Made by a program: the position numbers and the translations under genes. A DNA stretch of 64,000 nt from Acidimicrobiia bacterium (GTDB lineage Bacteria > Actinomycetota > Acidimicrobiia > IMCC26256 > PALSA-610): positions 796,795-860,794 of the forward strand of contig JAOSJK010000012.1 of assembly GCA_027494135.1 (NCBI GenBank), given 5' to 3'. Positions 1 through 64,000 of this stretch are shown here, piece by piece (within the stretch, counting starts at the first letter, position 1; each line of letters opens with the position of its first letter). The notes beneath the pieces are model-generated. The model worked only from the letters and a program-made list of their open reading frames with translations, did no database searches and was not told where the DNA came from.

Positions 1-1
1 C

Positions 2-1471
2 GGGGAGGTGCGGACTCTGAGCCGCACACTCGACGCCGCCGGCCACAGGGCCGCCGATCTCGACCTGGTTGCGACCGCGGGTGCACCGCTGGCCGGAGTC
101 GACCTCGACGTTCGCGACCTCGCTCTGGCCACCGAGGATCTCGCTCCCGGGTACGCGAAGGTGGTTGTCCTCGACGGCTCCCTGACCGCGGAGACGAACG
201 CCGCGGAGATGTCGGATCTCCTTCGCCGGGCCGGGGTACACGACTCGGCCGCGTCGGTCGAGGCCGCCGAGCTGCGGCAGCGCGACATCCAGCCCTTCTT
301 GATGGCGGTGGAGTCCGGCGACGGGTGGTACGTGAGCGTCGCGTACACGGCGCTCGAGTACCTGCGCGTCCTCAACGACCTGCCCGCCCCCGACTACGGC
401 TCGGGCCTCGCCGCGCTGTCGAGCCTCGGAGCGTCCTCACCCGAGGACGCAGCCCGGCAGATGGTGAGCGGAGTCGCCGACTCCGACTGGGATGCCGTCT
501 TCTCCCTCATCCCGCCCGGCGAGATCGCGCTCTACGACTACCGAGAAGCCCTCGGCGAGCTCCTGGCCGACTCCGACGCGGGTGCCACCGTCGACGCCCT
601 CGACGCAACCGCCGAGATTGACGGTGACACTGCCGTCGTCGAGGTCCGCGCCTCCGGGTCGTTCGAGTCGGTTCGCGACGACGGCTACGGGCCCACCCAC
701 TGGGACCTCTCCGACGGCTGCCTCCGCGAGTACTACCCCGGCTACACCGAGACGGGCGTCGCAATCGGATCGGACTCCGGCGCCGTGTCATACCCGACGC
801 AGGCGACGAACGCCTTCTGCATCTCGCCGGCGTACGCGGGCTCGCCCCTGCTGATGTTCATCGGTGGTACCGGAACGCCGTCCGAGGATCCGGAGCGGGG
901 CGTAGAACTCACCGCCGTGCGGATCGGCGACCGGTGGTTCCTCAGCCCGGTGAGCATGGCGCTCGAGGCCGTCGACGCCTGGGTGGGCGGCTTCGACCTG
1001 CGCTCGCTCTACTCGATGCTCGGACTGGGTCGCGAGATCCCGCCCGAGACCGGGCTGACGCTGGGTGAGAGCTATCGCGGCGAGGTCGCTTCGCGCTGGA
1101 CGACCTACACGTACAGCTTCGACGGGAACGCCGGCCAAGAGGTGGTCGGCCGCTTGACCGAGCTCACCGGCGCAGACGAGCCCCGCGAAGGTACCCTGCC
1201 GGGGGCGTTCACGAGCGCAGAGCTGTACGCCCCCGACGGGTCGCCCGTCTACGACTCATACATGGTCCTTGCGGGCAGCCCCGTGGCGCTCCCGGAGGAC
1301 GGCACCTACACGCTCGTCGTGAATGCCTACTTCGCCGGACCGTACGAGCTGACGCTCTGGGACGCCGACGAGGCGCCGGGCGACGCCACCGGGGGGGCAA
1401 CCGCTACCGGTGGCGTCGCAACCTCGGTCCCGGCCGTACCGACCACCTTCCCGAACGCCCCCGATGGATGA
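2..1471 (+). CDS. Secreted/envelope protein with PPC-like C-terminal domain, 5' end outside window
   Basis: The frame is open from the first bases of the window, so the true start is probably upstream. A GTG at 8 is possible, but a GGGGAGG run abuts it with no spacing. No signal peptide is visible in the part present. Roughly residues 350-460 look like a bacterial pre-peptidase C-terminal (PPC) beta-sandwich: a Y-x-F-D-G-N-A-G-Q stretch followed by an ELYAPDG strand and LPEDGTYTLVV. The tail is Thr/Ala/Pro-rich. The middle (about 140-220) resembles a lipoprotein stalk domain that I cannot name. The stop overlaps the next start by 8 bases, so the two genes are probably translationally coupled. 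The function is unknown; an extracytoplasmic role is inferred only from the PPC-like domain. Confidence 0.7.
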   Translation, partial: GEVRTLSRTLDAAGHRAADLDLVATAGAPLAGVDLDVRDLALATEDLAPGYAKVVVLDGSLTAETNAAEMSDLLRRAGVHDSAASVEAAELRQRDIQPFLMAVESGDGWYVSVAYTALEYLRVLNDLPAPDYGSGLAALSSLGASSPEDAARQMVSGVADSDWDAVFSLIPPGEIALYDYREALGELLADSDAGATVDALDATAEIDGDTAVVEVRASGSFESVRDDGYGPTHWDLSDGCLREYYPGYTETGVAIGSDSGAVSYPTQATNAFCISPAYAGSPLLMFIGGTGTPSEDPERGVELTAVRIGDRWFLSPVSMALEAVDAWVGGFDLRSLYSMLGLGREIPPETGLTLGESYRGEVASRWTTYTYSFDGNAGQEVVGRLTELTGADEPREGTLPGAFTSAELYAPDGSPVYDSYMVLAGSPVALPEDGTYTLVVNAYFAGPYELTLWDADEAPGDATGGATATGGVATSVPAVPTTFPNAPDG

Positions 1472-1892
1472 CGAGTCCCGCCGGCGACTCCTAGCCGCCG
1501 ACCTGCTCGCCACCGCCGGTGGCGGCGGTCTGGTGGCGTCGGCGTTCCTTCACTGGGTTCGCAGCGGCCCCGGCAACGGCCTGCGTGGTCACGACCTCGT
1601 CGACACCGTCGTCGCGCTGGGAGGGGCTCTGCCGGGGCTCTCTGCCGCGCGCCTGACCGCGCTCTGGTACCTCGTCCCGGCGCTCGGTGCACTCGCGTGG
1701 CTCTCGGTCGGGCTGACCGGTGCGCACTCCCTACCTTCCCGCGCCGTCGCCGCGACTGCCGGGGCCACGACCGGGTTCGCCATCGTCGCCTTCGTCCAGC
1801 TCGCGGGGTTCGCGGCGCTGGGCCCGGGAGCCCTGCTCGCCGCGGCCGGTGGCGCCGCGCTCCTGGCTTCCGCGTTCATCTACCGCACCTGA
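1464..1892 (+). CDS. Small integral membrane protein, unknown function
   Basis: A protein of 142 residues starts at an ATG that overlaps the end of the previous gene by 8 bases. It has about four hydrophobic segments: near residues 10-26, 62-80, 92-112 and 116-136, rich in Ala, Gly and Leu. Short Arg-containing loops separate them, and the protein ends in YRT. The overlap points to an operon with the upstream envelope protein. I recognise no family. Frame quality and hydrophobic periodicity support a real gene. Confidence 0.7.
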   Translation: MDDESRRRLLAADLLATAGGGGLVASAFLHWVRSGPGNGLRGHDLVDTVVALGGALPGLSAARLTALWYLVPALGALAWLSVGLTGAHSLPSRAVAATAGATTGFAIVAFVQLAGFAALGPGALLAAAGGAALLASAFIYRT

Positions 1893-1937
1893 CGACCGAC
1901 CCAGTCCGATCCCGGAGTCGGCTCCCCCATAGGGCGT

Positions 1938-3402
1938 CTACGAGAGAGCGGCCGCGAGGACTTCGTGCACCTCGGCGGGGTTCAGCTCCTCGAGGTGGGC
2001 GACCGAGTCCGCGACGTCCGGCGAGCCACCGCAGGCGATGAACTTCTCGCGCATCAGCCGCGGATGGTGCGTCGCGTGGCCGCGCCTGCGGCCCCGATCG
2101 GGATGTCGCACGTCTCCTCGACCACTCGCCCGTCGACAAGGTGCACCTCCACACGTGCTCCGATCGCCTTCTCGGCTTCCTCGAACGTCGCCGCAGGCGC
2201 TCCAGATCGGCCACTAGCGATGCGGCATCGTCACCCCCGGAGGCCCGCAACCACTCCGCCGCCCGGTCGATGCCGGCCTCGCGCAGCGCCTCGCCCAGTG
2301 GCGCCGTCGCCAGCAAGGAGCGCTTCGTCAGCTCCTCGTCGTGAACGACGCGCACCTTCCGGGCGAGCAGCCACCGGCGCTCGTCGTCGAGTAGCGGCGA
2401 CCGGAAGTCGTGATGGGTCAGAGCCCCGGTCAGCAGAGGGACTGCGACGCTGTAGCCGACCGAGAAGTTGAGCGCAGCCACCGTGGAGGCCGGGCCGTCG
2501 ACGAACGGCGCGGCGCGAAGATCGACGGCAACCGTCAGGATGCCCGCATGGACGATCACTTCGTGCACATCCTCGATCCGTAGGTCGGGTAGGCGTCGGT
2601 GAAGCCGGACCGCGCAATCGATCGCCGGGTCGAGATACGCGCAGCCCGGGTACACCTTGAAAGAGGTCGTCTCCGTGTGCCATCTCTCTCCGAGGCCGGC
2701 GACCACCGCGTGAAGAAGCGGGACCTTCGCGAACCTGGCCAGGAACCCTTCGGGGTGCTCGAGGATATCGGGCGCGCCGACGAGACCTGCCGCCGCCGCA
2801 TCGCACGCGTCGAGGGAGATCCGCACCGGGGCCGACGCGGTGAAGACCTTGGCGTCGCTGCCCAGGAAGGCGCGGTGGAGCGACCATGGCGGCGCAGCGA
2901 GCGCAAGGCCCCATGCGCTCACCCACACCTCGGCCGGTGCGCCCTCGGCGTGCAACCTCGCGGCTGCGGCGCCCACGAGGTGAGCGTGTGCGGCGGTCTG
3001 TCCCCGATGGGGTCCGAGCGTCGCCGAAGCCGTCACGCGCGCCGCGCACTCCCCCGATGCCACTACTGAGGCCAGCAATGAGCGGCCGTCGAGCGCCAGC
3101 GCCCCGGCGTAGGCAAGCGGAACGTTCACGGTGGAGTGCGTCACATGCCCGGCGTACACCGTGTCGTCGTAGTCGAGGGCCATGGTGAGCGAGGCGAGTA
3201 CCGCTGCCGCCCGGCGCGGATCGTCCTGGGTGGGAGGCCCGAACGCCTCGACGATCTTCTTCCCCAGTGGATGATCGAGTGCCGCTCGGGCGGCGGCAAT
3301 CTGCGACAGAACTTGACTGCGCGCATAGCCGACGACGCGCTGGGGCACCTCGTCGAAGACCATGGTGCTTGCCCAGCCGGCAAGCTCCTCGGAGAGCGTC
3401 AC
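1938..3402 (-). CDS. MmgE/PrpD family protein, broken by two apparent frameshifts
   Basis: The first about 400 residues match the MmgE/PrpD fold (2-methylcitrate dehydratase / iminodisuccinate epimerase superfamily): a helical N-domain (SEELAGWA), a DDTVYAGHVTHSTVNV stretch, and FKVYPGCAYLDPAID in the middle. The uninterrupted frame runs out into Arg-rich nonsense. Changing frame near 2190 and again near 2090 restores a typical end: TFEEAEKAIGARVEVHL, then HHPRLMREKF, then LNPAEVHEVLAAALS and a stop at 1938. Both shifts equal one missing base. The GTG start at 3402 lies 12 bases from a long hairpin shared with the divergent FAD gene. PrpD proteins dehydrate or isomerise hydroxy-acids; the exact substrate cannot be read here. 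Confidence 0.75.
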
Positions 3403-3414
3403 CCCGCCAGACTA

Positions 3415-3457
3415 GGGGCGTCGATAGACCACAATATGTGTGGTCTATCGACGCCCC
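3415..3457. repeat. Dispersed hairpin element, copy 1
   Basis: Perfect 19-bp inverted repeat with a 5-base loop (ATATG). The core is GTCGATAGACCACA, and the outer part is GGGGC pairing with GCCCC. It lies between two divergent genes. Copies 2 and 3 are at 10151 and 33126. Confidence 0.9.
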
Positions 3458-3495
3458 TGCCGTGGGGGCGGGGCGTGGGGCGCAGGTAGGGTGAG

Positions 3496-4813
3496 ATGGT
3501 GCGGATTCCCGAGCGGGACGCGGAGGTGATCGCCGAGGCCGACGTGGTCGTGGCGGGGGCGGACCGGCGGGGCTGGGCGCCGCCCTCGCGGCAGCGCGCT
3601 CCGGTGCACGGGTGGTCCTATGCGAGCGCCAGGGCTTCCTCGGGGGCAACTTCACCACCGCCGTCGTCGGCACGGTCTGCGGCCTCTACGCGAACCGCGG
3701 TACCGACGAAGCGCCGAGCTTCGAACCGGCCGTCGGCGGCATAGCGGGTGAGATCACGTCGGCGTTGGCCGCCAGCGGCGCCGGAATGGGGCCGATCCCG
3801 TTCAAGGGCCGCACAGCGGTCTTCATCTACCAGTGGTGGGCCGCCAAGCGTCTCTTCGATCACCTCGTCGAGGCCGAGCCGAACATCGACCTTCTCCTCC
3901 ACTCCGTCGTCTCCGACGCGATCGTCGACGACGGCACCGTGCGCGCGCTTATCCTCGCCACGAAGCGTGGCCCGAAGGCGATCAAAGGACGCGTCTTCGT
4001 CGACGCCACCGGCGACGCCGACGTCGCGACGTTCGCCGGCGTGCGCACGGAAACGGGCGGCGCAGGTGGGCGTCAGATGGCGTCGATGCAGTTCCTGCTG
4101 CAGCGCGTCGACGACGCCGCCGTCATCACCGCCAATGCGGCTCTCTCCGAGATAATCGCCGAGCACGGTGCCCATCTCTCCAGAGACGGAGGCGCGGTCC
4201 TACCGACCTTCCGTCCGGGCGAGTTCTGGGGGCGATGACCCGGGTCCGCAATGCCGACGGCAGCCCGGTCGATACGACCGACGTGCGCCAAGCTACGTGG
4301 GGCGAGATGGAGGGCCGGCGCCTGGCCGAGGAGGCCGCCGACTTCCTGCGAGCGCACGTGCCCGGGTTCGAGGACTCGTTCCTCTGCGACACGGCGGTAC
4401 ACCTGGGCGTGCGAGAGACGCGCCACATCGCCGGCGAGTACACGCTCACTGGCGACGACGTCACGGGTGGTGCCCGCTTCGACGACGCGATAGCGGCCTG
4501 CGCCTGGCCGCAGGAGTACCACGTGTCGGGTCGCTCCACCGAGTACCGCTTCTTGCCACCCGGGGTCACGTACCAGGTCCCGTACCGATCGCTCCTCCCC
4601 CTGGGAACTCGCAACCTGCTCGTCGCCGGCCGCTGCATCTCTGCCGATCACGACGCTCTCGCCTCGGTGCGCGTTATGGCACCGAGCCTCGCAATGGGTC
4701 AGGCCGCCGGTGCCGCCTCGGTGCTGGCGCTGCGCGACGAGGGACGGACCGGCCCGGTCGATGTAGAGGAGCTTCAGCACAGCCTCCGCGGGGCAGGGGC
4801 CCTCCTCGAGTAA
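3496..4813 (+). CDS. FAD-dependent oxidoreductase, two apparent frameshifts
   Basis: Three consecutive frames join into one flavoprotein of about 440 residues. The first supplies MVRIPERDAEVIAEADVVVAG. The second supplies GGPAGLGAALAAARSGARVVLCER, the dinucleotide-binding glycine motif, followed by a GNFTTAVVGTVCGLY segment. The third, from about 4235, supplies LGVRETRHIAGEY and the closing AGRCISADHDALASVRVM with AMGQAAG, typical of FAD_oxidored (pfam12831-type) enzymes. Both breaks lie in G runs (about 3556 and 4233) and each equals one missing base. Family members oxidise or reduce diverse hydroxy or unsaturated acids. Divergent orientation with the PrpD-type gene suggests a shared catabolic step, but the substrate is unknown. 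Confidence 0.8.
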
Positions 4814-4852
4814 CGCGTCGTGCACGAAGGACCTCTCGGCCCTCCGGCTTCT

Positions 4853-5097
4853 CTAGCTCCCCGAGGCCCAGTAGAGGACGGTCAGGGCAGCGAGGATCCC
4901 CACGGCAGCAGTCGAGCCCCGAGGCCTGCGAGCTGGGGCTCCCTTCGCGCCTTCGCGTTGCGGCGCTTCGTGCGTCTGGCGTCCTTCACCCACCGCGCCC
5001 GGTCCTGCGCACTCGGCTCGTGATATCTGGCACCGTGGACGAACGACTCGTCGAACGGCACTCCGTCGCGATCGTGGCGGTCCGCAAGATCGCTCAC
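4853..5097 (-). CDS. Small conserved-looking protein with C-terminal membrane helix, frameshifted
   Basis: About 80 residues. The soluble part reads VPFDESFVHGARYHEPSAQ, then a basic RTKRRNAKARREPQ stretch. A one-base change near 4917 (a CGGGG context) lets the frame continue into a clear hydrophobic segment, AAVGILAALTVLYW, ending GS at 4853. Without it the frame ends in unstructured sequence. The tail-anchored layout resembles small actinobacterial hypothetical proteins. No function can be assigned. Confidence 0.55.
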
Positions 5098-5225
5098 GGG
5101 CGCTCGCCGACTCTCCCTGGGCTCGTCTCCTGCACGGACGCGAGGCTAGACGAGTCGTCGATCGACACGGCGCCAGGGCCGTCGATCAAGACTCCGACCC
5201 GCGATGCCGCCGGAACACAGCCGCC

Positions 5226-5693
5226 TCACGTGAAGACGATCTCGCCGCCCGCCGCTATGTCGTAGAACTCCCCGACCGTGATGATGCTGTCCATCTGCTC
5301 CACGAAATCGTCCTTGGAGAACCCGAAGAGATCCACCGATGCCTCGCAGCCGTACAGGCCGGCGCCGGTGTCCGAGATCATCTCGACGAACTCGGGAACG
5401 GTGGGGATGTCGAGCTTCGCCATCTTGGCATTCATGTACTTGGTCATAGCGGCAGAGATCCCCGGGATGGCTCCCAGCCATGTGGGCAGGTGCAGGCCGG
5501 GGTTGCCGACCGTCGCGATCTTGATCGACCGCTGCCTCTTCTTGTGGATCGCGTCGAGGCCGAAGAACGTGAAGAAGAGGTTCGCCTCGATGCCCTCGGC
5601 GCGCGCGCCGTTCGCCATTATCAGGCCGGGGTAGATGCCGTCGATCGAGCCCTTCGAGATCACGATCGAGACCTTCTCGATTGCTCCGCTCAT
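5226..5693 (-). CDS. DsrE/DsrF-like sulfur-transfer protein
   Basis: 155 residues, typical of the DsrE/F/H-like family. The N-terminus VSIVISKGSIDGIYPGLIMANGA, split here by the usual strand-helix, is followed by LFFTFFGLDAIHK, a hallmark of the larger DsrE-like proteins seen next to SQR genes. A Cys lies in the LYGCEASVDLFGF segment near residue 118, the position expected for a persulfide-carrying Cys. A GGGAG Shine-Dalgarno precedes the ATG. It is the last gene of a three-gene minus-strand set after an SQR-like flavoprotein and a TusE-like carrier. It probably acts in the cytoplasm moving sulfane sulfur; partner and acceptor are inferred from neighbours. Confidence 0.88.
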   Translation of the reverse strand: MSGAIEKVSIVISKGSIDGIYPGLIMANGARAEGIEANLFFTFFGLDAIHKKRQRSIKIATVGNPGLHLPTWLGAIPGISAAMTKYMNAKMAKLDIPTVPEFVEMISDTGAGLYGCEASVDLFGFSKDDFVEQMDSIITVGEFYDIAAGGEIVFT

Positions 5694-5743
5694 TCCTGCT
5701 CCCTTCAGAGAATCGGCGACAGTCGCCGTGCCGGCTCGGCCGC

Positions 5744-6061
5744 TCAGATGCAGCCGCGGGGCTTGGGTATCCCGGCGATCTTCGCCGCTACCTTCGCAGG
5801 CCCCTTGGGGAAGAGCTGATAGAGCTCCTTCACCGACACGCCCGAGGTCTTTCCGAGCACCCGCACGGTAGGGCCCTGGCCCTTCTGCTGGTACTCCTGA
5901 CGCATGAAGCGCAGGACCATCCAGTGCTGGTCGGTCAGCTCATCTATGCCCTCCTCCTTCGCGAGGTCGGGCACCATCGCCTCGGTCCACGTGTCGGGGT
6001 TCTCGAAGAACCCTTCGTCGGTGACCTCGACGCTCCTTCCGGCGACGGTCTTGGTCGGCAT
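5744..6061 (-). CDS. TusE/DsrC-like sulfur carrier
   Basis: 105 residues, the usual family length. The C-terminus PKPRGCI carries the invariant penultimate Cys that accepts sulfur in DsrC/TusE. The second Cys found about 11 residues upstream in dissimilatory DsrC is absent, so this is a TusE-type single-Cys carrier rather than a dsrAB partner. Family features include the DEGFFENPDTW and DQHWMVLRFMR segments. The ATG at 6061 was chosen over the GTG one codon earlier because GAGGAG sits at better spacing. It lies between the SQR-like and DsrE-like genes, 37 and 50 bases away, consistent with one transcript. Confidence 0.9.
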   Translation of the reverse strand: MPTKTVAGRSVEVTDEGFFENPDTWTEAMVPDLAKEEGIDELTDQHWMVLRFMRQEYQQKGQGPTVRVLGKTSGVSVKELYQLFPKGPAKVAAKIAGIPKPRGCI

Positions 6062-6098
6062 CACTGCTCCTCTCTGTCCTGGACTGCTGTCCTGGAAC

Positions 6099-7357
6099 TC
6101 AGCTCTTCGTACGAACCGACTTCGTGCCGTGGGACTTCCCCGCGAGCGGCATGTCGGCCTTGATCCCGGGGATGTCGCGTCCCGGCAGGAGGCTGTGCCA
6201 GTAGAACCACTGGAACATCAGCTTGCCGAGATGGTTGAGACGGGACTCCTTCAGGAGCGGCAGGCCCACGCCCGCCGGGAAGTGCCCCGACAGAGGCTCC
6301 GTCTCGTAATTGAAGTCGATCAACAGGGCCTTGCGGAAGCCGGTCTCGATGAAGCAGTTGGCATGCCCGTCGTACGAGGCATCGAGTGGTTCGCCCGCGA
6401 GGAACCGCTTCACGTTCTCCACCATCACCTCGCCCTCGAAGTGCGTAACCGATCCCGCCTTCGATGCCGGCAGGTTCGAGGCATCTCCGATGACGAACAC
6501 ATTCGGTGCAGCCTTGGACTGGAGGGTGTGCTCGTCGGCGGGGACGAAGTCGAACTCGTCGCCGAGCCCCGGCGAGCGGCCGACGTACTCTGCACCCCCG
6601 TGCAGCGGGATCATCACCGCGAGGTCGAAGAGGACCTCCCGTTCGTCGTAGCTCACGAGTCTGCCAGCGTCGCCGTCAACCTCACCGGTGTTGAACTCGG
6701 TGACCAGCTCGACCTCCTTCTCGGCGAGCAGCTCCGACAACGCCGCCGAGGCAACCGGCTTCGTGAAGGCGCCGTCGAGAGGCGTCACGTACGTGATCTC
6801 CACCTTGTCGCGGATGCCGCGGTCGTGGAAGTACCAGTCGGCGAGGAAGCAGAACTCGAGCGGTGCGACGGGGCACTTGATAGGCATGTCCACAACATTC
6901 ACGACGAGCTTGCCGCCGTCGAAGCGGGCGAGACTCCCGGCGAGCGCCGCGGCGCCTTCAAGGCTGTAGAACGTGTACACCTTCTCCATCCAACCGGGCC
7001 CGGTGAGGCCCTCGGTCTCCTCGGGCAGGAGTCTGGACCCGGTCGCGACGATCAGCACGTCGTAGGCAAGCACCGTGGCGTCTTCCAGGCGCACCGTGTT
7101 CGACTCTATGTCGACGTTGTCGATCGGCGCCTGGCGGTAGGTGATACCGCTGTGGAGCTGGCGCTCGCGCGGACGGACGATGTCGTCCGGCTGCGCCAGC
7201 CCGAACGGCACGAAGAGCAGCCCGGGCTGGTAGACGTGCCTGCCATCTTGATCGACGACAGTGATCTCGACGTCGTCTTCGCGGTACGCGCGGCGGAGGC
7301 GGTTGGCCGTGAGCGTCCCCCCGTCCCTGCCCCCAGGATCACGATGCGCTTCGGCAT
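6099..7357 (-). CDS. Sulfide:quinone oxidoreductase-like flavoprotein, one frameshift near the N-terminus
   Basis: MPKRIVILGAGTGG, a Rossmann FAD motif, starts at an ATG at 7357 after a strong GGAGGA site. A shift in a C run near 7320 joins it to TLTANRLRRAY and the remaining about 400 residues. Landmarks are the NAD/FAD VIVATGSRL segment, IKCPVAPLEFCFLADWYF with Cys at the place of the SQR catalytic Cys, VFVIGDASNLPASKAGS and GHANCFIETGF with a further Cys. The C-terminal helices (MFQWFYWHSLLPG) suit peripheral membrane attachment. SQR-family enzymes oxidise sulfide to sulfane sulfur with quinone as acceptor. The downstream TusE-like and DsrE-like genes would carry that sulfur onward. Confidence 0.85.
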
Positions 7358-7735
7358 TGCTCCTCCCTCGGCGTGGTCTAGAACCGGCTTCTCCGGACGG
7401 CCTGCGACCGTCGCTGCCCGCCAACAGGGCACCGGAGCCCTATCTGCCGACCCGATTCGGTATCGGAGTCCAACACCAGCGGCGTCCGCATCCCGCGGGA
7501 CCAAAGACCGCGGCTCCACGTCCGACTGTCAGGAATCTAGACCGCCGACGGCGCCCCGACGCCGCGGTTCCCGCCGGCCGGATCCGTCCGCGCGGCTCCT
7601 GTCCGAGGCCCCCTTTCCTAAACCTCTCCGCCAGGATGCCGATACGCCTCGTGATCGAGGTGTGGGAAGACCCGGCGCACGAGTACCGCGCGGCGTGTCA
7701 CGTGGGCACGACCCACGTCTGAACGAGGAGACCCG
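7358..7735. other. Intergenic region between divergent genes, no clear gene
   Basis: A 378-base gap between the minus-strand SQR-like gene and the plus-strand lectin/propeller gene. Open frames here have poor codon quality and look like chance frames. The plus gene has GAGGAG before its ATG. A TAGAACC string at 7379 lacks the second half of the operator motif described elsewhere. I see no RNA gene or repeat. Confidence 0.4.
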
Positions 7736-10137
7736 ATGAGCTCAGGGACCATATGGAACCGGGCCGGCACGCCGTCGTATGCCTCACTCGCAGCCGGTTC
7801 ACGGATTCCGCGCCCGGCGTCGCGCTCGATCCGCGCGGTGGCCATGGCCGCCCTCGCAATCGCCGGATCGTTTGTCGTGATCCCGCAGGCCACAGCATCG
7901 GGCACGCCCACGGTCGATGCCCCGGCCACCGCCGGCGCCGCCCCGAACCGCAGGGCGCAGATCTCGGGCATCTCTGTGGATCCCGGCGACTCCACGAGCC
8001 TCGCGGTCCACGTCTCGACCGACCAGGGGACGCTGTTCCTCGAGGACACCTCGGGTCTGACCTTCAGCGCCGGATCCCAGAACGACGTTGCCGAGATGGC
8101 CTTCAACGGCTCCGCGCAGGACGTGGAGGACGCTCTCGCCGCGCTGTACCTATACCCGCCTGGAGACTTCGAGGGAGACGCCACCTTCACGATCTCGGTG
8201 GCCGACGGGGCCGCCTGGTACCTGCCCGAGACCGGCCACTACTACCAGACGTCCGGGGGCACGGAGGTCGACTACACCACCGCCGAGGCCGCGGCCGACG
8301 CGTCCTTCTTCCACGGGATGCAGGGGTACCTGTTCACACCTACCAGCGCGGCGGAGAAGGAGTTCGTCGCGGACTTCCTCCTCGGGGACACCGGCTACGG
8401 ACGGGGTTGGATGGGGGCGAGCGACGCCGCTGTCGAAGGAGAGTGGCGCTGGACCGAGGGCCCCGAAGGCGAGGAGGACGGCGGTTCGGGGCGGGTGTTC
8501 TATCGCGACGATTTCGATGGCGACGGCAATCCCACCGGATTCGCCGCGGGCGCAGTGAACGGCGAGTACACGAACTGGATCTCGGGCCAGCCCAACGACA
8601 GCTGGGGCGAGGACTATGGCTACCAGTTCGGGTACGGGGGTTGGGAGGACCGCGACTCGTCCAGTGAAGAGGAGTACGTGATCGAGTACGGCGGCATGAG
8701 CGGCGACACCCCGGCAATAGCGCAGGACACCACGACCGTGACGTTCGAACCGACCGTGCCCGGAACCCCGCGGTACCCGGAGACGAGTTCGAACGTGTAC
8801 ATGGAGAACGCCGTGCGGGTCTGCTGGAGCAATCCCGAGGAGGACGGTGGACGGGCGATCACCGGCTACACGGTCTACGTCGAGCCCCAAGACGTAGAGC
8901 CGGTGGAGACGGTGTCCACCTGCGTGTGGATCGAGGACCTCTACTACGGGACCGACTACACGTTCACGATCACCGCGACCAACGAGATCGGCGAGGGCGA
9001 CGCGTCCGACGAGGTGACCGGCACGCCCGCAGCCGGTACCCCCAACACCACGACGACCACCGCGGCACCCACCACGACCACCACGGCACCTCGACCCGCC
9101 ACCACAACGACCACGGCACCACGGTCCGCTACCACCACGACGACCGTGGCCGCCCCGGTCGCCTCGGCGCCGGATGCACCGGAGATCACCGAGATCGTGC
9201 CGGCGAGCCACGCGCTCGTCGTCGAGTGGGAGGCCACCGATGACGGCGGTGCCGAGATCGCCCGCTACACGGTGCGCGCAGACCCGACCACCGGGTCAGC
9301 CGGTATGACACTCAAGACAACCTCCGGCACGCAGGTGAGCGGAGACACAACCACCGCGACAGTTGACGGGCTCACCAACGGCACGGAGTACGCAGTGACC
9401 GTGACAGCCACCAACGCTGCCGGCACCAGCGCCCCGTCGGCTGCCGTCCGCGGACGCCACGCGGCAACGCCATCTCTCTCCCGCCCGGGTTCACGAACCC
9501 CACGGGCGGCGACATGCCCGAGGTCGACCCTCCCGAAGGAGTCGAGCTGATCAGCGTCACCCCGACGCCCAGCGGCAACGGGGCCTGGGGGATCTCGGCC
9601 GACGGAGGCGTCTTCGCCTTCGGTGACGCCCCCTTCCTCGGCTCGATGGGCGGCATCGAGCTTGCGGCACCGATCGTCGCGATGGCTGTGACCCCGAGCG
9701 GTCACGGCTACGTCCTCGTGGGTGCCGACGGAGGCGTCTTCACGTTCGGTGACGCCGAGTTCCACGGGTCGCTCGCCGAGCTCCCTCTCGCCGGCCCGAC
9801 CACCGCGGTGATAGCGAGCTGCTCCGGACACGGCTACTACCTTGTCTCGACCGACGGCGGCGTCTTCGCCTTCGGTGATGCCGTGTTTCGCGGGTCGATG
9901 GCCGGCACACCGCTGGTCTCGCCGATCCGGGGCATCTACCCGTTCTGCTCCGGCGACGGCTACTGGATGTACGCGGCCGACGGCGGCGTCTTCACGTTCG
10001 GCAGCGCCGTCTTCTACGGGTCGCTCGGCGACGCCGGGATCAGCGACGTCGTCGCCTTCGTGCCCACCGTTACCGACGGCGGCTACTGGCTGCTACGCCG
10101 CGACAAGACCAGCGTCCCCTTCGGCGACGCCACCTGA
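7736..10137 (+). CDS. Secreted C-type-lectin / fibronectin III / propeller-repeat protein, one frameshift
   Basis: Sec-type signal peptide at about residues 30-55 (AVAMAALAIAGSFVV...ATASG). A beta-rich region follows, then a C-type lectin-like domain near 160-310 with GWMGASDAAVEGEWRWTEGPE, a W-x-x-GQPND motif and GGWEDRDS. Then come an FnIII domain, a Thr/Pro-rich linker of TTTT blocks and a second FnIII domain. Near 9475 the frame must change by one missing base. It then runs into at least four repeats of about 46 residues carrying DGGVFAFGDA/FxGS, plus a degenerate fifth, a propeller-like repeat common in Acidimicrobiia exoproteins. A role in surface attachment or carbohydrate recognition is inferred from domains only. 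Its end faces the Liv binding-protein gene, with a hairpin between. Confidence 0.85.
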
Positions 10138-10150
10138 CCCCCCACCAGGG

Positions 10151-10197
10151 CACGAGCGTCGATAGACCACAATATGTGTGGTCTATCGACGCTCGTG
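10151..10197. repeat. Dispersed hairpin element, copy 2 (between convergent genes)
   Basis: Perfect 21-bp inverted repeat around loop ATATG. It has the same GTCGATAGACCACA core as copy 1, but the outer stem here is CACGAGC pairing with GCTCGTG. It lies just after the stop at 10137 and before the convergent stop at 10202, so it could end transcription from both sides. No T tract follows. Confidence 0.9.
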
Positions 10198-10201
10198 GCG
10201 G

Positions 10202-11707
10202 TCAGGGGGCGCAGTTGGAGGGCTTGGGATCGTCGGCGAAGGCAGGGTTCTCGCACTTCGCGCCCTCGCCGTAGTCGCCCGTGAGCGCGAGCGTGTCGTC
10301 GGGGTCACAGCGGTAGATCCCCTCGTCGGCACCGATGTCGGGGAGCACGAACTCCCCGTCTCTCGCCTCGATCACCATGAAGCATCCCGACGCGGTGCGC
10401 GACGCAAGGTCCTGCGGGGCGTGCAGCCCGGCGCCCGACCAGTCGGTCACCGCCTGCACCTTCTCCCAGAGGCAGTCGCGCGTCAGATCGGCACCGCACT
10501 CCGTGGCGGACTTCGCGAAGAGCAGCCAACCGGAGAAGCCCATGACCCCGAGGTAAGCAACCTTGCCGCCGGGCTCGTACTCGGCCATGATGTCGAGCAT
10601 CGCCTGCGTCGCAGGGTTCTGCGCGGCAAGCTCGGGATCCAGGAACGGGTAGATGGTGCCCCGGATGAATGTGTTGTCGACGGCTGACCCGCCCTCGGAT
10701 AGGAGCAGGTCGTCGTAGTGGTTCGCGTCTGTGCGGACGAAGTCGGGGTGGTACTCGATCTCGTCCATCGCCTTCCGCACGGCAGCGAGGTTGACGGGCT
10801 CGCCGAGCCAGATGACACCGCGGGCACCAGACGACTTCAGACCCTCCGCGTAGCCGCGCCACGAGACCTCTCCCGCAGCGTTGTACTGCTCGTTGTAGAC
10901 GACCTCCCACCCGAGCTTCGCCAGCGCCTCCTCGTAGCGCTCGGCAACCGCGATCGTCGAGGCCACCCCGAGCACGAGGAGGCCGATCTTCTTCGTCGCC
11001 TCCGGGTACTGCTCACCGAGCCACCGGAGGTCGCCGATCGGGAGCGAGTAGACGGGGTTGGGGACGGGCTGGACGGTCAGGTCCGACTCGATCGCCGAGG
11101 CCGTGACCACATAGCCCGGGATCTGCGGCAGACCACATGCGAGGCGCTCCTTCTGGCCCTGGTCGTCGAAGACACCGCCGCCGCCGACGAGCATGAAGTC
11201 GCCCTCTTCGCAGGCGTCGATCATCCGACCCTGGTGCTCGGTCAGCTTCGCGTCTCGTTCACGCAGCTCGATGCGTCGACCGTTGATGCCTCCGGCGGCG
11301 TTGCACCACTGCGTGAACGCCGCTGCCGTGTCGAAGAGCTCCTGATTGAGGCCCGGCCTACCCGAGAACCCCGGGTCCGAGATCGTGCCTACCTGCACCG
11401 ACTCCGCCGTCACCCCCACGTCGGGCTCGCCGAGAGTCATCCCCTCGGGTGTCGGGCCACAGATCGCGCCCAGATCGGCGAACACCCCGGCCGCTTCCTG
11501 CGCGGGGCCACCAGTCGTCGGCGAGGTCGTCTCCCCGGGGTCCGTCGAGCCGGTGGCCTCGTCGTCGTCGCCGCGGCCGCAAGCGGCGGCGAGAAGGCCG
11601 GCCACGGTTACCAGCGCGAGCGCTCGCCTGAAGCTCCGAGCGCGGCGGCGGCCCGGGAGTGCCCTGTCAGCCGTTCGTGTCGTGGGTTCGCTTGCACCAT
11701 GCACCAT
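10202..11707 (-). CDS. Liv-type ABC substrate-binding lipoprotein, paralogue 1
   Basis: 501 residues. The signal peptide ends in the lipobox LAAACG at about residue 43, followed by an acidic Thr/Gly linker. The mature part has the type-I periplasmic binding fold of LivJ-like proteins (Peripla_BP_6): VQVGTISDPGFSGRPGLNQE, NAAGGINGRRIELRERDAK, MLVGGGGVFDDQGQ, then WLGEQYPEATKKIG. Two further copies with the same landmarks lie at 20379 and 22059. GGAGGT precedes the ATG. An operator-like site overlaps a TAGTGT -10 box about 45 bases upstream. The protein should deliver a hydrophobic or amino-acid-like solute to the LivHM/LivG/LivF importer; the ligand is unknown. Confidence 0.9.
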   Translation of the reverse strand: MVHGASEPTTRTADRALPGRRRARSFRRALALVTVAGLLAAACGRGDDDEATGSTDPGETTSPTTGGPAQEAAGVFADLGAICGPTPEGMTLGEPDVGVTAESVQVGTISDPGFSGRPGLNQELFDTAAAFTQWCNAAGGINGRRIELRERDAKLTEHQGRMIDACEEGDFMLVGGGGVFDDQGQKERLACGLPQIPGYVVTASAIESDLTVQPVPNPVYSLPIGDLRWLGEQYPEATKKIGLLVLGVASTIAVAERYEEALAKLGWEVVYNEQYNAAGEVSWRGYAEGLKSSGARGVIWLGEPVNLAAVRKAMDEIEYHPDFVRTDANHYDDLLLSEGGSAVDNTFIRGTIYPFLDPELAAQNPATQAMLDIMAEYEPGGKVAYLGVMGFSGWLLFAKSATECGADLTRDCLWEKVQAVTDWSGAGLHAPQDLASRTASGCFMVIEARDGEFVLPDIGADEGIYRCDPDDTLALTGDYGEGAKCENPAFADDPKPSNCAP

Positions 11708-11755
11708 GGCCTACCTCCATGCGTCCGGACGGCGCCGGAGCCGTCCGCGTTACAC

Positions 11756-11769
11756 TAGAACACGTTTCA
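11756..11769. promoter_or_regulatory. Perfect TNNAACNNGTTNNA operator-like site upstream of binding-protein gene 1
   Basis: TAGAACACGTTTCA. It overlaps the minus-strand -10 candidate TAGTGT (11752-11757), about 50 bases before the start of the gene at 11707. It also lies about 100 bases before the divergent acyl-CoA dehydrogenase. It has the same form as sites at 20269, 21962 and 37486. Confidence 0.7.
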
Positions 11770-11870
11770 GATCCAGCCAACCACAGGTACCCGGGCTTCC
11801 GTTCGCGGCCGCGAGGCGGCTTCCGGACGTCACCCGCGGTGACGGCACGGGCCAGAAGAGGAGACCGACG

Positions 11871-13093
11871 ATGTCAGTTATGACCCTGCCGTCTGCGCAC
11901 CTGCTCGACGCCTCCTTCACCGACGAGGACCGCGAGGTCGTCGCCCTCGCCCACCGGTTCGCCGTCGAGGTCATGCGCCCCGCGGCCAGGAGCTCGACCG
12001 CTTGACGGACCCGGCCGCGGTGATCGCGCCCGGATCGCGACTTTGGGACGTTCTCGATCGCTACGACGCGACGGGTCTCGGTGAGGCCTCCACGGGTGAT
12101 GACGGCTCCGATCCGGTAGCGCGGGCGCGTCTCTCCGCCGCCGTCAGCGAGGAGCTGTCGTGGGGAGACGTCGGGCTCGCGATCACATGCGGCATGACAC
12201 GCTTCGCGGCCCCGTGGATCCAGATGAGCGGGAACAACGAGCTGATCGAGCGGTACTGCTCCCCCGGCGTCCGAACGATCGGGTGCTGGGCGCTGACCGA
12301 GCCCGACCACGGCAGCGACACGGTGTCGTTCACACACGACTCCTTCCGCGACCCACAGATCAAGGCGAACTGCGTGGCGCGCCGCGACGGCGACGAGTAC
12401 GTGATCTCCGGCCAGAAGTCCGGGTGGGTGTCTCTCGGTTCCATTGCCGACGTCATCACGCTCTTCTGCACCGTCGACCAGGACCGCGGTCACTCGGGCG
12501 GCGGCGTCTTCGTGGTACCCAGCGACCTCCCGGGCGTCGAGCGGCCCCGACCCACCGACAAGCTGGGACAGCGTCCTCTGAACCAAGGTGAGGTCGTCTT
12601 CCACGACGTACGGGTCCCCGCCGACCACATGGTGATCGGGCCCGACGTCTACCCGATGGCCCTCGAGGGGATGCTGACGCAGGGGAACATCGGCATGTCC
12701 ACGCTCTTCGTCGGCGTGGCACGCGCCGCATACGACCTCGCGCTCGACTACGCGCGCGAGCGAGTTCAGGGCGGTCGCCCGATCATCGAGCACCAGAGCG
12801 TCCAGTCTCGAATCTTCGACATGTTCCGGCGCGTCGAGGCGGCGCGGGCACTCACGCGGCGTGTCGTCGAGTCGCAGGCCATCGCGCCGGTTCCGTTCCA
12901 GTACGCAGTCGCCGCCAAGACGTTCGTGACACAGACGGCCTTCGACGTCTCGAGCGCGGCGCTGCAGATCTTCGGCGGCAACGGGCTCACACGCGAGTAC
13001 CCGATCGAGAAGGTGTTGCGAGACGCCCGGGCGTCGATGATCGAGGACGGCTGCAACGAGGTCCTCGGCCTGGTCGCAGCGGTACGGCTCTGA
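11871..13093 (+). CDS. Acyl-CoA dehydrogenase, one frameshift
   Basis: Starts MSVMTLPSAHLLDASFTDED at 11871 after GAGGAG. A shift near 11990 (one missing base) joins RPAA to ELDRLTDPAAV and the rest, about 407 residues, the family size. Landmarks are GCWALTEPDHGSDT (FAD/substrate signature 1), a long central beta-domain, LQIFGGNGLTREYPIEKVLRDAR (signature 2) and SMIEDGCNE near the end, where the catalytic Glu is usually found. It should introduce an alpha-beta double bond in an acyl-CoA, passing electrons to ETF. It is followed by a thiolase and a ligase on the same strand, although a hairpin separates it from them. Divergent from binding-protein gene 1 and sharing the operator region. Confidence 0.87.
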
Positions 13094-13094
13094 A

Positions 13095-13145
13095 CCCTGT
13101 TTGGACGTCAGCGGAGCCCTGGCGACCACCTGGGTCCAAACAGGG
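13095..13145. terminator. Hairpin after the acyl-CoA dehydrogenase
   Basis: CCCTGTTTGGA (13095-13105) pairs perfectly with TCCAAACAGGG (13135-13145) across a 29-base loop, immediately after the stop at 13093. A G run follows rather than T's. It may be a terminator or an attenuating structure before the thiolase. Confidence 0.55.
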
Positions 13146-13177
13146 GGTTGGGGCGGGATGAGAAGGAGGATGCTCGG

Positions 13178-14416
13178 ATGCGAACCCAGGCTGTAGTGGG
13201 CGGGGTCGGCATGACCCGTTTCGGAAAGCAGATGGACCGGGGGCTGAAGGATCTCGGCGCGGAGGCGGTCAACTCCGCCGTCGCCGACGCGGGCCTCACC
13301 CTCGACGACATGCAGGCGGCGTTCGTCGGCAACTGCGCGGCGGGCACGGTCACCGGTCAGGAGTCGATCCGTGGCCAGGTGATCCTCGACCCTCTCGGTG
13401 TGGGCAGGATCCCGATCGTGAACGTAGAGAACGCCTGCGCCTCGGGCTCGACCGCGTTCTACCTGGCCTGCGCGATGGTCACCGCCGGCATCCACGACGT
13501 CGTGCTCGCGCTCGGCGTCGAGAAGTTGAGCCACCCCGACAAGACCGTCAGCTTCGCGGCCTTCGCCGGTGCTGTCGACGTAGAGGAGGTCCAGGCACTG
13601 CTCGCGGGCCTGGCGGCCCAAGCAGAGGACTCCGGCGCCAACGGCGGGGGCGGTGCTGGAGGAGCGGGCAAGGGTCGCTCGATGTTCATGGACATCTACG
13701 CCGGCGCTGCCCGTTCGCACATGGAGCGCTGGGGAACGACCGCCGAGCAGTTCGCGGCGGTGGCGTCGAAGAACTCGTACCACGGAAGCCTCAACCCGCG
13801 CGCCCAGTTCCGCGAGGCCCTCTCGGTCGACGACGTCATGCAGTCGACGATGATCGTGCCTCCGCTGACCCGCCCCATGTGCTCGCCGATCGGCGACGGC
13901 GCAGCGGCGGTCGTCGTGGTGAGTGAGGCGAAGGCCCGCGCGCTCGGCATTTCTCGACCGGTGCACGTCGCCACCACGGTGCTGCACTCCGGCTGGAACC
14001 ACGCCGTCGGCGAGGGGGGAACCGTGGAGCTCTGCTCGAAGGAGGCGTACGAGGAGGCCGGGATCGGGCCCGACGACCTCGACGTCGTCGAGCTGCACGA
14101 CGCATCTGCCCCCGCCGAGGTGATGATGTACGAGTCGCTCGGACTCTGCGCACCGGGCGAGGGTGGGAAGCTGGCGGAGAGCGGCGAGACACGTCTCGGG
14201 GGCCGGCTACCGGTCAACACCTCCGGTGGTCTCCTCCGCAAGGGCCATCCGGTTGGCGCCACCGGGACGGCCCAGATAGTCGAGCTGACGGAGCAGCTGC
14301 GTGGCTCGTCGGGCGACCGTCAGGTCGAGGGTGCCCGCATCGGCCTGGCGCAGAACGGCGGGGGCAAGAAGGGGAACGACGCCGCGGCCATGTGCGTGAC
14401 GGTGCTCAGATCCTGA
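13178..14416 (+). CDS. SCP2-type thiolase / acetyl-CoA acetyltransferase-like protein
   Basis: 412 residues from the ATG at 13178, which follows AAGGAGG. The longer frame from 13148 lacks a ribosome site. The nucleophile Cys lies in VENACASGS near residue 87, and the second catalytic region ELHDASAPAE is near 307. LRKGHPVGATG near 355 supplies the His. These match the non-decarboxylating thiolase/lipid-transfer branch used in beta-oxidation of bulky acyl chains. A Gly/Ala-rich insertion (SGANGGGGAGGAGKG) near residue 155 is unusual. It would cleave 3-ketoacyl-CoA with CoA. The acyl-CoA ligase follows 52 bases later, consistent with one operon. Confidence 0.9.
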   Translation: MRTQAVVGGVGMTRFGKQMDRGLKDLGAEAVNSAVADAGLTLDDMQAAFVGNCAAGTVTGQESIRGQVILDPLGVGRIPIVNVENACASGSTAFYLACAMVTAGIHDVVLALGVEKLSHPDKTVSFAAFAGAVDVEEVQALLAGLAAQAEDSGANGGGGAGGAGKGRSMFMDIYAGAARSHMERWGTTAEQFAAVASKNSYHGSLNPRAQFREALSVDDVMQSTMIVPPLTRPMCSPIGDGAAAVVVVSEAKARALGISRPVHVATTVLHSGWNHAVGEGGTVELCSKEAYEEAGIGPDDLDVVELHDASAPAEVMMYESLGLCAPGEGGKLAESGETRLGGRLPVNTSGGLLRKGHPVGATGTAQIVELTEQLRGSSGDRQVEGARIGLAQNGGGKKGNDAAAMCVTVLRS

Positions 14417-14468
14417 GGCCCAGTGCTCCCGAGCCCGACGAACCGTAGCGAGTGCGAGAGGACCTACC

Positions 14469-16088
14469 GTGCGTGAACGCGACGAGCTGATCATCGCCGA
14501 TCTGATCGCCACGCGGGCCGAGCGCGATCCCGGCCTCGATGTGCTCACCTTCGAGCACCTCGGACTCGACGGTGGAGCGACCCCCGACGAGGTTCGTACC
14601 TACTCAGACCTCGCGACGAACGGGAACAGGATCGCGGCGGAGCTGGTCGCGCGCGGAATGCAACGCGGCGACCGGTTCGGAATCATGATGCGCAACCACC
14701 CCGAGTTCGTCGAGACGATCATCGCCGCATCCACGACCGGAGCGATCTTCGTCCCGATCGATCCGCGGACGCGCGGCGAGAAGCTGGCATTCATGCTGCG
14801 CCGCTCAGGCTGCCGCGGTCTGGTCATAGCCGACTACTGCCTCGCCGAGCTGGACCGCGTGCGCGACGAGGTTCCCGGCCTCGAATGGGTGCTCGGCCTG
14901 GAGACCGGCGAGACCGCCGACGCCGTCTCCCTCGACTCCCTACATGGCATCGACTCCCTGAAGGCGGTGCTGGCGACCTCTGCCCCCACGGTCGGCGTCC
15001 GCCTGGAGAGCGCCGACGATCCGCTCCAGATCATGTTCACCTCCGGTACGACCGGCGATCCGAAAGGAGCAATCGCCGGCAACGACCGGTTCACCCGCGC
15101 CGGCATGCTCGGCGCGCTGTTCGACTACCGGCCCGACGAGCGGCCCTACACCGGCCTCTCACTCACCCACACCAACGCGCAGGCCATCACACTGGCTCCC
15201 ACTCTGGTACTCGGGCTTCGCGGGGTGTTCAGCCGGCGGTTCACCAAGTCGCGGTTCTGGGATGTGTGCAGGCGCAGCGGGTGCACTCAGATATCCCTCG
15301 TAGGCGGGATGGTCGCGGGTCTCTACGGCGAGCCGCCCCGTCCCGACGACGCGGACAACCCCGTGAGGCTCGTCGTCAGCGGAGGGATGCCGGCCGCGAT
15401 CTGGGAGGCGTTCGCGGAGCGCTTCAACGTGCAGATCCTGGAGTTCTACGGGGCGAACGACGGCGGTGGGATGGCCTACAACCCGCCGGGGGTCGGCCCC
15501 GTCGGCTCGATCGGCAAGCCGATGCCGGGAGTCGAGATGAAGATCCTCGACGACGCCGGCGCCGTCTGCGAGCCGGGTGTAGTCGGTGAGATCTGCTGCA
15601 GGCCCGAGGGCGGAGGGGTCGCCTCGGTCGAGTACGTCGGCGATGCCGCCGCGTCCGCCGCGAAGATCCGGGACGGGTGGAACCGCAGCGGCGACATGGG
15701 GCACGCCGACGCAGACGGCTGGCTCTACTTCGACTATCGGCGGGGCGGCGGAATCCGCCACAACGGCGACTTCGTCCACCCCGGATACGTCGAGAAGGCG
15801 CTGGCCGAGCACCCCGACGTCTCCGACGTGTTCGTCTACGGAGTCGAGTCGGCGTCGGGAACTCCCGGAGAGAAGGACGTCGTGGCTGCTCTGGTGCTGC
15901 GCGAGGGCTCGGACCCGGAACCCGAGTCCTTGTTCGCCTGGTGTCGCGAGCGACTCGAGTCGAACTTCGTCCCTGAGTACCTGCAAGTCGTCGACGAGAT
16001 CCCCAAGACGGCTTCGGAGAAGCCACAGGAGCGCTTCCTCGCCGAGCGGTTCGCGCCGGACCAGGTCTGGACCCCCGCCAGGCACTAG
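14469..16088 (+). CDS. AMP-forming acyl-CoA synthetase/ligase
   Basis: 539 residues. The adenylate-forming P-loop IMFTSGTTGDPKGAIAGN lies near residues 188-205, EFYGANDGGG near 328 and WNRSGDMGHADADGWLYF near 400. IPKTASEKPQERFL near the C-terminus contains the family's catalytic Lys region. This fits the FadD/CaiC-like ANL family: acid + ATP + CoA gives acyl-CoA. The GTG start at 14469 follows GAGAGGACC. It lies downstream of a thiolase and an acyl-CoA dehydrogenase, so it probably activates the acid that those enzymes degrade. Chain type cannot be predicted; a Gly-rich GGGIRHNGDFV loop replaces the more usual KDxIxxxGE. Confidence 0.9.
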   Translation: MRERDELIIADLIATRAERDPGLDVLTFEHLGLDGGATPDEVRTYSDLATNGNRIAAELVARGMQRGDRFGIMMRNHPEFVETIIAASTTGAIFVPIDPRTRGEKLAFMLRRSGCRGLVIADYCLAELDRVRDEVPGLEWVLGLETGETADAVSLDSLHGIDSLKAVLATSAPTVGVRLESADDPLQIMFTSGTTGDPKGAIAGNDRFTRAGMLGALFDYRPDERPYTGLSLTHTNAQAITLAPTLVLGLRGVFSRRFTKSRFWDVCRRSGCTQISLVGGMVAGLYGEPPRPDDADNPVRLVVSGGMPAAIWEAFAERFNVQILEFYGANDGGGMAYNPPGVGPVGSIGKPMPGVEMKILDDAGAVCEPGVVGEICCRPEGGGVASVEYVGDAAASAAKIRDGWNRSGDMGHADADGWLYFDYRRGGGIRHNGDFVHPGYVEKALAEHPDVSDVFVYGVESASGTPGEKDVVAALVLREGSDPEPESLFAWCRERLESNFVPEYLQVVDEIPKTASEKPQERFLAERFAPDQVWTPARH

Positions 16089-16103
16089 CGGCGGACGTCG
16101 CTC

Positions 16104-16119
16104 AGGCGCCTCTGCGCCT
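16104..16119 (+). terminator. Short hairpin after the acyl-CoA ligase
   Basis: AGGCGC pairs with GCGCCT around CTCT, 15 bases after the ligase stop and just before the convergent gene at 16131. A weak terminator candidate. Confidence 0.4.
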
Positions 16120-16130
16120 ATTCGGGCGAG

Positions 16131-16493
16131 TCAGCTCCCCTTGTGGGAGCCCTCGATGATCCGATCGGCCGCCATCTGGTGCTCGTATGCGATGCGGGCG
16201 AGCCAGAACCTCAGGAACTGAGCCATGGAGTAACGAAGGAAGAGCGCACCGCCGGCGACGGTGAGGCAGAGGCCGATCACAGCGGTTACGAGGTAGTCGC
16301 GCTGCGCGAGGGAGCTCTGAGTCCCGTGCGAGCCGAAGTACGCGACTATCGCCAGAACCACACCGACGATCATCAGCGCCGCACCGGCGCGCAGCAGCAT
16401 GCGATCCCGAGCCGTTGCCGGATCCTTGAGTCTCATCTCGGCGATCTCGGCCTTGAACTCCTCGACCCTCTGCTGGTTCGGGATCGTCGTCAT
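16131..16493 (-). CDS. Small two-helix membrane protein
   Basis: 120 residues. A soluble helical N-terminus (QQRVEEFKAEIAEMRLKD) precedes hydrophobic segments near 36-53 (LMIVGVVLAIVAYF) and 69-86 (LVTAVIGLCLTVAGGALFL). A basic C-terminus follows. It lies just upstream in transcription terms of the ligase-facing gap and 34 bases below livF, the last Liv gene on this strand, so it may be the tail gene of that operon. No named family is recognised; small proteins of this kind are common beside Liv clusters in related genomes, but that is recollection, not proof. Confidence 0.75.
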   Translation of the reverse strand: MTTIPNQQRVEEFKAEIAEMRLKDPATARDRMLLRAGAALMIVGVVLAIVAYFGSHGTQSSLAQRDYLVTAVIGLCLTVAGGALFLRYSMAQFLRFWLARIAYEHQMAADRIIEGSHKGS

Positions 16494-16527
16494 TCGCTTA
16501 CTCCTCCTGGATCGCTGTCGAATCGAC

Positions 16528-17226
16528 TCATGTGCCGAAGTAGGCGGCCGAGAGCTCGCCCTCGAGATCCGCGGGTCGTCCCACCTTCGCGACCTTCCCG
16601 TGCACCATCACAGCTGCGTAGTCGGCCACCTTCAAGACCGTCTGAGCGATCTGCTCGACGACGAGGATCGAGACGCCCTCACTGGCGATCTGTGCGACGA
16701 CCTCGTAGAGGCTCTCGACGACGAGCGGGGCGAGACCCATGGAGAGCTCGTCGAGGAGGAGCAGCGCCGGCTTGGTCGCGAGCCCACGCGCCATGGCGAG
16801 CATCTGCTGCTCCCCGCCGGAGAGAGTTCCCGCCATCTGGTGGCGCCGCTCTGCGAGGCGCGGGAACCTGTCGAAGGCGATCGCTTCGACTTCCGCCAGC
16901 GGCAGGCGCGAGCGCGCTGCCATGCGGAGATGCTCCATGACCGTCAGATTCGGGAAGATGCCGCGACCCTCGGGGATCAGACAGAGGCCACGCCGCGCCA
17001 GCTCCTCTGGATGGGCCCCGTTCACGCACCTTCCCGCCACGACAACCTCGCCGGAGGTCGGCTGATGGAGGCCGGCGATCACGCGCAGAGTGGTCGTCTT
17101 CCCCGCTCCGTTTGCACCGAGGAGCGCGAAGACGCTGCCGGCCGGGACGGCGAGGTCGACGCCGTTGAGCACCTGGATCTGATCATAGGCAGCGTGAATG
17201 TCGCGCAGCTCCAGAAGGTTCTCCAT
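16528..17226 (-). CDS. livF: LivF-type ABC ATPase
   Basis: About 232 residues, the LivF length. Walker A GANGAGKTT is near residue 38, the Q-loop region ends in CLIPEGRGIFPNLTV, which is characteristic of LivF, the signature is LSGGEQQ and Walker B is ALLLLDELSMGL with Ser where many ABC proteins have the Pro-Thr pair. The ATG at 17226 was preferred over a GTG one codon earlier. It overlaps the end of the LivG gene by 44 bases. With LivG and the fused permease it should power import of solutes brought by the binding lipoproteins. Confidence 0.92.
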   Translation of the reverse strand: MENLLELRDIHAAYDQIQVLNGVDLAVPAGSVFALLGANGAGKTTTLRVIAGLHQPTSGEVVVAGRCVNGAHPEELARRGLCLIPEGRGIFPNLTVMEHLRMAARSRLPLAEVEAIAFDRFPRLAERRHQMAGTLSGGEQQMLAMARGLATKPALLLLDELSMGLAPLVVESLYEVVAQIASEGVSILVVEQIAQTVLKVADYAAVMVHGKVAKVGRPADLEGELSAAYFGT

Positions 17227-17956
17227 CACGCTGCTCCGGGGAGCCGAGGTATGCGGCGATCACGTTCGCATCATGACGGATCTCTTCGGGGGTCCCCACC
17301 GCGATGATCCGCCCGAAGTCCAAGACGTGAACCACGTCGCAGATCGCCATCACCAGGGGAACGTCGTGCTCTACGAGCACGACTGTCATTCCCTCGCCGG
17401 CCAGCACCTGCAGCATCGACCCGAACTTCTCGGTCTCCTGCTCCGTCTGTCCGGATGCCGGTTCGTCGAGCAGCAGGACCTCCGGCTTCGTAGCGAGCGC
17501 CCTGGCCAGCTCCACCAGGCGTGCGATGCCCGTCGGCAGGGTGTCGGCGCGCACATCGGCGATGTCGCGAAGCCCGATGCGATCGAGAACCGCGTCGACG
17601 ACCCGCGCCGGCCTGACGCCGTCGCGCGCCCAGCCGCGTCGCGTCTCCGCTGCGACTGCGATGTTCTCTCGTACGGTCATCGTCCCGAGCAGCTCGAGAC
17701 GTTGGAATGTTCGCGCGAGCCCGAGTCGGGCGCGCTTGTACGGAGGCAGCCGCGTCAGGTCGCGCCCGTCGAGTACGACCTCCCCCGCATCGGGGGCGAG
17801 CAGTCCGGTCACGACGTTGAAGAGAGTGGTCTTGCCCGCGCCGTTGGCGCCGATCAGACCCGTGATCCGACCGGGCTCCGCGACGAGGCTCGCCTCGTCG
17901 ACGGCGACCTTGCCGCCGAACCTCACCGTCACCCCGCGAACCTCAAGCCGTGCCAC
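17183..17956 (-). CDS. livG: LivG-type ABC ATPase
   Basis: About 257 residues from a GTG at 17956 (VARLEVRGVTVRFGG); longer versions run into the permease gene. Walker A is GANGAGKTTLFNVV and GLARTFQRLELLGTMTVREN is the LivG Q-loop segment. Walker B is EVLLLDEPASGQ, where the usual AGL after DEP is ASG, and the end is HDANVIAAYLGS. The signature region (LPTGIARLVELARAL) lacks a standard LSGGQ, as is usual for LivG. It overlaps the permease stop by 14 bases and livF by 44, so the genes are tightly coupled. The C-terminal tail beyond YLGS is longer than usual and could reflect an indel. Confidence 0.9.
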   Translation of the reverse strand: MARLEVRGVTVRFGGKVAVDEASLVAEPGRITGLIGANGAGKTTLFNVVTGLLAPDAGEVVLDGRDLTRLPPYKRARLGLARTFQRLELLGTMTVRENIAVAAETRRGWARDGVRPARVVDAVLDRIGLRDIADVRADTLPTGIARLVELARALATKPEVLLLDEPASGQTEQETEKFGSMLQVLAGEGMTVVLVEHDVPLVMAICDVVHVLDFGRIIAVGTPEEIRHDANVIAAYLGSPEQRDGEPSGAARHSRCL

Positions 17957-20129
17957 GCGACACCCCGCTGCTGTGACCGAGGGAGAGATCCATGGACTTA
18001 CGGTCGTCGTCGGTGAATGGCCGCAGCAGTCCGACCCACTCGAGCGCAATGGGCTCGCCGTCCTCCCCGGCGCCCTCACCTGCCGCGGGATCCGAACCGC
18101 GTCCTCCTAGCGTGGTGGCGACAAGTGGCGATGCGAAGGCAACCGCCATTGCGAGCAAGACGTACGGCCAGTTCCCGATAACGTCGATGCTGCGGAGCAC
18201 CGTGAGCAGTGCAAGTGCACCGGTGAGTGCCAGTAGTGCTCGCGGCGAGCGCCGTACCGGAGCAAACGCCTCGGTCATCTTCTGCACCCCGCCGCTCGGG
18301 TTGCGGCCCAGCCCGATGCCTACCAGGCCGGGCATCACCGGCATGACCTTCTCGAGCGCCGGGATCAGGTTGGGGATGACCGCGAGTGTCGCGAGGCCGA
18401 TTCCCGCGTTGAGCGCACCACCTACTGAGCCGATGCCGCCGACCACGGCCAGCATGAAGACCGGCAGGCCGGTGACGAAGGAGAAATGGCCCGGGTTCAC
18501 CGACTGGAGGAGCCCGCCGTATAGAGCACCTCCGAGTCCGGCAATCCCGGCGGCCAGAGCGAACACCGTGAGCTTCGCAAGGGTCAGATTCATCCCGAAG
18601 GTCGCGCAGGCGGCCTCGCTCTCCTTGAGTGCCAACAGCCGCCTACCGAAGGCGTTGCGACGAATCCACGTGACGAAGAGCGCCAGCAGCGCGAAGACGA
18701 TCGAGAGCAACATTGCCTGCGCCCTCGGGCTCGCCGTCGAGATGCCTCCGACTTCGACCCGGTTCACGCTCACCGATCCGGCTTCGAAGAACTTGACCGG
18801 GAACAAGCCGAAGACCTCGAAGCTACGCAGTTGGAAGACCCACCGGTCCAGCGCCACCGCGAACGCCGCCGTCGCGAGCGCGAGGTAGATTCCGCTCAGC
18901 CGGAGCGCCGGAAGTGCGACCAGCGCACCAACGGCCGCCGTGATGACGACTGCGGCGACCAGTCCCCTGAGTGAGTTCTCGTTGCCCAGGTGCGCCATCG
19001 TCACCGCACCGATGCCTGCAAAGCTGAGCTGGCAGAGAGACACACGACCGGCCATGCCGACGAGCGGGACGAACGAGAGAGCAATGATGGCGAACGCGAA
19101 GGCCTCGGCCAGATCGATCTGGTGAGCCCGGGTCATGAACCCCGAGATGACGTACGCGCCGACGACCATCACCCCGGAGAACGCGAGAGCGGCACCGCGC
19201 GACGGCGCCGCAAAGAACTCGCGACTCCGCGCAGCGCGCCCCTTCAGGCGTGGGTTGGGCAGCACGAGCAGCACCGCGAAGAGGATCATCACGGGTATGG
19301 CCGAGCCGAAGGTGGAGAGGTTGCTCCCCGACAGGAATGAGACATCGGCGCGGTAGCCCTGCCAGTAGGCCTCGCCGAGTCCGAGGATCAGCGCGCCCAC
19401 GAAGGTGAGCGGGAGGCTTCGCAACCGACCGACTATCGCAGCCGCGTAGGCGTTCACGATCAGTAGGGCGAGCACTCCCGCTTCGAGGCCGAGGGTTCCC
19501 ACGAAGAGGATCCCGCTCAGGGCCGCCAGGGAGCAGCCGAGCGCCCAGGCCAGCATCGAGCCGCGGTTCGGTCGGGCTCCGTTCAGCATCGCGAGGTCGC
19601 GGTCGTCCACCGCCGCTCGCATGGCGATGCCGATCCCGGTCCTGTGCAACAGGAATCGGAGCGCGAGCGCGACGCCTACGGCCAGCAGCAACGCCGTCGC
19701 CTCGTGCCACGACACGAAGACCCCGAAGACCGTGAACTTCGAACCCTGGAAGAAGCGGGAGGTGGGCCGCTGTACACCCGGTTGCCAGATCCAATTCGCG
19801 AGCCCGATGAGGCCTGAGAGCAGGCTGATCGAGACGACCAGCTTCGTCGCGTCGCTCGTGCCCTCGAGACTGCGCATGATCACGGCTTCCAGGAAGACCC
19901 CGAAGAGCGGCGCCATGACCACGAGCACGACTGCCAGCGCGATCGGCGCCGGCCATCCCCAGTCGAAGCGGAGCTGCCAGTAGGCGAACGCACCGATCAT
20001 GCCGATAGCGCCGTGCGCGAAGTTGAAGATCCCCGTCGTCGTGTAGGTGAGGACGAGACCGCTGGCCCCGATGGCGTAGATCGCCGCGAGGCTCAGGCCC
20101 GTAATGGAGAAGGTCAGGAGCTTGTCCAT
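17943..20129 (-). CDS. Fused LivH-LivM branched-chain-type permease
   Basis: 728 residues, the sum of the two usual permeases. The N-terminal half is LivH-like (GLSLAAIYAIGASGLVLTYTTTGIFNFAHGA, MRAAVDDRDLAMLNGARP, about eight helices). From about residue 315 a LivM-like half follows: LVGMAGRVSLCQLSFAGIGA, then a conserved ALKESEAACATFGMN, then VVGGIGSVGGALNAGIG. A further pair of helices and a charged tail complete it. It should form the channel for the LivG/LivF ATPases. The leader contains a nine-base tandem repeat and an operator-like site about 140 bases upstream. Fusion of H and M occurs in some actinobacteria; it fixes 1:1 pairing of the halves. Confidence 0.93.
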   Translation of the reverse strand: MDKLLTFSITGLSLAAIYAIGASGLVLTYTTTGIFNFAHGAIGMIGAFAYWQLRFDWGWPAPIALAVVLVVMAPLFGVFLEAVIMRSLEGTSDATKLVVSISLLSGLIGLANWIWQPGVQRPTSRFFQGSKFTVFGVFVSWHEATALLLAVGVALALRFLLHRTGIGIAMRAAVDDRDLAMLNGARPNRGSMLAWALGCSLAALSGILFVGTLGLEAGVLALLIVNAYAAAIVGRLRSLPLTFVGALILGLGEAYWQGYRADVSFLSGSNLSTFGSAIPVMILFAVLLVLPNPRLKGRAARSREFFAAPSRGAALAFSGVMVVGAYVISGFMTRAHQIDLAEAFAFAIIALSFVPLVGMAGRVSLCQLSFAGIGAVTMAHLGNENSLRGLVAAVVITAAVGALVALPALRLSGIYLALATAAFAVALDRWVFQLRSFEVFGLFPVKFFEAGSVSVNRVEVGGISTASPRAQAMLLSIVFALLALFVTWIRRNAFGRRLLALKESEAACATFGMNLTLAKLTVFALAAGIAGLGGALYGGLLQSVNPGHFSFVTGLPVFMLAVVGGIGSVGGALNAGIGLATLAVIPNLIPALEKVMPVMPGLVGIGLGRNPSGGVQKMTEAFAPVRRSPRALLALTGALALLTVLRSIDVIGNWPYVLLAMAVAFASPLVATTLGGRGSDPAAGEGAGEDGEPIALEWVGLLRPFTDDDRKSMDLSLGHSSGVSRGTA

Positions 20130-20156
20130 CGCGTCCCCTCAGGCTCGGCTCTCGAG

Positions 20157-20219
20157 ATCGTCGTCATCGTCGTCATCGTCGTAATCGTCGTGATCGTCGT
20201 GATCGTCGTGATCGTCGGC
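20157..20219. repeat. Nine-base tandem repeat (ATCGTCGTN) in the livHM leader
   Basis: About seven units of ATCGTCGT plus C, A or G, between the livHM start at 20129 and its presumed promoter at 20265. Unit length is a multiple of three, and the plus strand would encode IVV repeats, but it lies in an untranslated leader. Confidence 0.8.
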
Positions 20220-20268
20220 TGAGGCTGAACAACGCGACGGCGTCGGATCGCCGGTGCAGCGCGCATAG

Positions 20269-20282
20269 TAGAACGCGTTCCA
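20269..20282. promoter_or_regulatory. Perfect TNNAACNNGTTNNA operator-like site upstream of livHM
   Basis: TAGAACGCGTTCCA. A minus-strand TACTAT -10 candidate at 20265-20270 overlaps its edge. It would control the permease and ATPase genes. Confidence 0.7.
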
Positions 20283-20378
20283 CCTCCGCACAAGGGAATC
20301 GCGGCTCCTCGCCGGCGCACGCGGCCACTCGGGCGCGTCACCGAGGAGCGCAGCGATCGTCCGGGCAGGTCATCGGGC

Positions 20379-21915
20379 TCAGGGCGCGCAGGTCGACGGC
20401 TTCCGGATCGTCTGCGAAGGCGGGGTTCGCGCACTTGACGCCCTCTCCGTAGTCGCCCGTCAGCTCGAACACGTTCTCCGGGTCGCAGCTGAAGATCCCC
20501 TCGTTGGGATCGGTGTCGACCACGACGAAGTCACCGTCCTCGACCGCGATCTCCACGAAGCACTGCGACGCGACGCCGTCCACGATCTCCGTCCGCGCAT
20601 GGAGTCCACCGCCCGACCATTCTCCGATCTGCTCCGCCTGCTCCCAGACGCAGTCACGCGTCAAGTCGGCTCCACAGGCGCTCGCGGCCTTAGCGAAGAG
20701 CAGCCATGCCGAGAAGCCTGTAACGCCCAGGTTTGCGATCTTCCCGCCCGGGTTGAACTCGTCCATGATGTCGAGGAACTGCTGTGTCGCCGGGTTCTGA
20801 GCGGCGATCTCCGGATCGAGGTACGGGTAGTGGCTCGACGCCATGTAGACACCGTCGGCGGCGGAACCAGCCTCGGCCAGCAGCAGGTTGTCGTAGCTGT
20901 TTCCTCCTGCTCGCACGAAGTCGGGCTTGAACTCGATCTCGTCCATCGACTTCAACAGCGCCGCGAGGTTCCCGGGATCGGCCACCCAGATCACCCCGCG
21001 CACGCCCGCCGACTTCATCCCCTCGGCGAACCCCCTCCACGAGGCCTCACCGGCTGCGTTGTACTTCTCGTCGTAGACGATCTCCCACCCTAGGGAGCGC
21101 ATCGCCTCCTTCGCCTTCTCGGCAGAGGTCAGAGTCACGGCGACCCCGGCCGTGAGGATCCCGATCTTCTTGGTGGCCTCGGGGAACTGCTCACCCAGCC
21201 ACCTGAGGTCGCCGATCGCGAGCGTACCCAGGTCGCTGGGCAACGGGGTGATCATCAGATCGGAGTCTGCTGCAGGCGGGTTCGTAGCGGAGCCGGCGAT
21301 AGCCGGCAGGCCGCATGCCAGACGCTCCACCTGGCCCTGATCGTCGAAGACGCCGAGGCCGCCGACGAGCATGAAGTCACCCTCCTCACATGCGTCGATC
21401 ATGCGCGCCTGATGCTCGGTGAGCTTCGCGTCGCGCTCCACGACGTCGATCTTCCGACCGCTGATCCCGCCGGCGGCGTTGCACCAGCCGGCGAAGGCCT
21501 CGGCGCTGTCGAAGATCTCCTGGTTAAGCCCCGGGCGCCCCGCGTAGCCGGGGTCGGCGACCGTGCCCAGTTGGATCGAGTCGGCTGTGACGCCTACGTC
21601 GGTCGCCTTGAGCACCACCCCCTCCTCCGCCGGTCCGCAGACCGTTCCGAGGTCGCCGAAGTCGCCGGGCCCTCCGCCATCCTCGGGTGCGGAGACCGTG
21701 GTCGTCGCAGCACCAACCGCCGTCGTGGCGCCGCCGTCGTCGTCGTCGGAGGCGGTGTCGTCGGAGCGGCCGCACGCGGCAGCGAGGAGTCCGAGAACAG
21801 CGACCGTCGCAACGAGGCGACGCACGGACCCGGCCGGCCGACCTGCCCGTCGCGGGGCCGACTCTTCCGGTTCCTCGGCTCGAGCCGGTCCCGTGGTGCG
21901 ATCGGAGTACGACAT
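20379..21915 (-). CDS. Liv-type ABC substrate-binding lipoprotein, paralogue 2
   Basis: Lipobox LAAACG follows a hydrophobic stretch near residues 34-46. The mature binding fold repeats the landmarks of paralogue 1 (IQLGTVADPGYAGRPGLNQE, NAAGGISGRKID, MLVGGLGVFDDQGQ, WLGEQFPEATKKIG, SAWLLFAKAASACGADLTRDC). The end of the uncorrected frame runs on to 20338. Removing one extra G near 20402 gives the same short PS-T-CAP ending as the paralogues, with a stop at 20379. It sits directly upstream of the livHM-livG-livF genes on the same strand, so it is the most likely dedicated binding protein of this importer. An operator-like site overlaps its TAGTAT -10 candidate. Confidence 0.9.
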
Positions 21916-21961
21916 CCTCGCCCTCCCAGGTAGGAGCCTTCCATGGCCGACCGCGGCATAC

Positions 21962-21975
21962 TAGAACGCGTTTCA
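21962..21975. promoter_or_regulatory. Perfect TNNAACNNGTTNNA operator-like site upstream of binding-protein gene 2
   Basis: TAGAACGCGTTTCA. The minus-strand -10 candidate TAGTAT (21958-21963) overlaps it, and the start codon is about 45 bases away, as in binding-protein gene 1. Confidence 0.72.
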
Positions 21976-22058
21976 CCTTCGCGTCCAGGACCGGGGAACC
22001 GTCACCGCGCGCAGTGACAACGGCCGGCGAGGGTTCCCCATGCCTCGCACACACTCTC

Positions 22059-23599
22059 TCAGGGAGCGCAGGTAGACGGCCTGGGGTCGGCCGAGAACGC
22101 CGGGTTCTCGCACTTGACCCCCTGGTCGGGCCCAGGGTCGAGGTCGATGACGTTCTCCGGGTCGCAGAGGTAGACGCCATCGTTGGCGCCGATGTCGGGG
22201 AGGACGAACTCACCGTGACTGGCCTCGATCTCCACGAAGCAACCCGTAGCGCGGCGGCCTGTGAGGTCCTGCGTCGCGTGCAGCCCCCCGCCGCTCCAAT
22301 CGCGCACCGAGACGACCTCCGCCCACACGCAGTCGCGCGTGAGCTCGTCACCACAGGCCGACGCACTCCTGGCGAAGAGCAGCCAGGCGGAGAACGCGGC
22401 GATCCCGAGATCGGCGATCTTCCCGCCAGGGTCGTACTCGTCCATGATGTCGAGGTACTGCTGCGTCGCAGGGTTCTGCGCCGCGAGCTCCGGGTCGAGG
22501 AACGGATAGCTGCTGCCGGAGATATAGACATTGTCGGCGGCTTCCCCTGCCTCCGAGAGCAGGATGGTGTCGTAGAGGTTGGTCGCGCCGCGCACGAAGT
22601 CGGGGTGGTACTCGATCTCGTCCATCGACTTCAGCAGCGCCGCGAGGTTTCCCGGGTCGGCGACCCAGATCACTCCCCGCGCACCCGACGACCGCAGACC
22701 CTCGGCGAACCCACGCCAGGAGGCCTCACCGGCAGCGTTGTACTTCTCGTCGTAGACGATCTCCCAGCCGAGATGCGCGATCGACTCCCTTGCCCGCTCG
22801 GCGGCGTTGAGCGTCGCCGCCACCCCGGCGGTGAGTATCCCGATCTTCTGCGTTGCCTCCGGGAATTGCTCGCCGAGCCATCTGAGGTCGCCTATCCCGA
22901 TCGACTCCGGGCGGTTGAGCAGGGGGCCATGGTGAGATCGGATTGGACCGCCGGCGGGTTGACGACGAAGCCCGCGAGGTTCGGAAGGCCGCACGCGAGG
23001 CGCTCGCCCTGCCCCTGATCGTCGAAGACACCTCCGCCGCCTACGAGCATGAAGTCGCCCTCGTCGCACGCCTCGATCATCCGCGGCTGGTACTCGGTCA
23101 GCCTCGCGTCGCGCTTCACCAGCTCGATGCTGCGGCCGTTGATCCCTCCCGCGTCGTTGCACCATCGGGTGAACGCCTCGGCGCTGTCGAAGACCTCCTG
23201 GTTGAGCCCGGGACGGCCCGAGAAACCGGGGTCGGCGACCGTGCCCAGCTGTATCGAGTCGGCCGTCACACCGATGTCGGTGGCCTCCAGAGCAGCGCCG
23301 TCGGGGGAAGGCCCGCAGACCCGGCCGAGGTCCCCGAACTCCCCCGGCGCCGCGCCGCCGGGCACCGTCGTCGAGGCGCCCGGGGCAGCCGTCGGACCTT
23401 CGCGCCCAGAAGGGCCCTCCTCGACCTCTTCGTCGGAGCGGCCGCAGCCCACGGTGGCGACCAGAATCACCGCGAGACCCGAGATGGCGAGGCGACGTCG
23501 CGCGCGCTGCGCGCCGACGAGTGGCGTAGCGGCCCTCAGCCGAACCCGGCGGGCGCGGGCCCTGTTGAAGCGGCCGGAGACGCGGTTGTCCTCGCGCAT
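22059..23599 (-). CDS. Liv-type ABC substrate-binding lipoprotein, paralogue 3, one frameshift
   Basis: The N-terminal part starts MREDNRVSGRF at 23599, with a long basic region, a hydrophobic stretch and lipobox VATVGCG near residue 52. It reads to LTMAP, where one base is missing from a C run near 22923. The second frame continues LLNRPESIGIGDLRWLGEQFPEAT to the CAP ending at 22059. Corrected length is about 512 residues, like paralogues 1 and 2, and the landmark segments match (IQLGTVADPGFSGRPGLNQE, GVFDDQGQGERLACGLP). It lies just upstream of paralogue 2, so the pair probably arose by tandem duplication. No perfect operator-like site precedes this copy; the tetR gene lies directly upstream. 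Confidence 0.88.
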
Positions 23600-23643
23600 C
23601 GCACGCCCCCTCGTTCGGTTCTCGACCGGTGGCCCGACGGAGC

Positions 23644-24180
23644 CTAGACCCCCTCCGGCGAGCGCGCGTTGCGTTCGTCGAGGACGAGGTGCGCAGTCGC
23701 GTCGATGATCTCGACCACTTGGCTCATCTGCATCCGTCCGTTGATCCACGACAGCAGCGACGAGTGCAGCACGTGCTCGATGACCGCCGTCACCTGCGAC
23801 GAGTGGTGTGCGTCGGGGAGGGCCAGCGCCTTCTCGATCAACTCGGTCATCGTGACGCCGGCCTCGGCGTCGAGCGCAGCCACCTCCGGTGCCTTCGCAC
23901 TGGCCGCCGTGAGGATCGCCGAGACGAGCCTCGGCTGGCGCCCCAGTGCCTCGCAGACCTTCCCGAGCACATCGGAGACGCGTTCTGCGGGGGTGGCGCC
24001 ACGCGGTGACCGGCCCGTGATCCGCTCCTCGAGCTCCTTGGTCCATTCCACGTACGCGGCGGCGAGCAGATGATCCTTGGAGGTGAAGTAGTTGTAGAGG
24101 GTCCCGACGGCGACGTTCGCCTGATCGGCCAAGTCGCGCATGACCACCGCGTCGTAGCCGCCCTCGGCCGCCAGAGCCAT
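23644..24180 (-). CDS. TetR-family regulator, start unresolved
   Basis: 178 residues from an ATG at 24180. The helix-turn-helix reads MRDLADQANVAVGTLYNYFTSKDHLL, split as usual into helix, turn and recognition helix. The codons upstream, in the same open frame, read KSERRQRIIRTA, the normal TetR helix 1, yet no start codon exists before a stop at about 24264. An ATG one frame away lies inside an operator-like palindrome at 24255. Either the start is non-standard or an indel hides it. The C-terminal ligand domain has a KstR-like WINGRM segment. Position in the Liv cluster and the operator copy at its own start suggest autoregulation and control of the neighbouring Liv genes. Confidence 0.85.
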   Translation of the reverse strand: MALAAEGGYDAVVMRDLADQANVAVGTLYNYFTSKDHLLAAAYVEWTKELEERITGRSPRGATPAERVSDVLGKVCEALGRQPRLVSAILTAASAKAPEVAALDAEAGVTMTELIEKALALPDAHHSSQVTAVIEHVLHSSLLSWINGRMQMSQVVEIIDATAHLVLDERNARSPEGV

Positions 24181-24254
24181 CGCCGTGCGGATGATGCGCT
24201 GCCGCCGCTCGCTCTTCGTGTCGCCGTCGTTGCTGGCTATCGGACCGCCCCCTG

Positions 24255-24268
24255 TAGAACGCGTTCAT
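24255..24268. promoter_or_regulatory. Near-match operator site overlapping the tetR start region
   Basis: TAGAACGCGTTCAT differs from TNNAACNNGTTNNA only in the last base. It contains the perfect palindrome GAACGCGTTC. It lies about 75 bases before the annotated tetR ATG. A poorer copy, CTGAACGCGTACCA, follows at 24341. Confidence 0.55.
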
Positions 24269-24383
24269 TCACTTCCGCACCGCGCCGGGCCCCCACACGC
24301 CTCTGATGTGGATGCCGGAACCCGCCCTCGATCGGACCTACTGAACGCGTACCAGACTAGCGCCGAGAGGCACCCCCGGACAC

Positions 24384-25505
24384 CTACGGCGCAGTCGACG
24401 ACCAGTCTGCGAATCCCGACGGTTCGTGCCGGCCGAAGCAGCCGTGCTCGAAGAGGCCCCATCCTTCAGCCCCGCCGCAGCGCGCCCTGGCCACGTGATC
24501 GATCACCCCGAACTGCGACCTGCCGACGAGCTCGGGGTCACTCATGTCGTGCTCCACCCCCTCGATCCAGCCACGCCCCTTCCACTGACCGTGCCCCCAG
24601 TCGGGGTCACGGCTGTAGCCGGACCCGCAGTTGAGCGCGACGTGTGAGAGGCAGTCGACCTCCACGACGAGTGGTGAGCTCCGTCGCTGCGGTATCGAGA
24701 CAACCGCGGAGCGGGGGATGCGTGTGCCCGAGCGGTACTCGACCTCGATCTCCGGCCAGCCGAGGACATCTGGCACGCGTCCGCTCGACGACGGCCACAC
24801 GCGCACCGCCTCACAGTGAGTGCGCGTCCCGTCGCCGTCCTCCTGAGCGATGACCATCAGGGAGAAGTCGTCGAACCGCAGGGGCACGTAGGTCCACCAG
24901 AAGCCGGCGCCCTCCTGGGGCTCGGCCTCCGCCCGCCCGGGGGGCTCGGCCTCACCCACCGATCGGATCCCCCAAGATCGGTCGCGGCTGCCTACCCAGC
25001 GCTCGTCGCCGACCACGATCTCCTCGCCACCGACCCTCAGGGCCCCCGACCAGGTGCCGACCTGCCAGAACCTCTGCGCATCGAGTGCGATGCGGCCGTT
25101 GCGGCGCATGACGTGCGGCACCTCCTCCGCAGCCGGGAAGGACCCCGTCCACGTGAGATCGAAGCCGATGCCGTGGTCGTCGGCATCGCAGACCAGCCGC
25201 AGCCGGTTCAGGGGATCGAGCACCTCGATCCTGTACGGCCCGACGCTCTGACTCATCCTGTCGTCGCCCAGCGCATCGGACATCCGTACCGTCGACTGCA
25301 CGTCGCCACGGCGCACGGTTGCGTATGCGTCGATGACGCCGAGATTCGGGTACACACCGAGCCCCGTCACGAGGAAGATCTCACCCGTCCTTTCGTGGGC
25401 GTTGAAGTAGCAACGGTCGTAGGCGTTGCGGTCGCTCGTATCCATGTGTCGCATCGAGAGCGGCACCTGGTGGACCGGGTACTCGTCGAGCGGTACGGGC
25501 AGCAT
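24384..25505 (-). CDS. CrtC/AttH-like conserved protein (DUF7064/7065-like)
   Basis: 373 residues with no signal peptide or membrane segment. It is beta-rich with many Trp residues. Segments typical of the actinobacterial group I associate with DUF7064/DUF7065 include NAYDRCYFNAHERTGEIF near residue 27, FWWTYVPLRFDDF near 200 and GWGLFEHGCFGRH near 350. These proteins resemble the double lipocalin-like fold of CrtC (carotenoid 1,2-hydratase) and AttH. If that relation holds, an isoprenoid or lipid substrate is plausible, matching the four CrtI-like oxidoreductases nearby. The assignment rests on my recollection of the family. Confidence 0.65.
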   Translation of the reverse strand: MLPVPLDEYPVHQVPLSMRHMDTSDRNAYDRCYFNAHERTGEIFLVTGLGVYPNLGVIDAYATVRRGDVQSTVRMSDALGDDRMSQSVGPYRIEVLDPLNRLRLVCDADDHGIGFDLTWTGSFPAAEEVPHVMRRNGRIALDAQRFWQVGTWSGALRVGGEEIVVGDERWVGSRDRSWGIRSVGEAEPPGRAEAEPQEGAGFWWTYVPLRFDDFSLMVIAQEDGDGTRTHCEAVRVWPSSSGRVPDVLGWPEIEVEYRSGTRIPRSAVVSIPQRRSSPLVVEVDCLSHVALNCGSGYSRDPDWGHGQWKGRGWIEGVEHDMSDPELVGRSQFGVIDHVARARCGGAEGWGLFEHGCFGRHEPSGFADWSSTAP

Positions 25506-25683
25506 TGATTACCTCCATCTTCTCGAGCGCACCCTACCGGGTCGAAGGCCTACGACTTCCGGCCTTGTCGACGATAGGGACGGCTGGTTGCGGGGGTCAC
25601 GCGGGTCACTCCGGCCTGCGCCGGAACACGGTGCGGCGCGGTCATTGATCGGGATTCTGCACACCGCCGGCAACTGCAGAGCT

Positions 25684-26286
25684 TCATCTCAGGCCCGGGA
25701 GGAGGAACTCGCGAATGAACTCCGCCGTCTTCACCGCGTCCTCGCTGTCGAACGTGACCGACGGCGTCGCCACCAGGGAGAAGACGACACGCGTGATCCA
25801 CTCCGCAGCACGCCTCACATCGATGTCGGGCCGGATCTCTCCCCGGTCGCGCGCCGAGCCGATCAGGGGGATGATCGCCTCCATCGCGGTCGCCAGGAGC
25901 TCGCGGGCGTCGGTGGTGACCGAGCGTGCCAGGGCGTGGGGATCCGCACGATGCATCGCAGCCGTCAGTGGGTCGTCGTGGACGAACCGGTTGGTCAGCC
26001 TCACGACCTCCTCGATCTGGGCCGAGAGCCCCGAGATGGCCGCGGTGCGCTTCTCGACGTTCTCCAGGAATGCACGCGCGCGCTCCCTGTTGACCTCACG
26101 GAGCAGTGTCAGCTTGTCGGGAAACACCCTGTAGAGGCTGCGCCGCGACATGTCTGCATCTCTTGCGATCTCCTCCATCGAGGCCTTCTGGAACCCGTGG
26201 AGGGAGAAGCACCGGGTAGCCGCGTCGAGGATGTGCGCTCGCTTCGAACAGCTCCCGGCTGCGCCGTCTTCGACTATGGTGAACAT
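25684..26286 (-). CDS. TetR-family regulator
   Basis: 200 residues from the ATG at 26286. The N-terminal DNA-binding domain reads SKRAHILDAATRCFSLHGFQKASMEEIA with recognition part MSRRSLYRVFPDKLTLL, residues about 14-65. The C-terminal ligand domain ends EFIREFLLPGLR. It is divergent from the FAD oxidoreductase at 26407. An inverted repeat (TGGCACA...TGTGCCA) spans its own start codon, so it probably represses itself and that oxidoreductase. The effector is unknown, probably the substrate or CoA ester of the neighbouring enzymes. Confidence 0.9.
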   Translation of the reverse strand: MFTIVEDGAAGSCSKRAHILDAATRCFSLHGFQKASMEEIARDADMSRRSLYRVFPDKLTLLREVNRERARAFLENVEKRTAAISGLSAQIEEVVRLTNRFVHDDPLTAAMHRADPHALARSVTTDARELLATAMEAIIPLIGSARDRGEIRPDIDVRRAAEWITRVVFSLVATPSVTFDSEDAVKTAEFIREFLLPGLR

Positions 26287-26312
26287 GGCACAAACAATGT
26301 TACTCTGTGCCA
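26286..26312. promoter_or_regulatory. Inverted-repeat operator candidate between tetR and the FAD oxidoreductase
   Basis: TGGCACA (26286-26292) and TGTGCCA (26306-26312) form perfect 7-bp arms around 13 bases that include AACAATGTT. The left arm includes the tetR start codon. Its size suits a TetR dimer. Confidence 0.65.
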
Positions 26313-26406
26313 CACGCCGGCGTGACGCCTGCGAACGACCGGCGCCCGCGAACGACCGATGCCTGCATACGGACCCCGGTCGCCCACACCAGCCAGGGAG
26401 GAAGCC

Positions 26407-28008
26407 GTGCAGCACACCTACGACGCGATCGTCATCGGAGCCGGGCACAACGGGCTCTGCCTCGCCGCATACCTGGCGCGCGCCGGGCTCACCACCTGCA
26501 TAGTCGAACGACGCCACGAAGAGGGAGGTGGCGCCAACACCGAGGAGCCCGTGCTGCCCGGGTTCCGCTTCAACATGCACGCGAACTACATGGAGTTCTT
26601 CGACATCATCCCGATGATCGAGGACTTCGGCCTCGAGGACTGCGGCCTGCGCTCCGTGACTCCCGAGAACCAGTGCGGGATCGCGTTCTCCGACGGCCGC
26701 CCGCCGATCGTCCTGCACCGCAAGGATCTGCTCGAGAAGACGCACGCGAGCATCTCGCGCTACTCCAAGGCCGACGCCGACCTGTACGTGCTGCTCCAGG
26801 AGCGGACGATGGACTTCGGCCCCCTCCTGGCGATCGGCATCTACAACCCCCCCTCGCAGGCAGTCGCGGGAGGTCAGAACGCGTTCATCGAGGCGATGTA
26901 CGGCGACATCGGCATCACCGCGGCCGACTGCATCAAGACCCCGAAGATCATGATCGACGAGCTCTTCGAGTCGCCCGAGATGCGGACGCTCCTGTACCGC
27001 ACGAGCGTGGAGTTCGGAGTCGGAATCGACACGACCGGCTCTGGAGGCTCGATCCTCCACGGACTCCCGTGGATGATCGGCAACTGGCGAGTCACTCTCG
27101 GCGGCACGCACACCCTCGCGAAGGCGATGATGCAGGCCTGCTACCGCGAGGGCGTAGACCTGATCGAGAACACCATGGTCGACGGGATCATCATCGAAGG
27201 CGGACGCGCCGTCGGCGTGCAGACCCGTGCCGGCGAGATCCGCGCCCGTCACTGCATCGCCTCGAACGCCGACGTACGACAGACGCTGGTCGACCTCGTC
27301 GGTCCGGACAACCTCAGCGAACAGTGGCTCAAGCGCGCGAAGAACTTCCGGTACGGGCCGACTCACGTGCTCGCGACGCCGATGTTCTGCCTCTACGAGG
27401 CGCCTCACTACAAGTCGGCCGAGTGGGACTCCGACATCGACAAGTGCTTCTACACGATCGTCGGCTACGACGGTCCCGAAGACTGCGTCCGCTACATACG
27501 CGACGCCTACTCGGGGCGCCTCCCCGAGCCCGCCGCCGGCACATGGGTGAACAGCCTCTGGGATCCGGCGCAGGCGCCTCCCGGCCGGCAGAGCGCGACC
27601 GGCTGGTACTTCTTCCCCGTGGCCTCATCGATGGGGCCGGACGACTGGACCGAGGTACGCGAGACATTCAACGACGCGTTCCTCGCCCGCTGGGCCGAGT
27701 TCGCACCGAACATGAACCGCGACAACGTCATCGCGGACCGGCTGTACACGCCCGATCAGATGGAGCGCAAGAACCTGATGTGGGAGGGCGACTTCTCGAA
27801 TGGCGACCTCGTGCCGGACCAATCCGGTGCGAACCGTCCCTTCCCCGAGGCGTCCTCGTACCGCATGGAACACGAGGGCCTCTACCTGTGCGGCCCATCG
27901 GCATTCCCGGGTGGCGGCATCCACTCCGCGCCCGGATACAACGCGGCGAAGGTGATCCTCGAGGACCTGGGCCTTCCCACGCCGGCCAGGGCCGAGCGCG
28001 GCTACTGA
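26407..28008 (+). CDS. Phytoene-desaturase-like FAD oxidoreductase 1
   Basis: 533 residues from a GTG at 26407, preceded by GGGAGGAAGCC; an upstream ATG at 26359 has no ribosome site. The N-terminus YDAIVIGAGHNGLCLAAYLARAG is the FAD-binding motif (written here in part), followed by VERRHEEGGGANTEE. The C-terminal FAD motif GLYLCGPSAFPGGGIHSAPGYNAAK is typical of CrtI-like amine-oxidase-superfamily enzymes. It is a close paralogue of the gene at 31292: both have MEFFDIIPMI and TPENQCGIAFSDGRPPIVLHR. Such enzymes desaturate isoprenoid or fatty chains, but non-carotenoid members are common in actinobacteria. It is probably regulated by the divergent TetR. Confidence 0.88.
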   Translation: MQHTYDAIVIGAGHNGLCLAAYLARAGLTTCIVERRHEEGGGANTEEPVLPGFRFNMHANYMEFFDIIPMIEDFGLEDCGLRSVTPENQCGIAFSDGRPPIVLHRKDLLEKTHASISRYSKADADLYVLLQERTMDFGPLLAIGIYNPPSQAVAGGQNAFIEAMYGDIGITAADCIKTPKIMIDELFESPEMRTLLYRTSVEFGVGIDTTGSGGSILHGLPWMIGNWRVTLGGTHTLAKAMMQACYREGVDLIENTMVDGIIIEGGRAVGVQTRAGEIRARHCIASNADVRQTLVDLVGPDNLSEQWLKRAKNFRYGPTHVLATPMFCLYEAPHYKSAEWDSDIDKCFYTIVGYDGPEDCVRYIRDAYSGRLPEPAAGTWVNSLWDPAQAPPGRQSATGWYFFPVASSMGPDDWTEVRETFNDAFLARWAEFAPNMNRDNVIADRLYTPDQMERKNLMWEGDFSNGDLVPDQSGANRPFPEASSYRMEHEGLYLCGPSAFPGGGIHSAPGYNAAKVILEDLGLPTPARAERGY

Positions 28009-28078
28009 GGCGCGCACCTCAGTTCCGGGTACGGCCTCGGGGGACGGCGTGGCCGTCCGTCCGGTGCCCGCGACGCCG

Positions 28079-29194
28079 CTAGCCGGACCAGAAGGTGCCG
28101 TCGAGCATCTTCTCCAGCAGCGACCGGAACATGATCAGGTCGTCGGGGTCGTCGGTCTTCTCGGCTGCGCCGTACGCGATCCCGCGTGTGCTGGTGCGCA
28201 CCGACACGATCGCGAACCGCAGGGCGGCGAAGACCTCGTACCACTCGAGATCGCGAACCGTGCGACCCGAGATGCGCTCGTACGCCTCGACTACTTCGCG
28301 CCGATCCATGAATCCCGGTATCCCGGGCATCTCGTAGCGCTCCGCGATGTCCTGGAAGAAGGTGTGCAGGAAGATCATCCACGCGAGATCGACCTCGACG
28401 GGGCCGGCGCTCGCCATCTCCCAGTCGAGGACCGCGACGGGTTCCATCCCCTCCCAGAGGATGTTCCCGATGCGAGCATCGCCCCAGTTGAGGACCGTGG
28501 GACCCTCCTCCGGAGGGCGATCCTCGAGCCACGCGAATGTGCGATCGATCAGGGGGTAGCGCACGTCGTTGCGGGCCCACTCGTAATACCAACGCTGGTA
28601 GCCGATCTGCTGTGCAAGGGCCGTGTCGCCGTATTCGGGTCGCGCGAGGAACGACAGGCCGGCGTTCTCCGCAGTCACCTCGTGCACGCCGGCGAGCACG
28701 CGCACCGCGTTCTCCTGCATCCTGGCGCGCTCATCGGGTGAGGCATCCATCACCCAGCCGCCGAAGACGTAGGGGGGCATGTCGGGCGGTGCGGCCCCGT
28801 CGACCCGGTGCATGACCAGGAACGGCACGCCCAGCCACGCCGGGTCGAGCTCGCACCAAGGAACCTCGGGAGTGGGCACCGCAGTGCGCTCTCGAACGAG
28901 GTTCATGCATCGGCGCTGCATCTCGATGTCGTACTCCGGGAAGACGGGATACACCGAGGGCAGCGGAGCAAGGCGCGCTGCGAAGCGTTCGACGCCGCCA
29001 CCCTCTCCGCGACGCATGTCGAAGAGGACCGTCTCACTCGACATGCCGGTGCCTTCGGGCGCCTGCACGTCGAACACCGTCGCGCTGTCACTCACCGCGG
29101 ATCTGGCCCACGCCTCGAGTAGCGGCTGCAGCTCGCCCGCATCGCGGCGCCACGGGGTCGTCACCACGTAGGGTGCCTCGTCTGCGTCGGTCAC
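28079..29194 (-). CDS. APH-like phosphotransferase with altered HGD motif
   Basis: 371 residues, aminoglycoside-phosphotransferase/ACAD10-type kinase fold. The catalytic loop reads VLNWGDARIGNILWEG, with Asp and the following Asn kept but Trp where His normally stands (HGD). The metal-binding motif is AVLDWEMASAGPVEVDLAW, the usual DWE form. The N-lobe is rather divergent (ETVLFDMRRGEGGGVERF). Relatives in lipid clusters phosphorylate hydroxyacyl-CoAs. The gene lies after, and on the same strand as, a FAD oxidoreductase; the 37-base gap suggests one operon with 29232-32896. Activity despite the Trp is possible but unproven. Confidence 0.82.
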   Translation of the reverse strand: MTDADEAPYVVTTPWRRDAGELQPLLEAWARSAVSDSATVFDVQAPEGTGMSSETVLFDMRRGEGGGVERFAARLAPLPSVYPVFPEYDIEMQRRCMNLVRERTAVPTPEVPWCELDPAWLGVPFLVMHRVDGAAPPDMPPYVFGGWVMDASPDERARMQENAVRVLAGVHEVTAENAGLSFLARPEYGDTALAQQIGYQRWYYEWARNDVRYPLIDRTFAWLEDRPPEEGPTVLNWGDARIGNILWEGMEPVAVLDWEMASAGPVEVDLAWMIFLHTFFQDIAERYEMPGIPGFMDRREVVEAYERISGRTVRDLEWYEVFAALRFAIVSVRTSTRGIAYGAAEKTDDPDDLIMFRSLLEKMLDGTFWSG

Positions 29195-29231
29195 GTGATG
29201 CCTTCCTTCCGCCGGGGTCGGTGCGCCGAGC

Positions 29232-30833
29232 TCAGATGCGGCTCCACCACTTCTCGATGCCGAGATCGTCGGCGATCACCTGCAGGGCGTTGTAGCCGGG
29301 TCCGAAGGTGATGAACCCGTGCGGATGCTGGGTGCTCCCGGCCATGTAGAGACCGTCGATCGGCGTACGGTACTGACCCAGCTCGGGAAGCGGCCGCTGG
29401 TCGAGCATGTTCGCGAGGCTTATCTCGCCCATCATCCAGTCGCCGCGGACCATGTTGGGAAGCTTGCGTGCGATGTCGTGCGGCGTGAAGACGGACCAGT
29501 CGATGATCTCGTCATCGGTGAGGTTCGGAGCGTAGCGGCGCCAGGCGTCGATGCACTTCTGTCCGTACCACCGGCCCATGTCGTCCCAGGCTCCTTCGCC
29601 ACCGTCGGCGAGGGCGAAGGGTGCAAACTGACGTAGCAGACCTGTCGTGCAGCCTTCCGGTGCGTCCACCGGGTCGTAGAGGCTGTTGACCGCGGCGTTG
29701 GGCTGCGGGTCGACGAGGTTCCCCGCACGGATGGACTTCCAGTCGGCGTTGAGCCGCTCGATCGAGTCGATCCCCAGGTTGACCACCCACGCTCGATTGA
29801 CGTCGGGATCGAACTCCGCAGCCTTGTACTCGGGGAATGTCCGCATTGCCATGTGAACCGAGAAGAGCGACCAGTCCTTGTGCACGACCTCGCTCTTCAC
29901 CCGCTGCGACAGCTCGTCGGGGATCTCCTTCGGGTTCACGAACTCGAGGAGGGTCTGCTCCACGGAGACTGTCGAGGCCACGAGCTTGCGAGCGTGGAGC
30001 TCCAGCCCGCCGGCTGTCTTCACACCGACCGCCCTTCCGCCCTCGACGATGATGTCTGTGACGTCGGCGTCGGACCACATCACACCGCCGTGCTGCGCGA
30101 GGTCGCGCCACAGCGCGTGCGCCAGTCGGTGCGAGCCTCCTACGCACAGGTGCCAGTTGTCGATCTTGCCGACCAACAGCGGGTACCCGATGGCCAGGCC
30201 TGCGACATCGTTCGTGTACGAGCAGACCGCTCCGTGAAACGCGAGGTGCGCCTTGATCTTGTCGTTCTCGAAGTGCCGGTTCAGGAACTGGTTGATCGTC
30301 TCCCTGCGCAGCTTCACCGACAGGAACTCCGAACGGTCCTCGACGCCGAACGTCGCCAGGGCCTTGGTGAGCTCCTTGACGCTGAGCGGCGGCTGGTACA
30401 TCAACGTTCCGAGCAGGAGGTCGACGAAGCCGTGCGCCTCACCGTAGAGGCGCTGGAACGTCGCCGCGTCCTTCTCCGAGAACCTGGCCATCGAGGCGAG
30501 CGTCTTGTCCATGTCGGTGTGGATCGTCAGGGCTGTGCCGTCGTCGTAGATCGAGGCCATCTGGACCTCGGGACGCACGTACTCGACACCGTGACCGCGC
30601 ACGTCGAGATCGGCGACCGGCGGTGCCATGTCGACGAACGTGTGGTAGTTCGCGTGGATGTTGTGAACGAAGCCGGGCTGGGTGACCTCCTCGGAGCAGA
30701 GGCCACCGCCCTCCTCGTGACGGCGCTCGAGCACGAGCACCTCGAGTCCGCTGCGCGCCAGGTAGGCGCCGAGCGTCAGGCCGTTGTGACCGGCACCGAT
30801 GATGATCGCGTCGTACGTGTCCTTCAGAGTCAT
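29232..30833 (-). CDS. Phytoene-desaturase-like FAD oxidoreductase 2
   Basis: 533 residues. The FAD motif YDAIIIGAGHNGLTLGAYLARSG is followed by LERRHEEGGGLCSEEV. The C-terminal LYMAGSTQHPHGFITFGPGYNALQ keeps the dinucleotide-binding role but lacks the GGGIHSAPG pattern of copies 1 and 3, and the middle is diverged, so it is a distinct subfamily. The stop of the SCP-2 gene upstream lies two bases from its ATG, so the two are translationally coupled. It probably oxidises the hydrophobic substrate that the SCP-2 protein binds; that is an inference from adjacency. Confidence 0.88.
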   Translation of the reverse strand: MTLKDTYDAIIIGAGHNGLTLGAYLARSGLEVLVLERRHEEGGGLCSEEVTQPGFVHNIHANYHTFVDMAPPVADLDVRGHGVEYVRPEVQMASIYDDGTALTIHTDMDKTLASMARFSEKDAATFQRLYGEAHGFVDLLLGTLMYQPPLSVKELTKALATFGVEDRSEFLSVKLRRETINQFLNRHFENDKIKAHLAFHGAVCSYTNDVAGLAIGYPLLVGKIDNWHLCVGGSHRLAHALWRDLAQHGGVMWSDADVTDIIVEGGRAVGVKTAGGLELHARKLVASTVSVEQTLLEFVNPKEIPDELSQRVKSEVVHKDWSLFSVHMAMRTFPEYKAAEFDPDVNRAWVVNLGIDSIERLNADWKSIRAGNLVDPQPNAAVNSLYDPVDAPEGCTTGLLRQFAPFALADGGEGAWDDMGRWYGQKCIDAWRRYAPNLTDDEIIDWSVFTPHDIARKLPNMVRGDWMMGEISLANMLDQRPLPELGQYRTPIDGLYMAGSTQHPHGFITFGPGYNALQVIADDLGIEKWWSRI

Positions 30834-30834
30834 C

Positions 30835-31290
30835 TCAGCTCACTCCGTCATATGGGGGACGGCCCTTCGGCCATGTTGTCTCGACACCCTGCGAATACGC
30901 CTCGAGCAGGACCTGCACCATCTCGGCCTGACGCATCAGGAAGCGCATGTCGCCCTTCACCCGGATCGTGCCCGAGAGAGCCGCATCGATCGGATCGGCC
31001 AGACCCGCGGCGATCGCGTCGAAGTCGGAGCCCGGACCGGTGAAGCGGTAGTCGAGCTTCACCGAGGGATCGTCGGCGTCGAGCTCTCGGTACCAGGCGC
31101 ACGTCCCGCCCTCCAGCCGGATCAGGAACCGCCGTACATCACCCTCGGCGACGTACGGCGTTCGGCCGTCGCCGACGATCTCGACTGCGATCGTGAACTC
31201 GTCGACCGGGACGCTCGCCAGGGTGGCGACGCGGTCGTTGATCGCGGACTTCACCGCTTCGTACCACTCCGGCGTGTACACGTCGGGCAT
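30835..31290 (-). CDS. SCP-2 sterol-carrier-like protein
   Basis: 151 residues. The layout fits the SCP-2 lipid-binding domain: an N-terminal helix (YTPEWYEAVKSAIND), beta-strands (FLIRLEGGTCAWYREL), a central DYRFTGPGSDFDAIAAGLADP and LSGTIRVKGDMRFLMRQAEMVQVL, equivalent to the conserved GKxxxxGDxxLAxxL end. It sits between two FAD oxidoreductase genes, separated by one or two bases on each side, so all three are probably co-translated. It should bind an isoprenoid, sterol or long acyl chain in the cytoplasm and present it to the enzymes. Confidence 0.85.
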   Translation of the reverse strand: MPDVYTPEWYEAVKSAINDRVATLASVPVDEFTIAVEIVGDGRTPYVAEGDVRRFLIRLEGGTCAWYRELDADDPSVKLDYRFTGPGSDFDAIAAGLADPIDAALSGTIRVKGDMRFLMRQAEMVQVLLEAYSQGVETTWPKGRPPYDGVS

Positions 31291-31291
31291 C

Positions 31292-32896
31292 TCAGTAAGC
31301 CCTTCCCTCGGGCCCAGGGGCCGGGAGACCTAGATCCTGGGCGATGACCTTGTAAGCGTTGTAGCCGGGCGCGGCGTGGACCCCGCCACCCGGATATCCG
31401 GACGGACCACAGTTGTAGAGTCCGTCGATAGTAAGCCGGTAGTCGGCGACCTCCGGGAAAGGCCGGTTCGCGCCCGTCTGGTCGACCGCCATCTCGCCCA
31501 GCAGGCAGTCACCCTCCCACATGAGGTTCTTCCGCTCCATCAGATCGGGCGTGTACAGCTTCATCGCGATGACGTTGTCGTGGTTCATGTTGGGCGCGAA
31601 GTCGCCCCAACGGAGCAGGAACTCCTCCATATACTCGACGCGGATCGCGGCCCACTCCTCGGCCGTGAAGTACGACGCCATCGGGAAGAAGAACCAGCCC
31701 GTCGCCGCGTGCCGGCCGGGCGGCGCCTGCGACGGGTCCCACAGCGTGTTCACCCAGGTGCCCGCGGCCGGCTCGGGAAGGTGCCCGGCGTGGGCGTCGC
31801 GGACGTAGCGGGCGACGTCTTCAGGCTGGTCGTAGCCGACGACCGTGTAGAAGCACTTGTCGATGTCGGGATCCCAGCGCGCCGACTTGTACGCCGGAGG
31901 GTCGTAGATGCAGAGGGCCGGGGTCGCCAGCACGCCGCTCGGCCCGTAGCGGAAGTCCTTAGCCCGCTTGTAGATCAACGGGTCCAGGTTGTCGGGCCCG
32001 ACCATGTCGACGAGCACCTGGCGCACGTCGGCGTTGCACGCGATGACCTTGTTGGCCCGGAACTCGCCGTGTCGCGTGACCACTCCGGCGGCCCGGCCGT
32101 CCTCGACGATGATCTTGTCGACCATCGTGTTCTCGAGCAGCTCGACGCCCTCGCGGTAGCAGGCCTGCATCATCGCCTTGGCGAGCGTGTGCGTACCGCC
32201 GAGGGCCATTCGCCACCGTCCGACCTGCCACGGGATCGAGGTGAAGATGTGCCCACCCGAGCCAGTCTGGTCGAGCGGAACACCGAACTCCACGCTCGTG
32301 CGGTACAGGAGCGTGCGCATCTCGGCCGACTCGTAGAGCTCGTCGATCACGGTCTTGGGGGTCTTGGTGGAGTAGTGGGCACGGACCCCCATGTCACCGA
32401 ACATGCCCTCGAGCAGCTGGCCCTGCATACCTTGCGTCGCGGGGTTCGGCGGGTTGTAGATGCCAATCGCGATCATGTCGCCGAAGTCGAAGGTGCGCTT
32501 CTTGATCTCGATCCAGGTGTCGGCGTCGGCCTTCGAGTACTGGGCGATGCTCGCATGGTCGAGCTCGTAGCGATCGTTGCGATGGAGGACGATCGGCGGC
32601 CGGCCGTCGGAGAAGGCGATACCGCACTGGTTCTCCGGGGTCAGTGATCGGAGCCCGCAGTCCTCCAGATCGAAGTCGGGGATCATCGGGATGATGTCGA
32701 AGAACTCCATGTAGGAGGCGTGCATGTTGTGCCGGAAGCCCGGCAGCACAGCCTCCTCGGTGTTGACACCACCGCCCTCCTCGTGGCGGCGCTCGATCAC
32801 CAGCGTCGAAAGCCCCGCTCGCTGCAGGTACGCGGCGGTCTCCAGGCCGTTGTGGCCGGCCCCTACAACGATTGCGTCATACGTAGCGACAGCCAC
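31292..32896 (-). CDS. Phytoene-desaturase-like FAD oxidoreductase 3
   Basis: About 534 residues from a GTG at 32896, which follows GGAGGAGGG; the open frame upstream to 33013 is Arg/Ser-rich and unlikely to be translated. The FAD motif is VVGAGHNGLETAAYLQRAG, then VIERRHEEGGGVNTEE. The C-terminus is LYNCGPSGYPGGGVHAAPGYNAYK. It closely resembles copy 1 at 26407 across its length, including CGLRSLTPENQCGIAF and DIDKCFYTVVGYD. It heads the operon 32896-28079. Two degenerate operator-like sites lie upstream (33018, 33086). Substrate unknown, probably an isoprenoid or lipid. Confidence 0.9.
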   Translation of the reverse strand: MAVATYDAIVVGAGHNGLETAAYLQRAGLSTLVIERRHEEGGGVNTEEAVLPGFRHNMHASYMEFFDIIPMIPDFDLEDCGLRSLTPENQCGIAFSDGRPPIVLHRNDRYELDHASIAQYSKADADTWIEIKKRTFDFGDMIAIGIYNPPNPATQGMQGQLLEGMFGDMGVRAHYSTKTPKTVIDELYESAEMRTLLYRTSVEFGVPLDQTGSGGHIFTSIPWQVGRWRMALGGTHTLAKAMMQACYREGVELLENTMVDKIIVEDGRAAGVVTRHGEFRANKVIACNADVRQVLVDMVGPDNLDPLIYKRAKDFRYGPSGVLATPALCIYDPPAYKSARWDPDIDKCFYTVVGYDQPEDVARYVRDAHAGHLPEPAAGTWVNTLWDPSQAPPGRHAATGWFFFPMASYFTAEEWAAIRVEYMEEFLLRWGDFAPNMNHDNVIAMKLYTPDLMERKNLMWEGDCLLGEMAVDQTGANRPFPEVADYRLTIDGLYNCGPSGYPGGGVHAAPGYNAYKVIAQDLGLPAPGPEGRAY

Positions 32897-33017
32897 ACGA
32901 CCCTCCTCCTCTCCTTCCGGCCCCGGAACCGCCCGGCCACCGGACAACCTTCCGCTGCTCCTCGGAAGACCACGCCGCCCATCGGAGCGGACACTGGACT
33001 CCCTGGAGGGCAATGTT

Positions 33018-33099
33018 TGGAACGCATTCTACATATGGACTCTCATGACGACAATGTCCTGCAAGGCCTAGAGGTAGCACTCAAATAGAATGCGATCCA
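33018..33099. promoter_or_regulatory. Pair of degenerate operator-like sites upstream of FAD oxidoreductase 3
   Basis: TGGAACGCATTCTA (33018-33031, one mismatch to TNNAACNNGTTNNA) and TAGAATGCGATCCA (33086-33099, two mismatches). They are near reverse complements of each other, in the leader of the 32896 operon. Confidence 0.45.
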
Positions 33100-33125
33100 T
33101 CTTCTCCCCAGGCCCCGGCAGAGGG

Positions 33126-33170
33126 ACGAGCGTCGATAGACCACAAATATTGTGGTCTATCGACGCTCGT
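33126..33170. repeat. Dispersed hairpin element, copy 3
   Basis: Perfect 20-bp inverted repeat around loop AATAT. Core and outer stem match copy 2 (ACGAGC pairing with GCTCGT). It lies six bases after the stop of the minus-strand gene at 33176. Confidence 0.9.
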
Positions 33171-33175
33171 GGGGG

Positions 33176-34660
33176 TTAGGCGGGGGACCTGACGCCGAGG
33201 TCGTCGAGGACCATCTCGGCGACCCGGAAGCCCGAGTCGACCGCCTGGTGCGTGGCGGCGCCCTTGCCGCCGGCATCGCAGCCGACGATGTAGAGGCCCT
33301 CCAGCGGCGTGCGCGGATCAGGCTTGTTCGACCCCTCCTGCTCCATGGTCTGCGCTATCCCGATGCACTCGCCCCCGGCTCCCGGCACCGCCGAGTCGCG
33401 TGTCATCGCCGAGACGCTCTTCGTCGTGTAGGCCTCCTTGCGCACCAGGTGCTTGCCAAGCGCGGGCCAGGCCTCGAGAGAGGTCTCGTGCACGCGACGG
33501 ATCCCCTCCTCGCTCATCGGCGAGTCGGGGTCCGGGTCCGAGAGGGTGCCGATGAGCACCACCTGGCCGCCGTCGGCAGGGGCGATCGTCGGATCCCACA
33601 GCCCCGGGGTGCTCCAGTAGAGCTGCGGGACGTCGGGCCAGTCGCCGGCCCGTGCCTGCTCGTAGCGCTCCGTCGTCCACCAGCTCTTGTCTCCGAACGC
33701 CAGCCCCGCCGGGGGGAAGACGGGCCCGTCGAGGAAGTATCGCCAGCCGACGATGCCCCACGACGGTTCGAGCCCCTCCACGTAGCTCACGTACTCCGAA
33801 GGGAAGTTCTCCTTGCCGGCGAGGTTGAGCACCGTCGGCTGGATTCCCGCGTTCGAGATGACGATCGGAGCTCGGAACGTGCCGTTCGCTGTCTCGATCC
33901 CCGCGACCCGCCCCTCTTCGACGAGGATGCGCTGCACCTTCGCACGCGTCATGTACACGCCGCCGTTGTCTGCGACGAACTGTGCGCAGACCTCCATCAC
34001 CCTCCCGATGCCGCCGCGGAAGTACACGCTCTCGCCGCCAACGAGCGTGAAGCCGCGCACGCAGACCCGGATGCCCTCGGATGCGGGGATCCGATCGGGG
34101 CCGATCAGGAAGAACATGTTCAGCAGGACGCCTATGTACGCCATAACGCCTGCAGGAAGCCCGAACTGATCCAGGTAGTCGAGCGTCGTCTGCGTCTCCA
34201 TCGCGGCGAGGTCGTCGTCGGTGAGGGCGAGGACCGCTGTGGCCATCTCGATCATCGGCTGCATGTCTTCGGTCGTCAGACCGAACGCCGCTGCATAGTT
34301 CTCCAGGGGGTTCGCCGACGCATCGGCGCCGCCGGCCATCCTCCGCCACACGCCGTCGTTCCCGTGGTAGACGATGCCGCCGGTGGCGCGCGCCTCGGGC
34401 GTCGGCACGCTCACCGGAACCTGGTCGGTCAGGTCGAGCTTGGCGAGGAGCTCGTCATAGCGCGACGGTCCGGCAGGGATGCCGATTACGGGCCACATCT
34501 CGTAGCCGGTCCCCTTGCGCCTGACCGTGAGCGCCTTGCCCCCCGCCTGGTCGTTCTTCTCTGCGAGGAGCACACGAAGTCCCGCCTTCGCGCATAGAGC
34601 GGCGATCGTCGCACCGCCGGGGCCGGCACCGATCACGATCACGTCGAAGTCGTCGGCCAT
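33176..34660 (-). CDS. Phytoene-desaturase-like FAD oxidoreductase 4
   Basis: 494 residues. N-terminal DVIVIGAGPGGATIAALCAKAG and LAEKNDQAGGKALT form the FAD site. The C-terminal LYIVGCDAGGKGAATHQAVDSG differs from the other three copies, and the protein is shorter, so it belongs to another CrtI-like branch (retinol-saturase/carotenoid-isomerase-like in general layout). The hydrophobic stretch GVMAYIGVLLNMFFLIG near 170-186 may dip into the membrane. A hairpin element follows the stop. It probably forms its own unit: the next gene upstream is 186 bases away and a CTAA-ACAG-TTAG palindrome lies in that gap at 34750. Confidence 0.85.
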   Translation of the reverse strand: MADDFDVIVIGAGPGGATIAALCAKAGLRVLLAEKNDQAGGKALTVRRKGTGYEMWPVIGIPAGPSRYDELLAKLDLTDQVPVSVPTPEARATGGIVYHGNDGVWRRMAGGADASANPLENYAAAFGLTTEDMQPMIEMATAVLALTDDDLAAMETQTTLDYLDQFGLPAGVMAYIGVLLNMFFLIGPDRIPASEGIRVCVRGFTLVGGESVYFRGGIGRVMEVCAQFVADNGGVYMTRAKVQRILVEEGRVAGIETANGTFRAPIVISNAGIQPTVLNLAGKENFPSEYVSYVEGLEPSWGIVGWRYFLDGPVFPPAGLAFGDKSWWTTERYEQARAGDWPDVPQLYWSTPGLWDPTIAPADGGQVVLIGTLSDPDPDSPMSEEGIRRVHETSLEAWPALGKHLVRKEAYTTKSVSAMTRDSAVPGAGGECIGIAQTMEQEGSNKPDPRTPLEGLYIVGCDAGGKGAATHQAVDSGFRVAEMVLDDLGVRSPA

Positions 34661-34846
34661 CTCCGGGTCCTCTCTGTCGCTTGGCGACCGCCGGGCACGC
34701 CGGCGCCGCCTCCGCCTCGACCGCTGGGACGGCCGAGATTCATCTAGTCTAAACAGTTAGCCCAAGGTTCACAATGGCCACACCATAAGCACGCCGGTCG
34801 CCGTCACTCACCCCCCGAACCCGGCGGTGGTGCCATAGCCGGACCG

Positions 34847-35919
34847 TCAGATCTCGATGACGGTGCGGATCACGTCGCCGTTCTTCATGTCGGCCAGGGC
34901 CTTGTTCACGTCGGAGAGGCCGACCTTCTGGCTGATCATGCCCTCGAGGTCGAGGCGCCCGGCGCGCCACAGCCTCAGGAGCCTGTCGAAGTCGACCCGC
35001 ACGTCGGCCGACCCGTAGAGAGAGCCGATGAGCCGCTTCTCCATGAAGAAGAGCTCGAAGGCGTTGAGCTCGATCGTCTGGTCGGCGCGCCCTGCGCCCA
35101 CCACCACCGCAGTACCGCCGCGCCGGACCGCGTCGTAGGTCCCCGGATCGTGGCCGGGATGCCGACCACCTCGAAGCCGTAGTCGAACCCGGCTCCCTTG
35201 GTCACCTGCGCGGACACGCCGGCGAGCTCGTCGGGCGAGGCCGTGTGGGTAGCGCCGAACTGCCGAGCGTGCTCACGCTTCCCCTCCACCAGGTCGACCG
35301 CCACGATCTCGGCCGCACCGGCGATCCTCGCCCCCTGGATGACGCTGATCCCCACGCCTCCGCAGCCGAACACCACGACGCTCGACCCCGGCCTCACCTG
35401 CGCCGTGTTGATCGCGGCCCCGACACCGGTCATCACGCCACAGCCGAGAAGCGACGCGACGTCCCAGGGCACGTCGTCGTCGATCTTCACCGCCGCGGCG
35501 GCGGGCACGACGAGCTGCTCGGTGAAGGTCCCCGTATTCGCCACGCCGTGCACCGGCGTGTCTCCGAGCAGGAACCGAGGGCCGCCCGTGATGAACCCCG
35601 TCATGCAGAGATGTGGGCGGCCGTTCAGGCAATCGGTGCACTTCCCGCACGGCGGCACCCACGAGACCACGACATGATCACCGACGCTCACCGTGTCGAC
35701 ACCCTGCCCCACCTCGACAACCTCACCTGCCCCCTCGTGTCCGAGGACGCAGGGCGCAGGCTGCGGGATAGTCCCGTTCATCGAGGAGATGTCGGTATGG
35801 CAGACGCCCGTGGCGCGGATCGCGATCCTGACGAGGCCGGGCCCCGTCGGGACCACCTCGACGTCGTCGCGGACGTCGGCGGTCTCGTCGCCGGTCGCGT
35901 GGAAGAGTGCAGCGCGCAT
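34847..35919 (-). CDS. Zinc-dependent alcohol dehydrogenase (MDR), one frameshift
   Basis: Start ATG at 35919 after GGAGGTAACACG. The catalytic-zinc region is GVCHTDISSMNG with Cys near residue 39, and GHEGAGEVVEVG follows. The structural-zinc Cys set is CGKCTDCLNGRPHLC near residues 91-105. The NAD motif is VVFGCGGVGISVIQGA. One base is missing near 35140 in a CCCCGG context. The second frame gives the closing half, with VVVGAGRADQTIELNAFELFF and KNGDVIRTVIEI. Corrected length is about 357 residues, as expected for a class-III-like or NDMA-type actinobacterial ADH. It lies 27 bases downstream of the aldehyde dehydrogenase, so the pair can oxidise an alcohol to an acid. Confidence 0.88.
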
Positions 35920-35945
35920 CGTGTTACCTCCGGTGCAGCTAGGGG

Positions 35946-37419
35946 TCAGTCCGCGCCGCGGACAGCGGCCGCGGCGTCGAATCCGGCGGGCAGGTAGATC
36001 GACTTGTCTTCCAGGTAGTGGTGCATGCCCTCCGGACCCAGCTCACGGCCGAGACCGGAGCACTTGTAGCCCCCGAACGGCGCGGCGAAGTCCATCGAGA
36101 GCCCGTTCAACGTGTAGGTCCCCGTGCGGACCGATCGAGCGATGTCGAGCCCGCGATCGAGGTCGTCGGTCCAGACCGATCCCGCGAGTCCGTAGTCGGA
36201 GTCGTTCGCGATCGCGATGGCCTCGCTCACCTCGTCGTACGGGATCACCGCTACGACAGGGCCGAAGATCTCCTCGCGTGCTATCCGCATGGTGTTGTCG
36301 ACGTCGGCGAAGACCGTCGGCTCCACGTACCAGCCCCGATCGAGGCCGGCCGGCCGGCCGCCGCCCGCGACGATCCGGGCTCCCTCATCCCGGCCGATCG
36401 CGATGTAGCCCTCGACGCGGGTCCGCTGCCGCTCGGCCACGAGGGGCCCTATGGTCGTCTGCGGATCGAGGGGGTCCCCTACTACCTGCGCACCGACCAC
36501 GTCGACCAGCGCATCGACGATCTCGGAGTAGCGCGTGCGCGGTGCGAGAATCCGCGTCTGCGCCACGCACGCCTGGCCGTTGTTCATCATGGCGTTCGGC
36601 AGCAGTTTGGCCATGGTGGCACCGGCATCGACATCGTCGAGGACGATCGCAGCCGACTTGCCGCCCAGCTCTAGAGTCACCCTCTTCAGCTGCTCGCCGC
36701 AGATCGCGGCGATGCGTCGCCCGGCCTCCGTGCTGCCGGTGAAACCGATCTTGTCGACTCCCGGGTGCCTGACCAGGCGCTCCCCTACCTCGCGTCCCGC
36801 GACGACGATGTTGAGCACGCCCGGGGGAAGGCCGGCCTCCTCGACGATCTCCGCGAGCGCGTAGGCGTCGAGCGGCGTCTCGGGTGCAGGCTTCAGAACC
36901 ATCGTGCACCCGGCGGCAAAGGCCGGACCCATCTTGAGCACCGTGGTGAACAGCGGGACGTTCCATGGCACAATCGCGCCCGCGACCCCTACCGGTTCGC
37001 GGCGCACGATCACCGGTCCCATCACTCCGGTGCGTGGCTCCTCGAAGGCGTACTCCCGAGCGAGGCCCGCGTAGTAGTCGAGCACCATCGTCGAGGCGAA
37101 GACCTGTGCCATCACGGAGAAGGAGATCGGCGACCCGTTCTCCTGCGAGATCGTCTCGCCGATCTCCTGCATGCGGGCCTGGATGCCCTGGGAGATGCGC
37201 GCCATCACATCAGCGCGCTCGGCGGCGGACATCCGCGGCCAGGGCCCCTCGTCGAACGCAGCGCGCGCCGCAGCGACAGCCCGGTCGACATCCTCCCGCA
37301 GTGCCATCGGGGACCTTCCCGATGATCTCCTCGGTCGCGGCCGAGACCACGTCGATCGACTCCGAACCGGCGGGCTCAACCCACTCGCCGCCGATGAACA
37401 GTCGGTCGTACACCCTCAT
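35946..37419 (-). CDS. Aldehyde dehydrogenase, one frameshift
   Basis: MRVYDRLFIGGEWVEPAG starts at 37419 after AGGAGG. One extra base near 37305 must be removed to join IIGKVPDGTA to EDVDRAVAAARAAF. The catalytic Glu lies in LELGGKSA, the nucleophile Cys in MMNNGQACVAQTR and the NAD-site GFTGSTEAGRRI is intact. Length is about 490 residues, normal for the family. The C-terminus APFGGYKCSGLGRELGPEG is typical. It should oxidise aldehydes made by the co-directional zinc ADH. A perfect operator-like site at 37486 and a 16-base tandem repeat lie in its leader. Confidence 0.9.
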
Positions 37420-37485
37420 CGGGTCCTCCTGGTCGTGACCAACCCGGCTCCTGTGCCGGACAGTAGCAACTCCGCCGCCGCAAAG

Positions 37486-37499
37486 TGGAACCCGTTCTA
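37486..37499. promoter_or_regulatory. Perfect TNNAACNNGTTNNA operator-like site upstream of the ALDH-ADH genes
   Basis: TGGAACCCGTTCTA, 67 bases before the aldehyde dehydrogenase start, immediately followed on the plus strand by a tandem repeat. Confidence 0.65.
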
Positions 37500-37563
37500 C
37501 CTCACCACCGGGGTGCCTCACCACCGGGGTACCTCACCACCGGGCTGCCTCACCACCGGGCTG
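37500..37563. repeat. Four tandem copies of a 16-base unit
   Basis: Four adjacent copies of CCTCACCACCGGGGTG with one or two changes (GGGGTA, GGGCTG). They abut the operator-like site and are intergenic, between the ALDH leader and the 3' end region of the next gene. Confidence 0.85.
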
Positions 37564-37645
37564 CGCCGGATGCCGGCCGTCGACTGCACCGGCGCCGGCG
37601 AGAATCCGGAGCCCGCCCATCTGCTCAGCGAGCTCGTGTCGAGCG

Positions 37646-38492
37646 CTAGCGCTCGGGCACCAGCGAGACGAGCCTGTAGCCGCCCCGTTCCGTGTAGACG
37701 ACCTGCCCGATCGGTGACGGCGACTCCACCCGTACCGTCCGCTCTGTCTCGAGTGGGGAGGCCGTCTCGCACCGCGTGCCAGGTGTCGACCGTCTCGGTC
37801 CCGGTCTGGTCGCCGGTGAGCGTCCTCTCCGCGACGTAGTGGTAGCGCGCACCTCGTCGCCACCGACCTCGACGGCCTCGATGCCCACGAAGGTATTGGT
37901 GCCCGCCGACGTCACGTGGGTTCCGCGCGCCTCGCTGGACCCGTCGCACGACTGCTCCCACGACTCGCCCGGCTCCGCGGCGAGGCGGATCGTGTCGCCT
38001 AGCGGGTCGCACCGGAAGACGATCAGGTCATCGACCGTGAACGCGACGAAGTCGAAGCTCTGGAAGGAGGTTCCTCCGGCCTCCCGAAGTCCGACGTCGG
38101 CGGGGCAGTAGGTCCAGTCCTGCCAGTGATTGGTGCTGTACTCGACCTTGTAGGTCCAGCAACCGCCGCCGGCGCCGGTGACCGTCGCGGGTAGTCGTGG
38201 ACCCCACTCCTGGGTCGTGTCGAGGAGCGACAGCTTCTCGGTACCGGTCCCCCTCGTACGTGTACACACCCAACGCGGGCCTGACCATCCCCTCATTCCC
38301 CGCAGGGTCCTGACCGTTATCGCCGTTATCGCCGCTCTCACGGAATCGATCGACAGCGTCGGCCACCGACGCCTCCTCGGCCCCCCGGTTCGACCACGCG
38401 AAGAGGAAGACCGCGACGCCGACTGCCAGAAGGGCGCCGACCGCCATGGCCACGATCCACCTAGGTCGCCTGTACCACCTACGGGCGCCCAC
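37646..38492 (-). CDS. Membrane-anchored secreted protein, three apparent frameshifts
   Basis: The start region (GTG at 38492) is basic, then a single hydrophobic helix IVAMAVGALLAVGVAVFLFAW near residues 13-33 and an extracytoplasmic tail. The tail reads GVYTYEGD, then in the next frame TEKLSLLDTTQEWGP and VEYSTNHWQDWTYCP, then RYHYVAERTLTGDQTGTETVDTW, then GQVVYTERGGYRLVSLVPER. Frames must change near 38255, 37855 and 37785. Corrected length is about 280 residues. The three breaks could be decay rather than error, because no essential role is evident. I know no function; similar anchored proteins occur in Acidimicrobiia. Confidence 0.6.
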
Positions 38493-38627
38493 GACCGACC
38501 CCTCCTGTCATGTGCAGATCGTCCCTCACGCGTCGCTGGGAGCGCCAGTACCAGGCTGTGGCGCCCCGCCCAGCGCCCTGATCGTGCAGACGGATGCAGG
38601 CGGGATGGACCCCGGCCCAGACCGTCG

Positions 38628-39431
38628 TCAGGGACGGCCGGACTCGGCGTTCAACCCGCTGGCGATCTGGAGCATCTCGGGATAGCGCTTCATGTGCGCG
38701 CCACCGTCGACGGCGAGGCAGTCACCGGTGACCCACGACGACTCGTCGGAAGCAAGGAAGAGCGCCATCGACGCAACGTCGTCGGGGGTTCCCGACCTGC
38801 CGAGAGGTGCGTTCTCGACGAACGCGTCGTGAAATGGATGCTGCATCAGCACGGCCGTGAGTGGAGTGTCGACGAGGCCAGGGGCAATGGCGTTGACGCG
38901 CACCCCCGAGGCTCCGAGCTCCATCGCGGCCACCTTCGTCAGCATCTCCACTCCGGCCTTGGCGGCGCAGTAGGCCGCCATTCCCTCACCGGGCTGTCGT
39001 GCGTTGAGTGACGCAACGTTGACGATCGAGCCACCACCCCCCTCGATCATTCGGCGCGCCTCGTGCTTCACGGACAGGAAGACCCCCGTCAGGCAGAGAC
39101 CCACCGTCCAGCGCCACTGATCGACCGGTAGGTCCACAACCGCACCAAACGCGCTGGCACCTGCAGCGTTGACGGCGAGATGGAGACCGCCGAATCGCTC
39201 GGAAGTAGACGCGACCGCCGCCTCGACGGCCGCTTCGTCTGTCACGTCGGCCGCGACGCCGATCGCCCGCTCACCGAGCGATTCTGCGTGCTCGACGGCG
39301 CTCTCGCTGTTCACGTCGACGAGTGCGACCGATGCGCCCTCGGCGTGGAATCGGCGGGCGACCGCCAGGCCGATGCCGGAGGCGCCCCCGGTGACCAGCG
39401 CGACCCTGCCGTCAAGACGTCCGATGCCCAT
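38628..39431 (-). CDS. Short-chain dehydrogenase/reductase
   Basis: 267 residues of classical SDR type. The cofactor motif TGGASGIG is at residues 14-21 and the acidic VDVNSES after strand 2 favours NAD(H). NAAGAS, the Ser in NVASLN and the catalytic Tyr-Lys in YCAAK near 152 are intact. GDCLAVDGGAHMKRYP lies near the end. It should interconvert a hydroxyl and a ketone on a small or steroid-like molecule. It stands alone on this strand between the anchored protein and the GGDEF gene; the substrate cannot be predicted. Confidence 0.9.
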   Translation of the reverse strand: MGIGRLDGRVALVTGGASGIGLAVARRFHAEGASVALVDVNSESAVEHAESLGERAIGVAADVTDEAAVEAAVASTSERFGGLHLAVNAAGASAFGAVVDLPVDQWRWTVGLCLTGVFLSVKHEARRMIEGGGGSIVNVASLNARQPGEGMAAYCAAKAGVEMLTKVAAMELGASGVRVNAIAPGLVDTPLTAVLMQHPFHDAFVENAPLGRSGTPDDVASMALFLASDESSWVTGDCLAVDGGAHMKRYPEMLQIASGLNAESGRP

Positions 39432-39528
39432 GACCCGACTCCTCTACGCCACACCCGGGGCTCGAACCATGCCCCGCTCGACGCTTCCTCCGCAACACAC
39501 CGCGGTACCCCGGATCGGCTCGCCGGGG

Positions 39529-41184
39529 CTAGCGGCGTCGTACGTGCATCGAGCGCGGCTCGGTGCCGGCGGCGTCGCGGAGGCTCTCGGAGAACAGCAC
39601 GGCCTCGCCGGCACCGCGCCGCTTCGACTCGTACATTGCCATGTCGGCATCGGCCACCACTGCGTCGGGGCCGGAGGACGGGCCGGACACCGCTACGCCG
39701 ATGCTCAGGCGGGCGGCGATGACCGCCGAGCCGAGGACCAGTGCGTCTCGGTTCGCGGCCTCCACCCTCCGCGCGATGGCCAGCACCTCCTCGGGGTCGT
39801 CGCACCCGGGGCAGACGACCAGGAACTCGTCGCCGCCGAGACGCCCGACGACGTCGCCCTCACGCACCACCGCTCTGAGCCGGTCGGCGACGGCGACCAG
39901 TAGCTCGTCGCCGACTGCGTGGCCGAGAGCGTCGTTGACCTCCTTGAAGTCGTCGAGGTCCATGAACACGATGCCGACCCGGCCATCACCCGCCAGGGCA
40001 TCCTCGAGGGCGGCCATGACGGAGCGCCTGTTCAGGCAGCGGGTCAGATCGTCGTAGGTCGCCCGTCGCTCCAGCTCGACCCTCATCCTCGCGCTCTCGG
40101 TCACATCCTCGACACAGAGGATCGCCCCCGTGATGCTCGATCCGGCGGTGAGCGCCCGGAGGCTGAACCGGCACTGCCTGTCGCGACCGCGCCTCTGATC
40201 CTGGAGCCTGACCTCCATGTCGACATCGCGACCAGAGACCAGCACATCGTCGATGGCCTCCTCGAGGCCGACCCACTCTTCGCGCACGACGCCGTGCAGG
40301 AGGTCCTGGAGCTTGTCAGCCGGACCCGACCCCATGATGTCGCAGAAGCGCTCGTTCGAGTACACGACTCGGCCGTCGCGATCGACCTGCACCAGCCCCA
40401 TGGGAATCGTCTCCGCTATGCGGCGTAGGAGCTGCTCGCGCGCGCGAACTGCCTCGTGCGCGGCCACCTCGTCGGAGACGTCGATGACCTCGGCGACGAC
40501 GCACCGCTCGTCGGGATCGTCTAGCAGGTTCCGGTTCGTTATCTCGACCCAGAGCCAGCTCCCGTCGGAGCGTCGGTGCCTGAGCCGGACGCGCCGTGTC
40601 GAGCCGGGTACGGCGAGCATCTCCATCCACGTCTCGATCGCGCGGTCCTGGTCCTCCGGATGGACCATGTCGAGGGAGGCCGCTCCTATGGCTTCCTCCG
40701 GCCTCCAGCCGAGCATCTGGGTGAATGGCTCATCGACGGCGATGATCACCGCTACGTCGTTCTTGCGCTGCACCGCGAGTCGGGGCGCGATGGGTGGAAC
40801 GTCGGAGAGTCCGATGAGCTCGGCCGCCGTGTCGGCGCCGACGACGACGACCATCAGGACACCGTGCGTCTTGCGGAGATCGAAGAGCTCCATCACCACA
40901 GCGCGATCCGGGCTGCCGCGCAGCCGCACCGAGGCGCGTGCCGCGCCCTGCTCTCGACCGCGCTCCCATGCATCGATGACGACGACCCGATCCGCCGGAA
41001 CGACCAGGTCGAGAGCGGAGCGGCCAGGGACGACCGCGTGACTACCCAGGTCGATCGAGTCGGGGACGGGAGCGTAGAGGCCGTGGTCGTCGATCGCCGC
41101 GACCGGGGCTGTCGGATGCTGCGCCAGCAGCGCCTCGAACGCCTTGACCAGGTAGTCGCCCGCGAGTGGACCATCGCGATTCAT
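39529..41184 (-). CDS. PAS-PAS-GGDEF diguanylate cyclase
   Basis: About 551 residues from the ATG at 41184. An N-terminal sensor-like region precedes a first PAS/PAC unit (DEPFTQMLGWRPEEAIG, then SDGSWLWVEITNRNLLDD). A second PAS follows (GLVQVDRDGRVVYSNERFCDIMG). The GGDEF domain near 385-540 has an intact active motif, GRLGGDEFLVV near residue 450. An RxxD inhibition site (REGD) lies five residues before GGDEF. There is no EAL domain and no membrane helix. It should make cyclic-di-GMP in response to a cytoplasmic signal, with product inhibition. It is divergent from the deacylase gene, with 137 bases between the starts. Confidence 0.92.
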   Translation of the reverse strand: MNRDGPLAGDYLVKAFEALLAQHPTAPVAAIDDHGLYAPVPDSIDLGSHAVVPGRSALDLVVPADRVVVIDAWERGREQGAARASVRLRGSPDRAVVMELFDLRKTHGVLMVVVVGADTAAELIGLSDVPPIAPRLAVQRKNDVAVIIAVDEPFTQMLGWRPEEAIGAASLDMVHPEDQDRAIETWMEMLAVPGSTRRVRLRHRRSDGSWLWVEITNRNLLDDPDERCVVAEVIDVSDEVAAHEAVRAREQLLRRIAETIPMGLVQVDRDGRVVYSNERFCDIMGSGPADKLQDLLHGVVREEWVGLEEAIDDVLVSGRDVDMEVRLQDQRRGRDRQCRFSLRALTAGSSITGAILCVEDVTESARMRVELERRATYDDLTRCLNRRSVMAALEDALAGDGRVGIVFMDLDDFKEVNDALGHAVGDELLVAVADRLRAVVREGDVVGRLGGDEFLVVCPGCDDPEEVLAIARRVEAANRDALVLGSAVIAARLSIGVAVSGPSSGPDAVVADADMAMYESKRRGAGEAVLFSESLRDAAGTEPRSMHVRRR

Positions 41185-41321
41185 GGAGTTGGAATCGGCG
41201 TCGCTCGGCAGCGCTTGAGTACGACACACAAGACACCACCGATACCCTGATCCGGGCATACACCGCGCTGCGTGCATACCTCCCCCGACCTGCTCCGGGC
41301 CGGCCCACCTACCATCTCGCC

Positions 41322-42814
41322 ATGGCCGACCTGATCCTGCGTGACGCGACCGTCTTCGACGGCACCGGAGGGAAGCCTTTCGGCGCCGACCTCGCCATCG
41401 AGCACGACCGGATCTCCCAGGTCTCCGAGCGCGGGGGCTCCGGCTCCACGGCCGTCCGCGAGATCGACCTCGCGGGCGCCGCCGTCGCCCCCGGTTTCAT
41501 CGACGTCCACACCCACGACGACTTCGCCGTGGTCCTGTACCCCGATGCCGCCTTCAAGGTGGAACAGGGGGTGACGACGGTCGTGGTCGGGAACTGCGGC
41601 ATGGGAGCAGCGCCGTGGCCGACTGCCTCGCTGTTCTCCCGCGCCTTCCACCCCGCCTCCGGCATCCCCGAATGGGACGGCTACGCCGGCTATCTGGCGC
41701 ACCTCGACGCGCACGCACCGTCGGTGAACGTCGCCGCGCTCGTCGGCCACGGAACGGCGCGAGGAGAGGTCATGCACCTGGACGATCGGGCTCCGACCGA
41801 CGCCGAGATGCACGCGATGCGCGCCGTGGTCGAAGAAGGACTCGACGCAGGAGCGTTCGGCCTGTCTTCCGGACTCGTCTACGAACCGGGATGCTTCGCC
41901 GCGACCGACGAGCTGGTCGATCTCGCCCGCCCAGTGCGCGATCGCGGCGGCATCTACACGAGCCACATACGCGACGAGTCGGCCGGGCTCCTCGGCGCCA
42001 TCACCGAGGCGATCGCTGTCGGCGAACGCGCCGGAGTCCGCGTGCAGGTCTCGCATCACAAGTCTGCCGGCCGGGAGAACTGGGGCCGGGTGAACGAATC
42101 GCTCGCACTTCTCGACTCGGCCCGCGCGCGCGGCGTCGATGTGGGCACGGACGCGTATCCGTACACGGCCGGCAGCACGATCCTCGGCGCGCTGGTGCAG
42201 CACGGAGCGTTCGGCGCGCCCGGGGACTCGGCCGTATCGAAGGCGCCGACGTCGTGATCAGCTCGGCCGCGACGCATCCCGAGCGCGAGGGACACAGCAT
42301 CGCCGGCTTGGCCGCCGAGTGGAGCGTCGACGAGGCAGAGGCGGCCGGCCGAGTTCTCGCCGACGATCCCGGAGCGACGGTGATCATGCACAGCATGGAC
42401 GAGGCCGACGTTCGCACCGTCCTGACGCACCCGCTCACGATGATCGGCTCAGACGGAATACCCACGCTCGAGGGGCGGCCCCACCCCCGCCTCTTCGGCA
42501 CCTTCCCACGCGTCATCGGGCACTACGCACGCGACCTCGGACTGCTCACCGTCGAGGACGCCGTGCACCGCATGACCGGACTCGCGGCCCGAACGTTCAA
42601 CCTCGTCGACCGTGGCGTCGTTCGCGAGGGGGCATTCGCCGATCTCGTCGTCTTCGACGCGTCTGCCATAGCCGACCGCGCAACGTACGACGAACCGCAT
42701 CTGCGCCCGGCCGGGATTCGGAGTGTCTACGTGAACGGGGTGGAGACCGTCACCGACGGCGCAGTACGCACTGAGGCACGCGCCGGTCGCGCGCTCCGCC
42801 ACGCGCCTGCTTGA
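41322..42814 (+). CDS. N-acyl-D-amino-acid deacylase-like amidohydrolase, one frameshift
   Basis: ATG at 41322. The amidohydrolase metal motif GFIDVHTHDDF lies near residue 60. EQGVTTVVVGNCGMG near 86 supplies the Cys found in D-aminoacylases. SHIRDE and VQVSHHKSAG supply further metal ligands, and MIGSDGIPTLEGRPHPR supplies the catalytic Asp in the second part. One base is missing near 42225, which moves the frame between GAFG and the ISSAATHPEREGHS part. Corrected length is about 497 residues, typical for this family. It hydrolyses N-acyl-D-amino acids or related imides and is probably cytoplasmic. Confidence 0.9.
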
Positions 42815-42847
42815 ACCCGCCCGTCGCCGCCCCTCGACACGGAGGCC

Positions 42848-44077
42848 TCAGATCGGGAGCGCCCCCGTCGCGGCCTTCGTGGTGCCGTGATCGCGATACG
42901 CGGCGATTGTCCGTTGGGCGATCCTCATCTGGTGCACTTCGTCGGCTCCGTCGGCGAATCGGGCCCATCTTGCGTGCTGGAACATGTTGGCGAGAGGCGT
43001 GTCGGTCGAGTATCCGAGTGCGCCGTGAACCTGGATCGCCCGGTCGACGATCCGATTCAGTGCGTTCGCGACGAAGTGCTTCGCCATCGAGACCTCGGAG
43101 ACGAAGTCGAGCTTGTGATCGATCTTGTACGCGGCGTGCAGCACCATCAGCTTCGCCTGGTACAGCTCCATCGCGGAGTCTGCGATCATCCACTGGATTC
43201 CCTGCTTCTCGGCTAGAAGTGATCCATGAGAGAAGCGATTGAGGGACCTGTCGACCATCATGTCGAGCGCCGTCTCGGCCTGCGCGATCCAGCGCATGCA
43301 GTGGGCCAGGCGTGCCGGGCCCAGCCGGTACTGGCCCAGTCGGTGACCCTGTCCGCGCTCGCCGAGCATGTTGGCGGCGGGAACTCTCAGGTCCTCGATG
43401 ACGATCTCCGAGTGCCCCGTCGAGCCGTGCATCGTCTCGACCTCGCGCACGTCGTCCCAGCCCTCGGAAGGCAGGTCGACGAGGAACCCCGTGTTGGCCG
43501 CCTGCGGCCGCTCGGGATCGTCCTCGGTGCGAGCAAGGAGGATCGCGAAGCTCGCGCGACGAGCACTGGAGATGAACCACTTGTGCCCGTTGATCACCCA
43601 CTCGTCGCCGTCCTGATAGGCGCGGGTCTGGATCAGCGTCGGATCCGAGCCGGCGACCTCCGGCTCCGTCATCGCGAAGCAGCTCATCACGCGCCCTTCG
43701 CAGAGGGGCCTGAGGTACTTCTCCTTCTGCTCGTCGGTCGCCCAGTGAAGCAGCGTGTGCATGTTGCCCTCGTCGGGAGCCTGGCAGTTCATGACCCATG
43801 GCCCGAAGTACGACTTCGCCGCCTCGGCCTGGACCATCGCCATCTCCGTGTGGCTGAGCCCCATGCCACCCCACTCCTCCGGCATGTGCGGTAACCACAA
43901 CCCGGCTTCTTTCGCCTGATCGCGCATGGCGAAGAGAACCTGCAGGTACTTCCCGCGGTCGACGTCTTCGCGGCTGCCGATCCGCGACTCCCCCAGCTTC
44001 ACCGTCTTCTCGATGAAGTCGCGTACCCGTAGACGAAGCTCCTCTAGCTCGGGCGAGAGAGTGAAGTCGATCGGCAT
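42848..44077 (-). CDS. Acyl-CoA dehydrogenase
   Basis: 409 residues. Signature 1 is CFAMTEPEVAGSDP, KWFISSARRA follows, and IQVHGALGYSTDTPLANMF is signature 2. DGADEVHQMRIAQRTI carries the likely catalytic Glu. The ATG at 44077 follows GGAGGCTGACCA and is three bases from the stop of the APH-like kinase, so they are cotranscribed. This pairing (ACAD10/ACAD11-like kinase with dehydrogenase) is known for degradation of hydroxy fatty acids: the kinase phosphorylates a hydroxyacyl-CoA and elimination plus dehydrogenation follow. The link is by family and context. Confidence 0.92.
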   Translation of the reverse strand: MPIDFTLSPELEELRLRVRDFIEKTVKLGESRIGSREDVDRGKYLQVLFAMRDQAKEAGLWLPHMPEEWGGMGLSHTEMAMVQAEAAKSYFGPWVMNCQAPDEGNMHTLLHWATDEQKEKYLRPLCEGRVMSCFAMTEPEVAGSDPTLIQTRAYQDGDEWVINGHKWFISSARRASFAILLARTEDDPERPQAANTGFLVDLPSEGWDDVREVETMHGSTGHSEIVIEDLRVPAANMLGERGQGHRLGQYRLGPARLAHCMRWIAQAETALDMMVDRSLNRFSHGSLLAEKQGIQWMIADSAMELYQAKLMVLHAAYKIDHKLDFVSEVSMAKHFVANALNRIVDRAIQVHGALGYSTDTPLANMFQHARWARFADGADEVHQMRIAQRTIAAYRDHGTTKAATGALPI

Positions 44078-44080
44078 TGG

Positions 44081-45136
44081 TCAGCCTCCGATGATCGTAC
44101 GGGCGCGGGCGAAGAGCCCGAGCGTGATGGCATGGAGCAGGTCGCCCACTTCTCGCGTTGCCTTGCCGGCGCAGGCGCGTGCATTGGAGCCCTCGAGGAC
44201 TATGCCGCACTTGAAGCAGGCCAGAGCTGTGTACCAGTCGATCGCGGAGAGGTCCCTGCTGGTCAGCTCCGCGTAGCGCGCGACCAGCTCTTGTCCGGAG
44301 CAGAGCCCACCCAGGGCGGCGACGGCGCTCGGAGCGGCGACACCCTCCCCGTCGGGTGCCGGCCACATGGCCACCAGCCACCCCAGGTCGAGGAGCGGAT
44401 CACCGATGGTCGACATCTCCCAGTCGACTATCGCAGCAACCGCGGGACCGTCGTACTCGTACATCAGGTTTGCGAGGTGGTAGTCGCCGTGCATGATCCC
44501 CGGCGCGAACGACGATGGCCGGTTCGCATCGAGCCACTCGGCGACGCGGTCGAGCCCCGGCATGTCGGGTCCGGGGTATCCGTCGTATCGCGAGTACGAG
44601 TCGAGCTCGGACATCCACCTGCCGACCTGTCGTTCGAGGAAACCCTCGGGACGCCCGAAGTCGTCGAGTCCCACGGCGACGTGGTCGACTGCTCCCAGCC
44701 GCGCGAGTGCCTCCGCCGCGCTCAGCCCCATCGCGTGACGGATGCCGGCATCGGAGGCGTGCAGCGCGGGCATCGCGACGGTCGCGTTGAAGCCCTCTAC
44801 GGGCTCCATCAAGTAGAAGACCGCGCCGCCGAGCACAGACTCGTCGGTGCACGCGGCGATCAACCTCGGATGCGGCACGTCGGTCCCTTCGAGGGCGGCG
44901 AGCACGAGCGCCTCCCGGGCGATGACGTCGTTGCTCCGTGGCCGCAGGTGCTCGGGACCGCGCCGGAAGACGTAGCAGCGCCCACCGCGCGTGAAGCGGA
45001 TCAGGATGTTCTGCGTCCCGCCCGCGAGCCGTTCCACACCCGTGATCGGCCCGCCCGGGAGCCCCTCACGGTCCATCCAGTCGGCGAGCGCCCTCAGATC
45101 CACGGCCGGCTCGAGCTGCGGGCTGGATCCGGTCAT
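44081..45136 (-). CDS. APH/ACAD10-like phosphotransferase
   Basis: 351 residues from the ATG at 45136. N-lobe ERLAGGTQNILIRF and FRRGPEHLRPRSNDVIAREALVL carry the nucleotide loop and the Lys/Arg region. The catalytic loop is GIMHGDYHLANLMYEYD with intact HGD, and the metal motif is IVDWEMSTIGDPLLDLGW. In contrast with the relative at 28079, all expected residues are present. It overlaps functionally with the acyl-CoA dehydrogenase four bases downstream. It probably phosphorylates hydroxyacyl-CoA in the cytoplasm. A TetR gene is divergent from it across 169 bases. Confidence 0.9.
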   Translation of the reverse strand: MTGSSPQLEPAVDLRALADWMDREGLPGGPITGVERLAGGTQNILIRFTRGGRCYVFRRGPEHLRPRSNDVIAREALVLAALEGTDVPHPRLIAACTDESVLGGAVFYLMEPVEGFNATVAMPALHASDAGIRHAMGLSAAEALARLGAVDHVAVGLDDFGRPEGFLERQVGRWMSELDSYSRYDGYPGPDMPGLDRVAEWLDANRPSSFAPGIMHGDYHLANLMYEYDGPAVAAIVDWEMSTIGDPLLDLGWLVAMWPAPDGEGVAAPSAVAALGGLCSGQELVARYAELTSRDLSAIDWYTALACFKCGIVLEGSNARACAGKATREVGDLLHAITLGLFARARTIIGG

Positions 45137-45255
45137 GCGCCATCCCTCGATACGGGTGTAATGCGTCTGCCTTACTCCGCAAGGCGCGCGAACGATAGGC
45201 TCGCGACTCCGCAACCGCAACTCGGATGCCCCGGCACCGGCGGGAAGAGCGGCGA

Positions 45256-45301
45256 CACGCCTAACCCACGACTGCGAGCACGCCTACCCGACGACTGCGA
45301 G
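45256..45301. repeat. Two direct repeats of 23 bases before a tetR gene
   Basis: CACGCCTAACCCACGACTGC and its second copy at 45279 differ in three positions within the first 20 bases. They end four bases before the tetR ATG at 45306 and each contains GACTGCGAG. Possible paired binding site for the adjacent regulator. Confidence 0.75.
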
Positions 45302-45305
45302 TCAG

Positions 45306-45950
45306 ATGCCGACCGCTACCGACGACACCCGGTCACGTCTCATCTCCGCGGCGGAGCGCCTCTTCGCGCAGCGGGGCGTCGAAGGCGTCTCGATGCGCGA
45401 GATCAACAGGGCCGCCGCCCAGGGAAACGCGAGCGCCCTCCAGTACCACTTCGGCGACCGCCGAGGGTTGCTCAGGGCCCTCATCTCGAAGCACAAGGGC
45501 GGGATCGACTCGCGGCGTCACGCCCTCCTCGACCGATACGAGGCCGAAGGCGTCACCGACCTCCGCGCGCTCGCCGCCGCGCTCGTCCTGCCGCTCGCCT
45601 CGAAGCTCTCCGATGTCGATGGCGGCCGCGCCTACCTCCAAGTGGTCGCCGAGCTGGTGAACCGCCCGGATCCGGTCCTCGATCCGGCGGCTATGGACGA
45701 CCCCACCGACAGCATCCACCGCTGGCGAACGCTCCTCGACCCGCTCCTACCCACGGAGTCGACTCGCGTCTTCCACACCCGCTTCGTCGCGATCCGCTTC
45801 ACCCATGTCGAGCTCGCTCGGCGAGCCGCCGGCCGGCCCCGTCGCGACGATCGACTCTACGTGAGCCACCTCGTAGATCTTGTCACCGCGCTCCTGGCGG
45901 CACCCCACTCGGAGCAGACGCGCCGGCTGCTACGCGAACGAGCCCGCTGA
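45306..45950 (+). CDS. TetR-family regulator
   Basis: 214 residues. Helix 1 is DDTRSRLISAAERLFAQRG and the DNA-binding part is VSMREINRAAAQGNASALQYHFGDRRGLLRAL, which includes the NASALQYHF recognition region common to TetR_N plus a C-terminal domain of the DUF-type found next to acyl-CoA genes. No Shine-Dalgarno is obvious because the direct repeat runs to four bases from the ATG, so the message may be leaderless. Divergent from the kinase/acyl-CoA dehydrogenase operon, which it probably controls. Confidence 0.88.
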   Translation: MPTATDDTRSRLISAAERLFAQRGVEGVSMREINRAAAQGNASALQYHFGDRRGLLRALISKHKGGIDSRRHALLDRYEAEGVTDLRALAAALVLPLASKLSDVDGGRAYLQVVAELVNRPDPVLDPAAMDDPTDSIHRWRTLLDPLLPTESTRVFHTRFVAIRFTHVELARRAAGRPRRDDRLYVSHLVDLVTALLAAPHSEQTRRLLRERAR

Positions 45951-46058
45951 GCCTCGCGCGACGAGCTGCCCGTTCGCGCGCGCCGAATGGTTAGTACCGA
46001 GAGGTCTCGCCGCGGCGTGGAGCCACCTGCGCGCGGTCGTGTTCATACCACGTCGTGT

Positions 46059-46490
46059 TCATGCCATGACGTGCCGGACCCGGAGGCCGGAGCCCCCGCG
46101 TTCGACGACCGTGCCGGGCACCAGGTCCGCCAGCAGCTCGACGAGGCCGGACACCTCCGCCTCGACTTGTGCGGCTATCTCCGCGAGGCGCTCCGCCTCT
46201 ATCCCGATGTTCGTCGCCACCTCATCGCGCCCCGCGATCAGGCTCTGCCTCTCCGAGTCGTGCCGGAAGACCAGGGAGAGCACGAAGGGATCCAGATCGC
46301 GCCGTTCCGCGACACGGGCCGTGCTCGTGGCCTGACGCGACTCGAGGCCTGTGAAGGCCCGGTAGCCGCAACCGGCCTCGGAGCAGTCGACCAGGCGGAC
46401 CAGCTCGCCCTCGGTGGCCCAGCAGTGGTCGTCGGGGTCGAGCCCTGCCCCACCGCAGTGGCAACGAGCACCTTCACGAGAACCCCACTC
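46059..46490 (-). pseudogene. Zinc-ribbon-like protein with unclear 5' end
   Basis: The frame is open from 46490 to the stop at 46059 but has no start codon before a GTG at 46283, which would remove the distinctive part. That part reads ARCHCGGAGLDPDDHCWATE and then VDCSEAGCGYRAF, two Cys pairs suggesting a metal-binding knuckle. A helical region LAEIAAQVEAEVSGLVELL and VVERGGSGLRVRHVMA follow. A 15-base tandem repeat sits exactly at the 5' end and puts stops in this frame; a different frame through the repeat is open. The gene may have lost its start by repeat expansion, or an indel hides it. Function unknown. Confidence 0.5.
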
Positions 46491-46575
46491 TCATGCACCC
46501 CACTCTCATGCACCCCACTCTCATGCACCCCACTCTCATGCACCCCACTCTCATGCACCCCACTCTCATGCTCCC
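46486..46575. repeat. Six tandem copies of a 15-base unit
   Basis: Six units of CACTCTCATGCACCC; the sixth has one change (GCTCCC). The unit length is a multiple of three, so one minus-strand frame reads HESGV repeats and another contains a stop per unit. It adjoins the 5' end of the zinc-ribbon-like frame. Confidence 0.92.
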
Positions 46576-46821
46576 CGACTACCTTCCCCCAGCCGCGCGC
46601 CCCCGACGCCTCTTGCGTCTGCGGGACCGTCTCCCAGAGCCCGGAGAGACGATACACCGACGGTGCGACATTGCGCACAGGGCAACGTCGTCACCCACGG
46701 ACCGACCACCGCCGGCCCGCCGGTGCGCCGTCTCCGCCCGAAACTGGCCCGCACACGGAGGCGCGCAGCGCGCGGGCCCACGCCGCTGTAGAACATTCGC
46801 ACCGACGACAAGGGGGAGAGC
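46576..46821. other. Intergenic region before the VOC gene
   Basis: No convincing gene. Frames on both strands are Arg/Pro-rich and look like chance. A TAGAACATTC string at 46786 lies 30 bases before the VOC start but does not match the operator motif. Confidence 0.4.
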
Positions 46822-47292
46822 ATGCCCGAGGTCCAGCCCATACCCGACAGCTACCGAACCGTCACTCCGTACCTCTACATCTCGGGGGCATCCGACGCGA
46901 TCGACTTCTACGTGAAGGTCTTCGGGGCGACCGAGCGATCGCGCCTCGCCGGGTCCGACGGCAAGGTCGGCCACGCCGAGATCGAGATCGGTGACTCCGT
47001 GATCATGCTCGCCGACGAGTTCCCCGACATGGGGGCCTCGAGCCCGACGACGGTCGGGGGGACGCCGGTGTCACTCCATGTCTACGTGGAGGACGTCGAC
47101 GCGACCGTCGAGCGTGCTGTGTCGGCGGGCGCAACCCTGACCCGGCCGGTGGAGAACCGCTTCTACGGCGACAGGTCCGGTCAGCTGCGCGATCCGTGGG
47201 GCCACGAGTGGAGCATCGCCACGCACGTCGAGGACGTCTCGTGGGAGGAGATGGAGCGGCGCGCCGCAGCGGAGATGTCCGGTGGTGCCTGA
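46822..47292 (+). CDS. VOC/glyoxalase-like (PhnB-type) protein
   Basis: 156 residues from an ATG preceded by AGGGGGAGAGC. Two beta-alpha-beta-beta-beta units are visible: TVTPYLYISGASDAIDFYVKVFGATE with GHAEIEIGDSVIMLADE, and VSLHVYVEDVDATVERAVSAGA with RDPWGHEWSIATH. This matches the PhnB-like branch of the vicinal-oxygen-chelate fold. Metal ligands cannot be assigned with certainty (His at GHAE, Glu at HEW). Roles range from dioxygenase-like to binding proteins; the substrate is unknown. Convergent with the serine hydrolase, whose stop is four bases away. Confidence 0.85.
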   Translation: MPEVQPIPDSYRTVTPYLYISGASDAIDFYVKVFGATERSRLAGSDGKVGHAEIEIGDSVIMLADEFPDMGASSPTTVGGTPVSLHVYVEDVDATVERAVSAGATLTRPVENRFYGDRSGQLRDPWGHEWSIATHVEDVSWEEMERRAAAEMSGGA

Positions 47293-47296
47293 CCCG

Positions 47297-48535
47297 TCAT
47301 AGGCAGGAGCGCAGGGCGTCGAGCAAGCCGCGGGTGCGCGGGTTCTGCCAACGTTCGCCCGGCCTGTTGATCAGGTACGCGAAGGCGACTCCGGCATCCG
47401 GGTCGGCGAATCCCAGGGATCCGCCGTACCCGTAGTGCCCGTACGCCGATGTGGTCGCGCCGACCGGCCGCTCGTCCATGTGCAGGGCGAGTCCGAGACC
47501 GAAGCGAGACGGCCGCTCCAGCACAATGTCGTGCCCTACGGAGTGCGGCGTGATCGCCTCGGCCAGAGTCGCCGGCGAGACGGCGGCGGGAGAGGCCCCC
47601 GGCAGCAGGGCCGCGTAGAACGCCGCGACCGCACGCGCCGTGGCGTGCCCGTTGGTGGAGGGAATAGCGGCGCGCCGCCACTCGAGAGAGTTCACCGTGC
47701 CGAAGCCCGACAGCCCCGGCGGATTGAAGTACGTGTGGAGGAGCATCCGTCGATGCTCGTCGCCATCTCCGCCGTCGCCTTGCCCGCCATCTCCGCGGCG
47801 CGCTCCCCCGGCATCGTCACCGGCGCCGTGGCCGTCACCGTGGCCGTCACCGGAACGCCGCACGAGTGTCTCGGGTGCCGGTGCGTCTATGTCTGCGACA
47901 CGGCCCAGATCGGCGCCCCCGACTCCAATGTGCAGGTCGAGGTCGAGCGGGCCGGTGACCACATCGCGGAGCGCGTCCGCGAACCGTGAGCCGTGGGCGC
48001 GTCTCACGGGCTCACCGGCGAGAAAGCCGAAGGTGTTGACGTGGTATCCGTGTGCGGCGCCGGGCTCCCACCACGTATCGGTCACCGCCAGCGCAGCGCA
48101 CATCGCGTCCCAGTCGTAGAGAGCGTCGTCGGTGAGGATCGGTCGCACCGCCGGAAGCCCGGCGCGATGCGACAGCACCTGCCGCAGTGTCAGCCCCTCC
48201 GTACCCTCGCCGGCCAGCTCCGGCCAGTCGCGGGAGACACGGCCGTCGAGGTCGAGGAGCCCCTGCTCCACTGCGCTCAGCGCGAGGACGGCCGTGACTG
48301 GCTTCAGGACCGAGTAGGCGTTCACCAGGGTGTCGCTCTCCCACGGCCGTCTGGAGTGGATGTCGCGCCACCCGGCCCAGCAGTCGACGACGACCCGACC
48401 ACCGACAATCAGGCAGAGCGCCGCGCCCAAGTCGCGAGCACCGTCGGCACCTCTGGTGAAGTTAGACCTGAACGCCTCTCCGACTGCACCGAATGCCGGG
48501 TCGACCCGCCCGGCGAACGGGACCCCGTAGGTCAC
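47297..48535 (-). CDS. Beta-lactamase-family (class C-like) serine hydrolase
   Basis: About 412 residues from a GTG at 48535 (VTYGVPFAGRVDPAFGAVGEA, shortened); the frame upstream is of poor quality. The nucleophile SxxK is SVLK near residue 74 in AYSVLKPVTAVLAL. YHVN near residue 160 is the YxN motif. GHYGYGGSLGFADPDAGVAFAYLIN near the end contains the HxG-type third element. This is the penicillin-binding/EstB-like esterase family. An Asp/Gly-rich insertion of about 40 residues (GDGHGDGHGAGDDAGG) is unusual and may be a flexible loop. No signal peptide, so a cytoplasmic esterase is likely. Confidence 0.87.
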   Translation of the reverse strand: MTYGVPFAGRVDPAFGAVGEAFRSNFTRGADGARDLGAALCLIVGGRVVVDCWAGWRDIHSRRPWESDTLVNAYSVLKPVTAVLALSAVEQGLLDLDGRVSRDWPELAGEGTEGLTLRQVLSHRAGLPAVRPILTDDALYDWDAMCAALAVTDTWWEPGAAHGYHVNTFGFLAGEPVRRAHGSRFADALRDVVTGPLDLDLHIGVGGADLGRVADIDAPAPETLVRRSGDGHGDGHGAGDDAGGARRGDGGQGDGGDGDEHRRMLLHTYFNPPGLSGFGTVNSLEWRRAAIPSTNGHATARAVAAFYAALLPGASPAAVSPATLAEAITPHSVGHDIVLERPSRFGLGLALHMDERPVGATTSAYGHYGYGGSLGFADPDAGVAFAYLINRPGERWQNPRTRGLLDALRSCL

Positions 48536-48590
48536 GCCGGCGCCCGCATCACCGCACGGCGCCGTGACGGCACCGACGGGCGCTCCGTCC

Positions 48591-48635
48591 AGATGGGTCG
48601 GTTGCACACACCTGTACCGCCGGAGTGACCCATCT
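48591..48635 (-). terminator. Hairpin after the lipoprotein gene
   Basis: AGATGGGTC (48591-48599) pairs with GACCCATCT (48627-48635). A second small hairpin, GGTCCC with GGGACC, lies at 48639-48656. Both are downstream of the minus-strand stop at 48664. Confidence 0.5.
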
Positions 48636-48663
48636 CGTGGGTCCCGGTGGTGGGACCGGCACG

Positions 48664-49959
48664 TCAGCCATCCGCGGCGCTGCGCCACGGCGTCGAGAAG
48701 CCCTCGAGTGAGGCGAAGCGCGGTCCGAACACATACGCGTCGTTGACACCTTCGCGGTACCCGGGGTGGTGGTTCCAGATCGCGGTGGGACCGAGGCCCG
48801 GAAGAACCGAGACGTGCCCCCCGTATCGGTAGTTCTCGGAGTCCTGGGGCATCGTCACGACCCTGCCCTCCTGGTCGCTCGCGGTACGCCATGGGCCCCA
48901 CGGATTCCTGGCCCACCAGGCGCTCACGTCTGTGGTCATCAGCACCAGCCGAGTCGCCGACGCCACGAACCCAGGGCTGTCGGCTACCACGTAGAGCGGA
49001 GACCAGGGCCCTTCCTCCCTGCGGCCACGGTCGAGGAATCTCATCGGAACTGCGTCGGCGACGTCGCGCGACCATCCCGTACCGTTCCACCACTGGAGCC
49101 GGCCCCGCAGGAGGTCGTCGTCGCGACCGCGCGCCACGAACTGCGCCGGGGACGCCGTCCTGCGGTGCGAGTAGATGTACTTCCAACCATCGCCACCGTC
49201 TACGAGATGGTGCAGTATCAGATTCCGTGGGGAACCCAGCTCCTCGATCGCGAGCACACGCAGGTCGGGCCAGGACATGCGCACCATCGCGGCACCGACG
49301 AGCCTGACCGAGAACGAGCCGTCGGCGCCCTTGGGCTTGTGCCCGATCGTCACGAGCACGCGGACCTCGCTGATCCGCCTGCCCTCTCGCACCGCGTACG
49401 CCCCTCCCGGCCAGTACCGCGTGCGGTGCGACCGGTCCGGGATCAGCTCGCTGATGACCCCGTTGACCGCGCCCATGTGGAACTCGAAGCACTCGTCCCT
49501 CTGGACGGCCATCGAGTTGTGGAGCAGATCCCAGGGATCGAGGATCCTCCTGTCCGCGCCGATCTCACCCGTGAATGTGTCGCCGAAGAGCCAGAGGCGG
49601 ACATCGCCACCGAGGTCGGCGGCCACCGACATGTCGGCCCCGTCCCAGTCGGGACCGCGCACCACCTTGAACGCCTCGTCGTACCCGTCGAGATCGAGGC
49701 GCTCGACGCAGTGCTCGGCGACCACGATCGGGCCCGTACGATCACCCCACCTGGGAGAACCCGACGATGCGGCCCTGCCGGTCGTCCCGACGCTGCAGGC
49801 ACCGAGGACGACGGCCAACGCGACCGGCAGCGCGCGCAGCGCTGCTCTGGCACGGATCGCGCTCCATCGGGGCGCCTCCCCTGGGGCCCTCGCCGTGGAG
49901 GGGGTAGAGGTGCGCCGGCCGATCTCCTTCAGAGCACGCTGCCCCGGCACGTCGCTCAC
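48664..49959 (-). CDS. Secreted lipoprotein, DUF4185/DUF5005-like (sialidase-like propeller?)
   Basis: A basic N-terminus precedes hydrophobic ALPVALAVVLGAC, with the lipobox Cys. The GTG at 49959 was chosen; a TTG at 50010 overlapping the previous stop is the alternative. The mature part has AADLGGDVRLWLFGDTFTG, LLHNSMAVQRDE, LILHHLVDGGDGWKYIYSH and ARNPWGPWRTASDQEG. Alternating short strands with WLFGDT and a pattern of regularly spaced Trp resemble the DUF4185/DUF5005 glycosidase-like propellers. Anchored outside the cell. It may be the last gene of the 56146-48664 operon, since its upstream neighbour ends within 50 bases. Function uncertain. Confidence 0.7.
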   Translation of the reverse strand: MSDVPGQRALKEIGRRTSTPSTARAPGEAPRWSAIRARAALRALPVALAVVLGACSVGTTGRAASSGSPRWGDRTGPIVVAEHCVERLDLDGYDEAFKVVRGPDWDGADMSVAADLGGDVRLWLFGDTFTGEIGADRRILDPWDLLHNSMAVQRDECFEFHMGAVNGVISELIPDRSHRTRYWPGGAYAVREGRRISEVRVLVTIGHKPKGADGSFSVRLVGAAMVRMSWPDLRVLAIEELGSPRNLILHHLVDGGDGWKYIYSHRRTASPAQFVARGRDDDLLRGRLQWWNGTGWSRDVADAVPMRFLDRGRREEGPWSPLYVVADSPGFVASATRLVLMTTDVSAWWARNPWGPWRTASDQEGRVVTMPQDSENYRYGGHVSVLPGLGPTAIWNHHPGYREGVNDAYVFGPRFASLEGFSTPWRSAADG

Positions 49960-50006
49960 AGTAGGCGTTCGACCGCCGGTGCGGCGAGGCCGCAGACGCT
50001 GCGGGG

Positions 50007-50987
50007 TCAACCGATGCGCGTGAGGCTGCGGCCATCCCGGTCTGCGACCCAGGCGGCGCCCCCGCCCACCGAGACGCCCACCGGGTCCGCCCCGACCACG
50101 AACTCGTCCAGGACCTCACCGCTGTCGGGATCGAGGCGCGAGACCCTGTCCGTGCTGCCGTGCGTCACCCACACACCTCCTCCACCGACAGCGATGTCGG
50201 TGGGGACACCCTCGACTCGGATCCGGGTCACCACCTCCATCGTCTCGGGATCGATGCGTGAGACCCGCGGCCCGCCCTCGGTGGTCACCCAGACTGCACC
50301 CTCACCCACCGCGATGCGCGTCGGGATCGTCGCGACCTCGATGGTGTCGGTGACCGAGAGCGTCTCCAGGTCGATCCTCACGACCGCGTCGGCCTCGGCG
50401 AGCGTCACCCACGCGGCGTCCTCCCCCACGGCGATTCCGACGGGAAACCCGCCGAGGTCGATCACGTCGGTCACTTCTGCGGCCTTCGGATCCACGCGCA
50501 CCAGCGCCTCACCCGAGGTGTCGGTCACCCAGACTGCCCCGTCGCCGGTGGCGACACGCGCGAGATCACCACCCAACTCGACCGACGCCACGGGCTCGCG
50601 CTTCCCCTTCTCCACGGCCACCAGTCGACCGTCACCGTGAGCCACGACCCAGACGCGGTCACCGTCCACGGCCAGCGCCAGCGGCTCGCTGCCGACGTCT
50701 ATCCGATCGCGCACCTCTGTAGCGCCTGTGTCGAAGCGCAGCACCTTGCCGCCTTCGGCGTCGGTCGCCCAGACGCCACCGGCGCCCACTGCCACCGACG
50801 CGGGGCGCGGGCCGAGCGGATATGTGGCGATGGCTGCGTCGTCGGGAACCACCTCCACCTCGTCGGTGCCCCTCGACGACACGAACACCGTCACTGCGGC
50901 CAGCGCTGCCGCAACGATCGCAGCGGAACCGATGAGCAATCGGCGTCTTCGCAAAGCCGTAGCCGCGCGTCGTTCCGAGCGATCCAC
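50007..50987 (-). CDS. Anchored YVTN/NHL-type beta-propeller protein
   Basis: About 326 residues from a GTG at 50987, two bases after the permease stop. The N-terminus is basic (RSERRAATALRRRRLL), followed by one membrane helix (IGSAAIVAAALAAVTVFV). The exported part is about seven repeats of about 40 residues such as PVGIAVGEDAAWVTLAEADAVVRID and PTDIAVGGGGVWVTHGSTDRVSRLD, here quoted in part. These form a YVTN-type propeller. It is co-transcribed with the ABC permease and may be the extracytoplasmic partner or sensor of the transporter; that is inference. Confidence 0.85.
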   Translation of the reverse strand: MDRSERRAATALRRRRLLIGSAAIVAAALAAVTVFVSSRGTDEVEVVPDDAAIATYPLGPRPASVAVGAGGVWATDAEGGKVLRFDTGATEVRDRIDVGSEPLALAVDGDRVWVVAHGDGRLVAVEKGKREPVASVELGGDLARVATGDGAVWVTDTSGEALVRVDPKAAEVTDVIDLGGFPVGIAVGEDAAWVTLAEADAVVRIDLETLSVTDTIEVATIPTRIAVGEGAVWVTTEGGPRVSRIDPETMEVVTRIRVEGVPTDIAVGGGGVWVTHGSTDRVSRLDPDSGEVLDEFVVGADPVGVSVGGGAAWVADRDGRSLTRIG

Positions 50988-50989
50988 GC

Positions 50990-52177
50990 TCAGCCGAGCC
51001 TCAACGTCTCGAGCGGTTCGAGACGCGCCGCCTTCATGGCGGGGTAGATACCCGCGACGGTGGCGACCGCGACGGCGAGCGCACCCGCCCACACGAGCAG
51101 CAGTGGGTTCAGCGTGAACACCCAGTCCTGCATCCGCGCACCCACGTTCACCGCACCTGCCCCGAAGAGCGCTCCCGCCAGCCCCCACCCACACCGACGA
51201 GGAAGGCCTCGATCATGAACTGCACGGCGATGATGCCCCGTGTGTGGCCCAGCGCTCGACGGATGCCGATCTCCGATGAACGCTGGATGACGGAGATCGA
51301 CATGACGTTCGCGATTCCGACCCCGCCGACCACGAGCGCCAGAGCACCCATCGCAATCACGACAGCCTGGAGCGTCTTGTCGACCTGGGCCTCTGCCTCG
51401 AGAAGTGACGACGGGACCTCGGTCGAGACTGTCTCGCTGCCGCCGAGCGCGATCGCGATCGGCAGGATCTCGACGCTCTCGTTGGTCGTACCGTCCTGCA
51501 CGCGGACGTAGAGGGCGGTCGGCTCGGACTCGACGTCGAAGTCCTTCTCGGCGGCGGTCTGGGTAATGAACGCCGTGTTGTTGACGGTCGGCACCAGGTC
51601 GACCCGTTCGAGAATACCCACGACGCCGTAGGTCCGCCCCCCGAGCAGAACGTCGCGTATCTCACTACCCATCAGTGAGAACTCCGACGCCAGCTCGCTG
51701 CCGAGCACTATCGAGCGGCTACCGCTGTCTTCGTCGGCAGCGTTCAACCAGCGGCCGCTCCGAAGCCCGACATCGAGCACCACCGGGAACTCATCGTCGG
51801 CAACGCACTCCTGCGGGGAGTCCCTCGAAGTACTCGCGGCTCTCCTCGGTGGGATACAGCTCGACGCCTCCGACCTCGCGGATCGAAGTGACCTGTTCGA
51901 CTGTCGGCACCCGGAGGACACGCTCCACCGCGGCCTCGGGGAGCACCGGCTCGCCACCGCCGCCACCGAACGCGTCGGAGGCGCGCACCACTACGAGGTT
52001 CGTTCCCAGCTCACGCAACGTCTGTTTGAGATCGCCCTTGGCGGACTCCGACATACCGACCGCGCCGACGATCGCGCTGACACCGAGCATGGGCCCCAGC
52101 ATGATCAGCGCTGTGCGGACCTTGCGCGCCCCCAGCCCCGCGAGTGCCGTGCCGATGATCTCCCTCAGGCGTCTCAT
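50990..52177 (-). CDS. MacB/FtsX-like ABC permease, at least two frameshifts
   Basis: The N-terminal part (from 52177) reads RKVRTALIMLGPMLGVSAIVGAVGMSESAKG, the MacB_PCD first helix, and continues to ESREYFEG near 51815. A second frame carries the extracytoplasmic domain, DDEFPVVLDVGLRSGRWL, then helices LVVGGVGIANVMSISVIQRSSEIGIRRALGHT. Near 51185 a third frame supplies the last helix LLLVWAGALAVAVATVAGIYPAMKAARLEPLETLRLG and the stop at 50990. Corrected length is about 400 residues. The start overlaps the ATPase stop by four bases. It works with the ATPase and the Calx-beta adaptor to move or pull on an extracytoplasmic substrate. Confidence 0.85.
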
Positions 52178-52959
52178 GCGCTGCCACCCCCGCTGCGCAC
52201 GAGAGTTGCGGGTGGACCCAGCGGGGTGCCGGGCACGGCGCGATGATCGTCGGCGATGTGCCCATCGAGCATCGACACTCTCCGAGCAGCGTGCGCTGCG
52301 ACCTCGCGATCGTGGGTCACGATCACGACGGCCGTGTCGGGCGTCACGAGATCCTCGAGGATCTGGATGACATTCGCCGCGTTAGCGGTGTCGAGCGCCC
52401 CCGTCGGCTCATCGGCCAGCACCATCCGCGGCTCCGTGACGATGGCCCGCGCCAGCGCGACACGCTGCTGCTCACCGCCCGACATCTGAATGGGGCGGTG
52501 GTCGGACCTGTGAGCCAGACCGACCCGGTCGAGGGCCTCGCGCGCTCGTTCACGACGCGCACTGACCGATAGGCCGCGGTACAGCAGGGCCGCCTCCACG
52601 TTCCCCTGTGCTGTCAGGTGCGGCACGAGGTGGAACTGCTGGAAGACGAAGCCCACGAAGTCGCCGCGCAGCCGCGACCGCTGGTAGTCACCGAGAGTCG
52701 AGACGTCGGTGCCGCCCACGCTTATCCGTCCACTGGTCGGAAGGTCGAGAATGCCGAGCAGCCCGAGCATCGTCGACTTGCCCGATCCCGACGGCCCGAC
52801 GATCGACATGAAGTCGCCGCTATGGATCCTCAGGGAGACCTGATTCAGCGCGTGCACCAGGACCGTCTCGCCGTAGGTGCGAGTCACCTCTTCGAGCTCG
52901 ATCAGCACTCCGGCTGCCTCCGTCTGCGCCGGCGATGCGGTCTCGCCGACGCCGATCAC
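52174..52959 (-). CDS. MacB/LolD-type ABC ATPase
   Basis: 261 residues. Walker A is GPSGSGKSTMLGLL, the Q-loop segment GFVFQQFHLVPHLTAQGNV, the signature MSGGEQQRVALARA, Walker B MVLADEPTGALD, and the switch His is in VIVTHDREVA. This is the LolD/MacB group of ATPases that drive mechanotransmission. It overlaps the adaptor stop and the permease start by four bases each, so all three are translationally coupled. With the MacB-like permease it forms the inner-membrane pump unit. Confidence 0.93.
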   Translation of the reverse strand: MIGVGETASPAQTEAAGVLIELEEVTRTYGETVLVHALNQVSLRIHSGDFMSIVGPSGSGKSTMLGLLGILDLPTSGRISVGGTDVSTLGDYQRSRLRGDFVGFVFQQFHLVPHLTAQGNVEAALLYRGLSVSARRERAREALDRVGLAHRSDHRPIQMSGGEQQRVALARAIVTEPRMVLADEPTGALDTANAANVIQILEDLVTPDTAVVIVTHDREVAAHAARRVSMLDGHIADDHRAVPGTPLGPPATLVRSGGGSA

Positions 52960-55431
52960 GCCGGCTTGACCTCCACGACGACCTGCTCATCGCCTTCGAG
53001 ACCTTCGACGATCTCGACGAAGGCACCCTCAGTCAGGCCGGTGACCACCTCGGTGCGCGTCAGCGATCCGTCGTCGGCCACGACGCGGACCTCGGTGGCG
53101 CCGCCGACGCTTACGAGAGACGCTACGGGTACGACGATCGCGTCCTCGGCCTCGACGAGTACGACGTCGACGTTCACGGTCGCACCGTCGACGACCGTAA
53201 GCTCCCCCTCCACCGTCACCTCTCCCGAATAGGTCTCGGCGCCGCCCTCCGAGACGTCGGGCGCGTCGGAGAGCTCGATGATGTTCCCGGGTGCCGTCGC
53301 GCCGGTCGCCGCCAGCTCGACGGTCGCGGGCAGGTCGTCGGTCAGCTCCGTACGGTCGCTGGGGCTCATCCTGACCGTCACCGTCAGCTCGTCCTCGGTG
53401 AGCTGCATGATCTCCATGCCTTCGGTCAGGAACTCACCCTCGTCGACGCGCACCTGACCGATCCGTGTCGGCCAGTCGCCGACCACGAAGTCGCCCGGCT
53501 GCATCCGCGCGTCGTCGTCGATGGTGAGGACTGCAATCGTCACCGAAGTCATACCCGCCGGGAGCACCACTAGCCCTTCCAGCGCCTCGAAGTCGGTACC
53601 CATCTGGGCGGTTCCGCTGGCCGTGTAGACGACGGTCGTGTCCTCGACCGGCGCCTTGTCGGCGGTGATCGTGAAGGTCATCGTGCCACCCTCCGAGACG
53701 GTTCCGCCGCCTGTGATTCCGAGCTCTGGAACGTCTTCGGACTCGATGGTCGTCGCGGCCGCCATCAGCTCGCCGACCTCGTACCCCTCGCCCGGGAGTA
53801 GCGTGACCCAGAGCGTCTCGTCGAGCTCGATGTCGTCGTCGTTGGTGGTCGCGATGGAGAGAGTCGTCTCGTCGGACGCCGCGAAGGCGAAGGTCTCGTC
53901 GGGCTCCGGGTAGTCGTCCTCGACCGTCACCGATCCCGACACGATGAACGAGACGTCGAGCTCGCCGGTGATCTCCAGGTCGGAGGTGACGGTGAAGGTC
54001 GCCGGCGTCCCCTCGCTCGTCGTCTCGTTGTCGGACTCTATGGTCAGGACCGGCAGGTTCGCGTCGTCCTCGATGGTCACCGTCGCCTCGAAGACGTCAC
54101 CGACCTCGTAGGCGTCCTCGGGGAAGCTCGCCGCCGTTATCTGGATCGTGATGTCCTCGTCACCCTCGATTATCGAGTCGGGGAGGGTCTCGATCCGGAT
54201 CGACTTGCTGGTGGAGCCCTTGGGGATCAGCAGCGTGTCTTCGAGCTCGACGTAGTCGATGTCGACATCGGGATCGGGGTCGGCAGGGTCTCCCGCCACA
54301 GCCTCCCCGCCGATCGCCAGCTCGACCTGCGTGTCGGCGAGAAGCGCCTGATCCGAGACGATGCTCACCGTCACCGTACCGCCCTCGGTGACCGAGATCT
54401 CCGTCGGATCGATCGTCAGCTCTGCGATCGTCTGGTCTGTGAGTGTGATGGTCGCACGCGAAGTGCCTCCGATCGCGTAGCCCGCACCGCTGCTCAACGT
54501 CGCGACGACGGTCTCGTCGGGCTCGAGGTCGTCGTCGGCGAACGAGGGCACGATCAGCTCGACGCGGCTCTCGCCGATCTCGAGCTCCACTTCGCCAGCG
54601 AGCGCGTCGTAGTCGTCTCCCGGAGTCGCGCTACCCGACACAGCGAACCTGATCGTGAGGTCGGCCGTCGCGTTGCGGTCGGAGGTGAAGATGAGTCGCG
54701 ATGCCTCGCCCTCGACGACGCGTGTGGGGCTCGCGGCGACGCTGATCCTCGGCAGCGGGTCCGCCTTGGGTAGAAGCTCTCCCCACCGCGGACGCGTGGT
54801 CCCTATCCCACCGCCCGCCTCGGGTACCTCCCCCCCGCGCTGCTCGACGATCCGTCCGGCAGCAACCAGGTCGTTTCCGAGGGTGTATCCGTCGCCGGTC
54901 TGCTGGAGCTGGACCGTCACGGTCTCGTCGGGCTCCTTCTCGGTCGCGCTGTAGCCGTGGTCGCGCTGCCACCGCACCAGCGCGTCGCGTGGAACCCGTG
55001 AAGTCGAGGTCGACCGCACCGGGGTCGTACCCGTTACGTTCGAGTATCTGCTCGAGCTGGTAGACGTCGAAGCCGACCGAGCCCTCTTCGATCGGGCGCC
55101 AGAACGGGAAGTCGCCCTTCGCGGCGATCGCCGGACGCCCGTCGACCGCGAACACCGCTCGACCCTCGTCTACGGTGTCGCCCTCTTCGACCTCGATGCC
55201 CGTGACCCGGCCGTTCGCGAGCATGTTCAGCGCGCCGAGCTCCTCGTGGCGCACCTCCCCCTGGACCGTTAGGACGTCCTGAAGAGTCCGTGTCTCGACA
55301 GGGGCGAAGACGATGATGTCGTTGCCGCTGCCGGAGCCGGAGCCCTCGTCGCCGGCCTGCTTGAAGACGAATGCGCCTCCAGCGAGGACGATCAGGGCAC
55401 CGGCGATCACAAGCCGCTTCTTCGTGAGCAT
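52956..55431 (-). CDS. HlyD-type adaptor with peptidoglycan-binding domain and Calx-beta repeats, one frameshift
   Basis: A signal-anchor helix (RLVIAGALIVLAGGAFVF) opens the protein. An HlyD-like hairpin start follows (VLTVQGEVRHEELGALNMLANGRV, in part; then VEEGDTVDEG). A peptidoglycan-binding-1-like unit is at YQLEQILERNGYDPGAVDLDF. The frame must change near 55005 by one extra base. Then come three complete Calx-beta-like repeats and a fourth partial one (for example VVEGEASRLIFTSDRNATADL and the DDDLEPDETVVATL acidic calcium-type loops). These lead into RIGQVRVDEGEFLTEGMEIMQL, the return half of the HlyD barrel, and a C-terminal VVEVKPA. About 825 residues, roughly twice the usual adaptor. 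It should reach through the wall from the MacB-like pump. Confidence 0.88.
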
Positions 55432-55492
55432 CCGACTTCTACCTGCGCTGTTCTCAGGGGCCTCGACGTCAGACGCCGCCCGCGGTTGGTCC

Positions 55493-56146
55493 TCAGCCGT
55501 TCTGCTCGGCGTCCTTCTCCTGATCTGCCATCAGCTCGGTGGCAGCATCCGTCGCGACCTTCGCGCACTCTTCGTAGTCACGCTTGGAGTCCGTGCCCTC
55601 GGGGGGCTCCGGTGCACCGTTCGACGGGAAGAGCGCACCGTTCTCGTTCGGCGTGAGGTCTCCCATCGTCCATCCGCGGCGGATGATGCACTCCCGGAAC
55701 GCGATGAGGCCGGCGTTCTGCGCCTCGATCTGGTCGGGGTCGAGGTTCTCGGCCTCAGCCTGGAAGGCCTGGAACGCGTCGATGATTCCCGTTTCGTTGT
55801 TGCACCTGCCGAGCGCGTCGACGTACGCGGGGTCCATTCCCTCGGTCCCGTTCGGTCCCGTGGGCAGCTCCTCGTCGCCGAAACCGGCTTCCTTGATGCA
55901 CTCCCGGAACGCGGTCCAGGCGCTGCCGAGGCGGACGATCGCCGGGCCCTCCTCGCTCTCGGCGATGGCGAGCGTCGTGGTCGTGCCCGACTCGTCGGGG
56001 TCGGTCACCTCCACTTTCGCGTCGCCGGCGGCCTGTAGCTTGGGGCCGCCCGACGAACCGTCGCCGCTGTCGTCGCCGCCCCCGCCGCAGCTCGCCGCGA
56101 CGACGCCGACGATCAACATCAAGGCCACGAAACGAGTGGATCTCAC
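55493..56146 (-). CDS. Secreted lipoprotein, unknown function
   Basis: 217 residues. The signal peptide MRSTRFVALMLIVGVVAASC ends in a lipobox Cys at residue 20. A Gly/Asp/Ser linker follows, and a soluble domain with two Cys-containing repeats, AFRECIKEAGFGDEELPT and AFRECIIRRGWTMGDLTP, each like a helix-loop unit. The last segment is EECAKVATDAATELMADQEKD. It heads the operon that continues with the Calx-beta adaptor 62 bases downstream, so it is probably an outer partner of the ABC system. Confidence 0.85.
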   Translation of the reverse strand: MRSTRFVALMLIVGVVAASCGGGGDDSGDGSSGGPKLQAAGDAKVEVTDPDESGTTTTLAIAESEEGPAIVRLGSAWTAFRECIKEAGFGDEELPTGPNGTEGMDPAYVDALGRCNNETGIIDAFQAFQAEAENLDPDQIEAQNAGLIAFRECIIRRGWTMGDLTPNENGALFPSNGAPEPPEGTDSKRDYEECAKVATDAATELMADQEKDAEQNG

Positions 56147-56298
56147 GAGGGCGCTCCCGCCTGCTCATGCCGCACCGAAATCTTCACTTGGCGTGCACTA
56201 TATCTGGGACGCTCAGCAACTGTCCTCCCCGCCGGACGGTGCGGGCAGCAGGGGCGTCGCATGCGCGCCGTGCCGGTGCCACAAGCGTCGCGGTGGGG

Positions 56299-57965
56299 TC
56301 ATACCTCCACGACCACGGGGACGATCATCGGCCGGCGTCCGGTACGCCTGCTGACGAACTGGCCGGTCGCCTTGCGCGCCGTGCGCTGCAGCGCCTCTAC
56401 CTCGAGAGGCGTCTTGCCACCCATGGCATCGAGGAGCGCAGCCCGTACCTCGTCGGCACACTCCACAAGGAGCGGCTCGGCCTCCGGTGCGTAGACCCAC
56501 CCGCGCGTGATAATCTGCGGCCCGGCGAGAAGCTGTCCTCGTGTGGAGTCGACGGTGGCGAGGACGACGACCACCCCCTCGTCGGCGAGTGTTCGGCGGT
56601 CGCGCAGCAACTCGTGACCGACGTCGTCGAGCAGCCCGTCGACGTAGAGGTGATCGGCTGGGACTCTTCCGTCGAGGTGAAGCCCCCTCGTCGTCGAGTG
56701 TCACCCGGTCGCCGTCGACGCAGACGAGTGCGTGATCGTCGGCGACTCCCATCAGACGCGCCAGCCGCGCGTGCGAGACGAGATGTCGATACTCACCGTG
56801 CACCGGTACGAACCACTCCGGTCTGAGGATGCCGAAGAGGGTCTTGAGCTCCTCCTGCTTCGCGTGACCCGTAGCGTGAACGTCTTCGATGCCCGAGTAG
56901 ATGACCTCGGCGCCGCGGCGGATCAGGCCGTCGATCACGCGGGAGACGTTCATCTCGTTTCCCGGTATCGGGTGCGAGCTGAGTATGACGGTGTCGTCGG
57001 GGCCGATGTCGAGCCACTTGCTGGAGCCCGACGCCATCAGCGAGAGGGCCGACATCGGCTCGCCCTGGCTGCCGGTCGAGATCACACAGACCTGGCCCGG
57101 CGGGAGCCCCCGCCACGGAGTCGATGTCGACGAGCGCGTCCTCCGGGAGTGCCAGCACTCCGAGCTCCTTGGCGAGGCGGACGTTCTTCTTCATGGAGAG
57201 TCCGATGGTCGCGACCTTGCGCCCGGACGCGATCGCGACCTCCGCGATCTGCTGGATGCGGTGCAGGTGACTCGCGAAGCACGTGGTGACGATCCGGCGG
57301 CCTTCGTGTCTACGGAAGAGATCTTCCAGCACCCCGCCGACGGAGCGCTCGCTGCGCGAGTAGCCGGGCTCGTCGGCATTGGTGGAGTCACCCAGGTAGA
57401 GCCGGATCCCCTCTCCTGACGCAATCGCTCCGAGACGGGCCAGGTCGGTGAGACGACCGTCGACCGGGGTCAGATCGAGCTTGAGGTCGCCCGAGTGGAG
57501 GACGACGCCTTGAGCCGTTCGCAAGACCGTCGCGAACCCGAGCGGGACGGAGTGCGTCACGGGGACGAACTCGACGTCGAAGCCGCCTATCGTCCGGCGT
57601 TCGCCGTCGTGGACCTCGATCAGCTCGGTGCGGTCGAGGAGCCCCGCCTCCGCGATGCGGTTCCTCGCCAGTCCAAGGGTGAGCGCGGAGCCGTAGATGG
57701 GGAACGACAGGTCGCGCAGAAGGAACGAGAGGCCCCCAACGTGGTCCTCGTGACCGTGGGTCGCGACACAGCCGACTATCCGGTCGCTGTGCTCTCGTAG
57801 GTACGTGAAGTCGGGCAGCACGAGATCGACGCCCGGCATGTCGAGGTCGGGGAACATCAGCCCACAGTCGAGGAGCAGGAGCTCGCCGTCCGACTCGATC
57901 ACGGCACAGTTGCGCCCGATCTCGCCCAGGCCTCCGAGGAATGTGATGGTCAGCGGTGGCGCCAC
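56299..57965 (-). CDS. rnj: Ribonuclease J, two apparent frameshifts
   Basis: GTG start at 57965. The beta-lactamase-fold metal motif HGHEDHVGG is at residues 70-78. The other ligands are in VTHSVPLGF and HSGDLKLD. One base is missing in a G run near 57105 and another near 56690. Correcting them joins SVAG to LPPGQVCVISTGSQGEPMS and DDEGG to LHLDGRVPADHLYVDG. The beta-CASP part has SSHPIPGNEMN and HATGHAKQEELK. The protein ends RRPMIVPVVVEV, typical of RNase J. It degrades and processes RNA and is usually essential or strongly needed, so both breaks are best read as sequence errors. Confidence 0.93.
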
Positions 57966-57983
57966 TCGGTCTCCTCGTCTCGG

Positions 57984-58365
57984 TCATGAACCATCGCGCA
58001 CCGACCGCCCCCACGCGCGGCGCCCGCGCGAAACCCTACGACCCCGACGACGCGACTTCTGCCGCGGAGCCCCCGGCAGGCACCCGACGACGGCCTCGGT
58101 GAGCTCAGCGACCGCCACTGACGCCGCAGCACGCCGCCAGATCGGCCTCGATCTCTTCGCGCACATGCGACAGCGCAGCGTCGTCACCGGCGGCTCCGAC
58201 GTACCTACCTGCACCCCTCAGGGTCTCGACCAGACCGCGGTACCCCGCCCCGTACTCCTCCCAGCGGGCCGAGGTGGCGGCCGGCACCGGTCTACTCGAC
58301 GAGGCGGGTGTCGGCCTCGGCCGGGTCCAGCTCCTGTTCCTCTGCGTCACCGAGTCGAGCGCTCA
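57984..58365 (-). CDS. Small unknown protein, frameshifted
   Basis: A GTG at 58365 overlaps the stop of the DUF6777-type gene (sequence CCGTGAGC). Its frame begins SARLGDAEEQELDPAEADTRLVE. A base change near 58290 leads into ATSARWEEYGAGYRGLVETLRG and DAALSHVREEIEADLA. The frame then stops at 58105 or, after another shift, continues as ASVAVAELTEAVVGCLPGAP to 57984. The helical, acidic character fits a small soluble protein in operon with its neighbours. No function can be given; the segment may be one gene or chance. Confidence 0.4.
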
Positions 58366-59727
58366 CGGCTCTAGGTCGGTGCCGATCAGGACGTCGCCGA
58401 ACCCGGCGTCGACCAGCAGCCCGAACACTGCCTGCGCGCCCTCGCAGCCGACCCTCTTCGTAGGCGAGCATCGGGGGCCAGATCGGCGAGGTCGAACTCG
58501 GCACCGGGGTCAGTGCCCGCAGCGATCGCCTCGAGCGCATCGACGTACGGCTGCGAGACGGCGGTGTGGTCCACCCGAGCCCCTCGGCCGTGTAGACGAG
58601 CAGGAAGAACTGCATGCTGCCGCAACCGCGCCGGCCGACGGGTCGTCCGGCTCGACGACGAGATCGCCGTCGGGAGAGGGCTTCCCATCACACCATGTGG
58701 GCAGGAAGACCTCGATCCGGTCTCGCAGCTCGGTGGATCCGGGAGTGCCGGTGCCCGACCATGCGAGGAGGTCGTCGCGATACTGCGTCAGGTCCGATAG
58801 TGCGTCTGCGGGGAAGCCGGCCGTGTGCTCCGCGGCCTCGACCAGGCGGCCGAAGCCGTCCTGCAACCGGGCGATGTAGGCCTCGGTGTCGTCGGCGCCG
58901 CTCGGCCCGCCGGCTACGGTCGGCTCAACCGCGGCCCACACCGTGCAGAAGTCGCCCGACGAGGCGTCATCGGGGATCGTCCCGTCGAGAGTGGCCGCAG
59001 GCACGGGAACCACAGGCCCGGGCACCACTACGTGGGGCGTCTGCTCGTCGGGCCACGACGGCCCCGAGATCTCCTCGGAGACCGAGACCTGCGGAGGGGC
59101 GAGCGGGTTGCCGCAGGCGCAGCGCGTGCGCGGCACGCCCGTCGCGCCGACGAGGACCGCTGTGCCGGCCTGCAACACCGACTGGAACGGCGTGGCGCGT
59201 CCGCCGGAGAACCCGTGGTTGGTGACGCGGGTGTCGTGCAGGAGAACCAGCGGCTCGAGGGTAGCCACGTACTCGGCGATCTCGTCGGTGGCGATGCCCA
59301 GCGCACCCGCCCAGGCGTCGGCCTCGTCGGCGTTCGCCTCGAGGAACTCCACGAGAGCGCCGGAGTCGCAGCGGCTTGCCTCACCCGTCCCGCCGTAGAG
59401 CCCTGGAGCAGTACCGACGCGCAGAGTCGCGCCACCCGCAACGTCGGCCGACGCGGGCAGGGCAGCCACCTCGTCGGTGAAGTCTCCGTCACCCATGGCC
59501 GTGGTGAACGGGTCGGAGCCCACGTCGCCGGCCGCTTCGCGAACGACGTCGGCGGCACCGCCCTGCGCGTCGGCCGTGTCCGCCGTCGTGTCCGGCGGGG
59601 CGGCTGCCCCCTCGCCGTCGCCACAGGCGCCGGCCACGAGGGCGAACGCCGCCACGGCGGCGACGATCCTGGCTGCCTGTCGGACTCGGCTCCCGGTTGC
59701 AGATCGGTTCTGGCTGAACATCCTCAT
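58363..59727 (-). CDS. DUF6777-type lipoprotein, multiple frameshifts near the 3' end
   Basis: ATG at 59727 after AAGGAGAGACG. The signal peptide ends in lipobox LVAGACG near residue 29, then an acidic linker. The main domain has LYGGTGEASRCDSGALVEFLE, VLLHDTRVTNHGFSGGRATPFQSVLQAGTAVLVG (given here in parts) and TRCACGNPLAPP, the pattern I recall for DUF6777. A helical domain follows (FCTVWAAVEP, RLQDGFGRLVEAAEHT). After PSAGAVAAA the frame must shift three or four times within about 200 bases to give MQFFLLVYTAEGLG, SQPYVDALEAIAAG, PMLAYEEGR and EGAQAVFGLLVDAGFGDVLI, with a stop at 58363. Extracytoplasmic; function unknown. Confidence 0.78.
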
Positions 59728-59918
59728 CGTCTCTCCTTGGGCTCGTGCTCCTGACACCTGCTCGACGGAGGAGCCCTTCGCGATCCGACACTTCGCCCGA
59801 AGATTCCCTGCGCAGTCACGACCGCCGCGCAGAGGAACCACTCCAGTGAATCGGCGGTAAGGGCGCTCACCTGACGCAGCTCCCTGTCGATATCATCCAG
59901 ATCACCGCGAATCGCCAT
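59724..59918 (-). CDS. Small protein coupled to the DUF6777-type gene
   Basis: 64 residues: MAIRGDLDDIDRELRQVSAL, then a short hydrophobic ADSLEWFLCAAVVTAQG, then a basic tail. Its stop overlaps the next ATG (ATGA), a common sign of translational coupling. No family is recognised. The ATGA overlap and the amphipathic helix support it modestly. Confidence 0.4.
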   Translation of the reverse strand: MAIRGDLDDIDRELRQVSALTADSLEWFLCAAVVTAQGIFGRSVGSRRAPPSSRCQEHEPKERR

Positions 59919-60020
59919 GACTCGCGCGCATCGGACAACGGGTCACCGACTCCGCAACCGACGCCTCCTCCGTTCCGATGCTCCGCGTCGATAGGCTCGC
60001 CTCGAGGGAACACGTCGGGG

Positions 60021-61666
60021 GTGGCAGTGCGGGAGGAATACGTAGCTCTGCTGCATCTGGCCGACGGACGGGCCGCCCACCATGCCCGGCTCACCCTGGC
60101 GCATGGTTGCGCCGGAGTCACGGCGACCTGCCCCAAGGATCGGACCGCGACCGCGATTCATGGCGCCCCTCCGAGTCGGTCGCGATCCGCTGGACCACGC
60201 TCGCCGACGATGCCGGCGACTTCCTCCACGATCTCGTCATCGCGTCACCGGACCCCGTCGACGAGACCCTTCGCAAGCGCCTCTCGATCACCGTCGGCGC
60301 CGACGGGGCCAACGGCTGGGCGCTCATACGACAGGTCGCCGAGCCGATCACGACTCTGCTCGTCGAGGTGGCGGAGAGCCCTCCGCAACGCCCGGAGGTC
60401 GTCGCGACGTTGCTTGACCACTGCCCGGCCTTCGATGCCGGCAGACCTCTCCGCAGGACGGCGACCAGGTTCGGCCCGGCCGACGTCGCCGAGCTCGCCG
60501 CATACGTGATGGAAGCGCCGTCGCGGATGCTGCCCGTCCTGGTCCTCGCCGACCCTGTTCCGACACGCTCCGCGTTCGATCCCGATTCGCTCGCCGACCT
60601 CCTGGTCGGGGTCGCGCACGTGGTCCGGGTAGCGGCCGATGCCCTCGACGAGATGCGGATGCAGTTCGGTGCTCCGTTCGCCGTCGAAGCCGGGGGTGCC
60701 CGTCTCTACTGGCCGAAGTGGCGCTCCGACGACTCCCCGTCCCGCCATCCGAGATGGTCGAGCGAGGATCTTGCAGCAGGTGGCGCCCGACCCGTGTTCG
60801 GCAGGTCGATCGCATCCAAGCTCTTCGTGGTCGCGGCGACGCACGTAGCCGAGCCGCCCCTCAGGAATCGACTCCGCTCCGCGCAGGCGCAGGCGCAGCG
60901 CGAGGAACGCGACGCCCGGGTCCGAGAGCAGCTCGTCACACTGGAGCAGACCTCCACGGCCGACGACGGACCTGGTCTGCGGGCCACGCGCGGCGACGTC
61001 GCCACAGCAACGGCCGACGACGCTGACGGTGCCCGCGCCCGCGAGACGGCCCTGCGCCACGAGGCCGAACGTCTGCGGAACGAGATCGGGATACTGCGCG
61101 GCGACCTCGACATGGTGCACGACGACTACGACGCCGCAGTCGACGAGCTCGGCGATCTGGAGCGTCAGCTCGCGACCGTCACGGAGGAGCGCGACCGCCT
61201 CTTCGCCGGCTTGGTGAACCCCGGAGCCCCCGGCTCCGACCCGCGCGATCCGAAGAGCCTCGCGGACGCGGTGGAGATGGCACGCATGCACTCGACCGAC
61301 ACGATCTACCTGCCGGACGCGCTCGCCTCCTCCCGGCGCTCCCAGGTGCGCAACCCACGCAAGGCCCTGGAGACGCTCATGACACTCGACAGGGTCGCAC
61401 GCCGGTTCCGGGCCCGACAGGTCCGGGGGTCGCTCGACCAGGAGATGCGCGCCGCGGGTCTCCACTGGTCGGGCGGGATCAGCGAGACAGCCGAACAGCT
61501 TCACGCGACGACCTACGCAGTGCGCCATCGAGGCGAGTACGTGATGCTCGGCCCCCACCTACGCATCGGCAAGAGCCTGCGCGCCTACTGCCACGTCGAC
61601 AAGGAGGAGCGCCTCATCGTCGTCGGCCACGTGGGCGAGCACCTACCGGGCAAGCGGGACCGCTGA
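60021..61666 (+). CDS. Coiled-coil protein paired with an HNH nuclease, one frameshift
   Basis: GTG at 60021 (VAVREEYVALLHLADGRAA); one base is missing near 60165, after which the frame reads RWTTLADDAGDFLHDLVI to the end. The corrected protein is about 548 residues. An N-terminal globular part has a hydrophobic-repeat LVGVAHVVRVAADALDEMRMQ. A coiled coil follows near residues 350-430 (ETALRHEAERLRNEIGILRG, then DELGDLERQLATVTEERDRL). A C-terminal domain contains SLADAVEMARMHSTDTIYLP and ERLIVVGHVGEHLPGKRD, which resembles the C-terminus of uncharacterised proteins I have seen in genomic islands. The HNH gene starts 42 bases later. A role in nucleic-acid defence or repair is conjecture. Confidence 0.75.
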
Positions 61667-61707
61667 GCCCCGACGCGCATCGCGCCCTGGTCCGCTAGAA
61701 CCTCCAC

Positions 61708-62868
61708 GTGCATCCCGACGGTCTCGACCCCCAGCCCCGAGTGCCGAGACCACAGACGCTGTCTTCGCGGAACGGCTCCTCCAGGTCATCGACGAGGGCC
61801 GGCGGACCGCGACGTACAAGCTCGCACTGCTGACCGCGTTGATCGATGCGTGCGCCGCACACGCCGGCGACGACGGCCGGGCGCCGCAGGTCCTCCGCAC
61901 GCGCACCGTCGCACGGCACGTGCTGCGCATCTACCTGCCGCAGGTGCGCAGCTATGCGGGCTCCACCGGTGACCTGATGAACCTGCGGCAGATCACGATG
62001 AAGGAGTCGACGGTGGTGACGGCGGTCCTGCGGCTCCACATCATCGGGGCGGAGCGCGGATGCCGCAACGCCTCCGAGATCGAGCACCGGTTACCGGCCG
62101 AGTACGAGCGCTGTCTCGACGAGGTGGAGCGGACGTTCGCGAGGTACCCGCTCAGGCTCCTGCAGGTCGTCGGCAGGAGTCGCGGCCTTTCCTGTACGAG
62201 ATCGACTGGGAGGAGTCGGTGAGCCTGGCCGCGCTGCACGCCCCCGGCGGCGGTGAGATCAGGTTCCGTCCCGGGGCGGGCGACCGGCTGCTCCGCCTCG
62301 CCCCGCTGCTGCGCCCGCTGATAGAGCTGCACTGGACACGGATGGTCGCGCGCATCAACCACATCGCCACCGAGGACGAGCGCCTGCGCTCACACCTCTT
62401 CGGCGCCGAGCGCGCGGCGTTCCCCGAGGCACTCCGGTCCGGCCTGGCCGACCTCCAGGACGGCGCCTGCTTCTACTGCAGAGACCGCCTGACCCTGCGC
62501 ACGCAGGTCGACCACTTCGTGCCGTGGTCGCGCTGGCCCAACGACGCGATCGAGAACCTCGTGCTCGCCGACTCCTGCAACTCCTCGAAGAGCGACTACC
62601 TGCCCGGGCTCGAGCACGTGGACAACTGGGCGCGACGCCTCGCCGAGAGCGCCGGGGATCTGGCCGGCATCGCGGCCACGGCGCGGTGGGAGAGCGACCC
62701 GGCGCGGCCCTGGCTCTCGCCCGGGCCTGCTACGCCCATCTGCCCGCAGGCACTCCCCTGTGGCTCGGCAGCGACGAGTTCGCGGATCACGACGCTGTCA
62801 GGATCGCCGCACGCCTCGCCGACCTCCCCGGCTCCACTAGACGCAGCGGGACCTCGCTGTCTCGCTGA
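61708..62868 (+). CDS. HNH endonuclease-domain protein, three apparent frameshifts
   Basis: Frames join as follows. GTG at 61708 gives a short start; after a shift near 61745, VFAERLLQVIDEGRRTATYK runs to RTFARYPLRLLQVVG. After one near 62175 comes RPFLYEIDWEESVSLAAL, and after one near 62705 the end WLGSDEFADHDAVRIAARLA at 62868. Each equals one missing base. The HNH core is ACFYCRDRLTLRTQVDHFVPWSR and IENLVLADSCNSSKSDYLPG, quoted in parts: CxxC zinc or structural pair, DH catalytic pair, N and K at the usual spacing. About 386 residues. Together with the upstream coiled-coil protein it forms a two-gene module. Confidence 0.8.
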
Positions 62869-62869
62869 G

Positions 62870-62967
62870 AACGGCCGGGGCCGGGCTTCCCGCGAGGCCA
62901 CCGCAGGGAGCAGAAGCAGCGTCAGGGAGGCGGCGCCGGCGCCGAGGAGCCGTATCGCTGATCTCAT
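62870..62967 (-). pseudogene. Truncated start of a secreted protein
   Basis: A minus-strand ATG at 62967, after GGAGAG, opens with MRSAIRLLGAGAASLTLLLL and then PAVASREARP, a convincing signal peptide. It then runs antisense through the 3' end of the HNH gene into unstructured sequence. It may be the stump of a gene cut by arrival of the HNH module, or a short secreted peptide. Confidence 0.35.
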
Positions 62968-63174
62968 GGTCTCTCCAGTCGTCACGGCGTCTACCACTCT
63001 TCGCACCATTCTGACCTCGGAGAGAGATGGAACCTTACGGATACTCACCGACCTCCCCTCGCGACCGCCTCTCCATTCCCGACATCCCTCCTCGTGCGCC
63101 TCGAATGGCCGATGCACCCCGTGACCGAGCGCCGGCCGACACAGAGGCCCGGCGGGTAGATAGGGAGGAACGAC

Positions 63175-63825
63175 GTGAGGCACCGAACCAAGCTGGCTGC
63201 GGCCGGCCTGTCACTGCTGCTCTTCGCTGCCGCCGGATGCGGAGGCGACGACGACTCCGACGCCGCGGACGAGACGGTCGCGACGACGGCTGCAGACGAC
63301 TCCGACGCGGCCGACGGCGGCGACACGACCGAACCATCCGACGACACCTCCGACGACACCACCGATGACGCCACCGGTGACACGGCCGACGACGACGCCG
63401 GCGACACCGGTGACGCTCTCTCGGAGGATGAGATCCGGACTCTCTGCGAGAGCTACGCGTCCGTAGGGGTCGACGTCTGCGTAGACGCCGGCGGTCCGTC
63501 GAACGTCCCGTTCGACATCACGGTCGGCGACGTGCGTGCCGAGCTGGTGCTCTTCGTCGATGATGCGTACCGGACCGGCCTGCTCACCATCGACAACCAG
63601 GGTGCCGAGCCCGTCTGTGACGCAGAGGTGACGGCCATCGAGGAGACGAACGGTGCCGAGATGTTCGCCCTCGTGGAGCCCGCCGACGACCCGTCGTCGA
63701 CCTGCGCACCGCCGAACTTCAGCTACAACGTGACCTTCCCCAGCGATCTCGTCCTGTCACCGGGCGACTTCTTCTCGCTGCACCTCGACGGTGCCGAGGT
63801 GGGGGGCTTCACGGAGATCGGCTAG
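63175..63825 (+). CDS. Secreted lipoprotein with Asp/Thr-rich linker
   Basis: 216 residues from a GTG after GGGAGGAACGAC. The signal peptide has LSLLLFAAAGCGG with lipobox AAGC near residue 22. A linker of about 60 residues, rich in Asp, Thr and Ser, follows. The folded part begins LSEDEIRTLCESYASVGVDV and has three Cys (CESY, CVDAGG, CDAEV, with a fourth in STCAPPN), likely two disulfides. A beta-sandwich-like tail FNVTFPSDLVLSPGDF-type segment closes it. The strong hairpin at 63842 follows. Extracytoplasmic; function unknown. Confidence 0.88.
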   Translation: MRHRTKLAAAGLSLLLFAAAGCGGDDDSDAADETVATTAADDSDAADGGDTTEPSDDTSDDTTDDATGDTADDDAGDTGDALSEDEIRTLCESYASVGVDVCVDAGGPSNVPFDITVGDVRAELVLFVDDAYRTGLLTIDNQGAEPVCDAEVTAIEETNGAEMFALVEPADDPSSTCAPPNFSYNVTFPSDLVLSPGDFFSLHLDGAEVGGFTEIG

Positions 63826-63841
63826 TCGAGCGACCGGCTGC

Positions 63842-63871
63842 GAAGGGCCCGGGCGTCTGCCCGGGCCCTTC
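63842..63871 (+). terminator. Strong hairpin terminator
   Basis: GAAGGGCCCGGGC pairs perfectly with GCCCGGGCCCTTC (13 bp) around loop GTCT, 17 bases after the lipoprotein stop. CGCTACTTC follows rather than a clear T tract, as is common in high-GC actinobacteria. Confidence 0.75.
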
Positions 63872-64000
63872 CGCTACTTCATCGCTCGCGTACTACACGT
63901 GAGGGTTTCGACGATGACGGCGGAGAGGACGCGGTGTTGCGGTGCAGATCCGCAGCGAAGGCGGAGGCGGAGACCCATCCGAGGACCGGGCGGTAGCTCC
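63872..64000. other. Terminal stretch without a recognised feature
   Basis: Past the terminator no gene can be seen before the window ends. A short open stretch exists on both strands but cannot be judged at this length. Confidence 0.3.

What the first reader, a model, noticed from the sequence alone, without database searches (positions are those of the whole stretch)
52956..55431. Efflux-type adaptor with embedded peptidoglycan-binding and Calx-beta domains
An HlyD-like membrane-fusion protein has a peptidoglycan-binding-like unit near its N-terminus and three and a half Calx-beta repeats placed between the two halves of the adaptor barrel. Gram-positive-type cells have no TolC-type outer partner, so a long wall-spanning, possibly calcium-dependent arm may replace it. 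It is translationally coupled to a MacB-like ATPase and permease, and linked to a propeller protein and lipoproteins.
Basis: partly seen in the sequence, partly recalled or inferred. Interest (0 to 1): 0.57.

Follow-up and report, generated by a model that had tools for sequence, protein, structure and literature searches.

The report
Pump adaptor with looped Calx-beta insert
A family of bacterial export pumps, found here only in one class of actinobacteria, has swapped the usual helical "spout" of its connector protein for a cell-wall-binding part and a chain of calcium-type domains that seems to close on itself, and it comes with an unknown small lipoprotein.

Summary
The described domains are real, but in this window the adaptor gene lies in two reading frames (54631-55431 and 52956-55019). 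Nearly all relatives encode it as one frame (50 of 52 named loci), so the split looks like an assembly indel or a recent lesion. It belongs to a conserved operon: lipoprotein, adaptor, MacB-type ATPase, MacB-type permease. Strong matches to adaptor and lipoprotein fall in the same 33 of 395 genomes of the class and the same 4 of 396 of the phylum sample. The lipoprotein (four invariant cysteines beyond the lipobox) has no reliable known family.

New point: the "half" Calx-beta is not a leftover. The missing C-terminal half sits upstream, just after the peptidoglycan-binding domain. Both halves break at the same model column; joined, they raise the Pfam Calx-beta score in 10 of 10 proteins. Their calcium-ligand positions are kept or lost together in 71 of 72 proteins. 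So the insert most likely folds back and closes on one composite domain where adaptors normally carry the helical hairpin. Calcium dependence fits most lineages but not one clade. A straight wall-spanning arm is less likely. The substrate is unknown.

The parts
55493..56146 (-). Conserved lipoprotein of unknown family, first gene of the operon; lipobox cysteine plus four further invariant cysteines
   Evidence: ORF; alignment of 36, five invariant Cys; no reliable Pfam, no PDB, no NCBIfam match; co-occurrence
54631..55431 (-). First reading frame of the adaptor gene (in frame only up to about 54980): membrane anchor, lipoyl half 1, start of the peptidoglycan-binding domain
52956..55019 (-). 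Second reading frame of the adaptor gene (in frame from about 54989): rest of the peptidoglycan-binding domain, Calx-beta insert, lipoyl half 2 and barrels
54973..54997 (-). Place where the reading frame changes by one base relative to intact relatives
55354..55416 (-). N-terminal hydrophobic membrane anchor (read by eye; some relatives have a lipobox-like stretch instead)
55138..55272 (-). Lipoyl domain, first half (approximate limits)
   Evidence: weak Biotin_lipoyl match; Biotin_lipoyl_2 in 35 of 38 relatives
54951..55077 (-). Peptidoglycan-binding domain (PG_binding_1), crossed by the frame change
   Evidence: partial match; 37 of 38 relatives
54855..54938 (-). C-terminal half of the composite Calx-beta domain (P0002 residues 165-192, model columns 78-108)
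54753..54854 (-). Linker between the C-half and the first whole repeat; the matching stretch of the relative's model has pLDDT under 50
54432..54752 (-). Whole Calx-beta repeat 1
54063..54422 (-). Whole Calx-beta repeat 2
53733..54053 (-). Whole Calx-beta repeat 3
53508..53732 (-). N-terminal half of the composite Calx-beta domain, fused to lipoyl half 2
52959..53507 (-). Lipoyl half 2, beta-barrel and membrane-proximal domain of the adaptor
52174..52959 (-). MacB-type ATPase; GTG start overlaps the adaptor stop
50990..52177 (-). MacB/FtsX-type permease, two frame changes (about 51806-51852 and 51181-51238)

Best explanation
This is a MacAB-like export system of Acidimicrobiia with four conserved parts. 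The ATPase and permease drive it as in MacB (inferred from family). The adaptor sits on the permease with its membrane-proximal, barrel and lipoyl domains, but where MacA has a helical hairpin that docks on TolC it carries a peptidoglycan-binding domain followed by a Calx-beta chain (domains shown). The chain begins with the C-terminal half of a Calx-beta domain and ends with the N-terminal half. These two halves most likely pair into one composite domain at the base, so the insert is a closed loop and the two lipoyl halves are held together (strongly indicated, not seen directly). In most lineages calcium bound to the whole repeats and to the composite site would stiffen or lock the loop (inferred from conserved ligands). 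The peptidoglycan-binding domain would fix the adaptor under the wall, so that substrates taken from the membrane or the wall-membrane space are released into the wall (inferred). The cysteine-rich lipoprotein is a dedicated fourth part on the outer face of the membrane, probably presenting substrate or controlling assembly (inferred).
For: Domains in relatives. One frame in 50 of 52 named loci. Operon order. Identical genome sets for adaptor and lipoprotein, 33 of 395 and 4 of 396. Profile comparison places the upstream piece on the C-terminal columns of a whole repeat (E 6e-9) and the downstream piece on its N-terminal columns (E 9e-21), while four non-Calx segments gave E 0.005 to 0.5. Break at the same model column (about 78). 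Joining the halves raises the Pfam Calx-beta score by 3.7 to 10.1 bits in 10 of 10, and joining a peptidoglycan-binding segment lowers it in 10 of 10. Ligand positions kept or lost together in 71 of 72. The predicted model superposes both lipoyl halves on BesA (Z 16.6, rmsd 3.3, 234 aligned) and MacA (Z 14.6, rmsd 6.3, 266 aligned). No TolC-type protein in 21 of 21 genomes.
Against: The composite pairing was not seen in coordinates (the tool gives none) and pTM is only 0.43, so domain arrangement is not trusted. Joint ligand loss covers only three independent events; the sign test gives p 0.25 and cannot reach 0.05. L160 breaks the rule. A clade lost the ligands everywhere, so calcium is not universal. 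A co-evolution test had no power, because its own positive controls failed. Export, substrate, calcium binding and wall binding are untested. The window's own copy is out of frame.
Confidence: 0.62

Rival explanations
1. One reading: the Calx-beta repeats form a straight calcium-stiffened arm that spans the wall in place of TolC, and the half-repeat is simply degenerate.
For: Repeat number varies (2 to 4 whole repeats) and some members have longer inserts (L161-L163), as expected of a spacer. Peptidoglycan-binding domain present in 37 of 38.
Against: The insert begins and ends at neighbouring points of the lipoyl domain, and a complementary C-half exists with the same breakpoint. A degenerate half would not be expected to keep its ligand residues in step with a distant segment.
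Confidence: 0.15
2. The system does not export: like FtsEX it transmits ATP-driven movement across the membrane to act on the wall, with the adaptor as a calcium-gated lever and the lipoprotein as its target.
For: The permease has an FtsX-like C-terminal domain; the review PMC5985334 (passages) lists MacB relatives that signal or act in division; peptidoglycan-binding domain in the adaptor.
Against: The ATPase scores best with MacB; a full adaptor with barrel and lipoyl domains is the mark of export systems (general knowledge); no further gene is conserved around the 52 named loci.
Confidence: 0.2
3. The lipoprotein is the cargo: a LolCDE-like machine extracts it from the membrane and passes it into the wall.
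For: Strict genome co-occurrence; LolD models score well on the ATPase; some genomes have two or more strong lipoprotein matches (G335, G349, G371, G383, G300).
Against: Cargo encoded first in the operon of its own dedicated four-part pump would be unusual; LolCDE has no such adaptor (general knowledge).
Confidence: 0.12
4. In this particular genome the operon is a decaying pseudogene.
For: Three frame changes within about 4 kb in adaptor and permease.
Against: The frames on either side stay open, ATPase and lipoprotein are intact, and RNase J nearby also lies in two frames, which points to indel errors in this assembly of 77.5% estimated completeness.
Confidence: 0.12

Closest known systems
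MacAB-TolC (MacA adaptor, MacB transporter)
   Same: MacB-type ATPase and permease with periplasmic core domain; adaptor with lipoyl, barrel and membrane-proximal domains; model superposes on MacA (Z 14.6, rmsd 6.3, 266 aligned)
   Different: ATPase and permease are separate genes; no helical hairpin, no TolC; peptidoglycan-binding domain, Calx-beta loop and a lipoprotein instead
Gram-positive MacAB-like pumps (Spr0693-0695; YknXYZ)
   Same: Adaptor plus MacB-type pump without outer membrane; PMC5985334 (passages) states that purified YknX binds peptidoglycan
   Different: Spr0693 forms a hexamer with a helical hairpin barrel (PMC5768738, passages); here the hairpin is replaced
BesA of Borrelia
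   Same: Best structural match of the model (Z 16.6, rmsd 3.3, 234 aligned); an adaptor without the hairpin (PMC8277102, passage)
   Different: BesA simply lacks the hairpin, belongs to an RND pump and works with an outer-membrane channel
Acidimicrobiial adaptors with peptidoglycan-binding domains only (L148-L156)
   Same: Lipoyl halves around peptidoglycan-binding-like stretches, read by eye; possibly the ancestral layout
   Different: No Calx-beta match in 9 of 9; no strong lipoprotein match in their genomes
NCX1/CALX calcium-binding domains (Calx-beta)
   Same: Whole repeat 2 superposes on CALX-CBD1 (Z 13.3, rmsd 2.4, 108 aligned); five ligand-type positions conserved
   Different: Bacterial, extracytoplasmic, in a pump adaptor, and one domain is split across the ends of the insert

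Membership tests
HlyD/MacA membrane fusion protein (adaptor) family | Lipoyl domain in two halves plus barrel | tested here: met
   HlyD_3 in 38 of 38; RND_mfp model matched by 38 of 38, the shown member (67.5 bits) below the curated cut-off of 94.9; BesA and MacA superposition
HlyD/MacA membrane fusion protein (adaptor) family | Helical hairpin between the lipoyl halves (usual, not universal) | tested here: not met
   No helix longer than about 13 residues in the model, and those lie in the peptidoglycan-binding domain; some known adaptors also lack a domain (PMC5985334, passage)
MacB transporter family | MacB-type ATPase, permease with MacB_PCD and FtsX domains | tested here: met
   Best NCBIfam match MacB 228.9 bits for the ATPase, below that model's cut-off, which is for the fused protein; MacB_PCD and FtsX over the Pfam cut-off
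MacAB-TolC tripartite pump | TolC-type outer-membrane channel | tested here: not met
   0 of 21 genomes with PF02321, 7 of 14 controls positive
Calx-beta domain (PF03160) | Profile match over Pfam cut-off | tested here: met
   65.2 bits for the window frame, cut-off 27
Calcium-binding Calx-beta domain | Acidic ligand positions | tested here: met
   Five positions acidic in 83 to 98% of 139 whole repeats, redundancy not removed; kept in 60 of 72 composites and lost in a clade. Residue numbers of NCX1 ligands are recalled and placed on the alignment
Calcium-binding Calx-beta domain | Measured calcium binding | not testable with these tools
   needs a binding assay
PG_binding_1 domain | Profile match | tested here: met
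   37 of 38 relatives at E 0.01 or better; partial in the window because of the frame change
Known lipoprotein family (first gene) | Any reliable Pfam, NCBIfam or PDB sequence match | tested here: not met
   Among 36 members only scattered weak Pfam hits, best E 0.029; none in NCBIfam for 2 members; none in PDB at E 1
Known lipoprotein family (first gene) | Known fold | tested here: inconclusive
   best Foldseek E 0.83, best VIA Z 5.0 over 58 residues, rmsd 3.3
LolCDE | Lipoprotein release by permeases plus LolD, no adaptor | not tested
   LolD model matches the ATPase below its cut-off; one permease and an adaptor are present here

The most novel reading that the evidence does not exclude
The composite Calx-beta domain closes between neighbouring subunits rather than within one: the C-half of each adaptor pairs with the N-half of the next, so a ring of adaptors is stapled by calcium into a sleeve that replaces the helical barrel and opens or closes with wall calcium, with the lipoprotein as its gatekeeper.
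Probability: 0.13. Interest if true: 0.8.

Novelty: new variant of a known kind. Interest (0 to 1): 0.6.

Why it matters
What adaptors of MacB-type pumps do in cells without an outer membrane is posed as an open question in the review PMC5985334 (passages). Here is a conserved family in which the TolC-docking hairpin has been replaced by a wall-binding part and a calcium-type chain, plus a lipoprotein that always accompanies it in the genomes searched, so wall anchoring, calcium control and the fourth component can each be tested. The split domain is also a neat solution to inserting a chain of domains into a loop: cutting the array out of phase brings its two ends back together.

Tried and rejected
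Straight reading of the "half" repeat as degenerate: rejected after the upstream C-half was found. Conserved fifth gene: ORF clustering over 52 named loci found none beyond the four; the other recurrent clusters were mainly frames on the opposite strand over the same genes, or sets of few loci. Co-evolution of distance matrices between halves: no power, since pairs within whole repeats were no better than mismatched pairs. Independent-pair sign test: 3 concordant, 0 opposite, 1 without difference, p 0.25, underpowered. A first regex reading of N-half ligands failed for many rows and was dropped in favour of profile alignment. Eight rows lacking the C-half (L079, L080, L081, L084, L085, L087, L101, L120; the fetched stretch starts too late) were left out of the 72. 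In one search, 73 of 81 rows entered the tree (exact duplicates dropped) and 65 were counted. Fold search with the lipoprotein gave no clear match. Plasmid search with the read-through protein gave 15 records, none covering 80% of the query; of the five listed, two bore a name, both Calx-beta proteins. Literature: searches (Calx-beta with HlyD, membrane fusion protein, efflux adaptor, peptidoglycan, Acidimicrobiia; MacB or HlyD with peptidoglycan-binding domain) returned nothing that, from the listings, describes such an adaptor; only open-licence PMC papers are covered. IMCC26256 (L115) is described as an assembled, uncultivated genome and the deepest branch of Acidimicrobiia in PMC5962788 (passages), so I do not claim a cultured host.

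Full report
What is in the window. On the minus strand the adaptor occupies two overlapping frames, 54631-55431 and 52956-55019. Four intact relatives align to the first frame down to about 54973 and to the second from 54989, so a one-base shift separates the window copy from an intact gene. The permease changes frame twice (about 51806-51852 and 51181-51238), and RNase J nearby is also spread over two frames. The genome is a draft of 77.5% estimated completeness. Assembly indels are the simplest reading; a real lesion is not excluded. With the frame change read through by a four-letter code the protein has 824 residues.

Relatives. A search with the C-terminal half in 120 related genomes gave 35 with a match, the window's own included; 13 others matched at E 1e-26 or better, in long open frames. 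In 52 named loci from the GTDB collection both ends of the adaptor lie in one frame in 50; of the other two, L101 is cut by the contig start and L120 matches the N-terminus only at the first bases of the contig; 48 are complete within their contig. Pfam scans of 38 distinct members found Calx-beta in 38, HlyD_3 in 38 and PG_binding_1 in 37. In a class-wide search of 395 genomes, 33 (the window's included) had a strong match (215 bits or more) and the next best genome had 74; they fall in 11 family codes. In 396 genomes of the phylum only 4 had a strong match, all labelled own, same order or same class.

The operon. At 65 loci (52 named, 13 unnamed, seven of the latter apparently the same contigs as named ones) the ATPase was found downstream on the same strand in 63, the permease in 62 and the upstream lipoprotein in 61; every absence is at a contig end. 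The propeller gene was found in 1 of 65. No other conserved neighbour turned up around the 52 named loci. The lipoprotein alignment of 36 members has five invariant cysteines including the lipobox. It has no reliable Pfam match, no NCBIfam match for the two members tested and no PDB sequence match. Its model (pLDDT 82.2, pTM 0.57) is mostly helical without a clear fold match. A class-wide search found it strongly in 33 of 395 genomes (best match per genome 165 bits or more; next genome 31.7), the same 33 as the adaptor, and in the same 4 of 396 in the phylum sample. Shared ancestry inflates such agreement, but no genome had one without the other at these gaps.

The split domain. A model built from 60 whole repeats of the family found, in the window protein, a C-terminal half at residues 165-192 (model columns 78-108), whole repeats at 227-333, 337-456 and 460-566, and an N-terminal half at 576-641 (columns 11-77). 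Other members show the same order with two to four whole repeats. Single-sequence scores of the C-half are low (2 to 9 bits) and it was missed in some members, but profile comparison gives E 6e-9 to the C-terminal columns of whole repeat 2 and E 9e-21 for the N-half to its N-terminal columns; four non-Calx segments gave E 0.005 to 0.5. With the independent Pfam model, N-half alone scored 19.8 to 35.2 bits in ten proteins. Adding the protein's own C-half raised all ten by 3.7 to 10.1 bits, and adding a peptidoglycan-binding segment instead lowered all ten slightly. Nine adaptors with no such insert (L148-L156) had no match.

Calcium positions. Five acidic columns match ligand positions of the NCX1 first calcium domain (numbers recalled, placed on the alignment). 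They are acidic in 83 to 98% of 139 whole repeats (redundancy not removed), and the composite carries three of them in the N-half and two in the C-half. In 38 members the two halves agree in 38: 31 kept, 7 lost. In the wider set of 72 complete rows: 60 both kept, 11 both lost, 1 discordant (L160). L136, L082 and L086 have lost positions in both halves while both whole repeats keep all five (L075 keeps them in one of two). On a tree made without the insert, three independent pairs change together, none oppositely, one not at all; the sign test is p 0.25 and cannot be significant with so few events. A distance-matrix test had no power.

Structure. The adaptor model of L115 (pLDDT 82, pTM 0.43) has confident strands at 162-169, 175-177 and 182-188 in the C-half, between the peptidoglycan-binding domain and a disordered linker (191-229). 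Its best structural matches are BesA (Z 16.6, rmsd 3.3, 234 aligned) and MacA in MacAB-TolC (Z 14.6, rmsd 6.3, 266 aligned), spanning model residues 28-721, and CALX-CBD1 for whole repeat 2 (Z 13.3, rmsd 2.4, 108 aligned). So the two lipoyl halves meet in the model as in real adaptors. No long helical hairpin is predicted.

Mechanism. Shown: domain order, operon, co-occurrence, complementarity of the halves, absence of TolC-type proteins in 21 of 21 genomes with working controls. Strongly indicated: a closed insert with one composite Calx-beta domain. Inferred: MacB-like export into or through the wall, wall anchoring, calcium stiffening in most lineages, and a role for the lipoprotein as a dedicated fourth component. 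Substrate unknown.

Known relatives. Gram-positive MacAB-like pumps exist; Spr0693 forms a hexamer with a helical hairpin (PMC5768738, passages), and YknX is said to bind peptidoglycan (PMC5985334, passages). BesA lacks the hairpin (PMC8277102, passage). No paper found in the searches listed under Tried and rejected describes a Calx-beta adaptor. I rate it a new variant of a known kind.

Noticed in passing
window 56213-57965 (-): RNase J is spread over two reading frames (56793-57965 and 56213-57085), another sign of indels in this assembly.
   Followed up: partly
window 50007-50987 (-): A virginiamycin-B-lyase-like beta-propeller gene appears to start a few bases after the permease stop; found at only 1 of 65 related loci (L039).
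   Followed up: yes
window 58510-59841 (-): Protein with a strong DUF6777 match near the operon; not part of the conserved set.
   Followed up: no
L161-L163: Some members enlarge the insert further: L161 has a long charged, coiled-coil-like stretch within the insert, and L162 and L163 carry extra Ig-like repeats; several genomes of the same family code have two or more strong lipoprotein matches.
   Followed up: partly
L114, L096, L098, L099: Record titles say Bifidobacterium breve, but L114 appears to be the same contig (same number and length) as G043:C32, which is in the window's order: the titles look mislabelled.
   Followed up: partly
G000:C1:1037835-1039109 and 1000855-1001517: The same genome holds other Calx-beta proteins, one in a 1,517-residue open frame.
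   Followed up: no

Follow-up and report, generated by a model that had tools for sequence, protein, structure and literature searches.

A paper that discusses HEC-04 expands HEC as Hma-embedded candidates and states that the class is confirmed as conferring phage resistance (PMC12111858), Hma itself (helicase, methylase, ATPase) coming from PADLOC (PMC8565338); embedding in Hma gave the class its name and is not required of each member. Menshen is a multi-gene system, for which a DUF262 gene and a predicted OLD nuclease are mentioned (PMC10952713). Our window (a stretch of 64,000 nucleotides from an Acidimicrobiia bacterium) carries two adjacent genes, A and B, of which the first belongs to a family already catalogued (HEC-07) and the second to one that is widespread but uncharacterised, with no model beyond the HNH motif. 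An earlier note on this DNA described a long coiled-coil protein whose C-terminal domain is distinct, followed 42 bases on by an HNH gene on the same strand, and all of this is present (the coiled coil as a prediction). We now consider that A and B are probably two independent single-gene defence-type proteins, placed side by side by chance of insertion or shuffling. The features are:

60021–61666, plus strand: gene A, HEC-07 family protein by sequence, about 548 residues (PADLOC HEC-07 profile PDLC04161, E 2.8e-33; alignment of relatives)
60158–61663, plus strand: unbroken part of gene A, taken for comparisons (alignment)
61240–61663, plus strand: C-terminal domain of A, ending ...RAYCHVDKEERLIVVGHVGEHLPGKRDR (profile match, alignment)
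61709–62868, plus strand: gene B, HNH nuclease of about 375 residues, read across three frames, with either GTG 61709 or 61740 as its uncertain start
61755–62182, plus strand: N-terminal part of B, DAVFAERLLQVIDEGRRTATYKLALLTALIDA..., outside Pfam (profile searches, alignment)
62180–62736, plus strand: central part of B, which carries the HNH motif (profile match, motif check)
62720–62868, plus strand: C-terminal end of B, LARACYAHLPAGTPLWLGSDEF..., read in a third frame (alignment)

Gene A starts at GTG 60021 and has one frameshift near 60150, with the rest in the frame of the ORF 59978–61666. Alignment supports both sides of the break: upstream, A opens with VREEYVALLHLADG..., similar to VRRTYACVLELADP... 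in relative L212, and downstream, DSWRPSESVAIRW runs on like DQWVPEPHARVSW. The protein opens with an N-terminal domain (about 290 residues), continues in a predicted coiled coil and closes with a C-terminal domain. PDLC04161 matches residues 134–557 (about 420 residues; E 2.8e-33, or 3.5e-31 in the genome search), and three further HEC-07 profiles match at E 3.4e-10 or better; by these profiles A belongs, as a divergent member, to HEC-07, a candidate defence family of PADLOC, although the earlier note could match the locus to no named defence system. The coiled coil matches no SMC family above the curated cut-off, so that describing A as SMC-like is not supported; against Pfam and NCBIfam the whole protein has zero matches above cut-off, profile searches give no ATPase match, and a PDB profile search returned just coiled-coil and chance matches. 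The C-terminal domain is common to HEC-07 members and NsnC (E 3e-7), which we take to be PADLOC's name for a Menshen component. A model of this domain from two sequences reached a pLDDT of 52.5, and a resemblance to RelE-like toxins was considered from its sequence pattern only.

Matches to the HEC-07 profile were found in 21 of the 396 genomes sampled from the phylum and 16 of the 345 from the class, and in none of 13 genomes of the same family. A itself forms a deep branch, sister to a same-order group (25–29% identity). These nearest relatives (L212–L217) keep a conserved chromosomal order: three of the loci have an SRPBCC gene upstream and four have an RraA-like gene downstream (both names read from the sequences by eye, with no profile result). 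No nuclease stands beside these relatives in that order. L212:1216-3243, L214:7537-10567 and L217:7858-9927 exemplify the arrangement (SRPBCC-like upstream, RraA-like downstream in most), a fixed order that is odd for a defence gene. HEC-07 relatives on Streptomyces-type plasmids, annotated as hypothetical proteins, have no adjoining nuclease partner. Sequence searches with A found no relatives in genome contigs, nor did searches of viral contigs with alignment A2 (made from A), L036 and L033.

The same C-terminal domain is found behind other N-termini, as in G043, where it follows a nucleoside-deoxyribosyltransferase-like part and an ATP-cone. Such reuse suggests that it may be a reusable effector or binding module; in A, the large N-terminal domain and a coiled coil, which could mediate self-association, precede this small conserved domain, and A would act as a solo sensor or effector. 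The deoxyribosyltransferase-like fusions (L049:8488-10365 and L038:8346-9743, with the ATP-cone also present in L049) look like a nucleotide-handling defence protein; an HD-domain gene follows the fusion gene in L049.

This distribution bears on a different reading of A, as a vertically inherited chromosomal protein with a non-defence cellular role, leaving only B as a mobile restriction-type nuclease. The SRPBCC – A – RraA-like order kept in three to five genomes of the nearest same-order relatives favours it, as does the fact that the HEC-07 label is a family resemblance only, but A is patchy (about 5% of genomes, with the 13 same-family genomes lacking it), its relatives occur on plasmids and PADLOC matches it to both HEC-07 and NsnC. 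We consider such a cellular role unlikely, and keep to A as a separate defence-type protein.

Gene B is spread over three frames, broken near 62185, near 62720 and probably once more close to the start codon; for searching and aligning, the frames were joined only as protein. All HNH residues fall in a single frame, at CFYC (62468–62479), VDHF (containing DH; 62507–62518) and ENLVLADSCNSSKSD (N...N...K; 62552–62596), all within the match to HNH_4 (score 31.2 against a cut-off of 22) and invariant in the alignment. The earlier note's claim of intact CxxC, DH and N...K residues is thus confirmed. A and B are more than chance reading frames, since the HEC-07 match covers about 420 residues and B aligns with homologues at 35–58% identity over its whole length. 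The N-terminal part (235 residues) is unannotated, and Pfam, NCBIfam and PADLOC find only the HNH motif in the B family. A model of homologue L153 (mean pLDDT 93) matched only HNH regions in PDB and viral libraries (mostly Cas9 in PDB), none below E 0.001; the N-terminal part is predicted to be mostly helical, and its helix–helix–strand–helix start appears winged-helix-like, from inspection of the secondary structure only. It would select or grip DNA, with the Cas9-like HNH domain, judging from its intact residues, cutting or nicking it, making B a stand-alone restriction-type HNH endonuclease.

Members of the B family align full-length at 30–58% identity; nearly invariant are the HNH residues and the N-terminal G..T.TYK, YW.Q and LRQ. 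Record titles place the family in at least seven phyla (Actinomycetota, Myxococcota, Acidobacteriota, Planctomycetota, Pseudomonadota, Gemmatimonadota, Chloroflexota and others). A single-protein query found it in 21 of the 396 phylum-sample genomes, and 14 of the 345 class-sample genomes also have it; in one genome collection 213 B-encoding loci were found and 80 kept. Thirteen plasmids carry it; annotated phages gave no match, and viral contigs gave short HNH-region matches only. The window's own branch has 11 members, 52–58% identical to its B, with variable neighbours that in several cases include NERD, HNH_2 or methyltransferase genes. An apparent 958-residue fusion at L158 was rejected, its N-terminal part being covered by a long frame on the opposite strand that is RecC-like by eye.

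Elsewhere this nuclease has recurrent company. Of 96 loci, 35 have a HIT-family gene directly upstream of the B homologue on the same strand, and each of the 35 keeps HxHxH intact; nearly all of these genes overlap the conserved start of the homologue or end within about 25 bases of it. The coupling tracks the B tree, requiring 14 changes on it where 500 shuffles averaged 27 and never fell below 19; neither the window's branch nor the larger group that surrounds it shows the coupling. The literature searched gives no published name for a pair of HIT-family protein and HNH nuclease. The coupled loci span several phyla, and one pair, in Aromatoleum aromaticum EbN1, is WP_041647985.1 + WP_049780415.1. 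HIT and B-type HNH pairs can be seen at L049:11143-12969, L098:7500-9077, L176:7657-9029 (Aromatoleum aromaticum EbN1 plasmid 2) and L179:7568-9035.

Restriction genes are the other recurrent neighbours. Within 6 kb of B homologues, 18 of 100 loci have an HNH_2 restriction enzyme, nine NERD, eight a DUF3427 PLD-helicase that the scoring puts among type IV restriction enzymes, and three a SAM methyltransferase. Across 21 B-bearing genomes, three of the six HNH_2 enzymes lie about 1.2 kb or less from B and two of the five type IV genes about 4 kb or less, proximities whose chance expectation in genomes of 3–5 Mb is well under 1% each. BREX genes come after B in two Acinetobacter plasmids, and at L081 B is some 3 kb from a Wadjet JetC homologue. 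Because restriction neighbours recur, joined at times by BREX or Wadjet genes, a defence or restriction setting of the B family is well supported, and a defence function may be proposed for it. B is probably a DNA-degrading accessory of restriction or defence loci, since the same nuclease is elsewhere coupled translationally to HIT genes or stands beside methyltransferase and restriction genes. The suggestion of a defence candidate in this window therefore survives for each gene separately, A through HEC-07 and B through a family found beside restriction and at times BREX or Wadjet genes, but not for a module of the two.

Individual loci add detail. In the Acinetobacter plasmids (L178:7974-16939 and L181:5403-12849) the B-type HNH gene directly precedes the WYL, DUF1819, DUF1788 and brxC genes of BREX, and in L181 a SAM methyltransferase gene overlaps the start of B. 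At L121:3276-9164 and L115:7944-12213 a DUF3427 PLD-helicase (type IV restriction-like) adjoins B with overlapping reading frames; L121 has a PLD-type gene and a HIT gene between helicase and B, suggesting one operon.

The shared strand, the 42-base gap and a search of the A–B region that detected no terminator-like site mean that A and B may be co-transcribed. These same features favour a rare lineage-specific system in which A senses infection and activates nuclease B, replacing the HIT protein of other branches; the B family does have alternative coupled upstream partners (HIT, SAM methyltransferase) and swaps them, and G043 has relatives of both genes within 2 kb. Against this, each gene is present in about 4–5% of sampled genomes and their co-occurrence is at chance level (window genome excluded, one genome observed against 1.01 expected in the phylum sample and none against 0.57 in the class sample, both samples being sparse near the window's species). 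Nor were the two ever adjacent at other loci, of which about 35 for HEC-07 and about 100 for B were fetched with flanks of about 9 kb at most, shorter where contigs ended. Outside the window, G043 is the only fetched locus with relatives of both (L049, of which L096 is a duplicate), and HD and HIT genes lie in the roughly 2 kb that separates the two; a match to A at L081/L154 was rejected as coiled coil only. Around B genes of the window's branch (L086, L153, L161, L087, L157, L160, L163, L168, L166 and L159) no A homologue was seen, and same-order and same-class relatives of A or B occur without the other gene. Weakening the chance reading, the window genome is a MAG only 77.5% complete that has no close relative with either gene. 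We regard a dedicated A–B system as quite unlikely, and as very unlikely the broader proposal that B is an undescribed partner-swapping defence nuclease (winged-helix-like plus Cas9-like HNH) that forms a HIT–HNH two-gene system in other branches and has HEC-07 as its activating partner here. With A in HEC-07 and B in a family that has other partners elsewhere, their pairing is probably a chance neighbourhood; the two-gene module of the earlier note, which was to fall if the genes did not co-occur elsewhere, is accordingly abandoned.

The state of the reading frames invites one more account, that A and B are decaying pseudogenes in a degraded island. Frameshifts are indeed there (one in A, two in B with the probable third near its start), several breaks within 2.8 kb, and a possible truncated signal-peptide frame lies behind B. 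Yet the core gene RNase J in the same contig (56213–57965, minus strand) is similarly split over three frames, and B keeps every HNH residue; decay of this kind is highly improbable. Assembly indels or errors are the most likely cause of the A and B breaks, and the simplest, given that RNase J is affected in the same way. The supposed signal-peptide stump, MRSAIRLLGAGAASLTLLLLPAVASREARPRPFSARQ..., is readable on the minus strand from about 62967 but shows no sign of a broken gene, and may be a chance reading frame. The pair opposes its neighbour only on the left (58.5–59.8 kb, minus strand), whereas the next gene on the right (63175–63825) is on the plus strand; among 21 genomes searched, that right-hand gene was found in the window genome only. 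An inserted island finds no support in composition: tetranucleotide usage is unremarkable, at the 75th percentile, and GC (0.707; 96th percentile) lies only a little above the median of 0.684. The left flank (58510–59742, minus strand) is a multi-copy DUF6777 gene, matched three times in this genome and four times in G412.

Set beside described systems, A has the same arrangement as HEC-07 (N-terminal domain, then coiled coil, then C-terminal domain), but is only 15–29% identical to the other members found and has no adjoining Hma system: the neighbours of A and B, within the window and over about 11 kb downstream, are RNase J, the DUF6777 protein, short lipoproteins and a UDP-GlcNAc 2-epimerase. 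Its last 100 residues resemble NsnC, the remainder of which it does not match, and no other Menshen gene adjoins it, the neighbouring B being an HNH protein without a Menshen match. In its C-terminal half B finds its best matches in Cas9, PtuB of Septu and PDC-M01B, with which it shares HNH fold and catalytic residues, but these matches span just 50–90 or so residues, and B has none of the other parts of Cas9 or PtuB; the PtuB match (E 3.6e-5) is to the HNH motif only, and no PtuA-type (ABC-type) ATPase was seen beside B. As for the HIT–HNH pairs, the window's branch of B is without the HIT gene; the HIT-coupled homologues are about 35–40% identical to the window's B. With the false two-gene system struck off, this undescribed pair, a nuclease family repeatedly coupled to a HIT gene (nucleotide hydrolase or transferase) and to restriction loci, is the more interesting lead.
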